Assembly: GCA_937951345.1 (NCBI GenBank)
Contig: CALFCF010000004.1
Coordinates: forward strand, 21,341-85,340
Source: an uncultured Granulosicoccaceae bacterium
Lineage (GTDB): Bacteria > Pseudomonadota > Gammaproteobacteria > Granulosicoccales > Granulosicoccaceae
DNA length: 64,000 bases
Reading direction: 5' to 3'
Part shown: positions 1 through 64,000 of the stretch, one piece after another
Layout of the letters: each line of letters starts with the position of its first letter
Numbering within the stretch: the first letter of the stretch is position 1
The notes under the pieces: model-generated
Told to the model about the DNA's origin: nothing
Database searches by the model: none
What the model saw: only the letters and a program-made list of their open reading frames with translations
Program-made: the position numbers and the translations under genes

Positions 1-130
1 GGGGTGCTGCAACCAATAACAACACATAAAATCGCAGAAAATTTGCCTTGGTCGCAGTCGAACGATCTGCAGTCATGCGTGGCTACGTTGCGCTATCTGA
101 ATGCGAGCTATTCGAGTGTAATTGAATCGA

Positions 131-1252
131 TCATGAGGGTTCCATGATTTCTATGCGGTTATTCGCCTTGCGCCCCTCAGTCGTTGTGTTATCGAAACGG
201 GGACTTTCCGCACCCAGGCTTCTCAAGCTAAAGCGTCGGGCTGATAAACCCTTTTGAATCAGGTAAGTACCGACTCTGCGCAAGCGATTACGTGTGAGTC
301 TGGCCTGACCTATCGCAGTGCCTCTGTTGTCAGTGTGTGATAGCAGCACAATATTCGCACTCGGAAAACGCTTCAACAGGTCTGCCAGAAAATCCAGTTG
401 AGCAAAGGACTCGGGTAACAAATCAGCGGTGCCTTCGATAAATTGTACACCTGACAGAACACCATTAAGTAGCGAACAACCATCCTCGCGCACGGGGTAA
501 CCGGTTCGTGAAGCGGGACATTCATCTACAGCATCCTCGACACCATCACCGTCAGAATCGCTGATAACCTCTGTCACTGCAGGCTCTTCTGGCACCGGTG
601 TTTCGACAGTGGTATCCCCGGTCGGCAGCGTCGTGGCAGAAATACTGGTGTCACGCCCACCAAACCGGTACACCGCCATAAGACTTGCAACCTGCGAGTC
701 GCGATCAAGAATATTACCTTCAAGCCGCAGAGAAAACCGACTTCCGAGAAATAGCTCTGCACCCACGCCGCCGCCAAAGTACACGCTGCCATCAGTTTCC
801 AAAGGAATGGCCACACTCAATTCACGGTCAATAAAACCCAATCCAACACGCCCGTACAATGCCAGTCCAAAATTGGAGGGCACCAATTGACGATCGCGTG
901 TATCAAACAAACGGTAAAGAACCGATGCCTCCAACGCGCTAAAGTCGATTGTTGACCCTGTGTTGAATTCTGCTTCACCTAGCGTCCAGGCTTGCAACTG
1001 CGCACTCGCCAGATTGCCGAAATCGCGACCCAGCAAAAATGTCGCGGCACTGCCTGTGTCAGCACTATCGAGTATGCGCTCACCGGCAGTGAGAGAATCC
1101 GGCTGGAGAAACGATGCTCCCCCGCCGATACCTATGTACCAGTCGTCGTCGAGAGACCACGCAGACGCCGGCAACAACAAGACGAAAAACGTAAAACACC
1201 GAGCGGCGACTAAGAAGTTATTTAACATTTCACCCATCACGACACTTGCCAA
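131..1252 (-). CDS. OmpA-family outer membrane protein (beta-barrel, TSP3-like Asp-rich linker, C-terminal OmpA domain)
   Basis: Signal-like N-terminus, barrel-like DDWYIGIGGGASF, linker DSDGDGVEDAVDECP, C-terminal VLLSHTDNRGTAIGQARLTRNRLRRVGTYL...GRKANNRIEI typical of OmpA domains. Start may be 1228 (MLNNFLVAARC). Confidence 0.85.
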   Translation of the reverse strand: MASVVMGEMLNNFLVAARCFTFFVLLLPASAWSLDDDWYIGIGGGASFLQPDSLTAGERILDSADTGSAATFLLGRDFGNLASAQLQAWTLGEAEFNTGSTIDFSALEASVLYRLFDTRDRQLVPSNFGLALYGRVGLGFIDRELSVAIPLETDGSVYFGGGVGAELFLGSRFSLRLEGNILDRDSQVASLMAVYRFGGRDTSISATTLPTGDTTVETPVPEEPAVTEVISDSDGDGVEDAVDECPASRTGYPVREDGCSLLNGVLSGVQFIEGTADLLPESFAQLDFLADLLKRFPSANIVLLSHTDNRGTAIGQARLTRNRLRRVGTYLIQKGLSARRFSLRSLGAESPRFDNTTTEGRKANNRIEIMEPS

Positions 1253-1607
1253 GGCGCTGAACCGAAATTAGAAGGAGGTCATTATCGTCTGGATTCAACA
1301 GGCAGTGTCGGGTAATACTACCGACAGGCTGGAGACACTGGACTTTTGACTGCGATCCTATGGAATATAGTCAACAAACCGCCTGGTGCGGCACGTTCCA
1401 ACCCTTTTCGACATCGAAGTAGTATAATAATAAATTATGGCGGCATTCCAGGCACCTGTTCACATAACATTACATCGTCGCAGATGGCTTGATGTACTGT
1501 GCAGATTCTCAATAACCTGTATTTGACAATAAGCGGTGTGACGGATGTAATCACCGTCAACCAGAGAAACCCGGACAGCGGATGCCTCAAAGAACCGCCT
1601 CCCACCT

Positions 1608-2765
1608 ATGAACAGCCAGCAATCAACCAACCGAAGCACCAGACAGCGATCAAAATCCAATCGCCACGATGCGACGCACCCGCGAAGTAACCGCAATCTA
1701 ATCATCATGGCGTTTCTGTTCTGCACGGTCGCACTGTGGCTGACTTTTGCAGTGGTTTTCGGCGGCCTTGGCGGCCACATATTCTCGACAATATCCCGCT
1801 CGGAATACCTACTGAATTCAAAAAACACTTATCACGAATCACATGAGGCGATGCTTGCCGAGCAGAAACTCTACAAAGACAAAATTAAAGAAGCAGCGAA
1901 ACGGGCAAAACTCGCACGCGGTGAAAGTGCTGCAGATTCCAAATACAAAAACCAAAAATCCGGTCGTCTGATTTTTGAAGAGGAAGTTCTGGCTAAACGA
2001 CTATCAACTGAAATCCAGGCTGAACTCGAAAAACAAGGAATCTCGGCAGACGATCGAGAGGCGATTGCACATGTCAGACGGGAGTTGCTTGAATCGAAAG
2101 ACGTCAGGCGATCAGATGTTATCGCCCTGCTTAAACTCAGGGAACAGCAACTTGAAAATGTAAAAGAAGGCAGAATCACCATACAGTCCCGCGCCGATAG
2201 TGATCAGGACATCCGTGATCAGCAGGGCGCGGTTCAGGAAACGATCGAGAGTGACCCAGAGCGATCCGAGTCGGTAGACGCTCCTGAAACCTATGTAGTG
2301 TCAGCGCCGGGATCAGGATCTGGGCAAGGGTCAATATTAGCGTCAGAATCGGAATCTACGTCAGGTTCAACATCGCCAGCGAACGCATCGGCAAGACCAC
2401 CGGCTACCACCGATACCGAACAACCCAAAGTAACAAATGTAACGGTTGCCAACCGGGTTCGTATCGACTTTCTTGACAATACCTGCGGTACACTTGGTGA
2501 TCAGTTCGAATTCATGCCTGTCGAGTACCGCAAAGGTAGCACGGCCATTAAAGGCTCCAGCCTTGATAGACTGGACACACTGATCAAACTTGCGCGTTCC
2601 TGCGGAGCGGTAAAACTGTCGGTATACCCGACTAAGACAGGGATAGCAGAGGACAATGAAACCGACAGGGATCTATTGTACCTACGCAATGCTGAAGTTA
2701 AATATTATCTTCTTCAACGCCTTGTACCGAAAGAATCTATTCACCTGTATGAGACACTGAATTGA
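1608..2765 (+). CDS. Single-TM, coiled-coil protein with divergent OmpA/MotB-like C-terminus
   Basis: TM segment LIIMAFLFCTVALWLTFAVVFGGLGGHIF, charged helical region, Ser/Thr-rich linker, C-terminal VRIDFLDNTCG...LDRLDTLIKLARSCGAVKLSVYPTKTG resembling a degenerate OmpA fold. Confidence 0.6.
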   Translation: MNSQQSTNRSTRQRSKSNRHDATHPRSNRNLIIMAFLFCTVALWLTFAVVFGGLGGHIFSTISRSEYLLNSKNTYHESHEAMLAEQKLYKDKIKEAAKRAKLARGESAADSKYKNQKSGRLIFEEEVLAKRLSTEIQAELEKQGISADDREAIAHVRRELLESKDVRRSDVIALLKLREQQLENVKEGRITIQSRADSDQDIRDQQGAVQETIESDPERSESVDAPETYVVSAPGSGSGQGSILASESESTSGSTSPANASARPPATTDTEQPKVTNVTVANRVRIDFLDNTCGTLGDQFEFMPVEYRKGSTAIKGSSLDRLDTLIKLARSCGAVKLSVYPTKTGIAEDNETDRDLLYLRNAEVKYYLLQRLVPKESIHLYETLN

Positions 2766-2926
2766 TAATGCATCAAAATAAACTGCAAAAGGAATGAATC
2801 AGAAGCTGCACTAGTACTGGCTCTGTTTCTATTTGCTTGTGCATTGGTGTCTGTTCACCTGGTTCCGCCCTGTTTGACGAGCGAATCAAACCAAAAACCC
2901 ACTCCTATAAATAACTTACCTGACCG

Positions 2927-3760
2927 ATGATTCACAGCTACACGTTGTTTGGCGATCCTGTTGACCATAGCCTGTCTCCGAAAATCCACTCGCTGTTCGC
3001 CGAGCAGGTGCAGCGACGCATCAACTATTCAACAACTCACGTGTCCTGCGATGGACTGGCGGCAGCGATTGAAAATTTTCAGGCGAGTGGAGGACAAGGT
3101 TGCAACATCACTCTGCCACACAAGGAACAGGCCGTGAATTTGTGCGATACGCTCGACGAAGCTGCACGAATTGCCGGAGCGGTTAACACCATACGATTTG
3201 AAAAAGACGGTTCCAGGAAGGGTTTCAATACCGATGGTAGTGGTCTTGTTGCCGACTTAACAGGTAATCTCAATTTAGATTTGTCCAACAAGCGTATTCT
3301 ATTGTTGGGCGCCGGTGGCGCTGCGCGCGGCATCATTTATCCCCTATGCCTGTCTGGTCCTTCGTCACTGACTATTGCAAACCGCACTCAATCGAAAGCA
3401 GAGCAACTCGCCGTAGACTTTGCGCAGCACGGCAATATCAACGCGACCTCACTGGAATCGTTAGCAGGCTCAGATATTTTCCACGGATTTGATCTGGTCA
3501 TTAATTCAACATCGGCGGCTTACCAGGGTGGTAGGTTAGATCTGCCTGCATCAATCCTGAATGAACGATCACAGATTTATGATCTGTCTTACAGTCGGGA
3601 CGCAAGCGTTGCCACGCCGTTTGTCACCTGGGGCACAGAGCACAATTGCGCGCATTGCGTAGACGGGCTCGGCATGTTGCTGGAGCAGGCGGCTGATGCG
3701 TTTTTTGTGTGGGAGGGCGTAAGACCCAAAACACGTATGATCAGTCCGCAAATACGTTGA
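2927..3760 (+). CDS. aroE: Shikimate dehydrogenase
   Basis: FGDPVDHSLSPKIHS, NITLPHKEQA, GAVNTIR, NTDGSGLVADL, LLLGAGGAARGI motifs. Confidence 0.95.
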   Translation: MIHSYTLFGDPVDHSLSPKIHSLFAEQVQRRINYSTTHVSCDGLAAAIENFQASGGQGCNITLPHKEQAVNLCDTLDEAARIAGAVNTIRFEKDGSRKGFNTDGSGLVADLTGNLNLDLSNKRILLLGAGGAARGIIYPLCLSGPSSLTIANRTQSKAEQLAVDFAQHGNINATSLESLAGSDIFHGFDLVINSTSAAYQGGRLDLPASILNERSQIYDLSYSRDASVATPFVTWGTEHNCAHCVDGLGMLLEQAADAFFVWEGVRPKTRMISPQIR

Positions 3761-3812
3761 GTTAACCGCAACAAGTTACCAAACCGGATGGCGAACCGGA
3801 TACCGAACCGAT

Positions 3813-4382
3813 ATGAATTTAGCGACTGAAGCGATATCAACAACGATATTAATGTCAATGAAGGAATGGCTAGTCACGGGGCAGCAAAAGATAACTCAAA
3901 AACAAACACGCCTCCCCCGGTTGTACATCGCTCGATTTTTTATACTGTCGATAGCATTACTGGCATCGTGTGCAGTTTCCGGGGTTGCCCGGGCAGACAA
4001 GCTACCGCAACCTCCCTTACAGACGGTATTGTTAGACATTGCGGGAACAACACTATTGACAGAATTAGCTGTCACACCTGTCGAGCGACAACGCGGCCTC
4101 AGTTACCGGCCATTACTGGAGCGCAACGCTGGTATGTTGTTCGTGTATCAGCAAGAGCGACCGTTGATTTTCACTATGCGAGAAACATCGATTCCGCTGT
4201 CAATTGCCTTCATCAACGAACAGCTCGAGATAATCGAAATCCTGACAATGGAACCGTTCGCGAAAGAAAATTATCCTTCAAGCCGTCCTGCACGGTATGC
4301 ACTGGAGGTCAACGCTGGCTGGTTCAAACAGAATGGGATCACCGCCGGTGCAAAGATAACCTTACAACCCGATACCGAATAA
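3813..4382 (+). CDS. DUF192 family protein (exported)
   Basis: VTPVERQRGLSYRPLLERNAGMLFVYQQERPLIFTMRETSIPLSIAFI is typical of DUF192; TM/signal segment upstream. Start may be the internal MKEWLV. Confidence 0.85.
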   Translation: MNLATEAISTTILMSMKEWLVTGQQKITQKQTRLPRLYIARFFILSIALLASCAVSGVARADKLPQPPLQTVLLDIAGTTLLTELAVTPVERQRGLSYRPLLERNAGMLFVYQQERPLIFTMRETSIPLSIAFINEQLEIIEILTMEPFAKENYPSSRPARYALEVNAGWFKQNGITAGAKITLQPDTE

Positions 4383-4417
4383 CGTCTCGTTCCCGACGCT
4401 TAAGTGGCCTGATCTGA

Positions 4418-6127
4418 TCAATGCCGGAAATGGCGCATCCCGGTAAAAAGCATAGCCATGCCGTGTTCATTCGCGGCCTCTATGACTTCGTTGTCATTAC
4501 GCGAACCACCGGGCTGAATAATTGACGTTATACCCGCAGCTGCAGCCTCATCAATGCCATCCCGAAACGGGAAAAAAGCATCGGATGCGAGCGAAGCACC
4601 GGCAACAACCAACCCTTCATCCTGTGCTTTAATCGCTGCAATCCGCGCAGAATAGACTCGACTCATCTGGCCTGCACCGATGCCCACTGACTGTCCGTCA
4701 CGTGCATACACGATGGCATTGGATTTAACGTGCTTGGCAACTTTCCACGCGAACAACAAATCGTGCAGCTGAGTTCCATCCGGTTTACGTTCAGAGACGA
4801 TGCGGTAGCCCTCCGCTGAAAGTAACGCATCATCAGCAGACTGAATAAGGTAGCCACCACCAGCGGTTTTCAGTGATGGTGCAGTATCCATCGTCCAGGG
4901 GGCTTGTAGTTCAAGCACACGGATTGCCGGCTTGGTTTGCAATTTGGCAATCGCGGCAGAGGTAAATTCCGGCGCTAGCAACACCTCGACGAATTGCCGC
5001 TCGATGATGATACCAGCGAGATCTTCATCAACCGGGCCGTTAATCGCGATGATGCCACCGAATGCCGAGGTTGGATCGCAGGCGTACGCGCGTTCGTAGG
5101 CTGCATCGGCAGTGTCAGCAACTGCAACACCACAGGGATTGGCGTGCTTGACAATAACGCAACAGGTTTCGCTGAATTCACGGGCGAGATCAAGAGCAGC
5201 AGCAGCGTCCGCGATGTTGTTGTAGGAAAGTTCCTTGCCCTGAATTTGTTTTGCATCTGAAAGTGACGGGCTGCTTTGCCGTTGCATCAAGGACTTCTCA
5301 GGGTTTGCCGGATCACCAAACCGTCGAGATGATGCATCCACAAAAAAGGCCGCCTGCTGATGCGGATTCTCCCCGTAACGCAATGCCTGCTTCTGCTTCA
5401 GAAGCAGCAATCTGGACGGGTTGTTGCCGTTATCAGGGTCAGGCGTTGCCTTTGTCTTTGCCTTAGGGTCACTCGTATCATCTACAGTCCCTACCCGATG
5501 CTGATCATGATCGGAAGGTTTTGTCAGCGACGCTGATGCAGAAAGGAAATCAGCGATGACACAATCGTATTGAGCGGTGTGCGTAAACGCGGCTGCCGCC
5601 AGCTCGATCCGCAATTCATCTGAGACATCTCCGGTCTGTTCGATGCTGTCGGCGACGCGGGCGTAATCCTTCACATTGGTCACGATCGATACAAAAGCAT
5701 GGTTCTTGGCAGCAGCTCTGATCATCGCAGGACCACCAACATCAATATTTTCAATTGCTTGCGAAAAGTTACAGTCAGGTTTTTCAATGGTCTGGGCGAA
5801 TGGATAAAGATTGACAATGACAATATCAATGGTGTTGATGCCGTGCGCCGCAAGCACGCTATCATCAGTGCCTCTGCGCGCCAGGACGCCCGCATGCACG
5901 GCCGGATGCAGAGTCTTTACCCGGCCATCCATAATTTCCGGAAAGCCAGTCAATTCAGATACATCCACTACCGTCAGGCCCGCCTCACGCAGTACGGTCG
6001 CAGTTCCTCCCGTTGATACCAAGCGGTAGCCTGCCTGAGCCAGCCGATCGGCAAACTCAGCAACCCCTGACTTGTCCGACACACTTAACAGAGCAGTGCG
6101 TTGTTGTCGTTCAGACGCCTGATTCAC
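4418..6127 (-). CDS. purH: Bifunctional AICAR formyltransferase/IMP cyclohydrolase
   Basis: [67 protein letters not shown]. Confidence 0.96.
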
Positions 6128-6167
6128 AGTGAATCCTCGATGAAGAGTAAAAATAGATGGTGTTTAA

Positions 6168-6206
6168 CCTGCTCTATTCATGAAGTCCCTTCACGAATAG
6201 AGCAGG
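6168..6206. terminator. Strong hairpin between fis and purH (fis terminator and/or purH leader element)
   Basis: CCTGCTCTATTCATGAA - gtccc - TTCACGAATAGAGCAGG; 17-bp stem with one G-U type mismatch; no long T-tract. Confidence 0.5.
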
Positions 6207-6238
6207 CTAGCCGCTGCTAAAACCGCGCCGGTCAAGGG

Positions 6239-6682
6239 CTATTGGTCGCTGAGCCGGCTACGCAGTTTGCCTCTGCTTATGCCCAGATATGTTGCAGCGC
6301 GACTTTGGTTGTCATCACATATATCAAGCACATAATCTATCACTGCCGCTTCGACCTGTGATACCACCATCTGGTAGAGATCGCCGGGAGGTTGGCCGTC
6401 AAGCGCTGCAAAATATCTATTCAGCTCCTCGTACACACAGCACTGAAGCGCTGTCCTGCCGGGTACTGAATTCAAGTTTGACAGATGCCCCGCTGTCAAT
6501 GCCGGCTGCGACACGATATCCGACCCGACAGTAGCGTGCAGGGTTGTTGATAAGTGTGTGGATTGATTGTGCTTAACTTGTTCATCGTGCTCGGCAACAT
6601 GTGCTGTACTGATGTCGTTTGTCGCAGTGTCGCGCATCGTAGAGTTATCCGATGAAGATCTATAAGTATTTCTCAGACTCAT
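6239..6682 (-). CDS. fis: Fis-family DNA-binding protein with N-terminal extension
   Basis: C-terminal EAAVIDYVLDICDDNQSRAATYLGISRGKLRSRL is a Fis HTH; about 147 aa against about 98 aa for classical Fis. Confidence 0.85.
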   Translation of the reverse strand: MSLRNTYRSSSDNSTMRDTATNDISTAHVAEHDEQVKHNQSTHLSTTLHATVGSDIVSQPALTAGHLSNLNSVPGRTALQCCVYEELNRYFAALDGQPPGDLYQMVVSQVEAAVIDYVLDICDDNQSRAATYLGISRGKLRSRLSDQ

Positions 6683-6750
6683 TGTCTGAAGCAGTTAAAT
6701 TAGCGATCGAATTTTTAAATTATCAAGTATTTGCAAAGCTAACATGCGAA

Positions 6751-6768
6751 AAGCCCGAAAACGGGCTT
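6751..6768 (-). terminator. Hairpin upstream of fis (possible attenuator/terminator)
   Basis: AAGCCCG-AAAA-CGGGCTT followed on the minus strand by a short T run; lies about 70 bp upstream of the fis ATG. Confidence 0.5.
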
Positions 6769-7607
6769 CCACACTGTATTTTACTTTGCAATCGATCGAT
6801 TTAACGTGAGCGTTGTGATTCAGAACTGGTAATGGATGCTTGTTAATTTCCACGCGAATTTGCATTGCAGATTTATGTTGCAGATTTACGTTGTGGATTA
6901 ATTTTATTCCAGGACCAATAACGAATTTACCTTCCGTAGATTTACGCTGTCTCAAGCTTGCGCATCTTTCGTTTTTAATTCCTCTACCTGCAAGTCGAAA
7001 AAGAGATAACCCGGGCAAAGTTCGTGTACGACCTTGTGTGAATGCTTTAAAGCGCATCAACGCATTGCGTCAACGCACAGGATCCGAGGTACAGACAAAC
7101 AAATAATGAGACAAAAATCAAAACGAATATAAAAAAATATCAAAACAAACATGGAAACAAACATGGAAACAACGTCGAAGCGCGTACTTGCGCTTTGATG
7201 CTTGCATATTAGCATTTCCGAAAACATTCAGCAGCAACTAATGTACTGATAATTACAACAGTTGACAAAATCCTTTACCGCTAGTGCAGCCACAATCTCC
7301 GTATAAACGGTTACGTATTTTTATCGATGAAGGAACGCTTGAACGGAGCGGCCGAGTGCAATTTCGGGTAGACGAATGTCAAATTCCATCAGATAGATAC
7401 AACAACTAAAGTCTTTTGGGTTAAACAAAAAACAATCACGGTTTCTGATAAATCGGAACCTGGAATTATAACTTCGAAAAAATCACGAGCATTCTGAGAC
7501 AGGCATCGAGGCAAGTTAACAAACGGGTTTTTATTGCGCTGATGACGCACACCCGGATCAGAGGGAACTGCACCGCGTCGATCCGCTACCCGTCACCGGG
7601 AGTTGTT

Positions 7608-8576
7608 TCAACTCGAAAAAAACGCATCAACCAGTTGCAGTTGATCAACAGCACTTTCAACCTGATTGATACGTTGTCTAAATTGTGCGGCATCGCGCTT
7701 ATTCTTCAGGTACCAGGCAATATGTTTTCGTGCGACACGAACACCACGATACTCCCCGTAAACCGAGTGAATGCCCTTTAGATGCCGAACAACCGTATTT
7801 TGTAACTCTGTTTTTTGCACAGAAGCGCGATCGATGTCAGTGCCATTATTCAATGCAGCTGATATTCGTGAAAAAATGAAAGGATCACCCTGGGCCGCCC
7901 GTCCAATCATCAATGCATCGGCACCGGTAAATTCAAGCACACGCCGCGCACTGGTTGAATCTGTTATGTCGCCGTTAGCAATAACAGGTATGTTCACTGC
8001 CTGTTTGATATCTCGTATCGTGTCATATTCAGCCTCACCTTTGAACCTGTCTTCACGTGTTCGCCCGTGAACTGCAAGACACTGAATACCATTACGTTCT
8101 GCGATTTGCGCAATACGCACGCCATTGCGTTGCTCAGGAGTGGGCCCGGTGCGGATTTTCAAAGTGACCGGCACGTTAACACCAGACACCACCGTAGCCA
8201 GTATTTTATCAACCAGCTTTTCGTCAGATAACAACGCAGAACCCGCAAGTTTTTTACAAACTTTTTTTGCCGGGCACCCCATATTGATATCGATCACATC
8301 AGCACCAAGCTTGATGTTAAAGCGCGCGGCAGCAAGCAGTGTGTCCGGGTCTGATCCGGCGATTTGAACAATATGCGGCCCGTCGAAATCAGTTTTTAGT
8401 ATACGGTTCCTGGTCTTTTCAGTGGCATGTAAAGTTGTGTCTGACGAAATCATTTCGGATGCAGCACAGACGGCTCCCTGCTCCAGACAGATCTGGCGAA
8501 ATACGACATCACTGATGCCCGCCATAGGCGCTAGCAGTAATTTGCCATCAAAATCGTAGCGACCAATCGAAAACAT
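7608..8576 (-). CDS. dusB: tRNA-dihydrouridine synthase B
   Basis: LLAPMAGISDVVFRQICLEQGA, DINMGCPAKKVCKKLAGSALL, VTLKIRTG, VHGRTREDRFKGEAEYDTI, IANGDI, GADALMIGRAAQGDPFIF. Confidence 0.95.
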   Translation of the reverse strand: MFSIGRYDFDGKLLLAPMAGISDVVFRQICLEQGAVCAASEMISSDTTLHATEKTRNRILKTDFDGPHIVQIAGSDPDTLLAAARFNIKLGADVIDINMGCPAKKVCKKLAGSALLSDEKLVDKILATVVSGVNVPVTLKIRTGPTPEQRNGVRIAQIAERNGIQCLAVHGRTREDRFKGEAEYDTIRDIKQAVNIPVIANGDITDSTSARRVLEFTGADALMIGRAAQGDPFIFSRISAALNNGTDIDRASVQKTELQNTVVRHLKGIHSVYGEYRGVRVARKHIAWYLKNKRDAAQFRQRINQVESAVDQLQLVDAFFSS

Positions 8577-8637
8577 CGTGTGAAGTTGTAACCTTGATTC
8601 GAATAGGTTGAGAGCGTCAGGTCGAAACGGCGGACAC

Positions 8638-10161
8638 TTAGCGGAAACTCAGTTCGAGTGACACGGCGCTATCACCGGGATCCAGAACGTCCAATGATAT
8701 ACGTTGTTGCTCACCGGGACGAAGCACGCTGTCAGGCGCGAGATTATTGCGCTGCAGATACAGGTTGGGTTCGAATTCGTTTGATGCCACTGTGCGACGC
8801 GCACTATCTGATAACCACATAAACAATACCGGATAGCGTTGCTCAAAGTCTGCTGTATTTCGCAAAACTATTGTTATGGCCAATGCGCTTTCGATATGAG
8901 GATGTGAAAATATCTTCTTATCGACTACCAGCAGCTTAGTGGTATCGAGTCGTGCCGGTACACTGCAGCCGCTTGCCAGACACCAAAGCTTGTAGCCCGG
9001 ACGAAGCAGCGGCTTATCAGCCAGCCGATCACGGTGGCTGTAGGCGTACAAGGCGCTAACGATAGCGAACACGCACAGACTCAATAGCGCGCGCAGACTC
9101 CAACGCGCCAGCCGTCCCTTGCGTCGTTGCGAAACCGTCTCGTCAGCCTGTTTTTGCAGTTCTTCCTGTTTTGCCTGACCGGCTAGCTCAGTGGCAAGAC
9201 CCGGCCGAACAGATACATCACCTGCGCGCAGATGAGCGCCGGCACCGTCAGCCGATTCACCTGATCCATGCTGCGTATCATCCAGGGCATGGTCATGCGC
9301 ATCATCAAGCGCGATCCGATCTGCCAAATCCGGATCAGCCGACAGATCAGTTTTTGCATCGCCGTCTGCGGCGTAATTCAGGCTTGTCGAATCGAGCGTG
9401 CTATCCAAGTGGCTGTTGCCATCGTCAGATACTGCGGGCAAAGCTTTTATCGGGTGAACAATCGTGGCATTGCCGTCAGCGTCTCGAAAGTCAAATTCGA
9501 CAAGCGATGGTCCATCACTGTCATCCAATGAGAAATTACGCTTATCCGTACCTGGAAAAATCGCATTGTTGCGCCTTATGGAGTGTCGGTCACTGGATGA
9601 ATCATCCGGATCAATGGAATTTGTGCCGTCACTAGTCGCATCAGTGTCGACATCGCGATCACTGCCGCGTGTATGTGTGGAAGCTGGGGCGTCGAGCGAA
9701 TAGCCTTCATCACCGGCATCAGCGGTGTGGCTCAGGGCTTCGTCCGCAGCAGCATCAACGACGTCGAAATCCAACTGCAGAGCATCTGTAGTGTTATCTT
9801 CAAAGCTGGACAAAGGCAGATCTGCATCAGGTCCCAACAGATCAATGTCTGCCCCACCCGCAGAGAGATCGGCTTTGTTGTCATAGTAATCCGGGGCCGG
9901 CAATGCCGGAAACTGAGGTTCTTCGGCATTTTCCGGATCGATCGTGCTGCTTTGATAGCCGGCAGCCAATTGATCATTGGGCTCGACCATAGCTGTAAGA
10001 TCCAGCTGTTCGACCTCATGCAAATGCTCGCGGGCATCAAACACCTGCAGGCACTCGCCACAGCGGACACGGCTGTCCACTGAGTCGAGAATAGCCTGTG
10101 GCACCTCAAAGACCGTATTGCAGGTTTTGCAACGAGTCAGCGGAGTTGATGATTCCATCAA
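8638..10161 (-). CDS. Zinc-ribbon/DUF3426 protein with long acidic central region
   Basis: N-terminal TRCKTCNTVFEVPQAILDSVDSRVRCGECLQVFDA (MJ0042-type zinc ribbon), TM segment, DUF3426-like C-terminus; sits next to prmA. Confidence 0.85.
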   Translation of the reverse strand: MMESSTPLTRCKTCNTVFEVPQAILDSVDSRVRCGECLQVFDAREHLHEVEQLDLTAMVEPNDQLAAGYQSSTIDPENAEEPQFPALPAPDYYDNKADLSAGGADIDLLGPDADLPLSSFEDNTTDALQLDFDVVDAAADEALSHTADAGDEGYSLDAPASTHTRGSDRDVDTDATSDGTNSIDPDDSSSDRHSIRRNNAIFPGTDKRNFSLDDSDGPSLVEFDFRDADGNATIVHPIKALPAVSDDGNSHLDSTLDSTSLNYAADGDAKTDLSADPDLADRIALDDAHDHALDDTQHGSGESADGAGAHLRAGDVSVRPGLATELAGQAKQEELQKQADETVSQRRKGRLARWSLRALLSLCVFAIVSALYAYSHRDRLADKPLLRPGYKLWCLASGCSVPARLDTTKLLVVDKKIFSHPHIESALAITIVLRNTADFEQRYPVLFMWLSDSARRTVASNEFEPNLYLQRNNLAPDSVLRPGEQQRISLDVLDPGDSAVSLELSFR

Positions 10162-10169
10162 CCTTCCTG

Positions 10170-11135
10170 TTAGGTAGCGTCATCCCGCACGTGGCGGTTG
10201 GCCTGGACAAGCGCCCACCCGTCCAACTGACGGAATTTAGGACGGACAAACCCCTGAGTGTAGTGCAACATCAACTCATCAACCTGATCCTGCAGCAAGC
10301 CCGAGACGACAAGTGTTGCGTTATCACGCATCAATCCGGCGAAGATCGGGCGCAGCTCGAGCAGCGGATTGAACAATATATTTGCAATCATTAGATCCAC
10401 CTGACCCGCAGCCTGCAGCAGCACCTGCGTGTCAGGCAAACAGGTTTCAATTCGATCCTCAACTCCATTGCGCCTGGCATTTTCGCGCGTTGCCGTAAGC
10501 GCCTGTTCGTCGATGTCGACGGCTATTACCCTGGAGGCACCTAGTCGGGCTGCTGCTATCGCCAGAATGCCTGACCCACAGCCATAATCGACAACCGTCT
10601 GACCCGCCAATGTTTGCCCGACGTCGGCAAATGTTTCCGGACAAATTGCGTCAAGCCAGTGCAGGCACAAGGCTGTTGTTGGATGCGTGCCCGATCCAAA
10701 CGCCAGGCCGGGATCCAGGCTGATCACAACTGCCTCGGTTGACTCGACCGAATCATGTGTCGGACAAATCCAAACATATCGCCCAAAAGCCGTGGCCTTG
10801 AAATGTGACATCCAGGCACGTTGCCAGTCTTCATCCGGCAGATTCAACACACGGAAATCCGGCAGTGCAACAGGGCAGGCAGAGCGACAGCGCGTCAAAA
10901 TGGATTCCAGTGACGCGCCCTGAGCGAACAAACCCGTCACTCTGAGACTCTGCCACAGGCGTATCTCTCCGGGTTCCGGTTCAAGAACGGGCTGATCCTG
11001 TGTGTCTGTCAGCATTACCGATAACGCACCCGCTGCGAACAACATATCCTCAAGCATCGGGACCATGCCAGGCGTCGCTTCAAACAATAGTTGTGGCCAT
11101 TCGTCGCCGGATACTTGCTGTGCAGATGTCATCAC
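10170..11135 (-). CDS. prmA: Ribosomal protein L11 methyltransferase
   Basis: SLDPGLAFGSGTHPTTALCLHWLD, VVDYGCGSGILAIAAARLGA, ANILFNPLLELRP. Confidence 0.96.
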   Translation of the reverse strand: MMTSAQQVSGDEWPQLLFEATPGMVPMLEDMLFAAGALSVMLTDTQDQPVLEPEPGEIRLWQSLRVTGLFAQGASLESILTRCRSACPVALPDFRVLNLPDEDWQRAWMSHFKATAFGRYVWICPTHDSVESTEAVVISLDPGLAFGSGTHPTTALCLHWLDAICPETFADVGQTLAGQTVVDYGCGSGILAIAAARLGASRVIAVDIDEQALTATRENARRNGVEDRIETCLPDTQVLLQAAGQVDLMIANILFNPLLELRPIFAGLMRDNATLVVSGLLQDQVDELMLHYTQGFVRPKFRQLDGWALVQANRHVRDDAT

Positions 11136-11252
11136 CAGAACTCAGCGTATGTGTAAGCGGGTAAGCGAGGGTTGATTTACGCAACCGTCAGCGTGTTGAC
11201 AGAAGCTCGGCCTGCAAAATTGAATTTCACTGAAGTCGGCGCGAGGCAGGAT

Positions 11253-12593
11253 TTAGCTATCAAGCATTTGCTCGAGGTAGTGGATATCTGTACCACCTGA
11301 ATTGAATGCAGAATCGCGAAAGATGCGTTCGTGCAACGGAATGTTAGTTTTAATGCCGTCAACAAAAACTTCACTCAACGCGCCACGCATTCTTGCGATG
11401 GCGGATTCCCGTGAATTACCACTGACAACAAGCTTGGCGATCATGGAATCATAATTTGGTGGCACGATATAACCATTGTAAATATGCGTATCTACCCGGA
11501 CACCCAACCCACCCGGTGCGTGGTACTGGTTGATCGGGCCGGGTGAAGGCATAAATGTTTCAGGATCTTCAGCATTTATGCGGCACTCGAACGCGTGACC
11601 GTTTATGGAGATATCGGATTGTTGATGACGAAGTTCACGACCCTCGGCTATTAGCAACTGCTCCTTTATGATATCGATGCCGGTGACCATCTCGGTGACC
11701 GGATGTTCGACCTGTACACGGGTATTCATTTCAATGAAATAAAACTCACCGTTCTGATACAGAAACTCGAACGTACCCGCGCCACGATAACCAATGCGTT
11801 TACAGGCTTCGATGCAGCGTTTGCCGATCTCTGTGCGAACTTCCGGTGTGATACCCGGTGCCGGCGCTTCTTCAACGACTTTCTGATGACGCCGCTGCAT
11901 CGAGCAGTCACGTTCACCGAGATGAATGGCATTGCCGTGTTCATCCATCAGCACCTGGAATTCGATATGCCGTGGTGCACCCAGAAACTTTTCCATATAA
12001 ACGACCGGATTACCGAAAGCTGCCTGTGCCTCCCCGCGCGTCATCGCGATCGATTCATTCAGCTCGCTCTCATTCTCGACAACCCGCATACCGCGACCAC
12101 CACCACCACCAGCCGCTTTGATAATTACCGGATAACCTATATCCCGCGCCAGCGAAAGATTACGTTGATGATTATCATCCAGCGGGCCGTCCGAACCGGG
12201 AACGCAAGGCACGCCTGCAGCGCGCATTTCACGGATGGCGCTGACCTTGTCGCCCATTAAACGAATAACCTTCGCTGAGGGACCTATGAACTTGAAACCG
12301 CTGGATTCCACACGCTCGGCGAAATCAGCATTCTCTGCCAGAAAACCATAACCCGGATGGATGGCATCGGTGTCTGTGATTTCAGCGGCCGCGATCAAAG
12401 CTGGAATATTCAGGTAACTCTCGGCGGATGGTGCAGGTCCGATGCATACGGCCTCATCAGCGAGTCTGACATGTTTCAGGTCGCGATCGACAGTCGAATA
12501 AACAGCCACTGTGCGGATGCCCATGTCGCGACAGCCACGCATGATGCGCAAGGCTATCTCGCCGCGATTGGCTATCAGAACTTTTTTTAACAT
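11253..12593 (-). CDS. accC: Acetyl-CoA carboxylase biotin carboxylase subunit
   Basis: [51 protein letters not shown]-grasp motifs; [18 protein letters not shown]. Confidence 0.97.
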
Positions 12594-12619
12594 GAGGTGT
12601 GATCAGCGATAAAACTGGA

Positions 12620-13090
12620 TCAATCAATGACCATTAGCGGCTCACCGTATTCCACCGGCTGCCCGTCCTGCACCAGTATGGCTCTCACCGTACCGCTTAC
12701 TTCAGATTCAATTTGATTCAGGACTTTCATAGCTTCGATGATACACAAGGTATCTCCTTTGGACACGCTACGGCCCTCCTCTATAAATGGTGCTTCTCCC
12801 GGAGCAGATGAGCGATAAAACGTTCCCACCATGGGTGAAGGCACCAATGTGCCCGGCGGCAGCTCGTCCTGCCTGGATTCCACGGCACCGACCGCTGCCT
12901 GACCTATGTCACTAACCGCTACACCTGTTTGCGCGGTACTGATCTGCATGGGCGCGGCAGGGACTACTTGAGGTGCAAAGGCAGTTTGCCGGGAAATACG
13001 GACCGATTCTTCCGCTTCGTGAATCTCAATCTCGGTAATATCGGATTCCTGAAGGAGATCGACCAGTTTTTTAATTTTTCTGATATCCAT
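12620..13090 (-). CDS. accB: Acetyl-CoA carboxylase biotin carboxyl carrier protein
   Basis: [36 protein letters not shown]; biotinyl motif [16 protein letters not shown]-track start is 13099; 13090 (MDIRKIKK) looks more likely. Confidence 0.95.
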
Positions 13091-13529
13091 GCCAGTCATC
13101 CAACGGTTTGCAGTAGTAGCGCAAGGTGGCCCAAATTCAATGACCCTTCAGCCATCTCGGATAAATGTTGTGCAGTTAAGTTACGTTACTTTCCTTGTAA
13201 TTTCATTCCTTGAGATAATTCAGGTGATAGTCAGGAAACTGACCCTGTAGCCGATCCTGTAGCCGATCCTGTGGCCAACTCTATAGTTGTCTGTGTACCT
13301 GAGTAACTGCGAACCGATAATCCGGGAAATCAAACATTGTTGCCAGAGAACGAGACACTGTAGCAATGTTTAGTGCACAATCTTTTTGCTGAAACTTCAA
13401 TCTTTGAGATTTCTGTTTAGTTCTTACTAGTTCTTACTTAAGCAGTGTTACGAAATTAAGCAAAGCGACGCAATTCAGCAAAGCGCCAGAGAAAACGATA
13501 ACTGACAAGATCCTGCATTTTAGAGGCAT

Positions 13530-14615
13530 TTGCCAGCGTTTCTTCAAATCGAACGCGTATTTTACGTCAAACTCAAGAAAAAGACATCCATCGAAATGCC
13601 CGAAGACCGGAATACTGATTCCCATGCCAATGCCAAGGCTGCATTCGCAACGCTTGACCCGAGCAGACTGCTTGATGCGGTCGACCGCGCGGGATACCGT
13701 ACCGACGGTCGAATCAGTGCGCTGAACAGCTACGAAAACCGCGTCTACAACGTAGGAATGGAAGATGGCTCATCACGGGTTGTCAAATACTACCGACCCG
13801 GTCGCTGGTCGGATGAATCGCTGCTGGAGGAACACAGTTTCACTGCAGAACTGGCATCCTGCGACCTGCCGGTAATCCATGCCGAAGGGTCCGCGGGACA
13901 ATGGTTGCAGGAACACGATCATTTCCGCTTCGCGGTGTATCCGCTCGCGGGTGGCAGACCGCCAGAGCTGGATAATCCCAAGCAACTTGAAACCATCGGG
14001 CGCACGATCGGGCGACTACATTGTGTCGGCGAACTGTCTTTGTTCAACGCCCGACCAACCATCGCGTTACAGCAAGATGTGGCAAGCGCTGTTGAGATGG
14101 TAATTGAAAGTGGTCACGTGCCGCCAGAGAATCTTGCTGCATACCAAAGCATTGCCAACGAACTGGCAGCTGAAGTCAGCAACAGAATCAGTGCTGTTAT
14201 CGACGATTTCAACATGATTCGGGTGCACGGTGATTTTCATACCGGCAATATCCTTTGGGGTGCTGACGAAACACCTCACTTACTCGATTTTGACGATTGC
14301 CTGAACGGTTTCGCAGTGCAGGACTTATGGATGTTTCTATCCGGTGACCGCACCTATCGGCAGGAGCGATTGGGGGATTTACTGGTTGGGTACAACGAAT
14401 TTCGCGAGTTCGACGCCCGTGAGCTTGCATTGATCGAACCGCTACGCGCTGTAAGACAGCTAAGATTCGCCGCCTGGCTCAGCCAACGATGGCAGGAACC
14501 GACTTTCGTGCGCGCCTTTCCCTACTTTGGCGAGGCACGGTTCTGGGACACGCATATTCTTGCGCTTAAAGAGCAGCGTAGTGCACTGGATGAAAAACCG
14601 TTGCAATGGGATTGA
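13530..14615 (+). CDS. srkA: Stress response kinase SrkA/RdoA-like protein
   Basis: ALNSYENRVYNVGMEDGSSRVVKYYRPGRWSDESLLEEH; RVHGDFHTGNILW; LLDFDDC. True start probably internal (MPEDRNTD, about 13596). Confidence 0.85.
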   Translation: MPAFLQIERVFYVKLKKKTSIEMPEDRNTDSHANAKAAFATLDPSRLLDAVDRAGYRTDGRISALNSYENRVYNVGMEDGSSRVVKYYRPGRWSDESLLEEHSFTAELASCDLPVIHAEGSAGQWLQEHDHFRFAVYPLAGGRPPELDNPKQLETIGRTIGRLHCVGELSLFNARPTIALQQDVASAVEMVIESGHVPPENLAAYQSIANELAAEVSNRISAVIDDFNMIRVHGDFHTGNILWGADETPHLLDFDDCLNGFAVQDLWMFLSGDRTYRQERLGDLLVGYNEFREFDARELALIEPLRAVRQLRFAAWLSQRWQEPTFVRAFPYFGEARFWDTHILALKEQRSALDEKPLQWD

Positions 14616-14705
14616 TGCGTTGAACGTTGGCAACTACGTAAAATGTACGCCGTCAATTACCTGCAGACCGGGTGACTGGATTGCAGAAAGCAACGAAAAC
14701 ACGCT

Positions 14706-15917
14706 TTAGATCTTGCGGAAAACCAGGGTTGCATTGGTGCCGCCAAAACCGAAACTGTTCGACATTACCTGGTTCAGTGACGCGTCATCCTGGCGCTCGG
14801 TGACAATCGGCATGCCGGCAGCCGCTTCATCAAGATTTTCCACATTGGCGGACGCTGCAATGAAACCGAGCTGTTGCATCAGCAGAGTGTAGATAGATTC
14901 CTGCACACCGGCGGCACCTAACGAATGACCGGATAACGATTTGGTTGAGCTAATAGCCGGTATAGTGTCAGAGAATACCGTTTTGACCGCTTCGAGTTCA
15001 GCGATATCACCCACCGGCGTACTTGTTCCATGCGCGTTTATATAGTCAATAGGCCCATCCAGACCGTGCATGGCTTGCCGCATACATCGAGCGGCGCCCT
15101 CCCCTGACGGGGCAACCATGTCGTGACCATCCGAGGTTGCACCGTAACCGACAACTTCTGCATAAATTTTCGCACCGCGCGCCTTCGCATGTTCAAGCTC
15201 TTCCAATACCAGCATGCCGCCACCACCTGCTATGACAAATCCATCACGCGCATCGTCGTAAGCCCGCGATGCACGTTCCGGCGTCTCATTGTATTTGGTA
15301 GACAGTGCACCCATCGCATCAAACAGACAACTCAATGTCCAATGTTCTTCCTCACCGCCACCGGCAAAAATCACATCCTGCTTGCCAAGTTGAATGATTT
15401 CCATGGCATTGCCGATGCAATGAGCGCTAGTGGAACAAGCGGATGAGATGGAATAGTTGACGCCTTTGATTGCAAATGGCGTGGCAAGGCAGGCTGACAC
15501 GGTACTTCCCATGGTCTGAGTAACCCGGTAGGGACCAACCCTCCGTAATCCGCGGTCACGCAAGATATCTGCAGATTCAACCTGGCTTGACGATGAAGCA
15601 CCACCGGAGCCTGCGATGATTCCGGTGCGCTCGTTAGATACGTCTTTGCTGTCTAATCCGGAATCAGCAATAGCCTGTTGCATGGAAATAAAGGCATAAG
15701 CTGCGGCTGATCCCATAAAGCGTAACTGCTTTCTATCAATATGCTCCTTCAGATCGATTTGCGGCTGGCCGGCAATATGACTGCGCATGCCGTGTTCGAC
15801 ATAGGCTTCATTGCGGCTGATTCCTGACTTGCCGTGGCGCAACGAATCAGCCACCGCAGCTGCGTCATTACCCAGACATGAAACTATGCCAATGCCAGTG
15901 ACTACCACTCTTCGCAT
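14706..15917 (-). CDS. fabB: 3-oxoacyl-ACP synthase I
   Basis: [31 protein letters not shown] active-site Cys; [23 protein letters not shown]. Confidence 0.95.
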
Positions 15918-15977
15918 TTTGTAACCTTATTCAATACGTTGGTTGAAGGGTCGAGTACTTTGTATCTGTCCGTCTAG

Positions 15978-16496
15978 CTAGAATGACGCGGTATCCTGAA
16001 ACAGACCAACACGAAGATCACTTGCCGTGTAAATTTCACGACCATCTACCTGCATTGAGCCATCTGCAATACCCATGACTAACTTGCGTTCAATAAGACG
16101 CTTTATCTCGAGGTGATAAGTAACCAGGCTGGCACCCGGTAACACCTGACCAAAAAACTTGACCTCGCCTGAACCAAGCGCGCGACCGCGGCCCGGATTA
16201 CCTTTCCAGCCAAGAAAAAAACCGACAAGCTGCCACATAGCATCCAGTCCAAGGCAGCCAGGCATGACCGGATCTCCCTTAAAGTGGCAATCAAAAAACC
16301 AAAGGTCCGGTTTAATGTCGAGTTCTGCGCGAATCTCGCCCTTTTCGAAGCTACCACCGTCGGCCGTAATCAGCGTGATGCGATCAAACATCAACATGTT
16401 CGGCGATGGCAATCGGGCATTGCCAGGCCCGAACAATCCACCGTTGGCGCAATCGATAAGTTCCTCGTAATTAAATGAATTTTTATCGGTCAGCAT
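15978..16496 (-). CDS. fabA: 3-hydroxydecanoyl-ACP dehydratase
   Basis: [44 protein letters not shown]; ends before fabB start. Confidence 0.96.
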
Positions 16497-16639
16497 GGCG
16501 GGTTTCTATCAGAAGGACGCAAATACTAACCGGTTTCCCAACCACATTGCCACCACAGGTGCCGCTCCCGACAAACGAAATTATCAGTATTCACGTGAAA
16601 AGTTCGCCTGGCGGTAATTTTCTGTGTCATCGACAATTG

Positions 16640-17815
16640 CTAGACCGCCTCGAAAAATGCGGACAGACCGAGTCCGCCCCCGATACCCAGCATCGCCAAA
16701 CCGCTCTGATCCGGCTGAAGCTGGTGGAATAAACGTGTCACTAGAATGGCGCCCGAAGCGCCGAACGGGTGACCAAGCGCGATAGCTCCGCCGCGACGAT
16801 TCAATCTCTCGTGATCGATTGCCAGTGCCTGCGTACAGGCCAGCACCTGAGCGGCAAATGCTTCATTGAATTCAATGCTGTGAACTGAATCCATCCGCAG
16901 GCCCGGGTTACGTGCCATCAGTTTTCGCGTCGATGCGATCGGACCGGTACCAAGCAAACCGGGTTCAACACCGGCGGCACAGGCGTCTATAAACCGCAGG
17001 CATGTTTTTACGGTAAATTGTGGCAGTAGCGATTCACTGACTACCAGACAGACTGCTGCTCCATCATTCAACGGACAGGCATTACCCGCTGTCACGGTCC
17101 CGGCCGTGTCAAACACTGGCGGTAACGACGCCAATACATCAAGAGAACAATCCGGTCGCACACACTCATCGACTGCAACAGTTACATTACCGATAAACTC
17201 ATCGGTGACATGTGAGCGTCCAGATAGCGGAGGTTCCTGTGGTATTGCCAATCGCTCTTTTGACAACATTCCACCGGCTTCTGCAGCGGCAGCTTTGATA
17301 TGGCTGCCATGCGCAAATCTATCCTGTTGCACACGGCTGATGCCATAGGCATGCGCAACATTTTCAGCAGCGATACCCATGTCAGGATCATCCATCCAGT
17401 CCGGGGTAAATGCGGCCCTTTCATAGAACTCCCCGGTTTTAAAGTGTGCCCTTCGTGGGGCCGTGCTGACACTCTCAACACCACCGGCAAGTACACAGTC
17501 AGCCGCGCCACTTTGCACCAGACGCGCTGCGTACTGGATCGATTCAAGCCCACCGCCGCATTGCCGGTCGACGGTTACACCCGGCACACCGACAGGCAAT
17601 CCTGCTTCCAGCAGCGCGACGCGCGCCGGATTGCCACCCGGACCCGCTGCGTTGCCTAAAACAACCTCATCGATAACATCCGGATCAAGGTTGTTGCGCA
17701 TAACCAATTCACGAATCAACGCAGCCGCAAGATGATGCGCCTGCCAGTTCGCCAATGCACCATTTCGTTTCGCGACTGGTGTTCGTAACGCGTCGATAAT
17801 AAAGGCACTGTTCAT
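16640..17815 (-). CDS. Acetyl-CoA C-acyltransferase (thiolase)
   Basis: MNSAFIIDALRTPVAKRNGALA; VDRQCGGGLESIQYAARL; GGAIALGHPFGASGAILV. Start re-called from 17917 to 17815, where ATG overlaps the upstream stop (TGATG). Confidence 0.92.
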   Translation of the reverse strand: MNSAFIIDALRTPVAKRNGALANWQAHHLAAALIRELVMRNNLDPDVIDEVVLGNAAGPGGNPARVALLEAGLPVGVPGVTVDRQCGGGLESIQYAARLVQSGAADCVLAGGVESVSTAPRRAHFKTGEFYERAAFTPDWMDDPDMGIAAENVAHAYGISRVQQDRFAHGSHIKAAAAEAGGMLSKERLAIPQEPPLSGRSHVTDEFIGNVTVAVDECVRPDCSLDVLASLPPVFDTAGTVTAGNACPLNDGAAVCLVVSESLLPQFTVKTCLRFIDACAAGVEPGLLGTGPIASTRKLMARNPGLRMDSVHSIEFNEAFAAQVLACTQALAIDHERLNRRGGAIALGHPFGASGAILVTRLFHQLQPDQSGLAMLGIGGGLGLSAFFEAV

Positions 17816-19593
17816 CAGGAATCGGCGTCGTACACAACAAGCCACCTGTCGGCAGGAAGTGAGTCGTGTCGGGATTGAGCAGAAGGCCCGGTCGGTTGAT
17901 TGTTTGTTTTCACACAAAGGCTGTCAGTCAGATCTGCAGCCAACTGTTGGTAGGCGACTTTTCCACTCCGGGTCATAGGCAACGTTTCAGACAGAACCAC
18001 AAGCCTAGGCACTTCATGGCGCTGCAAATTTGACCGGCAGTAAGACAGCAATAGGTTTATTTGATGGTTATCCCTTAAACCTGCGATATCCGAACCTTGC
18101 AGGACCAGACAAACCCTCTGGCCCCAGAAGTCATCATCAAAACCAACAGCCACGCAATTCTCTACTGTCAACTCGCACTTGCTGCATAGAAAATAGTCAG
18201 CTGCAACCCGCTCAACACGTGACGGGAAAACTTTCAGTCCACCACAATTAAACATCCGGTCTTCACGATCAACCAGAAAAAGAAAACCTGATTCATCAAA
18301 ATAACCACGATCACCCACAGTGGAATAGCCTTCGGGCCCGGTGATCATTCGAAGCCCTAACTGCCCCTGCTGCTGTTGCAGGTAACCACTGGACAGCATC
18401 GCGCCAGCTACTTCAATCACGCCGATATTGTTGTGATCCGGCAGCAACCGAACCGCCACTCTTTTGCAGACTCGCCCAACAGAATCAGACGGTGGATTCT
18501 CCTCTGAGTGCCTGACAGAAACAAAACTGAGTTCTGACGCACCATAGTATTCACTGAGCTGGAACTGCGGAAAACACTCACTAAAACGCGTCTGTTGACT
18601 GATTGCGAGCTTTGCGCCAGCGGTGATGACGCGACAACTTCCACTGCCTGACGTTCTATCGGAGACAGTGCTACTGCCATCACGAAAGCCAGATTCCTGC
18701 ACCACGTCTAAAATACCAACGAGCATACTTGGCACAAGCACCACCGCGGTCAATCGATGACTGCGTGTATTCGCGCGCAACATGAACTCACAACAGGTGT
18801 GCGCATCGAAACTTTCCTGCGAGACGAACGTAGCGCCGTGGTGGAACGTCTCGGCCAACGCGAAAAAACTCAATCCATGCGACAACGGACCGGGTGCCAG
18901 GATGACACTTTTACTGTCGGTTCCGAATTCTGCGGCTGCTACATCAAACGATGCAAGCCAGGACTCCGCGGTTCGCGCGAAAGCTTTCGGCTTACCACTC
19001 GTGCCGGATGTAAATCCGCTGAGAAAGAGATTAGCATCCGGTGTTGTTTGACGGCCTTCAGGATTGAGTATTGAGCGTGCGCAGACTAAATGTTCAGCGC
19101 TGGAAAATGTTTTCTCGCTTTGCAACGTCTCGCCTGTGCTGAAGCAGAAATCTTCACGACACATGAGACTTCCTGGCTCGGTGTGTTCAATCAGAATGTC
19201 AGGCAATGTGTTATCGAGAGCATGCTGTACCTCACTGTCTGACCAGGTCGGATCCATCAATATAAACAGGCAGTTGTTTTGTACAGATGTCAGATACCAG
19301 ACTGCTAATTCAAAACAATTTCTCAATCGACAGGCAATACGAAGCGACTCGCAGGCCAACCCGTGTTTTACCGACTGTGCCTGCAACCAGGCGCTTGCCT
19401 TCTGTTCAGCTTCAGCCAGATCCTGGTAGGAATACACCAAGCCGTCGATCACAAAAGCTGTTTTGTCCGGATTGCGCCTGGATGCGTTGATGTAACCGTC
19501 TATCAGACGGTTAAATGTTTGACCGGTGCCGAGTGCATTCGATTCAGATGCACCGGGGAAGGCATCATCAATCACTCGGTGATTTCCCGTCAT
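17815..19593 (-). CDS. AMP-dependent acyl-CoA synthetase/ligase
   Basis: LFLSGFTSGTSGKPKAFART (P-loop-like), YYGASELSFVS, YSTVGDRGYFDESGFLFLVDREDRMFNCGGLKVFPSRVE, MTRSGKVAYQQL. Start 19593 (MTGNHRVI) avoids overlap with tag. Confidence 0.88.
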   Translation of the reverse strand: MTGNHRVIDDAFPGASESNALGTGQTFNRLIDGYINASRRNPDKTAFVIDGLVYSYQDLAEAEQKASAWLQAQSVKHGLACESLRIACRLRNCFELAVWYLTSVQNNCLFILMDPTWSDSEVQHALDNTLPDILIEHTEPGSLMCREDFCFSTGETLQSEKTFSSAEHLVCARSILNPEGRQTTPDANLFLSGFTSGTSGKPKAFARTAESWLASFDVAAAEFGTDSKSVILAPGPLSHGLSFFALAETFHHGATFVSQESFDAHTCCEFMLRANTRSHRLTAVVLVPSMLVGILDVVQESGFRDGSSTVSDRTSGSGSCRVITAGAKLAISQQTRFSECFPQFQLSEYYGASELSFVSVRHSEENPPSDSVGRVCKRVAVRLLPDHNNIGVIEVAGAMLSSGYLQQQQGQLGLRMITGPEGYSTVGDRGYFDESGFLFLVDREDRMFNCGGLKVFPSRVERVAADYFLCSKCELTVENCVAVGFDDDFWGQRVCLVLQGSDIAGLRDNHQINLLLSYCRSNLQRHEVPRLVVLSETLPMTRSGKVAYQQLAADLTDSLCVKTNNQPTGPSAQSRHDSLPADRWLVVYDADS

Positions 19594-19621
19594 AACCCGG
19601 CTGTTACTACAATCGAGTGCA

Positions 19622-20236
19622 TTACCCACGCCCTGGCCAGCTGCCGGGCATATATTTTGTGGTACCGAGCTTTTTACAGGCAGCATGCTGATTACAGGTC
19701 AGCAAATGATCATTCACCATACCGGCGGCTTGCATAAACGCGTAGCAAATTGTTGGACCGCAAAACTTGAAGCCTCGCTTTTTTAATGCCTTGCTCATAG
19801 CATCAGACTCCGATGTTTTGGACGGGATTGATTTTAATGTGCGCACATTGTTCTGCTGAGGACGGTAGTCTACAAAAGACCATAAAAACTGAGCGAAATT
19901 TTCACCGTCTTTTTGCATGGCTTTGACGCATTTGGCATTTGAGATCAACGCTTCGATTTTACCGCGATGCCTTACAATACCGGGATCCTGCAAACAGCGT
20001 TCTACACTGGCAGGTCGCATGCGACTAACCCGGTCGATATCAAAATCAAAAAACAGCTTACGGTAATTCTCCCGTTTTCGAAGAATCGTGATCCAGCTTA
20101 AACCGGCCTGTGCTCCCTCAAGCGACAGCAGCTCAAACAATGTTTCTGAGTCGTAGCAGGGACGCCCCCATTCATCGTCGTGATAGTCAATATAGAGCTG
20201 TTCACCCAGACACCAACCACAGCGCTTATCGCTCAT
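19622..20236 (-). CDS. tag: DNA-3-methyladenine glycosylase I
   Basis: RCGWCLGEQLYIDYHDDEWGRPCYDSETLFELLSLEGAQAGLSWITILRKRENYR; FKFCGPTICYAFMQAAGMVNDH. Confidence 0.95.
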   Translation of the reverse strand: MSDKRCGWCLGEQLYIDYHDDEWGRPCYDSETLFELLSLEGAQAGLSWITILRKRENYRKLFFDFDIDRVSRMRPASVERCLQDPGIVRHRGKIEALISNAKCVKAMQKDGENFAQFLWSFVDYRPQQNNVRTLKSIPSKTSESDAMSKALKKRGFKFCGPTICYAFMQAAGMVNDHLLTCNQHAACKKLGTTKYMPGSWPGRG

Positions 20237-20379
20237 ACACAGCAGCCCTCAAGACAACGCAAAAGGGGGTATTGTCGCTGTTTCAGACGCAGAAAGTCGA
20301 GTTGTTACAAGGAAATTTTTCGAGCGACGCAACAGTCGCTAACAACAGTGAAAGAACGCTTAAAAACAGCGTATTTAGA

Positions 20380-22575
20380 TCAGGATGCCCGTTTCAGCGG
20401 TAGGACATCGTCATCCTGCGCTGCGATATCTTCGTTTGAGTCAGCATTTTGCGGCTGCACGCCGTGCGGCCATTTCTCCAGCCACGCGATGTAGTCTTTC
20501 ATCGTCATCGGCCTACTGACATAGTAGCCTTGTGCGAGATCACAGCCGTTTCTTGCCAGAAAGTGCAATTGATCTTCGTCTTCCACACCTTCCGCAACGA
20601 TCTTCATATTGAAATGCTGACCAAGGCCGATTACCGCCTCGACGATAGCCATATCATCATTGTCACTGGATACGTCGGTTATAAAGGCTCTGTCGATTTT
20701 CAGTGTGTCTACCGGGAATCGCTTTAGGTAGGCCAGTGAAGAGTATCCGGTACCAAAATCGTCGATCGCAAGCCGCATACCGAAACGACTTAGTTCATGC
20801 AACGAGTGAATAACATCTTCAGGATCATGCATCACTGCACTTTCTGTTATCTCAAGTTCCAGTAGTTCCGGTGCAAGATTGCTATCGCGAAGCGCTTTGC
20901 TAACCATTGGCAACAAATTGCCATCAGTAAACTGAACGGTTGATATATTGACCGCTACTTGCAAGCCCTCGAAGCCTATCTGCTGCAACATGTGCGTCTG
21001 ACGACAAGCTGTGCGCAAAATCCACTCGCCGATTTCAATTATTAAACCGGCTTCTTCAGCGACAGGTACAAAGATCTCAGGTGAGATTTTGCCATCCGTT
21101 GGATGATGCCATCTAACCAACGCTTCAGCACCGGTTACCTGTCGGGTAACCGCGTTTATTTTAGGCTGGTAGTAAACCTCAAACTCGTTGTTCTCCAATG
21201 CAGTCTTAAGATTCTGTTCGATACGTATTCTTTCTGTTAGACGCTGACGCATCGAATCATTGAAAATCTGATACTGAGCCTTTCCATTTGTCTTGGCTTC
21301 CTGTAGCGCAACAAACGCGTTGTTAACTATTTCCTCGCATGCCAATTCTTCGTCATTTTTATTGCTGACATCATTAGGAAAAAACGACATACCAACCGAC
21401 ACGGTCACTTTCAAACTGTATCCACGGTATTCGAATGGCGCACCGATCTCGGCCATTATGCGCTCGGCAACCATTTTCAAATCATCATGAGAGTTGACAT
21501 CTTTCTGAATGATGACAAATTCATCTCCATCGAGACGCGCAACCATGTCGATATTTCTTACCATTGTTTGTAGGCGAGATGCGATCTCTACAACCATTTT
21601 GTCACCGATCATATGGCCATACTGATCGTTGAAGAATTTAAAGTTATCCAGATCAATCAGAATCATCGCTAATTTCTCGTCACGGGCGAATGATTCTGCG
21701 ACGGTTGTTTTAAGGCATGACTCGAACATCAGACGGTTGCCAAGGTGAGTCAGCGGATCGTGGTGTGCTGCGTACTCCAGGTATTGTTGCTTAACCTTGA
21801 CTTGTCTTGCCGCTTTTTTCTGCTCATCAATCAAACCATTGAATTCTTCTGAAACCAGATTCATTTCTGGAAGACTATCCTGAGTCAAGGCAACCTGCAT
21901 TTTCGCACCGCTGCTGCGCGTCGCGCGAATTGACTCAAGCGTCTTGTTTATTGGAGCTACAAAAAAGCGTTTTGCAAGGAAAGAAACCGCAAACGCTACC
22001 AATAGACTACTTATAAGAATATAAAGGAATTGACGAAGTGCGAGTGCTCGATTAGCTGCAACCTGATCAGATACATCTAACCGCACCAATGCAGTGAGTT
22101 GTTGGCCACCTTCGCCTAACAACCAACGCGACAAACCGATGTTTTCATTCCGTTCTACAAATCGTGCAACCGAACCGTCCATCTTGAGGTCTGGGAGCGG
22201 TTGAGTGTATTGAGGTGCGTCGCCAGATGCAGACACCATCCGCATGGTGTCGCCCGATGTAAGCAAGGTGATACCGATCAGACCCGGGCTCAATGGAACG
22301 TTGGTTACCGCAGAGTTATATTTATCTAGCCAGCTACTGACACGTTCAAATTCAGCCTTGTCAACCTGTCGAAGCAGACGTTGCTCATTACCCCAAAGGA
22401 TGGGCAGAACAAAGGCACTCTGGACAATAATCAGGACGAGCGCGACCGACAACGCAAGACGAGTTGCACTGTGCGACTTCCACTGAAAACTTATTGAATT
22501 CCTGATTTTCGAAATAAACAACAAGGCTTCTGCCCCGATTGATGATGAACAGGCGTCAAACTGCCTGCCCACCAA
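20380..22575 (-). CDS. Membrane GGDEF/EAL cyclic-di-GMP protein
   Basis: Two TM segments around a periplasmic region; HHDPLTHLGNRLMFES; RLDGDEFVIIQ (GGDEF position reads DGDEF); GAEALVRWHHP; DDFGTGYSSLAYLKRFPVDTLKIDR. Confidence 0.93.
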   Translation of the reverse strand: MVGRQFDACSSSIGAEALLFISKIRNSISFQWKSHSATRLALSVALVLIIVQSAFVLPILWGNEQRLLRQVDKAEFERVSSWLDKYNSAVTNVPLSPGLIGITLLTSGDTMRMVSASGDAPQYTQPLPDLKMDGSVARFVERNENIGLSRWLLGEGGQQLTALVRLDVSDQVAANRALALRQFLYILISSLLVAFAVSFLAKRFFVAPINKTLESIRATRSSGAKMQVALTQDSLPEMNLVSEEFNGLIDEQKKAARQVKVKQQYLEYAAHHDPLTHLGNRLMFESCLKTTVAESFARDEKLAMILIDLDNFKFFNDQYGHMIGDKMVVEIASRLQTMVRNIDMVARLDGDEFVIIQKDVNSHDDLKMVAERIMAEIGAPFEYRGYSLKVTVSVGMSFFPNDVSNKNDEELACEEIVNNAFVALQEAKTNGKAQYQIFNDSMRQRLTERIRIEQNLKTALENNEFEVYYQPKINAVTRQVTGAEALVRWHHPTDGKISPEIFVPVAEEAGLIIEIGEWILRTACRQTHMLQQIGFEGLQVAVNISTVQFTDGNLLPMVSKALRDSNLAPELLELEITESAVMHDPEDVIHSLHELSRFGMRLAIDDFGTGYSSLAYLKRFPVDTLKIDRAFITDVSSDNDDMAIVEAVIGLGQHFNMKIVAEGVEDEDQLHFLARNGCDLAQGYYVSRPMTMKDYIAWLEKWPHGVQPQNADSNEDIAAQDDDVLPLKRAS

Positions 22576-22854
22576 GTCCTGTGAGATTTATTTGTTCTTC
22601 ACAACATTTGTAACGGCAGTAAAGTGGATTACTAAAACAAATATAAGTGCTTCAGAAAAAACCTATACCTGTATCTATCTTATTGTTTTTATTGATTTAT
22701 TTCGTTTTGTAAAAGATCAGAAACGATTACGGCGGATGTTGTTGTCAAGGCAAACTGCCAAGCTGCCCGGGAATCGCAAACCAAAGAAACGCCAGCGGAA
22801 GCATTGTGCAATGGGAAGGACTGTCGGGATCTGGTGATCGAACGGTAAGGACAC

Positions 22855-22882
22855 AAAAAAGCCCGGCTTTTGCCGGGCTTTT
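22855..22882 (-). terminator. Rho-independent terminator downstream of groL
   Basis: AAAAAAGCCCGGC-TTTT-GCCGGGCTTTT; minus-strand reading ends in a T run. Confidence 0.85.
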
Positions 22883-22951
22883 CGGTACTTATAATGCGCT
22901 TACCCGACTTTGATGCATAGGCTGGGTAAGTCGTACAACTATGAAACGGCC

Positions 22952-24604
<1,653 letters not shown>

Positions 24605-24644
24605 TTAAATTTTAAGTGTGATTAAGTGACTGGTGCGCACTGGT

Positions 24645-24932
24645 TTAATCCAGAACACCCATGATGTCGTCTTCACGCATCACCAGCAGATCTTCACCAT
24701 CTATCTTGATTTCGGTGCCGGAATATTTACCGAATAGAACCTGATCACCTGCTTTCACATCCAGCGGACGCACATCACCGTTATCCGCAACCTTGCCGTT
24801 GCCAACTGAGACAACCTGGCCTCGCATGGGCTTTTCGGTGGCAGAATCAGGGATAACAATGCCCCCGGCACTGGTGGTTTCTTCTTCCATTCGCTTGACG
24901 ACCACACGATCGTGCAACGGACGTATTTTCAT
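24645..24932 (-). CDS. groS: Co-chaperonin GroES
   Basis: [35 protein letters not shown]. Start re-called from 24992 to 24932 because the longer ORF runs into the CIRCE operator. Confidence 0.98.
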
Positions 24933-24985
24933 AACTTCACTTCTCCTGCGATGAGGTAAATGAGGGAAATTGAGGATGAATGCTG

Positions 24986-25012
24986 TTAGCACTCACCTCG
25001 AACGAGTGCTAA
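24986..25012. promoter_or_regulatory. CIRCE operator (HrcA-binding inverted repeat) upstream of groS-groL
   Basis: TTAGCACTC-ACCTCGAAC-GAGTGCTAA: exact match to TTAGCACTC-N9-GAGTGCTAA. Confidence 0.97.
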
Positions 25013-25193
25013 TTCTAGCGTTGAAAATTGTAAAATCAAGGGCAGGAAGCAGCGATCAGCGCAAAAAAACACCAATCCAAGGGCTGGAACCGACCGTCAG
25101 TGGCAAAAAAGCATTATTGATCAACGGGTGAGCGGTACTTTTAATGTGGTTGCGCAGGGCTCGTACCGGGTAGATGCGGAAATCGACTGCCCG

Positions 25194-25667
25194 CTAATCA
25201 TCGTCGTGCCGCTGATAAGAACCTTCAATTACGTCGGATCGGGATTGCTTATGGGGCGTGCTCGTCCCGTCGGCAGCCCTGCGGGGGTCGACAACCGTAG
25301 CACCACCCACGGCAAATGCGACGGAACGCGCAGCGATGCGGCGCGCCAGCCACTGCCGGGTCAATGGGAACAGACAGAACAGACCGAAAGCATCTGTGAC
25401 GAATCCGGGTGTCAGTAACAGTACACCACCGACGACCAGAAGCATGCCCTCCATCATTTGCTCGGCCGGCAATTGCCCGGAGGCAAGCCGGTTACGCGCT
25501 TTATTTAGCGTCGACAGACCTTGTTGGCGCAGTAAAAACGTACCCAGCAACGCCGTTGCGATAATAATGGCGAGCGTTGGCAGCAGGCCCAAAGCTCCTC
25601 CGACCTTAATCAAAACCGCGATCTCGATGATCGGCATCGCAATAAATAAAACCAATACGATTGGCAA
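25194..25667 (-). CDS. fxsA: FxsA family membrane protein
   Basis: FIAMPIIEIAVLIKVGGALGLLPTLAIIIATALLGTFLLRQQGLSTLNKARNRLASGQLPAEQMMEGMLLVVGGVLLLTPGFVTDAFG. Confidence 0.9.
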   Translation of the reverse strand: MPIVLVLFIAMPIIEIAVLIKVGGALGLLPTLAIIIATALLGTFLLRQQGLSTLNKARNRLASGQLPAEQMMEGMLLVVGGVLLLTPGFVTDAFGLFCLFPLTRQWLARRIAARSVAFAVGGATVVDPRRAADGTSTPHKQSRSDVIEGSYQRHDDD

Positions 25668-25912
25668 AAGTATCTCCAGACTGTCTGTTTAACCGGCGAA
25701 CCGCAATTAGATTCCACCCGAAAAGGCATGTTCGCAAGCCCCGGCAACCCCGTTTGCGAGATCACACTGGTTTATATGCAGGCTAAATCTTCGCGTTACA
25801 AGTTACGGAAGTTGCGGAAATTCCGGATTCAGACTTCCGCGACAAACTCATCCGATGTGGCGGCATTGCCATCTACTGTAATTTGCTTCAAAGACTGTTC
25901 TCGAGATCAGGG

Positions 25913-25918
25913 TATAAT
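25913..25918 (+). promoter_or_regulatory. Possible -10 element (TATAAT) preceding structured intergenic region
   Basis: Exact TATAAT in AT-rich context; no well-spaced -35 identified. Confidence 0.3.
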
Positions 25919-26020
25919 TTTACTACTTTTTTGCTGGATCAAACTCTGAATACCGGGAACATCGCAGATAGTTAGCCATGATCTGCGTCGGGTGATTATC
26001 CCGCAATAAAACGGGCTGGT

Positions 26021-26216
26021 GGCTCGTTTAGGCCTAGGGGTGAGCTGATATTCTCGGAAATCTAATTACCTCAAGCGGCTGCCGGAGCGGTAACTCGCCT
26101 TTTTCAGGCAAATCAGTGTATTAATAGAATAAATGCAACAGTCTATGCAGTCACTTTGGACACAAGCAATGGTACCCCTCTGAGCAGCTACTCACATTTA
26201 TAAGTATGTGCGAGCC
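26021..26216 (+). ncRNA. Candidate structured RNA, possibly 6S-like (ssrS)
   Basis: No credible ORF. Nested pairing GGCTCG(26021-26026)/CGAGCC(26211-26216) and AGGGGT(26036-26041)/ACCCCT(26174-26179), about 196 nt enclosed; TGAGCTGATATT is one mismatch from TGAGCCGATATT recalled from E. coli 6S RNA. Confidence 0.35.
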
Positions 26217-26733
26217 AAAAAACGCGCAATCTGACGTTAAAACACCCGGGTAGAAGGAAAAAGAAAGCATCACTGCAGTGGTAGGCAACGATCAGCCGGA
26301 AAGGCCGACTAGAGATTATTTCAGCCAGTTATATTATTGTTTTTGTTGACTTTAATTGGCCTCTTTTTTTCATGACGACAACGACCGCGTGGCGCACTGA
26401 TAGTTCAGCACAATGAATTTTTCAGCATGCGCCTAACATATTTCGATTCTTTTTGGCCACCAACCGAACTTAACAGCCGATTAGTGGCCGAACAAGGCAG
26501 AACATGTATAAAGTCGATTTTAAAAACGACTATAAAATTATAATTCAGCAGTGAGGGAACGGCTTCCTCGGAGCACGCATCTACAAGCTTATTGCAACTA
26601 CAAATTAAAGCTTGGGTTTCGGCGCTTTGGTTCAACTAATTTGCATCGATTTTAATGCTACCCATTAATTCGAGACAAATTAGTTTGAAGCAAAGCCAAG
26701 CGTAGCGCGACGACAGGAAGCCACCTGATTATT

Positions 26734-28974
26734 ATGAACCGCGATTGCAAACATACATTACTCAGAACAGTGCTGCCTATGTTCGGTATCCGAAAAGGAC
26801 GAGCAGCAGTGGACGGCATTCGCGCAGGGTACGTCGTATGTATAACGTTATTGTTGCTTGCTGTTGCACCCAATCTAACCGCCCAGTCCGGGCTCACGTT
26901 AGGTAACACAAGCAACACAAACCTCAGCTCCAGCTCATCGTCCACATCAGGTATGTCGGGACAATCTGGATTGTCAGGCCTGCTCGGCGATAATTCAGCA
27001 TCCGAATTACTCGATCCTGAAATTGCTTTCGTTATGAACGTTGTTCAGCACGAAGACAATACTGCGGTTGCAACATTCAAAATTGAAGAAGGTTACTTTC
27101 TCTATCGACACCGTTTCAACGCATCAACTCCAGACGAAAATGTCTCTGCAAAAATCACTTCGCTGACACCGGGCAAAAAGAAGCATGATGAATTCTTTGG
27201 TGAAGTTGAAATTAACCGTAACCAGGCGGTTGCCGAAATTGCGTTCCAACACAAGGGTGAGCCAAGAGAAGTTGCGCTTGATATCAGTTATCAGGGTTGC
27301 GCGGACATCGGTATTTGTTTTCCCCCGCAAACCAAACGCGTAAGCTTCACACTTGCATCAGCTGATACCGGCGACATCGTGCCGGGCGTGGTGGGATCTG
27401 CAGCAATCACAGACACACCTGGACCGGGTACAGGCTCCGGCCTGCTCAGCGGTGACAATACCGTTGCATCACTCGCCAATACAGCTGCGAACGGCAACTC
27501 GGCCACCAGCATCACAAATGAAGCTGCAACCGGCAGCACTCTGGGTCTGTCCGAACAGGATCGTCTAGCTAACACGCTGGGTCAAAGCAGTCTGCCTTTT
27601 ATATTCCTGTTGTTTGTTGGCCTGGGCCTTCTACTGGCATTCACACCTTGTGTTTTACCGATGATCCCAATTTTATCGGGACTTATCAGCGGACAAAACA
27701 GTGACAATATGACCACACGAAAAGCGACCGGCTTGTCGATCGTGTACGTCCTGGTGATGGCCACTACATACGCTCTGGCGGGTGTTGCAATAGGTTTAAC
27801 AGGTGCCGGCATTGGCTTTCTGCAAAACCCCTGGGTACTAAGTGCATTTGCGGTACTACTGGTTCTGATGTCTTTATCGATGTTCGGGTTTTATGAGCTA
27901 CAGATGCCAGTTGCACTGCAAAACCGTCTGAACCGTATCGGCAGCAGTCGAAAAGGTGGCTCTGTCGCCAATGTTGCATTCATGGGTTTCCTGTCCGCAT
28001 TGATTGTCGGCCCGTGTGTCACAGCACCACTTGTGGGTGCATTGATTTTCATTGCAGATACCGGTGATGCGGTAGTCGGCGGCACTGCTCTATTTGCTCT
28101 CGGTCTTGGTATGGGTATACCGCTGGTACTGGTGGGAGCTTCATGTGGACACTTCCTGCCTAAAGCAGGTGCATGGATGCAACAGGTCAAAGCTTTCTTC
28201 GGTGTGATGTTGCTGGCAATGGCAATATGGATGCTTTCGCGCTTCCTGCCAATACAGGCGATTCTTGCTATGACAGCCGCACTCGCAATCGTATGTGGCA
28301 TCTACATGGGCGCACTTGATAACCTGGCACCAGACAGCAGCAATGCTCGTCGTTTCGCGAAGGGTACCGGGATTCTCACGTTACTGTATGGTGCTGCCTT
28401 GTTGTTCGGCGCACTTTCAAGCGGTAACAGCCTGATCTACCCGTTACGCAATTTCGCACTGGCTCCGCAACAAACCGTAATCAATGAATCCGGAACACTG
28501 GTTTCAACAGCAGCTCATAAAGAGCTTGATTTCGTAGCTGTAAAGAGCGTTGATGAATTAGATGCGTTCATAAAAACAGCTGGTCAGGCAGGACAACCGT
28601 TAATTCTCGACTTCTATGCTGACTGGTGTGTGTCCTGTAAAGAAATGGAAGCGTTTACTTTCACAGATCCTATGGTCATGGAGCAAATGCAAAAGGCCAT
28701 GCTGTTGCGTGCAGATGTGACCAAGAATGACAAACTGGATCGCGAGCTGTTAAAGCGGTTTAAACTATTCGGCCCACCGGCAATTTTATTTTTCGCGCCT
28801 AACGGTGAAGAGACACGCAATGGTCGCGTGGTCGGCTTTATGAACAAAGAGAAGTTTCGCGAGCACCTGGTGCTTGTGTACAACGACATAGCCCAAACTA
28901 TGCAGGCAGCTAATTTGCCATCAACCGAATCCACCGGGCAAGCCCGGCAGATCACTCAGGCAGCGACCTTCTAG
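26734..28974 (+). CDS. dsbD: Thiol:disulfide interchange protein DsbD
   Basis: N-terminal DsbDgamma-like domain, FTPCVLPMIPILSGLI TM core, C-terminal LDFYADWCVSCKEMEAFTF thioredoxin motif. Confidence 0.94.
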   Translation: MNRDCKHTLLRTVLPMFGIRKGRAAVDGIRAGYVVCITLLLLAVAPNLTAQSGLTLGNTSNTNLSSSSSSTSGMSGQSGLSGLLGDNSASELLDPEIAFVMNVVQHEDNTAVATFKIEEGYFLYRHRFNASTPDENVSAKITSLTPGKKKHDEFFGEVEINRNQAVAEIAFQHKGEPREVALDISYQGCADIGICFPPQTKRVSFTLASADTGDIVPGVVGSAAITDTPGPGTGSGLLSGDNTVASLANTAANGNSATSITNEAATGSTLGLSEQDRLANTLGQSSLPFIFLLFVGLGLLLAFTPCVLPMIPILSGLISGQNSDNMTTRKATGLSIVYVLVMATTYALAGVAIGLTGAGIGFLQNPWVLSAFAVLLVLMSLSMFGFYELQMPVALQNRLNRIGSSRKGGSVANVAFMGFLSALIVGPCVTAPLVGALIFIADTGDAVVGGTALFALGLGMGIPLVLVGASCGHFLPKAGAWMQQVKAFFGVMLLAMAIWMLSRFLPIQAILAMTAALAIVCGIYMGALDNLAPDSSNARRFAKGTGILTLLYGAALLFGALSSGNSLIYPLRNFALAPQQTVINESGTLVSTAAHKELDFVAVKSVDELDAFIKTAGQAGQPLILDFYADWCVSCKEMEAFTFTDPMVMEQMQKAMLLRADVTKNDKLDRELLKRFKLFGPPAILFFAPNGEETRNGRVVGFMNKEKFREHLVLVYNDIAQTMQAANLPSTESTGQARQITQAATF

Positions 28975-28988
28975 CCTGCAACCTGCAA

Positions 28989-29531
28989 TTAAGCACCAGC
29001 GACTGGTGCGGCTGGCAACACCAAATCACTGTCGTTTATGTGGTTAAACGTATTGGTCAGGAAAATAGTCGACACCACCAGCACCAGATCCATCAGATTC
29101 TGATCACTCAAACCGGCCTGTCGTGCCTGTTCAAGCTGATCGGTATTCATCGGACCCTGTGCTCGGGCGAGATTTGACGTTAACTCCAACAACGCATCCA
29201 GTCGCACCTCACCTGTCATCTCTCCGCGTCGGACTGCCAACTGCTGAGACACATCAAGTCCTGCGGCTGTTGCTTTGGCGGTATGAACAGACAGACAGAA
29301 TTCGCAGCGGTTAATCTCACTGACTAATAATTTGATTGCTTCGACTTCACGTTCGTCCAGACTACAGGATGCGACTGATTGCTCCATCGTGAGATAGCTA
29401 TCCAGCGCAAGCGAGCTGTTACCCATCTCCCGAAAAACCGGTGCGATTGCACGCTTACCGGTATGTGCCTGGAGTCGTTTCAACAGAGGCGCCGTCAACT
29501 CATCATCATTACACTGTTTGAGTCTGCCCAT
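28989..29531 (-). CDS. AhpD-like/carboxymuconolactone decarboxylase family protein
   Basis: LLVSEINRCEFCLSVHTAKATAAGL (ExxxCxxC...H pattern). Start moved from 29636 to 29531 (MGRLKQCNDDE). Confidence 0.8.
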   Translation of the reverse strand: MGRLKQCNDDELTAPLLKRLQAHTGKRAIAPVFREMGNSSLALDSYLTMEQSVASCSLDEREVEAIKLLVSEINRCEFCLSVHTAKATAAGLDVSQQLAVRRGEMTGEVRLDALLELTSNLARAQGPMNTDQLEQARQAGLSDQNLMDLVLVVSTIFLTNTFNHINDSDLVLPAAPVAGA

Positions 29532-29678
29532 AATATTTATCTGCCATTTGATGAATTCTGTTAGCTGCAGCGCAACAGGAAGAACAAAAACATTGTCGAA
29601 GCAAGGCACGACAAAGACGAGCCAATGATAAAACACGAATGAGAATCAATGCGAACAGGAATCAATTTGGCTAGCCTG

Positions 29679-29813
29679 CTCAAAATTGAGATTGCGCGCT
29701 CAGGCAAGGCGTGTGTCGCTCGAGCAGCGCAGAACGGCACACAACGCAGAATCAGCGTGCAGGACTCGGCGTCCCCGACTAGGCGTCCCCGATCAATTTT
29801 GAGATGGCTTCTA
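29679..29813 (-). mobile_element. MITE-like element, copy A
   Basis: Terminal CTCAAAATTGAG...TCAATTTTGAG; interior is the reverse complement of the element at 34017-34217; contains two GGGGACGCCNAGTC units. Confidence 0.8.
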
Positions 29814-29904
29814 GTGATACTGTCGCCCGCAGAAAAACCCGCAAAGACGCGTGCAGAAACTCTGAAAAGAAAAAAGTGTATGCATAAAGTACATGCATAA
29901 AAAA

Positions 29905-29923
29905 GGGCTGCGTTAAGCAGCCC
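29905..29923 (-). terminator. Rho-independent terminator of the small unit 29898-30060
   Basis: Minus strand: GGGCTGC-TTAAC-GCAGCCC followed by TTTTTT. Confidence 0.85.
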
Positions 29924-29930
29924 CCGTGTC

Positions 29931-29991
29931 TTGGCTGTTTGGTCAGCCAACATCGGGTGTGTCACACACCCCGACAGATTTACCTGTCAGG
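29931..29991 (-). ncRNA. Three consecutive hairpins downstream of the 16-aa ORF
   Basis: HP1 CCTGACAG-GTAAAT-CTGTCGGG (29970-29991); HP2 GGGTGTG-TGA-CACACCC (29955-29971); HP3 TTGGCTG-ACCAAA-CAGCCAA (29931-29950). Confidence 0.6.
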
Positions 29992-30042
29992 CTAAGCGTG
30001 CGCACCCAGGACTGACCAGCCCAGATTCAAAACACTAGACAT
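29992..30042 (-). CDS. Putative 16-aa small protein/leader peptide MSSVLNLGWSVLGAHA
   Basis: ATG preceded by AGGAGGTGATC (30045-30055), 11-nt complement to the 16S anti-SD tail, 7 nt from the AGGAGG core to ATG; TAG stop then hairpins and terminator. Confidence 0.55.
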   Translation of the reverse strand: MSSVLNLGWSVLGAHA

Positions 30043-30152
30043 TAGATCACCTCCTGAGTAAGTTGCCATTGGAAACCTAAGCGTAGCACTTTCAACACCA
30101 TTTTCCTATGTTCCCTGTGCTTTATTGCTCTATTTGGTGCGGTTTGCGTTGG

Positions 30153-30956
30153 TTATACCGAATACCAGCGACTCGCTCGGCACAGATGGTTTCTCGCCTG
30201 CGACATTTGCGTCTTATCCAGAACTTGCCGCGAGGTTTGTTCGAGCCAGCGTTTACGCCATTGCGAGGTGCTCACCGGATCAGTCGAACGGTGCAGAACC
30301 TCTACACGATTGTCATACAATGGATGGCGCAGCGAGTATCCCGCCCCGACACACGAACTCGCGCGTGCGCTTTTATCGGCATCGATTGCCGGCCGCAGCA
30401 CGTCAGCGATCGCCTGTTTTTCGCTCTTATTCACCGTGTTAACTACCAGTACTGAGTCTGGCAACAAAACAGACGCAAGCTGCCTGGACCAACCGCGATC
30501 AATATCCACGCTTCGCAGAGTATCTGCTTCAGCGTGACCAAATAAATCATCAATAACGATGTCAAAGCCGTCGCCTTGATAATGCGGCAACCAATCTCTG
30601 ACATCAGCGCACTGCAGCGTCACATTGTCGAACTTCGATAATCCAAACCAGCGTTGAGCGATCTGAAGATGTGTCCGGTCAAGTTCCACTCCAACAATCT
30701 CGTCGATGTCCAACAAGGCCAGCAGCTGACGGATCACAGCACCGCCACCAACGCCCAGTACTAGAACACGCAACGGATGTGATGAATTTAACAAAAAGCC
30801 CGGCAGTGTCAGCAAATCCCACAAGGCACCTGTAAAGACGTGACGCGAATTCCACTGGCTGTGAAAAATTCCATTACTATAAAGACGCACTGACTGACCA
30901 GCACCACGTACTTCATAGGTCACCCCGTTACGACGGGTTTGCCAGAGAACGGCCAT
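30153..30956 (-). CDS. Spermidine synthase-like SAM-dependent protein
   Basis: RVLVLGVGGGAVIRQLLALLDIDEIVGVELDRTHLQIAQRWFG; DIVIDDLFGHAE. Confidence 0.75.
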   Translation of the reverse strand: MAVLWQTRRNGVTYEVRGAGQSVRLYSNGIFHSQWNSRHVFTGALWDLLTLPGFLLNSSHPLRVLVLGVGGGAVIRQLLALLDIDEIVGVELDRTHLQIAQRWFGLSKFDNVTLQCADVRDWLPHYQGDGFDIVIDDLFGHAEADTLRSVDIDRGWSRQLASVLLPDSVLVVNTVNKSEKQAIADVLRPAIDADKSARASSCVGAGYSLRHPLYDNRVEVLHRSTDPVSTSQWRKRWLEQTSRQVLDKTQMSQARNHLCRASRWYSV

Positions 30957-31106
30957 TGCTTTTCTTGTGTAGAAGTTCCGGAATGCCCGGCAGTTTACCG
31001 TTATTGGGAATTCGGTATAGCGAAAAGCTGAAGCAATCGCTTATTTCTCCTCGCGTGCATTTGCTAAAGTCCACGGGTCTCGCTGAAATAGTACACTTGG
31101 AAATAT

Positions 31107-31922
31107 ATGCACACGTCGCAAAAAATTCTTTGTTTTCTTTGCCTTACTGCAGTTTTGACTGCCGGATGCAGTGTTTCCTACACGAAGCAGGATCTGGCAA
31201 CCGTTGATAAAGCACTGCGTACCGGCAATGCCGATCATTTACGCGGCAAACAACTCTACCTCTACCAGCAAAAAGAACGTAAGTCGCGCGTCGAGAAGGC
31301 TGCTATAAGTCGTGATCCGTCGAATCTTGATCGACTCGAACTGGTCATGTACAAGCGAGAGGTGCGACGACTGGAACGTGTGGCCGAAAAAGAGGAACTG
31401 ACACGTCTTCGTCAGGCTGAGCAGCAACGCCAGGAAGCGAAACAGGTTGCAGAGCAACGTCGCCAGGAAGCTTCGCGGATCGCAGAAGAGGAACGCCTGG
31501 CCGCCATCGCCGCACAGGAAGAAAGACAACGTCTGGCTGATGAAGCCAAAGAACAACGCCGCATTGCCAAAGAACAGGAACGCCAACGCAAAATTGCTGA
31601 TGCCGAGAGAATAAAACGCAAAATGGCCGAGCCGCTGCATGCTGACTGGAAAAGCGACATGCAGGACCTGACAGTATTCCTAAAAGAAAAAGATTTCGAA
31701 CCGGCTCATCGTTTGGTTGATGTCTATGCGCGTACCATGCAGTTCCTGGTTCATCTGGAACCTGATGCCGATCAATTCAGTGATTTCTACGCGACGCTAA
31801 CAGATTCTGAACAAATAGATCACCGCCGCCTTTTTCAGGACGGTACCGGGCGGGAGTTGCTGACTGAATTCTGGTCATCGCATGAACGCAGTGATCGAGT
31901 ACCTTCACTGGGTAACAACTAA
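31107..31922 (+). CDS. Lipoprotein with long charged coiled-coil
   Basis: Lipobox LTAGCSVS; long Q/E/R/A-rich helix EEERLAAIAAQEERQRLADEAKEQRRIAKEQERQRK. Confidence 0.7.
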   Translation: MHTSQKILCFLCLTAVLTAGCSVSYTKQDLATVDKALRTGNADHLRGKQLYLYQQKERKSRVEKAAISRDPSNLDRLELVMYKREVRRLERVAEKEELTRLRQAEQQRQEAKQVAEQRRQEASRIAEEERLAAIAAQEERQRLADEAKEQRRIAKEQERQRKIADAERIKRKMAEPLHADWKSDMQDLTVFLKEKDFEPAHRLVDVYARTMQFLVHLEPDADQFSDFYATLTDSEQIDHRRLFQDGTGRELLTEFWSSHERSDRVPSLGNN

Positions 31923-32288
31923 GAGCAACCCGAAGGAGCTGTTACCGGGCACCAGCAATAGGCTGGATGTGCCGGACTCCCCTCTCCCAACCCGCGCTCA
32001 AACAATCAGGCCAACGAGGCAAGCTGCCGCTGGTATCCCTTTGGCGTTTACCTGGCGCTTGCTTATCACAGATATCGTACGGCTACCGTACATCTGCTCA
32101 GCTGAACACGAACCTCTTCTCTCGTCGTTTCAAAAGGCGTAAATTCTATAGCTGACCTGACTCAATACCCCGCGAATACCGCACGCGACTGAAGCGGATA
32201 CTCATGCCGCGATAGCTGACTCAGGGTATCATCCGGGCTGGAACCTCTGTACCTTTGCAGTACGCTTAACTTTGCACTTACTCGAAGA

Positions 32289-34019
32289 ATGAATCATTCA
32301 TCCAGCGACATGAACGGTCTACCGGATCGCCACCACAATGAAGTCCCGGCTGCACCAAACGGTGCAGAAGTGCTCGTCGCAACTCTTGAGCAACATGGCG
32401 TCGACGTGTGCTTTGCCAACCCGGGCACCTCTGAAATGCATTTCGTTGCAGCCCTGGATCGCAGCGAATCCATGCGCTCAATTCTCTGCCTGGCTGAAAC
32501 AGTGGTTACAGGTGCTGCGGATGGTTATGCGCGCATGAGCAACAAACCCGGTATTACGCTTTTACATACCGGGCCCGGGCTCGGCAACGGCATAGCTAAC
32601 CTGCACAATGCCAAGAAAGCACTTTCGCCTGTGGTCAATATTGTCGGTGAACACGCCACCTACCATATCGAATACGATGCACCTCTGACAGCAGATATTG
32701 AAGGTCTTGCCAAACCCGTTTCGCAGTGGGTGGGTACCTGCAAACAAGCTGAACAGGTACAGAGCATGACCTGCGAGGCGTTACAGCAGGCAACCCGGCA
32801 CCCCGGACGAGTTGCAACACTAATCTTACCCGCTGATGCAGCATGGTCTGCTACAAACGAAAAGACTCCGGATGATCCTCCTGCACTACACCGGGATACC
32901 AACGGGCCTATCGCCAACTCAGGTAAGGAACAATCGGTTGCTCAACGTCAACCAGGATCACCCCCGTCGCAAGAGCAAGTTCAACACGTCGCCGAGATTT
33001 TAAAAACTGGAGAATCTGCGGTACTTATCCTTACCAGTAACGCGCTACAAGAAGCCGGACTCGAGGCTGCCAGTCGATTGCAACAGGCATGCGGTGTGGA
33101 TTTTCTGGCACAAACCTCGAACGGCAGATTACCCAGAGGCGCAGGACGGGTATTCGTGCGTCAAGTACCGTATCGTGTTGAAGATGCGTTGGCAATGCTA
33201 AAAGACTACAAACACGTTATACGTGTCTGTGCAAAATCACCTGTCGCATTTTTTGCTTATCCTGAAAAACCGAGTTCGCTGGTTGCAGTTGATGCCAATA
33301 TCGTTACGCTTGCCAGTGAATCGGAAGATGGTGTCGCTGCGCTACAGGCACTCGTTGCAACAATGAATGCCTCAGACGTTGAACCCGTAAAAGAATCACG
33401 TCGAATACCGGCGCTGCCCACAGGCAATGCCGTCACCGGCAAAACGTTGGGCACTGTGTTGTGTCACTGCCTGCCAAAAGATGCGATTGTTGTCGATGAA
33501 GCCATAACCAATAGTGCGCATTTACCTGCAGCGACACGAGGAGCAGAACCGCATGACTGGTTGCAAATATGCGGCGGCGCGATTGGTGATGGCATGCCGT
33601 TGTCTACCGGTGCAGCAGTAGCCTGCCCTGATCGCCGTGTGGTGACACTGCAGGCTGATGGCAGTGGCATGTACTCGCTTCAGGCTCTGTGGACACAGGC
33701 ACGGGAAAATCTGAACGTGACAACTGTCTTGCTGGCTAATCGCAGTTACGCGATTCTTAAATACGAATTTCGTAACGTGGGTGCCCACCGGCAAAGTGCA
33801 CAACGTCTGTCGCAATCCGATTCGAATCAAGGTGCGATCGATGGTGGGCAAACCGCACGTGATCTAATGGACCTTGATCGCCCGGTACTCGACTGGGTAT
33901 CGTTGGCTCGCGGTATGGGGGTGGAGGCAGTGCAGGTACGCACTAATGATCAGCTACTGCTGGCATTGCAACAATCGTTCGCTTCCTCAGGTCCCAGATT
34001 AATAGAAGTATTAATGTAG
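32289..34019 (+). CDS. Acetolactate synthase-like TPP-dependent enzyme
   Basis: GTSEMHFVAALD, ETVVTGAADGYARMSNKPGITLLHTGPGLGNGIANLHNA, GDGMPLSTGAAVACPDRRVVTLQADGSGMY. Stop TAG is the first 3 nt of the MITE-like element. Confidence 0.88.
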   Translation: MNHSSSDMNGLPDRHHNEVPAAPNGAEVLVATLEQHGVDVCFANPGTSEMHFVAALDRSESMRSILCLAETVVTGAADGYARMSNKPGITLLHTGPGLGNGIANLHNAKKALSPVVNIVGEHATYHIEYDAPLTADIEGLAKPVSQWVGTCKQAEQVQSMTCEALQQATRHPGRVATLILPADAAWSATNEKTPDDPPALHRDTNGPIANSGKEQSVAQRQPGSPPSQEQVQHVAEILKTGESAVLILTSNALQEAGLEAASRLQQACGVDFLAQTSNGRLPRGAGRVFVRQVPYRVEDALAMLKDYKHVIRVCAKSPVAFFAYPEKPSSLVAVDANIVTLASESEDGVAALQALVATMNASDVEPVKESRRIPALPTGNAVTGKTLGTVLCHCLPKDAIVVDEAITNSAHLPAATRGAEPHDWLQICGGAIGDGMPLSTGAAVACPDRRVVTLQADGSGMYSLQALWTQARENLNVTTVLLANRSYAILKYEFRNVGAHRQSAQRLSQSDSNQGAIDGGQTARDLMDLDRPVLDWVSLARGMGVEAVQVRTNDQLLLALQQSFASSGPRLIEVLM

Positions 34020-34217
34020 AAGTCATGTCAAAATTGATTGGGGACGCCCAGTCGGGGACGCCTAGTCGGGGACGCCGAGTCCTGCACGCTGATTCTGCGT
34101 TGTGTGCCGTTCTGCGCTGCTCATTCTGCGCTGCTCATTTTACCGCGTGTAAACTGCGCTTCTCGAGCAACACACACCTTGCCTGAGCGCACAATCTCAA
34201 TTTTGAAATAACTTCTA
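34017..34217 (+). mobile_element. MITE-like element, copy B
   Basis: Termini TAGAAGTCATGTCAAAATTGA and TCAATTTTGAAATAACTTCTA (19/21 inverted match); three GGGGACGCCNAGTC units (34040-34081); two TTCTGCGCTGCTCA units (34110-34137). Confidence 0.8.
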
Positions 34218-34227
34218 CTTATTGTTG

Positions 34228-35424
34228 TCAACTATTCGACAACGCGCGCGCCGCTGCTTCCAGCGCACCGTCGCCGTGGCTGTAGCCAAGCGCTTTCATA
34301 GCAGCATCAACCGCGCCGAGTGTTCCCATAATCATCGGTACATTTAAATGTCCCATATGCCCGATACGAAAGAGATTCTCAGGTTGCGTATCCAAGACCC
34401 CATCCAACGCCAAACCGACACCCAGAGTAACGCCGGCCTCCTGCTCACACCACGCTCTGAGATTTGTCGCGTTGTTGTCACCGGTACGTATCGCAGTCAC
34501 TGCGGTTGAACGGTGCGACGGGTCGATGATGTTACAGCTGATCGATCCATCCGTTTGCCATCGATCAACAGCCGCCCATACCGCCGATGCAAGCACCGTA
34601 TGACGTTGCCAGACCGCTTCGATGCCTTCTTCCAGCAGCATATCAAGTGCTTTTCGGAGCCCGAACAAATGGTGTGACGGCGGGGTACCACAAAATTTCT
34701 GGTAGAAAATTTTGCCGTTAACCCGTCGGTCCCAGTCCCAATAACCGGTTTTTAAGTCAGCCCGTTTATAAGCTTCCCACGCACGTTTACCTATGAAATT
34801 GAACGCCAGCCCGGCTGGCGTCATTAAGCCTTTCTGACAGGCTGCCACAGTAACATCGACACCCCAGTCATCCATTTCAAAGGGTTCACAAGCAAGCGAA
34901 GCAATGCAGTCAACCATCAATAGTGCCGGATGACCAACACGATCAATCGCCTGACGCAGCGCTTTGATATCGTTGCGCACCGATGAGGCAGTATCGGTTT
35001 GTACAACCAGAATCGCCTTGATTTTATGCTTGCTGTCCTGGCGCAAAGCATCAGCCACTTGTTCAGGATCAAGCGGGCCACGATTACCGAAATCGATGGT
35101 GTCGAAATTCAGATCAAAGTTATCCGCAACATCCATCCAGCCGAGCGTGAACCTGCCAGTCAGTAATGCCAGCACGTGGTCACCGCGGCTCAGCGTGTTG
35201 CACAAACAGGCTTCCCACGCCGCATGGCCATTACCGATGTAGATGATGGCATCGCCCGCTGTCCGGGCCACCCGGGCAAGATCCGGATAAAGGCTATTGG
35301 CAAGGTCAACCAGGTCGCCGCCATAGATATTGGGGGACGGTTGGTGCATGGCTGTCAGTACCGCTTCCGGCAGTACCGATGGCCCGGGGATCGACAATTG
35401 CCTGATACCGTTAGCTAAAGTCAT
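34228..35424 (-). CDS. Class V aminotransferase (alanine-glyoxylate/serine-glyoxylate type)
   Basis: IPGPSVLPEAVLTAMHQPSPNIYGGDLVDL, GNGHAAWEACL, QKGLMTPAGLAFNFI. Start moved from 35466 to 35424 (MTLANGIRQL). Confidence 0.85.
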   Translation of the reverse strand: MTLANGIRQLSIPGPSVLPEAVLTAMHQPSPNIYGGDLVDLANSLYPDLARVARTAGDAIIYIGNGHAAWEACLCNTLSRGDHVLALLTGRFTLGWMDVADNFDLNFDTIDFGNRGPLDPEQVADALRQDSKHKIKAILVVQTDTASSVRNDIKALRQAIDRVGHPALLMVDCIASLACEPFEMDDWGVDVTVAACQKGLMTPAGLAFNFIGKRAWEAYKRADLKTGYWDWDRRVNGKIFYQKFCGTPPSHHLFGLRKALDMLLEEGIEAVWQRHTVLASAVWAAVDRWQTDGSISCNIIDPSHRSTAVTAIRTGDNNATNLRAWCEQEAGVTLGVGLALDGVLDTQPENLFRIGHMGHLNVPMIMGTLGAVDAAMKALGYSHGDGALEAAARALSNS

Positions 35425-35723
35425 AGCGGTTAAAACCCGGTTGCTTACTCTGACAGGAGTCAGCACTGTAAATCACGAAGTCGCCGACCACAACAACGGC
35501 ATATGATCTAACGTCACTGAGCCCGTTAGCCACACCGCGACCAGCCGACAACAATTCCACTTTTAGTTTGGATAATAAATCTGAAAGACACGTGAATCGT
35601 GTCACGTCGTAATCTCCTGCCAAGCCATCCGACGACAGTATTGCAGTTGACAACAGTCGCAACGGCGTACTGTTGCTTTGAATTCACACGCAGACACACA
35701 GCTATGGACGGACCTTTGATACG

Positions 35724-37049
35724 ATGGCCCGATGTATTTTAAAACCAAAATCCAAAGATCCGGATGAGTTGTCGGAGATCGTTATGCAATCCCTTCTGAA
35801 TCAGTATTGCAAGATCAAGCAAACCACCGTTTGGCAAACCCCTGGCGCCGAACACTTGCCCAAAATTACTGGTCTGAACCTGTCAGTATTTGCCACAGTT
35901 CTTTTGCTCGGGATTCTGCACAGCCTGCCCGGCCATGCTGTCGAAGGCGACATAGACAATGACTCCGTGCCCGATGAGATTGATCTGGATGCGGATAACG
36001 ATGCTATACCCAACGTTTTCGAAGGTACTGTAGACACGGATGGCGATGGTCTGCCTGACTACCTTGACCTGGATTCTGACAACGACTCCATACCGGATAT
36101 TCGCGAGTCGATATTAAACCGTCCTCTACTACTGATGCTCGATAGTAATGGCGATGGTCTGGTGGATGCCGGTGTTGAGCTGGGTGACAATGGCTTCGTT
36201 GATATCGTTGAAGCACTAACAGATGCCGGGACTATAGATTTTCGTCTGCCGGATTCCGACCGCGACGGCATACTGAACTTCAGAGATCTGGATAGCGATA
36301 ACGACGGACTCAGCGATCGCATCGAATTGCGCAACCTGACTGAGTTCGTTCTTCCTCAGATCGCAACTATCGTTGATGGAAATCGAAACGGTCTGGATGA
36401 CACGGTGCCTGCTCTGAATGCATTCTTCGACACTGATGGTGATCTGGCAGAGAACGCCTATGACCTGGACAGTGACAATGATGGATTGTCAGATCTGCTG
36501 GAAACGGCGGGATTGAACCTTGATCAGGACAACAACGGTCAGGTGGATCAGTTTGATGATCTGAATGGCAACGGCTATGCAGATCTTTTAGATAATGCAC
36601 CATTGCAGGCGAGTGACTTCGATAACGACGGGGTGCCCAACCACCTCGACCTGGACAGCGACAACGATGGAACATTTGATATCGACGAGTTCCTGCAATC
36701 CGGTACTGTTACGGGGCCGCAGGCACCAGTCACTGTCTCAACTAATCCCCAGCAGACTCCTGCAACGGTGCCTCCAATTCCGGCCAACGACGGTATCACC
36801 AATGTTGGTAGTGACTTAATTGATGCCAATACAGGCAGTGGTCTGGGAAGCTCCGATACCGAGATCGCGCAAACCATTATTACCAGTGGTATTAGCGGTT
36901 CAGCGTTGGGTGGCTGCAGTATCTCTGCAATTGACGGCCAAAGTCATTGGACTAACGCACTGCAGTGGTGGTTGTTGCTTGTGCTGCTGTTTCTTTTCAA
37001 ACACCCGCTTAAGCGCGCCAGACATGCGCTGGCTCGTTCAAGAAACTAA
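35724..37049 (+). CDS. Exported TSP3/calcium-binding-repeat protein with C-terminal GGC-TM-basic tail
   Basis: Repeated DTDGDGLPDYLDLDSDNDSIPD; C-terminus ALGGCSISAIDGQSHWTNALQWWLLLVLLFLFKHPLKRARHALARSRN. Confidence 0.8.
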   Translation: MARCILKPKSKDPDELSEIVMQSLLNQYCKIKQTTVWQTPGAEHLPKITGLNLSVFATVLLLGILHSLPGHAVEGDIDNDSVPDEIDLDADNDAIPNVFEGTVDTDGDGLPDYLDLDSDNDSIPDIRESILNRPLLLMLDSNGDGLVDAGVELGDNGFVDIVEALTDAGTIDFRLPDSDRDGILNFRDLDSDNDGLSDRIELRNLTEFVLPQIATIVDGNRNGLDDTVPALNAFFDTDGDLAENAYDLDSDNDGLSDLLETAGLNLDQDNNGQVDQFDDLNGNGYADLLDNAPLQASDFDNDGVPNHLDLDSDNDGTFDIDEFLQSGTVTGPQAPVTVSTNPQQTPATVPPIPANDGITNVGSDLIDANTGSGLGSSDTEIAQTIITSGISGSALGGCSISAIDGQSHWTNALQWWLLLVLLFLFKHPLKRARHALARSRN

Positions 37050-37077
37050 CGCTCAAAAAAAATTAACCCGATAGTGT

Positions 37078-37125
37078 TTTTGCAGGTGTTTAATTAAGAC
37101 GTTTTGCAGGCGTTTAATTAAGACG
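37078..37125 (+). repeat. 24-bp tandem direct repeat covering the stop codon of the OmpA-family gene
   Basis: TTTTGCAGG(T/C)GTTTAATTAAGACG twice, one mismatch. Confidence 0.9.
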
Positions 37126-38412
37126 AAGTGCGATATCCACGCGCCGGTTAAGCGCACGTCCCGACTCCGTCTGGTTATCGGCAACCGGCAGTAGTTCACC
37201 AAGTCCTGCAACTTCAATACGCGCCGCATCTACCGACTGTGCTACCAGATAGTCTTTAACACTGGCAGCGCGGCTCAATGAGAGCACGCTGTTGTAGTTT
37301 TGCGAGCCAATCCAGTCAGTATGCCCGGTCAGTACAACGTGTACATCCGGGAATTCGCGCAGTTGTTCGGCGAGTTGGTCCAACTCATTAGCGGTATTAC
37401 TATCAATGCCAGCTTGATCAAAACCGAAATAGACCGTCTCAAGATTCAACTCGGGTAGCGGTGCAGGTTGCGGTTCAGGATCAACAACTTGCTCAACAGG
37501 AGTAACCACAGGGTCTGCAACCGGAATGGGTGCAGCGGAAGCATAAGGGTCATCGAGTGCGAATCGCTTGACCAAAGATGCAGTGAATTGACGGGCATCA
37601 GTGTCAAACGAATTAACCTCGGCGCGTACAGCCCACCCATTGTCAAAACCCAGTTGTAAACCGGCACCGACCCAAAACTGAGTTTCGTGATTTTGAACAA
37701 ATTCAAGATCAGAGTCGTTAAAAAGCGCCCCGCCACCAGCTTTAAGATAAAGCGATAAGCCACCGTCAACAGCTCGATTGCCTGCCATACCCGACGTATC
37801 AAACAGATACAGCAAACCACTAACACCCGCTACCTGGTAGTCAACGCTGCCGACGTTGTCACCCAGAAAGGCGATATCCGACTCTCCAAGACGTGCGTAT
37901 TGTGCTTCCACTGCGAAACGCTTACTGAAATCAATACCTGCATACAGGTTAAAGGCAAGGTCATTGTTATCAGCAACAGAAAGGCTAGTACTGAACGCAT
38001 CAGGTTCCAGTGTGGAAAAACCCAACCCTCCACCTATGTACCAGTCACTTGAGCCAATAGTACGCGAGCTATCCGGTGTTTGTGCCATCACACCTTGTAA
38101 ACCGACGCCACTGATCGGCAACAGGCCACCAACGACAGCCCACTGAAAGAATCTTAACTTTCTGCCACAAAATGATAGCGTTACCCGGCTATAGGCCTCT
38201 TTGTCAGTCTTTTCAGAGTTCGGGCCGGGCAGTAGAGCAACCTGACCAACAGCGTTACCCGAGCTGCTATCCGGGAGGTAAGGTTGAAACTCACCAAGGT
38301 CGTAAAAAATTGCGTCACCGGTTCGAATTTCACTGAGACGTTGACGCAATTCAACATCTGCAAAATTAAGCTCGTCGTCAATTTCAGCGACGGCATCTAT
38401 GACCATACTCAT
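37114..38412 (-). CDS. OmpA-family outer membrane protein with about 100-aa N-terminal extension
   Basis: SDWYIGGGLGFSTLEPDAF barrel start; C-terminal VVLTGHTDWIGSQNYNSVLSLSRAASVKDYLVAQ...GRALNRRVDIAL; TAATG overlap with the upstream ORF supports start at 38412. Confidence 0.87.
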   Translation of the reverse strand: MSMVIDAVAEIDDELNFADVELRQRLSEIRTGDAIFYDLGEFQPYLPDSSSGNAVGQVALLPGPNSEKTDKEAYSRVTLSFCGRKLRFFQWAVVGGLLPISGVGLQGVMAQTPDSSRTIGSSDWYIGGGLGFSTLEPDAFSTSLSVADNNDLAFNLYAGIDFSKRFAVEAQYARLGESDIAFLGDNVGSVDYQVAGVSGLLYLFDTSGMAGNRAVDGGLSLYLKAGGGALFNDSDLEFVQNHETQFWVGAGLQLGFDNGWAVRAEVNSFDTDARQFTASLVKRFALDDPYASAAPIPVADPVVTPVEQVVDPEPQPAPLPELNLETVYFGFDQAGIDSNTANELDQLAEQLREFPDVHVVLTGHTDWIGSQNYNSVLSLSRAASVKDYLVAQSVDAARIEVAGLGELLPVADNQTESGRALNRRVDIALRLN

Positions 38413-40685
38413 TAGCTGGCGCCTCGCTTGTCTGCATCCGGATCAAACATACGCTGCTGCAAACGCGTGTTCGCTACTAACGAGTGAAATTTGTGTAGCG
38501 AACGAGCAGCCTGTTGTCCGGCACGCAGCCATCTACCGCCAACGGTGACAAACAGAATCAACCACAATGCCAAAGCGTAACCGGTGCCGGTGCCATCTAT
38601 ACCGGTTATCAAACGAAGGTCATTGCAATTACATTCATCGAAATCGTTCAGACCATTGTTATTGATATCACTGAATCTGATCACAGTCAGTGCAACGGGT
38701 GCCGCTGCGAGATTACCCTCACCGTCCTGAACGGTATAGATAAAACCCGCCTCACCGATGAAATCGTGAGTGGGCTCAAACACAATGCCATCTTCAACAA
38801 TTTCAGCTGTTCCGTTCTGCACAGAGCCCACACCCACAATAGTCAGTCCACCGCCTGAGGGATCTATATCGTTCTCAAGGACATTCAGCAGGGTAGGACG
38901 ATTCTGCGCGATGTCGAAATCATCAGGCACGGCGGCTAGAACACCACCTGAACCATCATCACCTGAACCATCATCACCTGAACCATCATCACCTGAACCA
39001 TCATCACCTGACCCATCATCACCTGACCCATCATCACCTGACCCATCATCACCTGACCCATCACCGCCTGATCCATCACCGCCTGACCCATCACCGCCTG
39101 ACCCATCACCGCCTGATCCATCACCACCTGATCCATCACCGCCTGATCCATCACCACCTGATCCATCGCCACCTGATCCGTCACCACCCGGGGGTGTAGA
39201 TCCATCGAAATCACCGCCATTTCCACCTGATGCATCATTGACTGGCATACCGGCGGCACCGTTTGCCAACGCAAAGGATATAAAAGCTCCCGCAGAAACA
39301 GTAAACGGCGCGGGGTTTGATCCACCGGGAGGAAAGAAGCCGATGGGTAAATCCGGATCATTCTCGTCAAGCAGCAGCCAGTAGTTGCCGTTGGGTAAGG
39401 CTGGTATGTGGACATTACCATTGCCATCGGTGACAAAAACCTCACCAACCTGCGTATCGCCTTCGTCAAAAACACCGTTGAAATTATCAGCAAACAGCGT
39501 TAGCGAAATATCCGGTAAATCAATTTCCCCGTTTTCACGAATGCCGTCGGCATCGGTATCAACAAAGACATGCGCATTGGCAACTGATGTACCACCCAGT
39601 AAAAAGTACGCTCCCATACCGCCGTATAAGTCAGCCGAATTTCCTGTATCTGAAGGGAACGTCTGAGGTTGCGTTAAATCGTGCGCACCGGCATTAACGT
39701 CAGCTGCAAAAAGCGAGAAACCAAAGTAAGTCTGCCCGGGATTTAAACCAAGATCCCTGGCGCTCACAAATACCATAGCCACAGCGTCATTCGATTCAGC
39801 CACCAGCGACGGGCCGTTTCCATTATCACTACCAAGCAAACTGTAATTATGAAAAGTAAACGTGGTGCCATAACAGAGTTGAGGATCACTGCAACCGGTC
39901 GGCAGGATTTCCTGCAACGCACCGAAACCCGTCGGGTTACCGGCATCGTCGACTGCAACAATTGCTGCGATCTTGAGTGAATTATCACCACGCATTTCAG
40001 CTAGTGCGTGCCCTGCACTGTCGAGCAATCCAGGTTGAACAGGAGTGACGATGCCTTGTTCGAATAACACATCAATACGTTCGACGTCGCCAGCGACCTG
40101 AGGTAGTGTCGCGTCGTTCACACCCGCACTATTCGTGAATGTATCAAGTGAACCACGGTTAATCACACGACCGGCAAACAGGTTCTCAAGTTCACAACCG
40201 CTCGCATCATTCGATGTAAACGAGGGCGACAGGTTACGTGCATCATCAGCCTGTTCAGCAAATAGATAACAACCACTTGTTTCTGTAACACCATTGGCGA
40301 AATGAACATCGACACGTGAAGCGATATTGACGAAACGGTATTCGTTACCCAGAAAATTAAACCCTTCAATGCGCTGATTGGTTGCACTACCCCAGGTGTA
40401 GGTATTGCCCAGCGTTTCATAACGAAAAGGGGTCGATTGGCTGCGGCTGGTATCTATGGATTCAACCTCGCCGGCAGCAAAAGCTGCGCTTGAGCCAATC
40501 AGTAAGAGAAGTCCCAACGAAGCCGACTTAATACCTGCAAACGCAGCACAAAATATCCTGGATAGTGGATTCGTCATACCCGTGTTAACAGCAGGGACAT
40601 GGACTTGATCAGCCGTGGCTGGAACCCACTGACTTTTGATATTTTTCAGGGTTTGCATGAAAAACCTCGTATCCCAATGCAACAA
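38412..40685 (-). CDS. Large exported adhesin-like protein (SdrD-like domain, Gly-Asp-Ser repeats, cadherin-like domain, C-terminal TM)
   Basis: FVDTDADGIRENGEIDLPDISLTLFAD; (GDGSG)n; LLNVLENDIDPSGGGLTIVGVGSVQNGTAEI; C-terminal CNCNDLRLITGIDGTGTGYALALWLILFVTVGGRWLRAG. Confidence 0.8.
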   Translation of the reverse strand: MLHWDTRFFMQTLKNIKSQWVPATADQVHVPAVNTGMTNPLSRIFCAAFAGIKSASLGLLLLIGSSAAFAAGEVESIDTSRSQSTPFRYETLGNTYTWGSATNQRIEGFNFLGNEYRFVNIASRVDVHFANGVTETSGCYLFAEQADDARNLSPSFTSNDASGCELENLFAGRVINRGSLDTFTNSAGVNDATLPQVAGDVERIDVLFEQGIVTPVQPGLLDSAGHALAEMRGDNSLKIAAIVAVDDAGNPTGFGALQEILPTGCSDPQLCYGTTFTFHNYSLLGSDNGNGPSLVAESNDAVAMVFVSARDLGLNPGQTYFGFSLFAADVNAGAHDLTQPQTFPSDTGNSADLYGGMGAYFLLGGTSVANAHVFVDTDADGIRENGEIDLPDISLTLFADNFNGVFDEGDTQVGEVFVTDGNGNVHIPALPNGNYWLLLDENDPDLPIGFFPPGGSNPAPFTVSAGAFISFALANGAAGMPVNDASGGNGGDFDGSTPPGGDGSGGDGSGGDGSGGDGSGGDGSGGDGSGGDGSGGDGSGGDGSGDDGSGDDGSGDDGSGDDGSGDDGSGDDGSGDDGSGGVLAAVPDDFDIAQNRPTLLNVLENDIDPSGGGLTIVGVGSVQNGTAEIVEDGIVFEPTHDFIGEAGFIYTVQDGEGNLAAAPVALTVIRFSDINNNGLNDFDECNCNDLRLITGIDGTGTGYALALWLILFVTVGGRWLRAGQQAARSLHKFHSLVANTRLQQRMFDPDADKRGAS
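38943..39190 (-). repeat. 15-bp tandem repeat array encoding GDGSG/GDDGS pentapeptides
   Basis: Repeated CACCTGAACCATCAT-type 15-mers on + strand, about 16 units in two sequence variants. Confidence 0.95.
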
Positions 40686-40852
40686 ATGGTTTGTGTCGCT
40701 TCATTGATACCGGCAAGTTTAACATCGGAACCGAGTGTATTAATTGCATGATGGAGAGCACCGTCAACACCCTGCCACCAATAGCAGGCAGGCATTGATC
40801 GGGAGACGCATCAAAAATTGCTGAATAGAGGCAGTCGCCCGTAGAGCAACGG

Positions 40853-41698
40853 CTACAGCGTCAGAGACATGCCGTCAAATGCAGGCTCCACCCCTGCAGG
40901 TAGAGTGTTAACAAGTGTCGCGTAGTCAAGATCACCGTGCATATTGGTCAGGATAGCGCGTGCCGGAGAAATCGATTCAATAAAGATAAGAGCCTCATCG
41001 ACACTCATATGAGTTGGATGAGATTTGTAACGTAGTGCATCAACAATTAGCAGTTCAATTCCATTCAGCAGTTCACGACTTGCCGCAAGCTGCATCGATT
41101 TCATATCCGGCAGATAGACTGCATCTCCAATACGCAGACCCAGCGCATGAATATCACCGTGTTCAACCTGTATCGGCGTCAGCGTCACTACACCGCCAGC
41201 ACCTTCAACTTCAAAGGATCGCGCGGAATTGATTAAACAGGCGTTACAAAACGCCGGGTAACTACTTTCCGGGGCTTGCTCAAAACAATAGCCGAATCCG
41301 CGCGACAGGCGTTCAAGCGTTGAATGATCCAGATAAACATCAACACGACGCTGCCACTTTATCCACAATTGCCGAAGATCATCAATGCCCAGAATATGGT
41401 CGGCGTGTGCATGAGTGACGACAACGCCATCGAGGTATCCGACAGACGCATCGAGTAGTTGCGCTCGCATATCCGGACCACAGTCGACCAACACGGTTGT
41501 CAATTGATCGCGCAACCCATTGGCGATAGCGTCAGGTGCACCTGATTCGATCAGCAACGAACAACGGCGCCGGCGATTACGTGGCTCATTCGGATCACAC
41601 TGCCCCCAGTCATTGCCGATTCTGGGCACACCGCCGGACGAACCCGTACCTAGAAGCGTTAATCTGATAGCGCTCAGAATCTGTCTCCAGGATAACAA
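40853..41698 (-). CDS. MBL-fold metallohydrolase, PhnP-like
   Basis: LTLLGTGSSGGVPRIGNDWGQCDPNEPRNRRRRCSLLIE; VVVTHAHADHILGIDDLRQL. Confidence 0.88.
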   Translation of the reverse strand: MLSWRQILSAIRLTLLGTGSSGGVPRIGNDWGQCDPNEPRNRRRRCSLLIESGAPDAIANGLRDQLTTVLVDCGPDMRAQLLDASVGYLDGVVVTHAHADHILGIDDLRQLWIKWQRRVDVYLDHSTLERLSRGFGYCFEQAPESSYPAFCNACLINSARSFEVEGAGGVVTLTPIQVEHGDIHALGLRIGDAVYLPDMKSMQLAASRELLNGIELLIVDALRYKSHPTHMSVDEALIFIESISPARAILTNMHGDLDYATLVNTLPAGVEPAFDGMSLTL

Positions 41699-41783
41699 GG
41701 TGGGTTCACGAATCGAACTCGAACATTAGATCGTCAGATCAAAAAATACTGCCAGTTATTTTAATCAGATAACAACAAAATAA

Positions 41784-41813
41784 AACGCCAGGCACCACTG
41801 GGTACCTGGCGTT
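41784..41813 (-). terminator. Hairpin terminator downstream of the DUF533 gene
   Basis: AACGCCAGGCACC-ACTG-GGTACCTGGCGTT, 12/13 pairs, A/T-rich flanks. Confidence 0.7.
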
Positions 41814-41922
41814 AAATTTTCGGGCCGCTCAAGTCATAGCACCTTGAAGCCCAGCCACACTTCGAAATGTAAACCTGTTGTTACGCAGCTTATTATCAAA
41901 TACGTGGCAGATTTAACAGTGC

Positions 41923-42768
41923 TTAGCTGTAAAGCTTTGGCACACCCAGCTTGGCGTGGATCGCGTCGGCATCCGGTTCTGACATACCAAAGCCTTTAAC
42001 CAGCTGATCGAGATACTGTGCTTCTTCCTGCGAGTCCAGATCAATAGCCAGCAACGACATCAGGTACACCTGTTGTTGCATACCGGCAGGTACGCTGGCA
42101 ATGAAACCCTGAACATCGAGCGGCTGCGATAGCTCATCGTTAATGAAGTCAGCATCTTCCTGCGTCATGTCGCCTACCTGCTTGAGGATTTTTTCCTGCT
42201 CAGCGGCATCGAAGTTGCCATCACTCTTGGCGGAATTCAGCATCGCGCGAATCAGGATTTTAGCCTCTTCTTCCTGTCCGGCCTGTGGCTCAGGCTCCGG
42301 TTCTCCGGTGAGTTGCGCATTTAGCATGCCGCCCAGGGAACCACCGCCACCAGCGCCGGCACCACCACCGAGACTGTCCAACAATCCACCGAGACCACCG
42401 CTACCACCTTGCTGCGTGTCGCCGCCGAGCAAACCGCCGAGACCGCCGCCGCCACCTTGCTGGCCTTGTTGTCCCTGCCCCAGTGCACTACCGAGCATGC
42501 CGCCGAGACCGCCGCCACCTTGTTGCGCACCACCCAGCAAACCACCCAGTGCGCCACCAACACCACCGCCCTGCTGATTGCCACCGAGGAGGCCACCCAA
42601 TCCACCGGCAAGTCCGCCGCCCTGCTGGCCCTGCCCCAGCGCATTACCCAACATGCCGCCGAGACCGCCACCAGCACCACCGCCGGCTCGTCCTCTTATC
42701 ATACTGCTGGCCGCTTTCGCAGCAACAACACCTACAGCAATCTTTCCCAGTGTTCCTACAAGACTCAT
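41923..42768 (-). CDS. DUF533/TerB-like protein (YebE-like) with Gly/Gln-rich repeat region
   Basis: C-terminal ILIRAMLNSAKSDGNFDAAEQEKILKQVGDMTQEDADFINDELSQPLDVQGF; start re-called to MSLVGTLGK with GAGGAAT upstream. Confidence 0.8.
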   Translation of the reverse strand: MSLVGTLGKIAVGVVAAKAASSMIRGRAGGGAGGGLGGMLGNALGQGQQGGGLAGGLGGLLGGNQQGGGVGGALGGLLGGAQQGGGGLGGMLGSALGQGQQGQQGGGGGLGGLLGGDTQQGGSGGLGGLLDSLGGGAGAGGGGSLGGMLNAQLTGEPEPEPQAGQEEEAKILIRAMLNSAKSDGNFDAAEQEKILKQVGDMTQEDADFINDELSQPLDVQGFIASVPAGMQQQVYLMSLLAIDLDSQEEAQYLDQLVKGFGMSEPDADAIHAKLGVPKLYS

Positions 42769-42940
42769 GTTTAATTCCTCAATACGCAGACCACGGAATG
42801 TGGCCGGCAGACTCTGTGTATCTATTGTGTCAAAGCAGCGATTTAAAGGCAAAAACTGCAACAGATTGTGAAGCGGCAGTATAGCGATAGCGATATACTG
42901 CGGCGACCGCCAATCAAACCTTCAGGGTACACCAGTAATC

Positions 42941-44323
42941 ATGCCTGGACTCGACAATGTGCTTGATGCACTCGATAACGATCTGGACGCTGCACTCGAT
43001 CGATTGAAAGGATTTCTGCGGCTGCAAAGTATTTCAACCGATCCGGCCTATGCGCAACAGTGTCTTGACGCCGCCAACTGGTTAACCAGTGAGCTTTCCG
43101 ATATCGGATTCGAAGCCAAACGCCACGACACACCGGGGCATCCGATGGTGGTAGCGAAAAGCCCGAATCAATCAGACGATGGCAAGAGATTACTGTTCTA
43201 TGGCCACTATGACGTACAACCGGTCGACCCGCTTGAACTCTGGGCACGCGATCCGTTTGACCCGGTAATAGAACAACAAAACGGTCACGATGTCATCCGC
43301 GGTCGCGGCTCGGCAGATGATAAAGGTCAGCTGATGACGTTTGTCGAAGCCTGTCGTGCATGGAAAAAAATACACGGCCATGTACCACCGAATCTGACCC
43401 TGTTTTTCGAAGGTGAAGAAGAGAGTGGCTCACCTTCACTGGTGCCGTTTATGCAGCAGAACAAAGAACTGCTTGATGCCGATTTGGCGTTGGTTTGCGA
43501 CACCGGCATGTGGGACACGCAAACCCCGTCCATCTCCACCATGTTGCGTGGCATGGTTGGCGAAGAAGTAACCATCACCGGCCCGTCGAGAGATTTGCAC
43601 TCCGGTATGTATGGAGGACCGGCAATCAACCCGATACGGGTACTGACACGCATACTCGCCGAACTGCATGACGATGATGGCAGAATTATGCTTCCGGGGT
43701 TTTACGACGGTGTTGATGAATTACCCGATGCTGTAAAAGCGCAATGGCAGTCATTGAATTTCGATGAAGCGGCCTTTCTCGGTGATGTCGGCTTATCGAA
43801 ACCTGCTGGCGAACCCGGCTATAACGTGCTCGAGCAGATCTGGTCACGCCCGACTTGTGAGATCAACGGGATTTCCGGTGGTTACACTGGCGAGGGATTC
43901 AAAACCGTGCTGCCTTCAGTTGCTATAGCCAAGCTAAGTTTCAGGCTGGTGGGCAATCAGGACCCGGAAAAGATAGCCGACGCACTACATCAATGGGTTA
44001 TTGACCGATTGCCGGAAGACTGCACCGCCAGTTTTAAAAGCAAAGACGGTTCAGCTGCGACGGTTATGCCGATTGATGACCCGGTTTTTGCTGAATCGTT
44101 GAAAGCGTTAAGTGATGAGTGGCCGAAGCCCGCTGTTTATATGGGCTGCGGCGGCTCGATACCGGTTGTCGGATATATAAAAGATATTCTGAACATGGAT
44201 TCGTTACTGGTGGGGTTCGGTCTTGATGATGACGCGATACATTCACCCAACGAAAAATACAATGTCGCCAGTTTTCACAAGGGTGCTCGGAGCTGGGCGC
44301 GTATTCTGGATGCGATTCAATAA
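42941..44323 (+). CDS. M20 family dipeptidase
   Basis: LLFYGHYDVQPVDPLELW; RGSADDKGQLMTFVEA; FEGEEESGSPSL; RDLHSGMYGG. Confidence 0.92.
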   Translation: MPGLDNVLDALDNDLDAALDRLKGFLRLQSISTDPAYAQQCLDAANWLTSELSDIGFEAKRHDTPGHPMVVAKSPNQSDDGKRLLFYGHYDVQPVDPLELWARDPFDPVIEQQNGHDVIRGRGSADDKGQLMTFVEACRAWKKIHGHVPPNLTLFFEGEEESGSPSLVPFMQQNKELLDADLALVCDTGMWDTQTPSISTMLRGMVGEEVTITGPSRDLHSGMYGGPAINPIRVLTRILAELHDDDGRIMLPGFYDGVDELPDAVKAQWQSLNFDEAAFLGDVGLSKPAGEPGYNVLEQIWSRPTCEINGISGGYTGEGFKTVLPSVAIAKLSFRLVGNQDPEKIADALHQWVIDRLPEDCTASFKSKDGSAATVMPIDDPVFAESLKALSDEWPKPAVYMGCGGSIPVVGYIKDILNMDSLLVGFGLDDDAIHSPNEKYNVASFHKGARSWARILDAIQ

Positions 44324-44353
44324 CGTTGGCGTTGGCGTTGGCGTTGGCGTTGG
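44324..44353 (+). repeat. Hexanucleotide microsatellite (CGTTGG)x5
   Basis: Five perfect units starting immediately after the TAA of the M20 dipeptidase gene. Confidence 0.97.
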
Positions 44354-44356
44354 CTG

Positions 44357-44974
44357 TCAGAGGTTCGCTTCCCGGTACGCAGTCACGACAGTCGATTCCA
44401 TCACACGGGTTTGATGCGATAACAGTGACGGTGCGATTTGTTCCACCAGATCCGCCGGCACATGTTCGAGATTACCGGATGCCAGGCTACTGATTTGCAC
44501 AAACATTTTAAGGTCAGCTATCGACAACTTACCGCCAGCGAAAAATTCTCCGCCACCGCGTCTTAACAGCTCATCAAAACCGCTAAGAAATGTTTTTAGC
44601 CGTATTTCAACCAGCTGTTCTCTGGCGACACGTAGCGAGTCACCCTTTAAACCGAAAGTCTGAACCACATAATGTGTCAGGTCTTCAACTGCATCGCATA
44701 CCTCATCGCAATACAAAGCCTGTAGCGGATCCTCCGGATACAGGTCAGCCTGTTTCGCAACATAACGGCCAATCGCATTGGACTGCGTGACCATCTGACC
44801 ATCTATTTGCAGTACCGGAACCGCGCGGAATCGTAAATCACCGCGGCGCTGATTGAATTCCGGAAACTCCCAGCGCTCATCCTGATACTCGATACCAGCA
44901 GCATGCAGTGCGATGCGTAGTGGCTCACCACGACCACCAGGTATATCAAAGTAAATGAGTTTGTAGTCTGCCAA
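44357..44974 (-). CDS. Glutathione S-transferase family protein
   Basis: YKLIYFDIPGGRGEPLRIALHAAGIEYQDERWEFPEF; VPVLQIDGQMVTQSNAIGRYVAKQADLY. Confidence 0.9.
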   Translation of the reverse strand: MADYKLIYFDIPGGRGEPLRIALHAAGIEYQDERWEFPEFNQRRGDLRFRAVPVLQIDGQMVTQSNAIGRYVAKQADLYPEDPLQALYCDEVCDAVEDLTHYVVQTFGLKGDSLRVAREQLVEIRLKTFLSGFDELLRRGGGEFFAGGKLSIADLKMFVQISSLASGNLEHVPADLVEQIAPSLLSHQTRVMESTVVTAYREANL

Positions 44975-44994
44975 TGCCTTTCCCCTGACTTGAA

Positions 44995-45648
44995 TTAATT
45001 TTCGATACTACCCAGCACTTCGACGACATCACCGTTAGCCGGTGCAGCAGCATTGATGCGTAGCAACACCATTTCACCGGAGGACGGAAAGACATCAGTC
45101 AGAGCCGTTATATTGACCTGGTGTGTTACCAGTACAGCAAGTGAATCAACAGCCGAATCTGATTGGCGCTGTAACAACCACTGTCTCAGTTGTGCAGTTT
45201 GTACTTCTTCGCGCTCGTAGCGTCGAAAAAACGAGTTGATCGCCGGCAGTTCCTTTACCTCTGATACCGCATTGTCAGACCAGGCCTCACGCATCAACTC
45301 AGCGGTATCCAGACACCGACACCATTGGCTGGAATGAAATTCAACTGTTGATAAACCAGCTTGCTTAAGTTTCTCACCCATTACACGTGCCTGCTGACGA
45401 CCGACATCGTCTAGATTGCGTTGTGTCTCGCAGGCACCGATGGCAAATTCCACTGGATCACCAGTACCGGGGGCAAGCGCATGGCGTATCATAATCGCGT
45501 AGGACGCCGGATCTTTGTTGGCCTCGATCACAAAGTTGTGCAAAGCATTGAGCTCACTACTGTTAACTGCGAGCGAAACCATGAACAACGAAGCTGCAAC
45601 TGTCCACTTTCCGGCTGTCCGGAAAAACCCTCTTTGTTCGCAAATCAT
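44995..45648 (-). CDS. Histidine phosphatase family protein (exported)
   Basis: YAIMIRHALAPGTGDP; NLDDVGRQQARVMGEKLKQAGL; SQWCRCLDTAELM. Confidence 0.82.
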   Translation of the reverse strand: MICEQRGFFRTAGKWTVAASLFMVSLAVNSSELNALHNFVIEANKDPASYAIMIRHALAPGTGDPVEFAIGACETQRNLDDVGRQQARVMGEKLKQAGLSTVEFHSSQWCRCLDTAELMREAWSDNAVSEVKELPAINSFFRRYEREEVQTAQLRQWLLQRQSDSAVDSLAVLVTHQVNITALTDVFPSSGEMVLLRINAAAPANGDVVEVLGSIEN

Positions 45649-46502
45649 CGTGGCTTTCCCAATATGTCAGTAATGCCCGGTGTTTCTAATCCGAGCGCAT
45701 CAGCACGGTCCTGTTGTAACCGCAGATCAAGCGGCAAACCCGGTATGCCATATCCCTGTACCGCCTGTGTACGATCCTGATAGTCAATACCCCAGTATTC
45801 CAGCATACGTACACCAAAACTGTATCGACTAGCTGCCTCGCCACCGGCAATGTTGATGGTGCCGGACTCATTCACCAGATCCAGAGCCAGCGTGCACAGA
45901 TGTGTAGCCAGCGTCCGGTCGTGTACCGGCTGCCGAATGACATCAGTGAACAATTGCAGTGACTCACCCGCTTCTAGTCGTTGTTTAAATCCGGCGGTAC
46001 CGCGGTCAATAACATCGGTCCCATAAATCAGCGAAGTACGCACTATGATCGCATCCGGACAAGCCAGCGTAAGCGCGTGTTCACCGTTGGTTTTGGAGAC
46101 AGCATACAGATTGGCTGGTATCGGATTGGCTTCGGCATCATCGGCAAATGGTGCATCAACACCATTGAATACGGTGTCACTGGAGACACTGACCAGCCGG
46201 CAGCGGAGCTTACGGGCAGCTTCTGCGATAAAAGCCGTGCCGCTTTCGTTAACCCGTACCATGTCCGCTTCCTCACCACCGGGATTACAGGCAGCACAGT
46301 GAATAATGGCATCCGGCTTCTCAGCCAGAATGGTGTCAAGAACAGCAGCGCGTCGGGTGATATCGAGCTGCAGCGACTGTCCGGGGTCCGGCACCTGCTG
46401 CGGATTGCGGCAAACCCCGATCACTTCGGCTCTTTCGGCTGCAATCGGAATTAACGCTTGTGCAAGGTATCCGCTGGCGCCGGTAACAAGGAGTTTTTGC
46501 AT
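45645..46502 (-). CDS. NAD-dependent epimerase / dTDP-4-dehydrorhamnose reductase-like SDR
   Basis: LLVTGASGYLAQALIPIA; YAVSKTNGEHAL; overlaps the downstream start by 4 nt. Confidence 0.85.
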   Translation of the reverse strand: MQKLLVTGASGYLAQALIPIAAERAEVIGVCRNPQQVPDPGQSLQLDITRRAAVLDTILAEKPDAIIHCAACNPGGEEADMVRVNESGTAFIAEAARKLRCRLVSVSSDTVFNGVDAPFADDAEANPIPANLYAVSKTNGEHALTLACPDAIIVRTSLIYGTDVIDRGTAGFKQRLEAGESLQLFTDVIRQPVHDRTLATHLCTLALDLVNESGTINIAGGEAASRYSFGVRMLEYWGIDYQDRTQAVQGYGIPGLPLDLRLQQDRADALGLETPGITDILGKPR

Positions 46503-46640
46503 AGTTAAATGGATGCTGCAGATGAGCCGATATAGGCATTATGTTACTAAAACGGCAGCACATACAGTCCGGCAACATGCTGCAACCAGTCGGCCGCGTT
46601 AGCTGTGCAAACATTAGCCATCATGGGCTAGGAGCAACGG

Positions 46641-47222
46641 TTGTCGACAAGACAAACCGGATTATCAATGGTCGCTGGTAAAAAGTTAGAAAAAACGCCC
46701 GGCTCACACCAAAGTCCTGTTTGCAACGGCAAAAACATTTGCAAAGGACTGAGCACAAGCTGCCTGATGCTTGTTGTTCTCACACTTCTATTGACCGGTT
46801 GTGTGACAACAACCAACCACTGTGGCAACGAGCAACGCGACTGGTCTGATCTGCAGTTCCCCAAAGAAAACTATTGCTCCGTACCGTCCTACGTCCCGTT
46901 TGCGAAACAATACGAAGCGGCCAACAAAGCCGTCTGCAAGGTGCACGACAACAACAGCGGAAAGTACGCGACAATGACGCAGCATGAAGCAGACAAGCGT
47001 TTCCTGTGCGACTACATCAAGCACAGTGAGTTTCCCTGGGGTGTCAGACATGTTACCGGCTATCTGAGCTATTTAACTTTACGTGCAGGCGCTGTTAGCT
47101 CAACTGAGGCACACACTGATAACACCAATCATTTAACCGAATCAGCCAGTCCGTCAGTTTTATCTGATGGTCACGCAGAGGCGGTAAAAAATTCGCAAGG
47201 TCAGTCGATTACTGTTGAGTAG
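46641..47222 (+). CDS. Putative small lipoprotein, unknown function
   Basis: Hydrophobic segment and lipobox LLLTGCVTTTN; start may be internal. Confidence 0.5.
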   Translation: MSTRQTGLSMVAGKKLEKTPGSHQSPVCNGKNICKGLSTSCLMLVVLTLLLTGCVTTTNHCGNEQRDWSDLQFPKENYCSVPSYVPFAKQYEAANKAVCKVHDNNSGKYATMTQHEADKRFLCDYIKHSEFPWGVRHVTGYLSYLTLRAGAVSSTEAHTDNTNHLTESASPSVLSDGHAEAVKNSQGQSITVE

Positions 47223-47330
47223 TTCGCCAGCAAGCTGTATGCAACCCTGTCTTGCCTGGACCGAAAAACTGAAAGTTCCAAACGTGTTTGTAACGAGTTC
47301 CACGTTACGCACAGTATCAGGCAGCGATTT

Positions 47331-48686
47331 CTATTTTCCGAATACCTGATCAATCTGCTCAACGATAAACTCATAGTCCGGATTGTAGGTTGTACGGGCT
47401 ACAGCTGTCCCGTCCGGTGACGGTGTGTGTTGCGCACCGAACCAGTGATTATCCGATCGCATGCATCCAAAAAAGATATCCGGGGTATTACCGTTGCACA
47501 CTAATATACGGCGAGATTGACCAAACAACGGATTGTCTGCGTGGTTGATCAGACTGAGGTGTGATTGATTCAGCACACGCAGATCAAGATGGCGGGAGAA
47601 TCGATGAATCTCAGTCGAACGCAAATCGATTGACGTATCGTTTGTGTACAAAATGAATCGCTTGTTATCGCTAACCATACGTTTGCGATAGATATTCCGC
47701 GAGTAATCAACATCAACCACTGAATCTTTTGCGGTAGCCACCATAACCACCGGCATATCTAACGTACGCCGCCGCCAGCGGTGTTTCAGGTATCGGCTGG
47801 TATTGAAATACTGCGTGGTTGAATTAATCGGAATAGAGTTGTATTTCGCCGGGTTGTCCTCAATGATCATTCCACCAAAAACCCAGGGCTTGAACTGTTG
47901 GTACAACCACGCCCATCGCAACAAATGATTGAGCTTGCTGTGATAGGCCGGTGAAACCAAAAACAAACCGGCAATATGCGGATTCTCCAAAGCCAGAATA
48001 GTTGCTATAACACCACCCAGTGAAAACCCACCGACATAAAGTGCTACATCGTCAGAGTGCCAGTTAGTGAGATGATCACGTGCAGCTGATAACCATTGCC
48101 GATAGGACACATCCAGCATCGCTTCAGGTGTTGTGCCATGGCCGGGTAAAAGAACTGCGCGGACATCAAACCCGAGCGTCGACAGTGATTGCGCCATATC
48201 ACGCCATACGAACGGTGAATCGTTAAGCCCGTGGAACAACAGAAAACGCCCGCGATAAGGCACTGTCGGATCGGCGGTAATTTCGAAAGGTGCGTTTATT
48301 TCAACCGCCAGCGGTTGGCGATGCTGCAATTGATTTTGCGCGATATACCTTTTCGCAGCCAGCACATAGGCATTGAAGTCCTGATCAGCTTCGGGAAAGC
48401 CGTCCGATTCAGCTGCACTAACTGCGACAACCGTTAGTTTCCAGATTAGTACAAATAAAAAAAAACTGATGGTGCCATCAACGGTTAGCCTATTTTTGTT
48501 TATGCTCTGCAACCCGATCCGTTTGCACACAGTCCAGATGCCTATAATCCATTGAGCGTGTTTAGAAGTTCGACTATTCACCAAAGATATTACCTGTTGA
48601 ACCACAAACGCTGTTACGAATTCAGCACAGAAAGCCGGTCGCTGGAATGACAACCTATCTGATTCCGGGCCTGCCCCGACGTTCAT
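47331..48686 (-). CDS. Alpha/beta hydrolase (lysophospholipase-like), exported
   Basis: FLLFHGLNDSPFVWRDMAQSL; LPGHGTTPEAM; VGGFSLGGVIAT. N-terminal start uncertain. Confidence 0.8.
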   Translation of the reverse strand: MNVGAGPESDRLSFQRPAFCAEFVTAFVVQQVISLVNSRTSKHAQWIIGIWTVCKRIGLQSINKNRLTVDGTISFFLFVLIWKLTVVAVSAAESDGFPEADQDFNAYVLAAKRYIAQNQLQHRQPLAVEINAPFEITADPTVPYRGRFLLFHGLNDSPFVWRDMAQSLSTLGFDVRAVLLPGHGTTPEAMLDVSYRQWLSAARDHLTNWHSDDVALYVGGFSLGGVIATILALENPHIAGLFLVSPAYHSKLNHLLRWAWLYQQFKPWVFGGMIIEDNPAKYNSIPINSTTQYFNTSRYLKHRWRRRTLDMPVVMVATAKDSVVDVDYSRNIYRKRMVSDNKRFILYTNDTSIDLRSTEIHRFSRHLDLRVLNQSHLSLINHADNPLFGQSRRILVCNGNTPDIFFGCMRSDNHWFGAQHTPSPDGTAVARTTYNPDYEFIVEQIDQVFGK

Positions 48687-48832
48687 TTTACCCCGCGCAA
48701 TGGCACGGGAAGTAATCTTTTAGTCGTCATTATTTACGTGACCCGGCACCTCGCAAAGCATTTTTAGCTACTATGCGTTCACAGAGCGATCACATCCAGC
48801 CACCGCCGACGTCTTGACCGGATCACACCAAC

Positions 48833-50362
48833 ATGACCAATAGAACCCGCAGCCGGCGCAGATCGCGCAAGTCTCATCAGGCGACCAACCTGCAAAGCGG
48901 TGCGTCCCCGTACATCAAACGCAATTTGCCACATTTTGATCCGCTTGATCCAGAACAGGTTGAGCGCATCAATCAGCAGGTTGACTGGATGCTCGAGAAT
49001 ATCGGCATTGCATTTCGCGACGATCCGAAAGCTTTGGCAATCTGGCAGAAAACAGGAACCAAAATCGATGGCGATCGAATATTTGCCGATGCTAAATGGG
49101 TACGTGAATTGTGCAGCCAGGCACCGACTGAATTTGAACAACTCGCCCGGAATCCGGACCGATCCGTTGTCATCGGCGGAAACAATCAAGTATTTGCACC
49201 AATATACGGTGCACCGTTTGTACGTGACCTCGAAAACGGTCGGCGTTACGCCACATTCGACGACTTTGAAAAACTGGTCAAGCTGGTGGCCATGCACCCC
49301 AACCTGCATCACAGCGGATTAGTAGTCGCAGAACCTACCGACATCCCGGTATCCAAACGTCATCTGGATATGGTTCATGCCCATATGACACTGACTGATA
49401 AGCCGCATCTTGGTGCAATCACCGAAAAAAGTCGTGCGCAGGACAGCGTGGATCTGGCAGAAATTCTCCACGGTACAGATACCATGGATAACAATGTGGT
49501 GATCATGGCTAACGTCAACACTAATTCACCCTTACTGGTTGATCGCGTTGTCAGTGAGGCGATTCAGGTATATTCATCACGCGGTCAGGCAATGGTCGTT
49601 ACACCGTTCATCCTGACTGGCGCGATGGGGCCGGTATCAACGGCGGCGGCCGTTGCACAAGCCATGGCTGAATCGATGATCTGTTGCGCGTTCACACAAT
49701 TGGTTAAACCCGGCGCACCTTTTGTCATGGGCAACTTTCTATCCTCAATGAGTCTCAAATCGGGCGCACCCACTTTCGGTATGCCGGAACCTGTTACGTC
49801 TAACTATGCCATCGGTCAAATGGCACGAGAACTCGGCTTGCCCTTACGTTGTGGCGGTTCGTTAACCGCATCGAAAATTGAAGATGCGCAGGCAGCTTAT
49901 GAAAGTGCAGATTCCATGCATTCAACAGTACTGGCAGGCTCGAACTACACGTTACATGCTGCAGGTTGGCTCGAAGGAGGACTGGCAACCGGTTTTGAAA
50001 AACTGGTAATGGATGCTGACCGACTCGGCAGTTATCAGAAAATCATGCAGGGGCTTGATGTCAGCGACGATCAATTTGCGCGTGATGCCTACGAAGAAGT
50101 CGAACCCGGTGGACATTTCCTCGGGTCGGCGCACACTATGCGCCACTATCAGACCGCGTTTTACGACGCGACATTAAGTGACAGCGAAAACGTCGAAAGC
50201 TGGGAGGAAAAAGGCAGTCAGGACATGCGCCGCCGCGCCTTTGACAAATGGAACCGTATGCTTGACGTATACGAGACACCGCCGATGGACATTTCAGTTC
50301 GTGAAGCACTGGATGACTATGTCGCGCGACGCAAAAGTGAATTGCCCGATGCGTGGTATTAA
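48833..50362 (+). CDS. Trimethylamine methyltransferase (MttB) superfamily protein, non-pyrrolysine type
   Basis: HFDPLDPEQVERINQQVDWMLENIGIAFRDDPKAL; QGLDVSDDQFARDAYEEVEPGGHFLGSAHTMRHYQTAFY; no internal amber codon. Confidence 0.85.
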   Translation: MTNRTRSRRRSRKSHQATNLQSGASPYIKRNLPHFDPLDPEQVERINQQVDWMLENIGIAFRDDPKALAIWQKTGTKIDGDRIFADAKWVRELCSQAPTEFEQLARNPDRSVVIGGNNQVFAPIYGAPFVRDLENGRRYATFDDFEKLVKLVAMHPNLHHSGLVVAEPTDIPVSKRHLDMVHAHMTLTDKPHLGAITEKSRAQDSVDLAEILHGTDTMDNNVVIMANVNTNSPLLVDRVVSEAIQVYSSRGQAMVVTPFILTGAMGPVSTAAAVAQAMAESMICCAFTQLVKPGAPFVMGNFLSSMSLKSGAPTFGMPEPVTSNYAIGQMARELGLPLRCGGSLTASKIEDAQAAYESADSMHSTVLAGSNYTLHAAGWLEGGLATGFEKLVMDADRLGSYQKIMQGLDVSDDQFARDAYEEVEPGGHFLGSAHTMRHYQTAFYDATLSDSENVESWEEKGSQDMRRRAFDKWNRMLDVYETPPMDISVREALDDYVARRKSELPDAWY

Positions 50363-50387
50363 AAAATTGCGCTCGCAGATAAAGAAG

Positions 50388-51692
50388 TCACTCGTCGCTT
50401 ACCGCTATCACCTCTATTTCAATAACCATATCCTCGTACACCAAATAAGGCACCGGTATTCCGCTGGTTGCGGGACCGGGTGTCTGAAAAGCTTCGGATC
50501 GAACCAACAGGTTCTGGTGCAATGCTTCGGCAGAAGCCGTTCCCTGATAAAAGGTAGTGACTTTTACAACATCGTCCATTGTTGCATTAAGATCAGTCAG
50601 AATTTTTTTAATATTCTCCAGTGCCACATGCGTTTGAGCCACTATATCCTTCGGATGCAGTACTCGGGCGTTTTTATCCAGTGCTACCTGACCACCCAGA
50701 TGAATGATTTTTCCATGTCGATTGCCATGCTTGTAAGGAAGTGCGGTCGTCCAGTTCCAATGACCCTCAGGCCAGGAATAGCGAACAACCGGATTGTCTT
50801 CAGTTGCTTCAATCAGTTCAGTCGCAGATTTATCAGGCGATAGTTTCTCGGCGTTTTTCTCTGATACTTGTGCCGTAGCATGTGCTGTAGCATGTGCTGT
50901 AACCGCAATCTTGGTCATCAACCCTTCCTGCGCGAAACCGCTTAGCGCAATGCCGGTTGCTGCCGGACCCGGATCGCTAAAATAGGATGCGCGGATAGCA
51001 GCGGGAGTTTCCCAGTTTTCGGCAGTACCATCGCCACGATAAAAAACATTCAACTTTAAAACCTGGTCGAAGCTTGCACTCGCAAGACTTAACGCACACC
51101 CAAGGTTATTCATCATGTTGCGAGTCTGCGAAATCAGATCACCGCTGTCAGCAAGCGTGCCATCAGGCTTTAATGCCGATATGTCACCTGTAAATATCAG
51201 ATTGTTGCAACAGACAACGTGCGAGAATCGTTTGTTTAATGCAGGCAAAGTTTCACTGCGTATAAAAGCGGGGTTATTGTCTGTACGGTAGTCCGGATCA
51301 ATCGCAACGCCTTCCAATTCAATGCGCATCCCCGGGTAACACAATGCCGGTAAACAGATAGTTGACACGACAGGGCTTGATGCACCAGCCAACAGATCGG
51401 CAAGAATATCAAGCATGTGCTTTTCATCGGATTCATCACCGACAAAATAAATAACCAGTTTTACTAAATCGTCTGTCGTTGCGCCCAGATCAGTCAGAAT
51501 GGTTTCAACATGTTGATAAACGTTGCGGGTTTGCGCCGATAAATCATCGGGATTTACTACCTGGCCTGCTGAGTTCAAACTGGCTTGACCACCGGTGTAT
51601 ATAAGGCCACCACGCCTTACACCGTGAAAGTGCGATACCGTCACTGGCCAATGCCAATGACCATCCGGCCAACTGTGCGTTTTATTACTCAT
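50388..51692 (-). CDS. Tandem triple-domain RidA/YjgF-like protein
   Basis: Three RidA-like modules: GLIYTGGQASLNSAGQVV...QTRNVYQHVETIL; NLIFTGDISALKPDGTLADSGDLISQTRNMMNNLG; KIIHLGGQVALDKNARVLHPKDIVAQTHVALENIKKIL. Confidence 0.85.
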   Translation of the reverse strand: MSNKTHSWPDGHWHWPVTVSHFHGVRRGGLIYTGGQASLNSAGQVVNPDDLSAQTRNVYQHVETILTDLGATTDDLVKLVIYFVGDESDEKHMLDILADLLAGASSPVVSTICLPALCYPGMRIELEGVAIDPDYRTDNNPAFIRSETLPALNKRFSHVVCCNNLIFTGDISALKPDGTLADSGDLISQTRNMMNNLGCALSLASASFDQVLKLNVFYRGDGTAENWETPAAIRASYFSDPGPAATGIALSGFAQEGLMTKIAVTAHATAHATAQVSEKNAEKLSPDKSATELIEATEDNPVVRYSWPEGHWNWTTALPYKHGNRHGKIIHLGGQVALDKNARVLHPKDIVAQTHVALENIKKILTDLNATMDDVVKVTTFYQGTASAEALHQNLLVRSEAFQTPGPATSGIPVPYLVYEDMVIEIEVIAVSDE

Positions 51693-51821
51693 CGAAAGAG
51701 GTGCTGGAAATATTTTCGAGGCAATAGCTATTAATTCCTTTTAAATTGCGATTAAACCGCCATTAGTTTCACTAATCTGAAAAGTACCGAATACTTGCGT
51801 ATTTATTTCTACTCTTCTCTA

Positions 51822-52775
51822 TCACCTGTGATGCAGCATGCGACCAATGGTATTCATCATCAGTTGTGCAGCAAGCGTACTGGTTGATGTAGTCGGGTCG
51901 TAGTCAGGCGCGACTTCGACGAGATCCATTCCAACGATGTTGCCACGTTTACACAAGCCATCAATCAGTTCCAGCACTTCGTAATAATAAAAACCACCGT
52001 GACTGGGAGTACCTGTGCCGGATGCAATGGACGGATCAAACGCGTCGATATCAACAGTCAGGTAATAACGCACATTCGCCGGGATGCGTTCGAGCACCGC
52101 TTCAACGCCCAGACGTCTGAATTGTCGTACCGACAAAATATCTGAACCGCGCTGTCGGGCATCTTCGTAGCCGTCGCGTGCAGTTGAGGAGACATTGCGA
52201 ATACCGATCTGGCTGAGACCGGTGACATAATCTTTTTCTGCAGCGCGACGCATCGGGTTGCCATGTCCGTAACGCACACCATGCCGTTCATCAACAAAAT
52301 CAAGATGTGCATCAACCTGAACCAAATGCACAGGCTCCTGATCAGAGAACGCATTAATACACGGAATATTGATCGAATGATCCCCACCCATCACAACAGG
52401 AATTGCGCCGGCTGCCAGAATTTTTCGCACACCCGCTTCAATATTGGCGTGACTTTTCATGGTGTCGGTATGCACGATGTCAGCATCACCAATGTCAACG
52501 ATGCGGGTTTTATCAGCCGGCAGATAAACGATGTCATCTTCAAAGTCGTAGGCGCCGGCATGTCCGAAAGAAAAAAGTGTTGATGCTTCACGGATGCCAC
52601 GCGGTCCCATACGAGCACCGGATCGCCATTGACAACCGAAGTCAAAAGGTGCGCCAAGCACCGCGACATCGGCATCAATCGCATCCCAGTCAGCGACATA
52701 AGGGTATTTGCCAAAAGTACATATACCGACGAATGGCAGATCGAGGCGCCCTTCTTCATAACCGTGTGTTGTCAT
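51822..52775 (-). CDS. Ureohydrolase (agmatinase/arginase family)
   Basis: VLGAPFDFGCQWRSGARMGPRGIREAS; VVMGGDHSINIP; VQVDAHLDFVDE; LTVDIDAFDPSIASGTGTPSHGG. Confidence 0.9.
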   Translation of the reverse strand: MTTHGYEEGRLDLPFVGICTFGKYPYVADWDAIDADVAVLGAPFDFGCQWRSGARMGPRGIREASTLFSFGHAGAYDFEDDIVYLPADKTRIVDIGDADIVHTDTMKSHANIEAGVRKILAAGAIPVVMGGDHSINIPCINAFSDQEPVHLVQVDAHLDFVDERHGVRYGHGNPMRRAAEKDYVTGLSQIGIRNVSSTARDGYEDARQRGSDILSVRQFRRLGVEAVLERIPANVRYYLTVDIDAFDPSIASGTGTPSHGGFYYYEVLELIDGLCKRGNIVGMDLVEVAPDYDPTTSTSTLAAQLMMNTIGRMLHHR

Positions 52776-52887
52776 ACCGTACCTTTTATAATTTGTTTAG
52801 CGTCTATGGTCATTGAGCCAAGTCTGCCATAGTCATGGCCTGCTGATAAGCTATGATGAGACCATCACACAATAGCCGTTACAGAAC

Positions 52888-53583
52888 ATGAATCAGACAA
52901 AACAAAAACACGTCGTCATCACAGGCGCCAGTCGTGGACTCGGCCGGGCTATGGCAGAAGCAATGATCGAGGCCGGGCACACGATCTCCGGCTGTGCGCG
53001 CAGTGCAGAAAGCATGCAGGCACTACAGCAGGCTTATGGAGAGCAGCATCGTTTTGATTCAGTCGATTTAAGTTCGCAGGCGGCCATCGACGATTGGTGC
53101 AAACATGTAATCGCGCAGGCGGGTGCACCGCATTTGTTACTCAATAACGCCGGTGTAATTAATACCAATGCAGCACTATGGGATGTCGATCCGGCAGAGT
53201 TTCAGTCCGTAATGGATGTCAATATTTCAGCCGTGTTCCACACTATCCGGGGCTTTGTGCCGGCGATGATTGAAGCAGGCGAAGGCGTCGTTGTTAATTT
53301 CAGCAGTGGCTGGGGACGCTCAGTGTCGCCGGAAGTCGCACCGTACTGCGCCAGCAAATGGGCAATAGAGGGCATGACTCAGGCTATGGCCGCAGAACTT
53401 CCCGATGGTATTGCGGCGGTTGCATTGAATCCGGGGGTGATCAATACCGATATGCTGCAAAGCTGCTTTGGTGGCGCAGCAGATAATCACGGTGATGCGA
53501 CGAGCTGGGCAAAGCAGGCTGTACCGTATCTGCTGTCACTCAATGCCGATCATAACGGGCAATCTTTGTCCGCACCTGGTTGA
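52888..53583 (+). CDS. SDR family oxidoreductase
   Basis: VVITGASRGLGRAMAEAM; LLNNAGVINTNAALWDV; SSGWGRSVSPEVAPYCASKWAIEGM. Confidence 0.9.
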   Translation: MNQTKQKHVVITGASRGLGRAMAEAMIEAGHTISGCARSAESMQALQQAYGEQHRFDSVDLSSQAAIDDWCKHVIAQAGAPHLLLNNAGVINTNAALWDVDPAEFQSVMDVNISAVFHTIRGFVPAMIEAGEGVVVNFSSGWGRSVSPEVAPYCASKWAIEGMTQAMAAELPDGIAAVALNPGVINTDMLQSCFGGAADNHGDATSWAKQAVPYLLSLNADHNGQSLSAPG

Positions 53584-53646
53584 CAGGTAAACAGCTCCTG
53601 CAATTGTCTATCGATTTTTAATGTCAGTAGATTGTTGATTCAGAAT

Positions 53647-54762
53647 CTACTGATCAATTCGGGTTGAGTTCACCTGCGCCAACACCTCGCGTAACTGTGC
53701 CCGCTCGTCATCTGTCAGACTGATACGAGATAAGGCCTGCAGTGCACCGCGTCGGGTGCGTTGAATTTCAGCATCATTTGATGCTACACCCATCAGTGCC
53801 CGCTTAACCTGTCCGTCAACGTATTGATAATTGATCAGTGAATACGTCAAGTCGCGTCTTACACGCGAGTCCGGATCGGACAACCCCTCCAGAATTTGCG
53901 GCGTAAAGTTACTCGAATCAGCCCAACCGGCAAGCGCCGTATAACTGCGCGAACGGACTAGCGCATCCTGATGACTGACAAGTTCCGTAGCACGACCCAG
54001 GAGTTGCTGACGCTGCGCGCTGGTGGCTGTTGACTGACTGCCAAACGCACCCAATGCGCGGGTTAATACTTTTGAATCCGCTTCGTCCTCAATAATGTCA
54101 AGCAAGGTATCGCGCACACCCGGGTTGCTGCTCTGCACTTCGCGTAACAGATTGATTGCAGCCAACCTGTTCTCGGTTGAACCGGTTCGAGCTATATCCT
54201 CAGCGACTGCAGCGACCACGCTGCTATCAAAGCGGCTGAGCAATTGCGTCAATCGTGCAAGCTGACCGGGGTCTGTTGTATTGCGGTATTGTTCAAGCAC
54301 GGCGTCGAGTAACGCCGGGTTGGCATCAAGTTCTGCTATCAGCGCATCGAACTGCGCATCCGACTGCCAGTTTGCTATTCCAAGCTCGGCAACAGGAATT
54401 CCGCCGAGCGATAAGTCTGCGTTCTGCGATTGCGAATCATCGACCGGATCAGGGTCCGTCGCCCCGCTATCAGGCGCCTCTGCATTATCTGCATACTGGT
54501 TAATGATGTCGTTTTGCGTAGTTGCGTTGGACGATTGCTCATCGAGCGTCGAAAAAGGATTGTCTTCGCCCGACGGAGCGCCTGCAATTGAGGAGTCCGG
54601 TGATGCAGAAGTCTGCCTTTGGCTTGCGATAGATTGATCACCCGTGTCCGACTGAGCGCGTTGCGTAGCGGATGGTGCATCCGAGTAAGGATCTCGCAAG
54701 TAAAGAAACACCGCGGCAAGCGTGACGAATGCAAACAGAGCGGCAAGCAGATTACGCCACAT
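53647..54762 (-). CDS. HEAT-repeat-like membrane-anchored protein
   Basis: N-terminal TM (MWRNLLAALFAFVTLAAVFLYL), acidic linker, repeats such as SLVRSRSYTALAGWADSSNFTPQILEGLSDPDSRVRRDLTYSLI. Start re-called from 54930. Confidence 0.7.
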   Translation of the reverse strand: MWRNLLAALFAFVTLAAVFLYLRDPYSDAPSATQRAQSDTGDQSIASQRQTSASPDSSIAGAPSGEDNPFSTLDEQSSNATTQNDIINQYADNAEAPDSGATDPDPVDDSQSQNADLSLGGIPVAELGIANWQSDAQFDALIAELDANPALLDAVLEQYRNTTDPGQLARLTQLLSRFDSSVVAAVAEDIARTGSTENRLAAINLLREVQSSNPGVRDTLLDIIEDEADSKVLTRALGAFGSQSTATSAQRQQLLGRATELVSHQDALVRSRSYTALAGWADSSNFTPQILEGLSDPDSRVRRDLTYSLINYQYVDGQVKRALMGVASNDAEIQRTRRGALQALSRISLTDDERAQLREVLAQVNSTRIDQ

Positions 54763-55094
54763 GGGCCAAATGTCCTCCCGATCAGAAAAGGTGGAAAGGG
54801 TGCTGCGACTGCGTCTGATGATAACGGATGCGACCTGTCGTATGCAGATGCTTGGACAGTGTTTGTTGCAAATGGATACAATGTTTACAGCTCTGCAACA
54901 AATGCAAGGTTGAAGAGATAAACGGGACACCCATCCGCAGGAAGATTTTGAAGTGCTTACCTGAATGCTTACTTAACAGACTACATCACAGCCAAGCCGA
55001 TATCAGACAATTATCAGGTAAGTGGTATTGTCACCACTTACCTGATTTAGCAGAGAAGACCCGAACAGGCCTTCTCAGTTTACGATTCCCCGAA

Positions 55095-55949
55095 CTAGAA
55101 GCCGGTTGAGAACGGGCCGAAGTTAGGAATGCCGTCAAACGGGCTTTCTTCAAGCTGCCAGCTACCATCAGCAATGTTCTGGTAGAACAGACTTTGCCCC
55201 CCGTCACAACCGGGTGTGCGATTATCTATGCCATCCCGGTCCGGATCATAGGGACCGACAAAAAACGCGTTAAAGTTGGCATCAAATTGCAGCGGCTCGA
55301 GGGTATCCTGAAGCGCACCCCAGGTTCCGGGGCCAACTATGCCGTCCGGCGTCAAACCATTTTCTTCCTGAAAGGCAATTACAGCCGACTCGGTCAACGG
55401 GCCAAAATCCGCATCCGCCGTTAAAGGATGTCCGAGACAATCGAGCAAATTCTGTACGCCGCGCGTATAGCTGCTTTGAGCGTGTGAGCCACCGACAAAC
55501 AGCTGGCAGTTGTTACCCCAGTCAGCATCGGATGAATTGGTATCCGTACTGCCGTTGGTCGAACCGTCACAAACCTGGCCACCCGGCCCTCCGCCAATCG
55601 GATCAGTCTGCTCAAACGCATCATCAATACCGTTAAAGTTTTCATCTACACCGCCGGTTTGATCAACGTCTATGTCGTCGGTTATGCCATCCGCATCAGT
55701 GTCCAGGTCACCGAAGCTCTGGAACGCATCATCTACGCCATCGAAATTTGTATCCAATCCGCCAGTAAGGTCGACATCCGATTCATTAGGAATACCGTCA
55801 AGATCAACATCTCCCAACGGATCGTCGATCACCGGGTCAATTTCATCTTCAACACCACCGGACCCGCCACCGCAAGCCGTCAGTGCCAGAGCGAATGCCG
55901 GAACTACCAGCAGACGCAAAGCGGATCCTGAATTAAGGCGTAATCTCAT
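55095..55949 (-). CDS. Lipoprotein with Asp-rich TSP3-like repeats and peptidoglycan-binding domain
   Basis: Lipobox ALTACGGGSGG; DVDLDGIPNESDVDLTGGLDTNFDGVDDAFQ repeats; RGVQNLLDCLGHPLTADADFGPLTESAVIAFQEENGLTPDGIVGPGTWGALQ (PG_binding_1-like). Confidence 0.8.
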   Translation of the reverse strand: MRLRLNSGSALRLLVVPAFALALTACGGGSGGVEDEIDPVIDDPLGDVDLDGIPNESDVDLTGGLDTNFDGVDDAFQSFGDLDTDADGITDDIDVDQTGGVDENFNGIDDAFEQTDPIGGGPGGQVCDGSTNGSTDTNSSDADWGNNCQLFVGGSHAQSSYTRGVQNLLDCLGHPLTADADFGPLTESAVIAFQEENGLTPDGIVGPGTWGALQDTLEPLQFDANFNAFFVGPYDPDRDGIDNRTPGCDGGQSLFYQNIADGSWQLEESPFDGIPNFGPFSTGF

Positions 55950-56274
55950 ATGTCACCTATTTGTCCTGTCAATGCTGCAGCCGCAGCTTGTCGTTACTTT
56001 ACCCATCGGGCTGTCGAACTCGGGTGCATCGCTTTTGGCGCATAACGCTCACAAAAAGCGAATCCTGCGCGGCGCGACTCCCCAAGAATTTGTTACTCGC
56101 GGCCATCATGCCACGATGCAATCGTCTCGATTGTAGTCCAGTAATTGCACGGGCAGTGCCTATTGTTAACGAGCCATCACATTTCAAGCACTATAATTCG
56201 CGTAATGGGTTCGCAAAATCAGATTTACCTGCCATCGCACGGTGAATCGGGTGCTAAAAAAAAAGCACTGAGCA

Positions 56275-57546
56275 CTAAACCGCGATGACGAGATATTTGT
56301 TCTTTTTGCCCTTCTGCACCAGGATAAACTCATCATTCAACAAGTCGGCACCGGTGATTTCCTTATCCAAACCCACCTTTTCGTTATTGATACTGATACT
56401 GTTTTGCTTCAACGCACGCGTCGCTTCACTTTTCGACGCAAGGATGCCGGTTTCAGTCGATAAAAAGGAAACAACATCCAGCGTCTGACCGTGGGATTCA
56501 CGCTGTAGCTCGTGCGTGGGCACCCCTTCGAGTACTTCCAGCAGAGACTGTTTATCGAGTGCCATTAACTGTTCGCGGGTACCTTTAAACAGAATCGCCG
56601 ACGCATTCACTGCATGCTCCCAGGCTGCCTCACCGTGGACAGCGACTGTGACTTCACGAGCCAGAGTTTTTTGCAGCAAACGCTCGTGCGGTGCGTCAGC
56701 ATGTTGCGCGATCAACCTGTCAATGTCATCAAGCGGTAACAGTGTAAAACGCTTGATCAACATGCCGGCGTCTTCATCAGACGCGTTCAGCCAGAATTGA
56801 TAAAACTTGTAGGGGCTGGTTTTCGCAGCGTCCAGCCAGATATTCCCGGATTCACTTTTGCCGAATTTGCTGCCATCCGCTTTGGTAATTAAGGGGCAGG
56901 TAAACGCAAACGCCTCACCGCCTTCCATACGTCGAATCAGCTCGGCACCAGCGGTAATGTTGCCCCACTGATCAGATCCACCCATCTGCACTTTCACACC
57001 GTGGTTTTTATACTGATGATAAAAGTCATAACCCTGTATCAGCTGGTAGGAAAACTCGGTAAATGAAATACCGGTTTCAATCCGGTTTTTTACCGAGTCT
57101 TTGGCCAGCATATAATTAACTGTCAGGTGCTTGCCAACCTGACGCAGAAAATCCAGCATGCGGAAATCTTTGAACCAATCGTAATTGTTCAGGATTGTTG
57201 CAGGGTTGTCAGGCGTATCGAAGTCCAGCAGCTTTTTAAATTGCGCGAGGACACCCGCCATATTGTGTTTCAGCGTTTCCTCATCAAGCAGATTGCGTTC
57301 AGCGCTTTTGCCCGATGGATCACCGATCATACCCGTCGCACCTCCAATCAGTGCCACAGGCTTATGACCGTGTTTTTGCAGATAGACGAGCAACATCAGC
57401 GAACCGAGATTACCCACATGCAGTGAGTCAGCGGTTGGATCAAAGCCGATATAGGCGGTCACCTGTTCCTTTTCGAACAGTTCCTCGGTACCGGGCATGA
57501 TGTCTTGCACGAGGCCTCGTGCACGTAACTCGTCAAACAGATTCAT
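56275..57546 (-). CDS. tyrS: Tyrosyl-tRNA synthetase
   Basis: [72 protein letters not shown]. Confidence 0.97.
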
Positions 57547-57668
57547 TGAAAATAGGTGGATTCGACACTACAAAGAATTGTAGCCCGAATCCACCGAAAA
57601 AGACCCCTTTAATGACGCCCGGCAGGTTCAAGACGGGCATCGGAGCCGGAGGAGGAACAGAAGAAAAA

Positions 57669-58928
57669 CTAGGAACCGGAACCCGAGGATGTAAATTCCG
57701 GATAGGCTTCGAGACCACATTCGGCCACATCGACGCCGTTGTACTCTTCTTCTTCGCTGACGCGTATACCCATAATGCCCTTGAGCAACGCCCATACAAA
57801 GACCGAAGCAAAAAACGTCCAGGCAAAGATGACACCGATACCGATCAGCTGCGCCTGAAAATTTGCATCGCCGTTTGTGACCGGCACTAGCAACAAGCCG
57901 AGAATACCGACCACACCGTGGACTGAAATTGCGCCGACCGGATCATCAATACGGATGCGATCAAGTGCGATGATCGAAAACACAACCAATATCCCGCCGA
58001 GCGCACCAAAACCGGTTGCCTGCAACGGTGTTGGTGTCAGGGGCTCTGCCGTGATAGTAACCAGCCCTGCCAGCGCACCATTGATTGCCATCGTCAAGTC
58101 CGCCTTACCCCACAACAGCCGTACAGTTAAAAGTGCTGCGACTACACCACCGGCTGCTGCCAGATTGGTATTTACAAAGATCAAAGCAACCGCATTGGCT
58201 TCCTCGACGTTGGAGACTTTCAGCTCTGAACCGCCGTTAAACCCGAACCAACCCATCCAGAGAATAAACGCACCCAGCGTTGCAAGCGGCATGTTCGCGC
58301 CCGGCATTGGTCGAACAGAACCATCGGGACCATATTTGCCTTTTCTTGAGCCGAGCAGAAGTACACCTGCAAGCGCAGCGGCTGCACCACACATGTGTAC
58401 AACACCACTACCGGCAAAGTCAGAAAAACCACGAACATCGAGGAAACCACCACCCCATTTCCAAAAGCCTTGTAGCGGGTAGATAAACGCTGTGAAAACT
58501 ACAGCGAACAGCAGAAACGCCCACAATTTCATGCGTTCAGCTACTGCACCCGAGACAATCGACATCGCAGTGGCAACAAATACCACCTGAAAAAAGAAGT
58601 CTGACATGCCGGAGTAGTACGGCGCGTCATCACCACCGGCAGTCACAGCAGCAACGTCGTTATCGCCACCAATTAGAAACGAGATACCCGGCCAGAGTTC
58701 ACTGACACTCTCACCCGGATACATAATGTTGTAACCGACCAGCATGTACATGATGCAGGCAATCGCAAACAGACTGATGTTTTTAGTCAGAATTTCAGCC
58801 GTGTTTTTGGCCCTGACCATACCGGCTTCCAGCATGGAGAATCCGGCGGCCATCCACATAACGAGCACACCTGACATCAAAAAGTAAAACGTATCAAGCG
58901 CGTAACTGAGTTGTAATAGATCTTCCAT
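57669..58928 (-). CDS. amtB: Ammonium transporter
   Basis: FLMSGVLVMWMAAGFSMLEAGMVRAKNTAEILTKNI; DFAGSGVVHMCGAAAALAG; ILWMGWFGFNGGS. Confidence 0.95.
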   Translation of the reverse strand: MEDLLQLSYALDTFYFLMSGVLVMWMAAGFSMLEAGMVRAKNTAEILTKNISLFAIACIMYMLVGYNIMYPGESVSELWPGISFLIGGDNDVAAVTAGGDDAPYYSGMSDFFFQVVFVATAMSIVSGAVAERMKLWAFLLFAVVFTAFIYPLQGFWKWGGGFLDVRGFSDFAGSGVVHMCGAAAALAGVLLLGSRKGKYGPDGSVRPMPGANMPLATLGAFILWMGWFGFNGGSELKVSNVEEANAVALIFVNTNLAAAGGVVAALLTVRLLWGKADLTMAINGALAGLVTITAEPLTPTPLQATGFGALGGILVVFSIIALDRIRIDDPVGAISVHGVVGILGLLLVPVTNGDANFQAQLIGIGVIFAWTFFASVFVWALLKGIMGIRVSEEEEYNGVDVAECGLEAYPEFTSSGSGS

Positions 58929-58945
58929 CGTTTCGTCTCCGGCTA

Positions 58946-59353
<408 letters not shown>

Positions 59354-59653
59354 TCACTATAATTCATTATATTTCAATGACTTAGTGAGAAATATCTACT
59401 GACGGTTGCGCAAAATGATCTAGATTGGTGCGGCGTGCCCTGGCGAGCGCACTAAACATGTGCGTAAAGGGTGACAATCGTTCAAAGGAGCTGCTCGCGA
59501 ATGAAAACAGTGCGAGCAAAGGTGGAGCACAAATCAAGTCAAGGCAAAGCAACCCAACGAACGGGCAAGCGTGCCGCGACTAAGTGCTATTTCAGTGGAA
59601 ATGAAGGGGCTGCGCCCGGCAGTACATCCACGACCGGGCGATCTGTGATGCAG

Positions 59654-62600
59654 TTAGCGACCGAAATGATAACGGTAGTTGACGCTGACTCCGGTTGAGT
59701 TGGCATTACCGCCGACCAGCTCACTGGCGAGTGTGTCATGTGATAATGCTAAGCTTAACTCGTCACCACCGAGCACGCGAAAACCAATCCCGCCTTCAAG
59801 CTGCACACCAAAGGCGTTTTCAGGCCAGGAGTAACCGAGGGTACTGTTGATGTAATAACGCGGCGAAGACACTTGCGGATACTCACTGTTAATACCGCCT
59901 CGAGCCAACGAGGTACTCCAGCCCAGTGATGTAAATCGCTCAGCAAGTATATTGTCAAAACTACTGTCCGGCGCCAACTGCAATTCATCAGGCAATTGAT
60001 CTTCGCGATCATAACGGCTGCTAGCCAGCGCAACACTTGACGACCAGATGTTACTGCCGAAACTGCCACGCGTACCTACCTCACCCCTGAGCGATAAACC
60101 CCTGGCGATGCGGGCCTCTTCGACTCGCGTGAATAATTCATTCGCATCCGCTCGCAAACGAATGTATTCGCTGGTGCCAAAACTGGCTTGATACTCGAGC
60201 GCAGTGCGGTTCTGCAGCGCAGCAACCTGTAACGCAGGTGATTGATTAGCCGGTTCGTTAAAACCGAATTCAGCGGCAATGCTGCGTGAACCGTCATGAT
60301 TGTTTCTGAAGTAACGACCGCGCGTGTAGGAAACGTCCGTATCGTTAGCATTGACAATGCCTGCGCTCAACTGACCACCGGAGCGACTACCACCGAAACT
60401 CAGAGTCAGTATCAACTCGTCACGCTGAGCAATATTGTCAACATCAAACCGGTCAGAGCTGAGACTGGCACGTGCGATTTCAACACCCACACCGGCACTT
60501 GAACCACTAAATGAGTGCCGCAGTTGCAAGCCAGTGCGCCGGGTAGTCAGCGAGCTGCTGCGATTCGTTTCTGCTACAGCACCGGTGTAACCCGGATACA
60601 AGCCTCGTAAATACACATATTGCTGTTCTGCGATACGCCGATCCGACAACGCGGCCGGCGATCGTAGCGTTTGCTCTGACAAACGCAATGCGCGACGATC
60701 TTTACCCAGTGTTGCGAGGGCTAGAATGCGATTTCCAACTGAAACATGTTGACCACTGGCAAGTACGGTGCGTAGCGCATCATGATCTTTATCATGCAAG
60801 GCAAGCGCAAGTGTTTGCCAGGCCGGCTGCTTGATACGATCTTCATGCAGTCGCGCCATAATTACCCGTGCATGTTCATGTCGTTGTGTCGACATTAGCC
60901 ACGCAATGCCTACATCTTCGCGCCAGTATTTATCCACCGGATCAAGTGGCGCATCACTCGACACCAGATACTGCGTCCATTGTTCACCGGCATCCGCACC
61001 CGCGTAGCGTGTCACCAGCGTTGCGTACTGACGCAAGCTTGCTATCTTGTCGTCATGCGAGGCGGCGAGCAAAATCGGTCGCAGTTTAGCGACTGCGAAC
61101 TGACGAACCTTGAATGCTTTGTCCACCTGGCCTGCGCCTTCAAGTGCATCGGCAAAGGTCAGCATCAGGGAATAATCAGATTCCAAAGTGTCAACCAGCT
61201 TACTGAACCAACGCAGACTCGTATTAGCATCTCCAACTCGCAGGTAACCCAAAGCATAGGCGGACCACAGCGCGGCTTCAGTTTCTGCTAACGAGGTGTA
61301 ACGCTCAAGTAAATTCAATAATTTTGTGTCATCAACACTACCTATTTGTTGCCATAAAAATCCGCTGACAATTTGTGGATTACGCGGCTCTATCGCCAGG
61401 GCTTTTGCATAAGCGTCATCAGCAGCATCAAGTTCACCGTTACGAATGTGACTCGATGCCAGCAGGGCCCAGTAGCGAGCTTCCTGTCGTAAACGCGAAT
61501 TCGCAGGCGTGTTAATCGTGTAGCGGTCTATCGCAGCTCGGTCGTCTACTTTTACCGCCATGTCCAACGCAGTCAGTCCGTAGCTGATATCACCACCATC
61601 AATCCACCCCCGGTCAGCCAATTCGAAAGCGGTTTCGAAATCTTTTGCATCGATCGCGTCACTGAGTTTGCGCCGATGGTGAAGCGACGCTGCTGACGGA
61701 TCTTCCAGTCTTGCCAATGCAGGCTCTAAGGCAGCACCCAACGCGGGTTCGTCATAGCGCCATGCTAACTCTGAAAGCAGTCTTATTTGATAGTCTTTGG
61801 CATCATCGAACTCTGTCGTTTCATCGAACTGTCGGGCAACCTCAAACGCTTTCTCCGGTTGGCCTAAACGCCAGTTCAATTCAGTACGCGCCAGACGCGA
61901 CTCAGTCGTTGGTTTGAATTGCGCTTCGTAAGCATCCCACGCAGCCAATGCATCCGTGTATTGCGAATGATGCATATGCAAACGCGCGAGACGAGACAAC
62001 AGAAACGGAGTCGCTCCCTGACGTTTTATCAAATCACGTACAGCGGCAACCGCTTTGCCGGGCTGGCCGGTGGCTTCCTGAAATTCGATGAGTTGCTCAA
62101 CTGATTCTTCGTTCTGCGTTTCCATACGCGCAAGAGTCAGTGCGGCATCAGCTGCCACCTCTGTCTCGTATACCATTTTTCCCAGTCGCACCAGGTTGCC
62201 ATAAGCGCCAGCATCGGCTGACTTACGGGCTACCCACTGCCAGTGTTGCAACGCTTCATCCGCGCGGCCGTTCCATTCTGTTACCTGAGCCAATTGACGC
62301 CGGGCGGTAATATCTTCAGGTTCGAGTACAGTGGCGACATTCGCCCAGCGCTCAGCTTCCGGGAGGTTGCCGGCAGCTAAGGCCAGCGTGACCTGCGTGT
62401 TGATCGCTTCAACATCGTCCGGGTTCTGCTCCAGCAACTTCGCATTCCAGATTCCTGCTTGCGCAGTCAGGTTAAGCCCACGTGCCAGTGTCACACCCTT
62501 TCGCAGAGTTGCAGTGTCATTCGGATGCACATCGAGGCGAGTGAAAATCTGCTCAAGTGCTCGTTCGTTCTCACCTGCGGCAATCCACAGCTCATTGAGC

Positions 62601-63652
62601 TTTTTTTCGTCACGTACGCTATCGCTGGACAAACCCTGATCCATCACGGTTTGTATATATTCAGCCGCTTTGTCCGGTTCAGACGAAGCTTCAGCCCAGC
62701 GTGCTGCTTTGTACAACCAGTCTGCACTGTTAGTTGTATCCTGCGACGCAAGTTCGGCAAACATGGGGTAAGCAAGATCAGGCCGGCCTATAGCAAGCAA
62801 CGAATCTGCTGTCTCTTCCAATTGTTCAGAAGTTTTCGGCTTGTGATGCAACACAGCAGTGACTACAGCATCCAACTCAGCAGGATTGTCAATCGCGTGA
62901 GCTGATGGCAAAGCCAGCAGATTGATCTGGAAATGCTCGTCAGCGTCGGCTGATACCAATAGCGCATCGCTCAAACAATCGATTGCCCGATAGTGTCGGG
63001 CGTGGGCACCGAAATATTTACCGCAATCAACAAGCAGCTCTCGTTCGTCGGCAACATTCAGCGCAACAGGCGTTTTACTGCCGATGTTCTCACCACGGCC
63101 GAGCGCGATGTCATACCATTCAGCAACAAGATTGTAATTGACCAGGCTCTTCGAAGATTCAATTGAACGCCGAGCGAATGCCGTCGTGTGAAGCTCAGGT
63201 TCAGATAAAGCGTTTTCGAGGACGCTACGAAGCCGTTGACCGGATTCACTTGTCGGGTCAGCATTGCCGGCATCAGCGAAGTCGGTAACAGCTTTTGCAT
63301 AGTCACGTCTCAGCCGTTGCGCGCGCGTTAGCTCGACATTGGGAAATTCTTTGAGAAAATCTTCAAGACGGTTGGTGTCACCTGCGTCGAGCAATTTATT
63401 GATCGCACTGTGCATCTCGCTATTCGAGACTTCACCCGATGCAGAGCGAGCTTTCAGATAAGCAAAGTCAAGGTCGTCTACAACTGTTTGCGAGTTATCA
63501 CTACCCGAATCTTTTCGACTTATTTTACCGATATCAATAAATTTGCTTTTGCCGGGTAACAAAAGAACAAAAGCGATGATAAAGACCAGGCCAATCAGTA
63601 ACAGACTGAACGGATTGACCAGTCGTTCACGTCTGGCAGTTAAGTCTGACAT
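59654..63652 (-). CDS. pelB: TPR-rich inner-membrane/outer-membrane beta-barrel protein, PelB-like
   Basis: N-terminal TM NPFSLLLIGLVFIIAFVLLLPGKSKF, hundreds of residues of TPR-like repeats, C-terminal barrel-like region ending VSVNYRYHFGR. Alternatives: NfrA- or BcsC-like. Confidence 0.55.
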   Translation of the reverse strand: MSDLTARRERLVNPFSLLLIGLVFIIAFVLLLPGKSKFIDIGKISRKDSGSDNSQTVVDDLDFAYLKARSASGEVSNSEMHSAINKLLDAGDTNRLEDFLKEFPNVELTRAQRLRRDYAKAVTDFADAGNADPTSESGQRLRSVLENALSEPELHTTAFARRSIESSKSLVNYNLVAEWYDIALGRGENIGSKTPVALNVADERELLVDCGKYFGAHARHYRAIDCLSDALLVSADADEHFQINLLALPSAHAIDNPAELDAVVTAVLHHKPKTSEQLEETADSLLAIGRPDLAYPMFAELASQDTTNSADWLYKAARWAEASSEPDKAAEYIQTVMDQGLSSDSVRDEKKLNELWIAAGENERALEQIFTRLDVHPNDTATLRKGVTLARGLNLTAQAGIWNAKLLEQNPDDVEAINTQVTLALAAGNLPEAERWANVATVLEPEDITARRQLAQVTEWNGRADEALQHWQWVARKSADAGAYGNLVRLGKMVYETEVAADAALTLARMETQNEESVEQLIEFQEATGQPGKAVAAVRDLIKRQGATPFLLSRLARLHMHHSQYTDALAAWDAYEAQFKPTTESRLARTELNWRLGQPEKAFEVARQFDETTEFDDAKDYQIRLLSELAWRYDEPALGAALEPALARLEDPSAASLHHRRKLSDAIDAKDFETAFELADRGWIDGGDISYGLTALDMAVKVDDRAAIDRYTINTPANSRLRQEARYWALLASSHIRNGELDAADDAYAKALAIEPRNPQIVSGFLWQQIGSVDDTKLLNLLERYTSLAETEAALWSAYALGYLRVGDANTSLRWFSKLVDTLESDYSLMLTFADALEGAGQVDKAFKVRQFAVAKLRPILLAASHDDKIASLRQYATLVTRYAGADAGEQWTQYLVSSDAPLDPVDKYWREDVGIAWLMSTQRHEHARVIMARLHEDRIKQPAWQTLALALHDKDHDALRTVLASGQHVSVGNRILALATLGKDRRALRLSEQTLRSPAALSDRRIAEQQYVYLRGLYPGYTGAVAETNRSSSLTTRRTGLQLRHSFSGSSAGVGVEIARASLSSDRFDVDNIAQRDELILTLSFGGSRSGGQLSAGIVNANDTDVSYTRGRYFRNNHDGSRSIAAEFGFNEPANQSPALQVAALQNRTALEYQASFGTSEYIRLRADANELFTRVEEARIARGLSLRGEVGTRGSFGSNIWSSSVALASSRYDREDQLPDELQLAPDSSFDNILAERFTSLGWSTSLARGGINSEYPQVSSPRYYINSTLGYSWPENAFGVQLEGGIGFRVLGGDELSLALSHDTLASELVGGNANSTGVSVNYRYHFGR

Positions 63653-64000
63653 TGCCGGTATCTCTTGATTGGAAGTTATAGACTGCAGTGCCGCTGGCCG
63701 TAATTTTACGGCTGATGCCGGCTACAGATTTCTGGATACCACAAGCACGCGCTGCAACCCCACCCAGTTCTATCTGAACGGGAACATGCCCCTTGATTCT
63801 GAATTCAACCGAGTTGCCCTCGCGACGCCAGTTCAACACACGACCATTGGCAGCAACCAGGTGTGGTTGACTGATATCGCCTTCGGTTGTTTGAAACGTG
63901 ACAACATTTGACCCGTTGGTGTGCAGGTAAACACCATCATGGAGCTCCGTAGCACCGACAACGCCTTCCGCAGTTGTCATATCAGGTCTTTTATTTGAGC
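63627..64000 (-). CDS. C-terminal end of a gene truncated by the window (possible PelA C-terminus)
   Basis: Frame stays open to the window edge (SNKRPD before the listed Met); beta-rich sequence VLNWRREGNSVEFRIKGHVPVQIELGG; overlaps the pelB-like start by 26 nt. Confidence 0.4.
   Translation of the reverse strand, partial: SNKRPDMTTAEGVVGATELHDGVYLHTNGSNVVTFQTTEGDISQPHLVAANGRVLNWRREGNSVEFRIKGHVPVQIELGGVAARACGIQKSVAGISRKITASGTAVYNFQSRDTGNVRLNCQT

Follow-up and report, generated by a model that had tools for sequence, protein, structure and literature searches.

A predicted stand-alone small RNA with an extended Shine-Dalgarno sequence and a micro-ORF in Granulosicoccaceae, apparently a divergent relative of CC2171

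SgrS/SgrT, RNAIII/hld and Spot 42/SpfP are dual-function small RNAs (sRNAs), in which a short ORF on a small regulatory RNA encodes a functional peptide. In the leader-peptide attenuators (trp, his and ilv), a short ORF is combined with alternative hairpins and a terminator, and a regulated gene lies downstream. In the ribosome-entrapment mRNAs of the rpsO/S15 type, structure by the Shine-Dalgarno (SD) sequence and the start codon competes with accommodation on the 30S subunit. A short ORF with a functional peptide is likewise present on a small regulatory RNA in S. meliloti rnTrpL/peTrpL, and the peTrpL RNA derives from an attenuator (PMC10117765). Since about one-third of the newly found translated small ORFs of Sinorhizobium lie on annotated sRNAs (PMC10117765), translation of such RNAs is plausible. 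CC2171 (RF01867) is a Caulobacter sRNA, to which Rfam gives the type 'Gene; sRNA'. In our literature search, it was named only in Rfam 15 (PMC11701678) and in a Mesorhizobium screen, where MH_s33 is an annotated sRNA relative (PMC5596092), and no functional paper on CC2171 was found.

We analyzed a 64,000-nucleotide stretch of DNA from an uncultured Granulosicoccaceae bacterium (the window; all positions refer to it unless stated otherwise). The features of the unit at 29898-30060 are collected in Table 1. As with the dual-function sRNAs, the unit carries a short ORF; however, its peptide looks unconstrained, whereas the SD sequence and the ORF length are kept. The layout of the attenuators is also seen, and the position of the ribosome would choose the fold, but no conserved operon lies downstream. 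There is no ribosomal protein gene at the unit, and the comparison with rpsO/S15-type entrapment is a lead only. With CC2171, the unit shares the extended SD sequence, the RTGTCT start, the place of the outer helix (P1) and the terminator abutting the P1 3' arm. In contrast, the P1 sequence, the rod extension and HP3 are different, and the SD-pairing copy of the 16S tail is absent.

Table 1. Features of the 29898-30060 unit in the window.
Feature	Position	Strand	Remark
Extended -10 promoter element TGCTACGCT	30088..30080 (hexamer 30085-30080)	minus	Comparison across 30 gammaproteobacterial loci
Predicted transcript, ~175 nt	30073..29899	minus	Start inferred ~7 nt past the -10 element; end at the T run
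Extended SD sequence AGGAGGTGATC	30055-30045	minus	11-nt match to the complement of the 16S 3' tail GAUCACCUCCU
ATG, after a TA spacer	30042-30040	minus	Spacer directly 3' of AGGAGGTGATC
Micro-ORF MSSVLNLGWSVLGAHA, 16 codons + TAG	30042..29992 (TAG 29994-29992)	minus	Frame-0 length conserved, peptide not
P1 5' arm GTGTTTTG	30035-30028	minus	Begins 4 nt past the ATG, in codon 3; swap test, consensus fold
Rod extension 5' arm GGTCAG, within the ORF	30017-30012	minus	Pairs with 29946-29941; kept in the family
HP1 CCTGACAG / CTGTCGGG	29991-29984 / 29977-29970	minus	Letters present; fast-evolving middle
HP2 GGGTGTG / CACACCC	29971-29965 / 29961-29955	minus	Letters present; fast-evolving middle
HP3 TTGGCTG / CAGCCAA	29950-29944 / 29937-29931	minus	Conserved; competes with the rod extension
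Rod extension 3' arm CTGACC	29946-29941	minus	Overlaps the HP3 5' arm
P1 3' arm CAAGACAC	29933-29926	minus	Directly before the terminator; consensus fold, swap test
Intrinsic terminator GGGGGCTGC-TTAACG-CAGCCC-TTTTTT	29925-29899	minus	Terminator listing; adjoins the P1 3' arm

The extended SD sequence, the 16-codon ORF, the hairpins and the terminator of the initial annotation are all present where it had placed them. Its distance of about 370 nt from the terminator to the next gene is also correct, the next plausible gene start downstream being the ATG at 29531. An intrinsic terminator was found in every full relative listed. The motif GGAGGTGATC occurs four times in the 4.49-Mb genome, and only at the 29898-30060 unit is it accompanied by the SD spacing, the ATG of a short ORF and a terminator. 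Since the 16S 3' end is not among the four GGAGGTGATC sites of the assembly, the SD complementarity rests on the universal 16S 3' tail sequence GAUCACCUCCU. One further GGAGGTGATC site in the genome reads GGAGGTGATCGGGTG. A second GGAGGTGATC in the same genome (L110; G000 contig C63, 4279-4288) precedes GGGTGCAATGTG and is possibly a further initiation site of unusual strength.

A consensus promoter scan of the window detected no promoter at the unit, probably owing to the lack of a -35 element. The promoter was visible only by comparison across the gammaproteobacterial (gamma) loci, where the extended -10 element TGNTANNNT precedes GGAGG by 32-35 nt at every one of the 30 distinct loci, with about 0.045 per locus expected by chance. 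The neighbors are a methyltransferase and an AhpD-like gene in the genus of the window, a lipoprotein and a membrane protein in Granulosicoccus, and a convergent gene in Alteromonas. At the alphaproteobacterial (alpha) loci, the following gene shares the strand of the RNA in 23 cases and lies opposite to it in 22. Since the unit possesses its own conserved promoter and no conserved neighbor, it is predicted to be a stand-alone transcript and not a leader. The initial annotation had proposed both possibilities; the former agrees with the promoter and with the unrelated or convergent neighbors in other genera, and the latter finds no conserved downstream gene across genera. Between the RNA and the AhpD-like gene (29678-29803), CTCAAAATTGAT and ATCTCAATTTTGAG form an inverted repeat flanking about 100 nt, in which a short direct repeat (CGGGGACGCC) occurs twice. 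This segment is possibly a small mobile element.

The 160-nt block delimited in the initial annotation proved to be conserved in relatives. A DNA search gave matches in 16 of 57 relatives, and the exact pattern was found in 21 of 48 genomes of the family Granulosicoccaceae (reversed pattern, 0). With R1, a covariance model built from 19 relatives, one copy each was detected in 38 of the 48 genomes, ten of these matches being weak (E between 1e-4 and 1e-3). In a scan of one genome per species, exact blocks were found in MAGs of Granulosicoccaceae, in four Alteromonas, in one MAG each of Glaciecola and of a gamma (Ww423), and in two further MAGs, labelled Acidiferrobacterales and Alphaproteobacteria. 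The distribution in Gammaproteobacteria is patchy (10 of 369 by the pattern, and 3 of 229 by the model under strict filters). The ends of the unit are conserved (the SD sequence and ATGTCTAGTGTTTT; CAGCCAAGRCACGG and the terminator), and its middle, including HP1 and HP2, is not. GGAGGTGATC is invariant across the 19 aligned relatives. The alphas carry GAAAGGAGGTGATCCAG at the SD position, with a match of up to 17 nt to the 16S tail. One locus, L097, is probably an unrelated match of the pattern. The copy L096, from a MAG labelled Alphaproteobacteria, is very AT-rich and possesses the gamma-type start ATGTCTAGTGTTTTT and a 29-codon ORF. Shorter forms, in which the extended SD sequence, the ORF and the terminator are present and P1 is less clear, were seen at L103 and L104 (gamma family f191) and L105 (f148); their ORFs have 11 or 14 codons (MSNGCIEVLTG, MSNDSMCAASGATC).

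The reading frame that follows the SD sequence is 15-22 codons long at 22 gamma loci (sd 2.0), where the other frames run for 1-31 codons. At 44 alpha loci, the corresponding frame has 14-35 codons, and 42 of these loci fall within 11-29; in 1000 sets simulated under a Markov null, on average 11 and at most 20 loci did so. These frame-0 lengths in gammas and alphas indicate that the tiny ORF of the initial annotation is genuinely selected. Whole-codon insertions near the start, with P1 kept, are seen in the family variants L157, L159 and L160. Between L006 and L008 there is a 1-nt frameshift, and a stop is still met nearby in the cluster CTAACTAAC. Among 22 close pairs, the changes at codon positions 1, 2 and 3 numbered 33, 36 and 38, and non-synonymous and synonymous codons 56 and 20; as the pairs share sequences and ancestry, these counts are indicative, and RNA constraints could mask selection on the peptide. 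No hydrophobic conserved peptide of the type I toxin or small membrane peptide kind was found (examples are MSSVFQRGDQLWVLR and MSSVLLLADQFRANKD). A tiny functional peptide, which the initial annotation had also considered, is disfavored by the lack of conservation at the amino-acid level. From these comparisons, it seems that about 15-25 codons of translation matter and that the product does not. A nearly fixed 14-residue peptide (MSLTKRCHLAGIAR-like) is found in a subset of alphas (L039, L041, L042 and L047), which may reflect either true peptide conservation or pairing of the RNA.

The folding energy of the unit was -75.5, whereas 200 dinucleotide shuffles averaged -52.1 (sd 4.2), which corresponds to a z of -5.6. 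The predicted minimum-energy structure is a long rod closed by GTGTTTTG x CAAGACAC (P1), with the SD sequence outside the rod and mostly unpaired. In many relatives, the P1 pairing begins at codon 2. The hairpin letters of the initial annotation are present, but this long closing pairing had been missed. HP1 and HP2 do share bases, as it had pointed out; however, a switch between them is missing already in the closest member of the same genus (G002), where the rod is retained and HP1 is lost. HP1 is the rod tip in the genome of the window only, and the HP2 3' arm pairs elsewhere in the rod. A mutually exclusive HP1/HP2 switch was dropped because the pair is not conserved among relatives.

Swapping the partners of the P1 arms never gave as good a fit as their own partners (0 of 5000 permutations for alphas, for gammas and for the pooled set, kinship ignored); the swap tests on P1 and on the SD pairing are uncorrected for the relatedness of loci. 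The first hairpin picker misplaced the terminator in L025, L041 and L073, which weakens, and does not help, the P1 swap test. In the gamma alignment alone, 23-46 of 500 pair shuffles reached the observed covariation score or percentage paired. This support is weak, in part because the P1 5' arm was a fixed element of the search pattern. Sliding the partner in the same alignment decreased the pairing from 93% to about 31-49%. The rod extension and HP3 draw on the same 3' bases, and each is kept in about 88% of cells. Since the CTGACC arm overlaps the HP3 5' arm, the rod and HP3 exclude each other. By this comparison, the conserved alternative folds are predicted to be the long-range rod (P1 and its extension) and HP3, not HP1 and HP2. 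The helix P1, which appears to covary and to span from codon 2-3 to the terminator, is described here for the first time.

In an Rfam scan of the window, no family reached its cut-off. The best weak match was CC2171 (20.8 bits against a cut-off of 75; E 0.013-0.044 by stretch), and a search of the window's own genome with RF01867 gave no match at E<=0.001. Thus, the statement of the initial annotation that the unit is not a known family holds by cut-off, although a distant relative does exist. The window aligns end to end with the RF01867 model (positions 1-159 of 159), and its relatives do likewise. The 5' block AGGAGGUGAUC with RUGUCU, a CC2171 feature, is present in the window; the P1 outer helix begins just after RUGUC and ends at the terminator in both; and the micro-ORF at the SD sequence (14-35 codons in alpha members) is shared. 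Bridging gamma relatives scored higher against RF01867: L099, 44 bits (E 5.6e-6); L106, 38.8; L098, 33.5; and L012, a member of the window's own family, 33.3. Among 4227 families over 59 kb, CC2171 at this element accounted for 9 of the 12 best matches. In the reverse direction, the gamma model R1 matched almost every alpha locus at the correct position (best E 2.4e-9; first off-target E 1.1), and it gave no match at L108-L110, three loci where GGAGGTGATC has different surroundings. These matches support a common ancestry for the alpha and gamma forms but fall short of proof, because the SD sequence supplies much of the score. From these alignments, the unit appears to be a divergent gamma branch of CC2171-like RNAs and not an Rfam member by cut-off. 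Members of the CC2171 type, classed by Rfam as an sRNA gene, possess a conserved ORF, which was recognized here. Weak matches to GcvB (19.6 against 42 bits), PrrB/RsmZ (10.9 against 44 bits) and other Rfam families were rejected as chance matches, which are absent in relatives.

In many alphas, a copy of the 16S tail (e.g. CCUGGAUCGUCACCUCC) lies inside the ORF, mostly about 25-60 nt past the start; it was seen among the CC2171-type loci L018-L047 and L112-L130. This mimic can pair with the SD sequence and start codon of its own RNA (mean z -1.7 over 44 loci; swap test of mimic against SD sequence, 0 of 5000, kinship ignored), and compensating changes were found in L118, L119 and L126. Thr-Trp (TW) recurs in the alpha peptides because the ORF encodes this SD-pairing copy: the RNA stretch CCUGGA pairs with UCCAG. 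The pairing, which we predict here for the first time, is pseudoknot-related to P1 and is absent from the structure line shown in Rfam's model. The internal mimic and the SD sequestration of the alpha type were not found in the window (z 0.06), and in the gammas as a group there is at most a trace of the pairing, with a weak swap test. Because the SD sequence and the mimic are complementary with compensating changes in alphas, control of ribosome docking is pointed to as the function.

The promoter, SD sequence, ORF, P1, HP3 and terminator and their conservation are read from the aligned sequences, and from them we infer docking, translation, unzipping, refolding and an output via stability or a partner. 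We tentatively propose, with a probability of roughly 0.4, that this stand-alone RNA, one of the wider CC2171 type, acts as a ribosome-gated switch whose fold is changed by the act of translation and not by the peptide. A free 30S subunit would dock on the 5' tail, where the SD sequence is complementary to essentially the whole 16S anti-SD tail, and the docked ribosome would translate the micro-ORF. The translating ribosome would peel the 5' half off the rod, and with the ribosome in place the 3' half would refold into HP3. Once the ribosome had left at the nearby stop codon, the rod could re-form. The state of the RNA would track ribosome availability, through its stability or through access of the 3' half to a partner, and the peptide would be a by-product. 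In the layout, the ORF fills the 5' half of the folded domain and HP3 is in the 3' half. The absence of alpha-type SD sequestration in the window argues against such a switch. Among the possibilities raised in the initial annotation, a ribosome-related function is the one that stands as the leading reading.

The near-maximal SD sequence and the helix after the start codon might instead trap 30S pre-initiation complexes, and an abundant RNA would then lower free 30S. An SD match of 11 nt in the window and up to 17 nt in alphas, a P1 that from codon 2-3 falls within the normal 30S footprint, and the mostly unpaired SD sequence in the window's predicted fold all agree with a decoy. A pure trap, however, needs no ORF, yet the ORF length is under strong selection, and self-masking of the alpha SD sequence is the opposite of a decoy; we regard it as unlikely. 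We also give little credence to a conventional base-pairing sRNA, whose unpaired or variable middle regulates mRNAs and whose translated ORF serves only for protection of the RNA or as a secondary activity. The stand-alone promoter, the strong poly-U terminator and the annotation of relatives as sRNAs (CC2171 in Rfam; MH_s33 in Mesorhizobium, PMC5596092) are in its favor, but conservation is lowest in the middle, where targets would have to pair, and highest in the stretch of the SD sequence and start codon.

That the unit serves to encode a very small functional peptide of 14-25 aa is improbable. The ORF is conserved, with in-frame insertions, and the N-terminal sequences MSSVL and MSHCHQP recur; however, the common N-terminus is the P1 arm at the RNA level with free variation beyond it, the codon positions are flat, non-synonymous changes prevail, the alpha TW is explained by the CCUGGA/UCCAG pairing, and no hydrophobic or charged pattern is held in common. 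A transcription attenuator, with leader peptide and terminator, of a downstream gene would account for the layout of the short ORF, alternative hairpins and terminator, and the AhpD-like gene does lie on the same strand about 370 nt downstream. Nevertheless, the downstream gene varies by genus and is convergent in Alteromonas, its strand is evenly divided in alphas, and the ORF contains no codon run for one amino acid. An attenuator of the AhpD-like gene was rejected on genomic context, and the reading as a whole, already largely refuted, has hardly any chance of being right.

If the ribosome-gated switch is true, the RNA would be a direct sensor of translation capacity, a quantity that cells are thought to monitor; we know of no dedicated free-30S sensor RNA. 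The RNA appears to combine maximal complementarity to the 16S tail with a reading frame under selection and a peptide free of constraint. That it represents an ancient proteobacterial class measuring free 30S, in which translation flips the fold and signals ribosome supply and the 5' tail is torn between the ribosome's 16S tail and, in alphas, its own copy within a micro-ORF of no set meaning, is a broader and rather doubtful proposal. By these comparisons, an obscure Rfam sRNA entry becomes a conserved RNA across Alpha- and Gammaproteobacteria. Of 399 genomes from the phylum, 86 gave RF01867 matches, as did 21 of 96 sampled over the alpha class, mostly below Rfam's cut-off. Six alpha genomes (G079, G172, G180, G346, G386 and G825) gave two matches each with the CC2171 model, and the RNA may be duplicated there.
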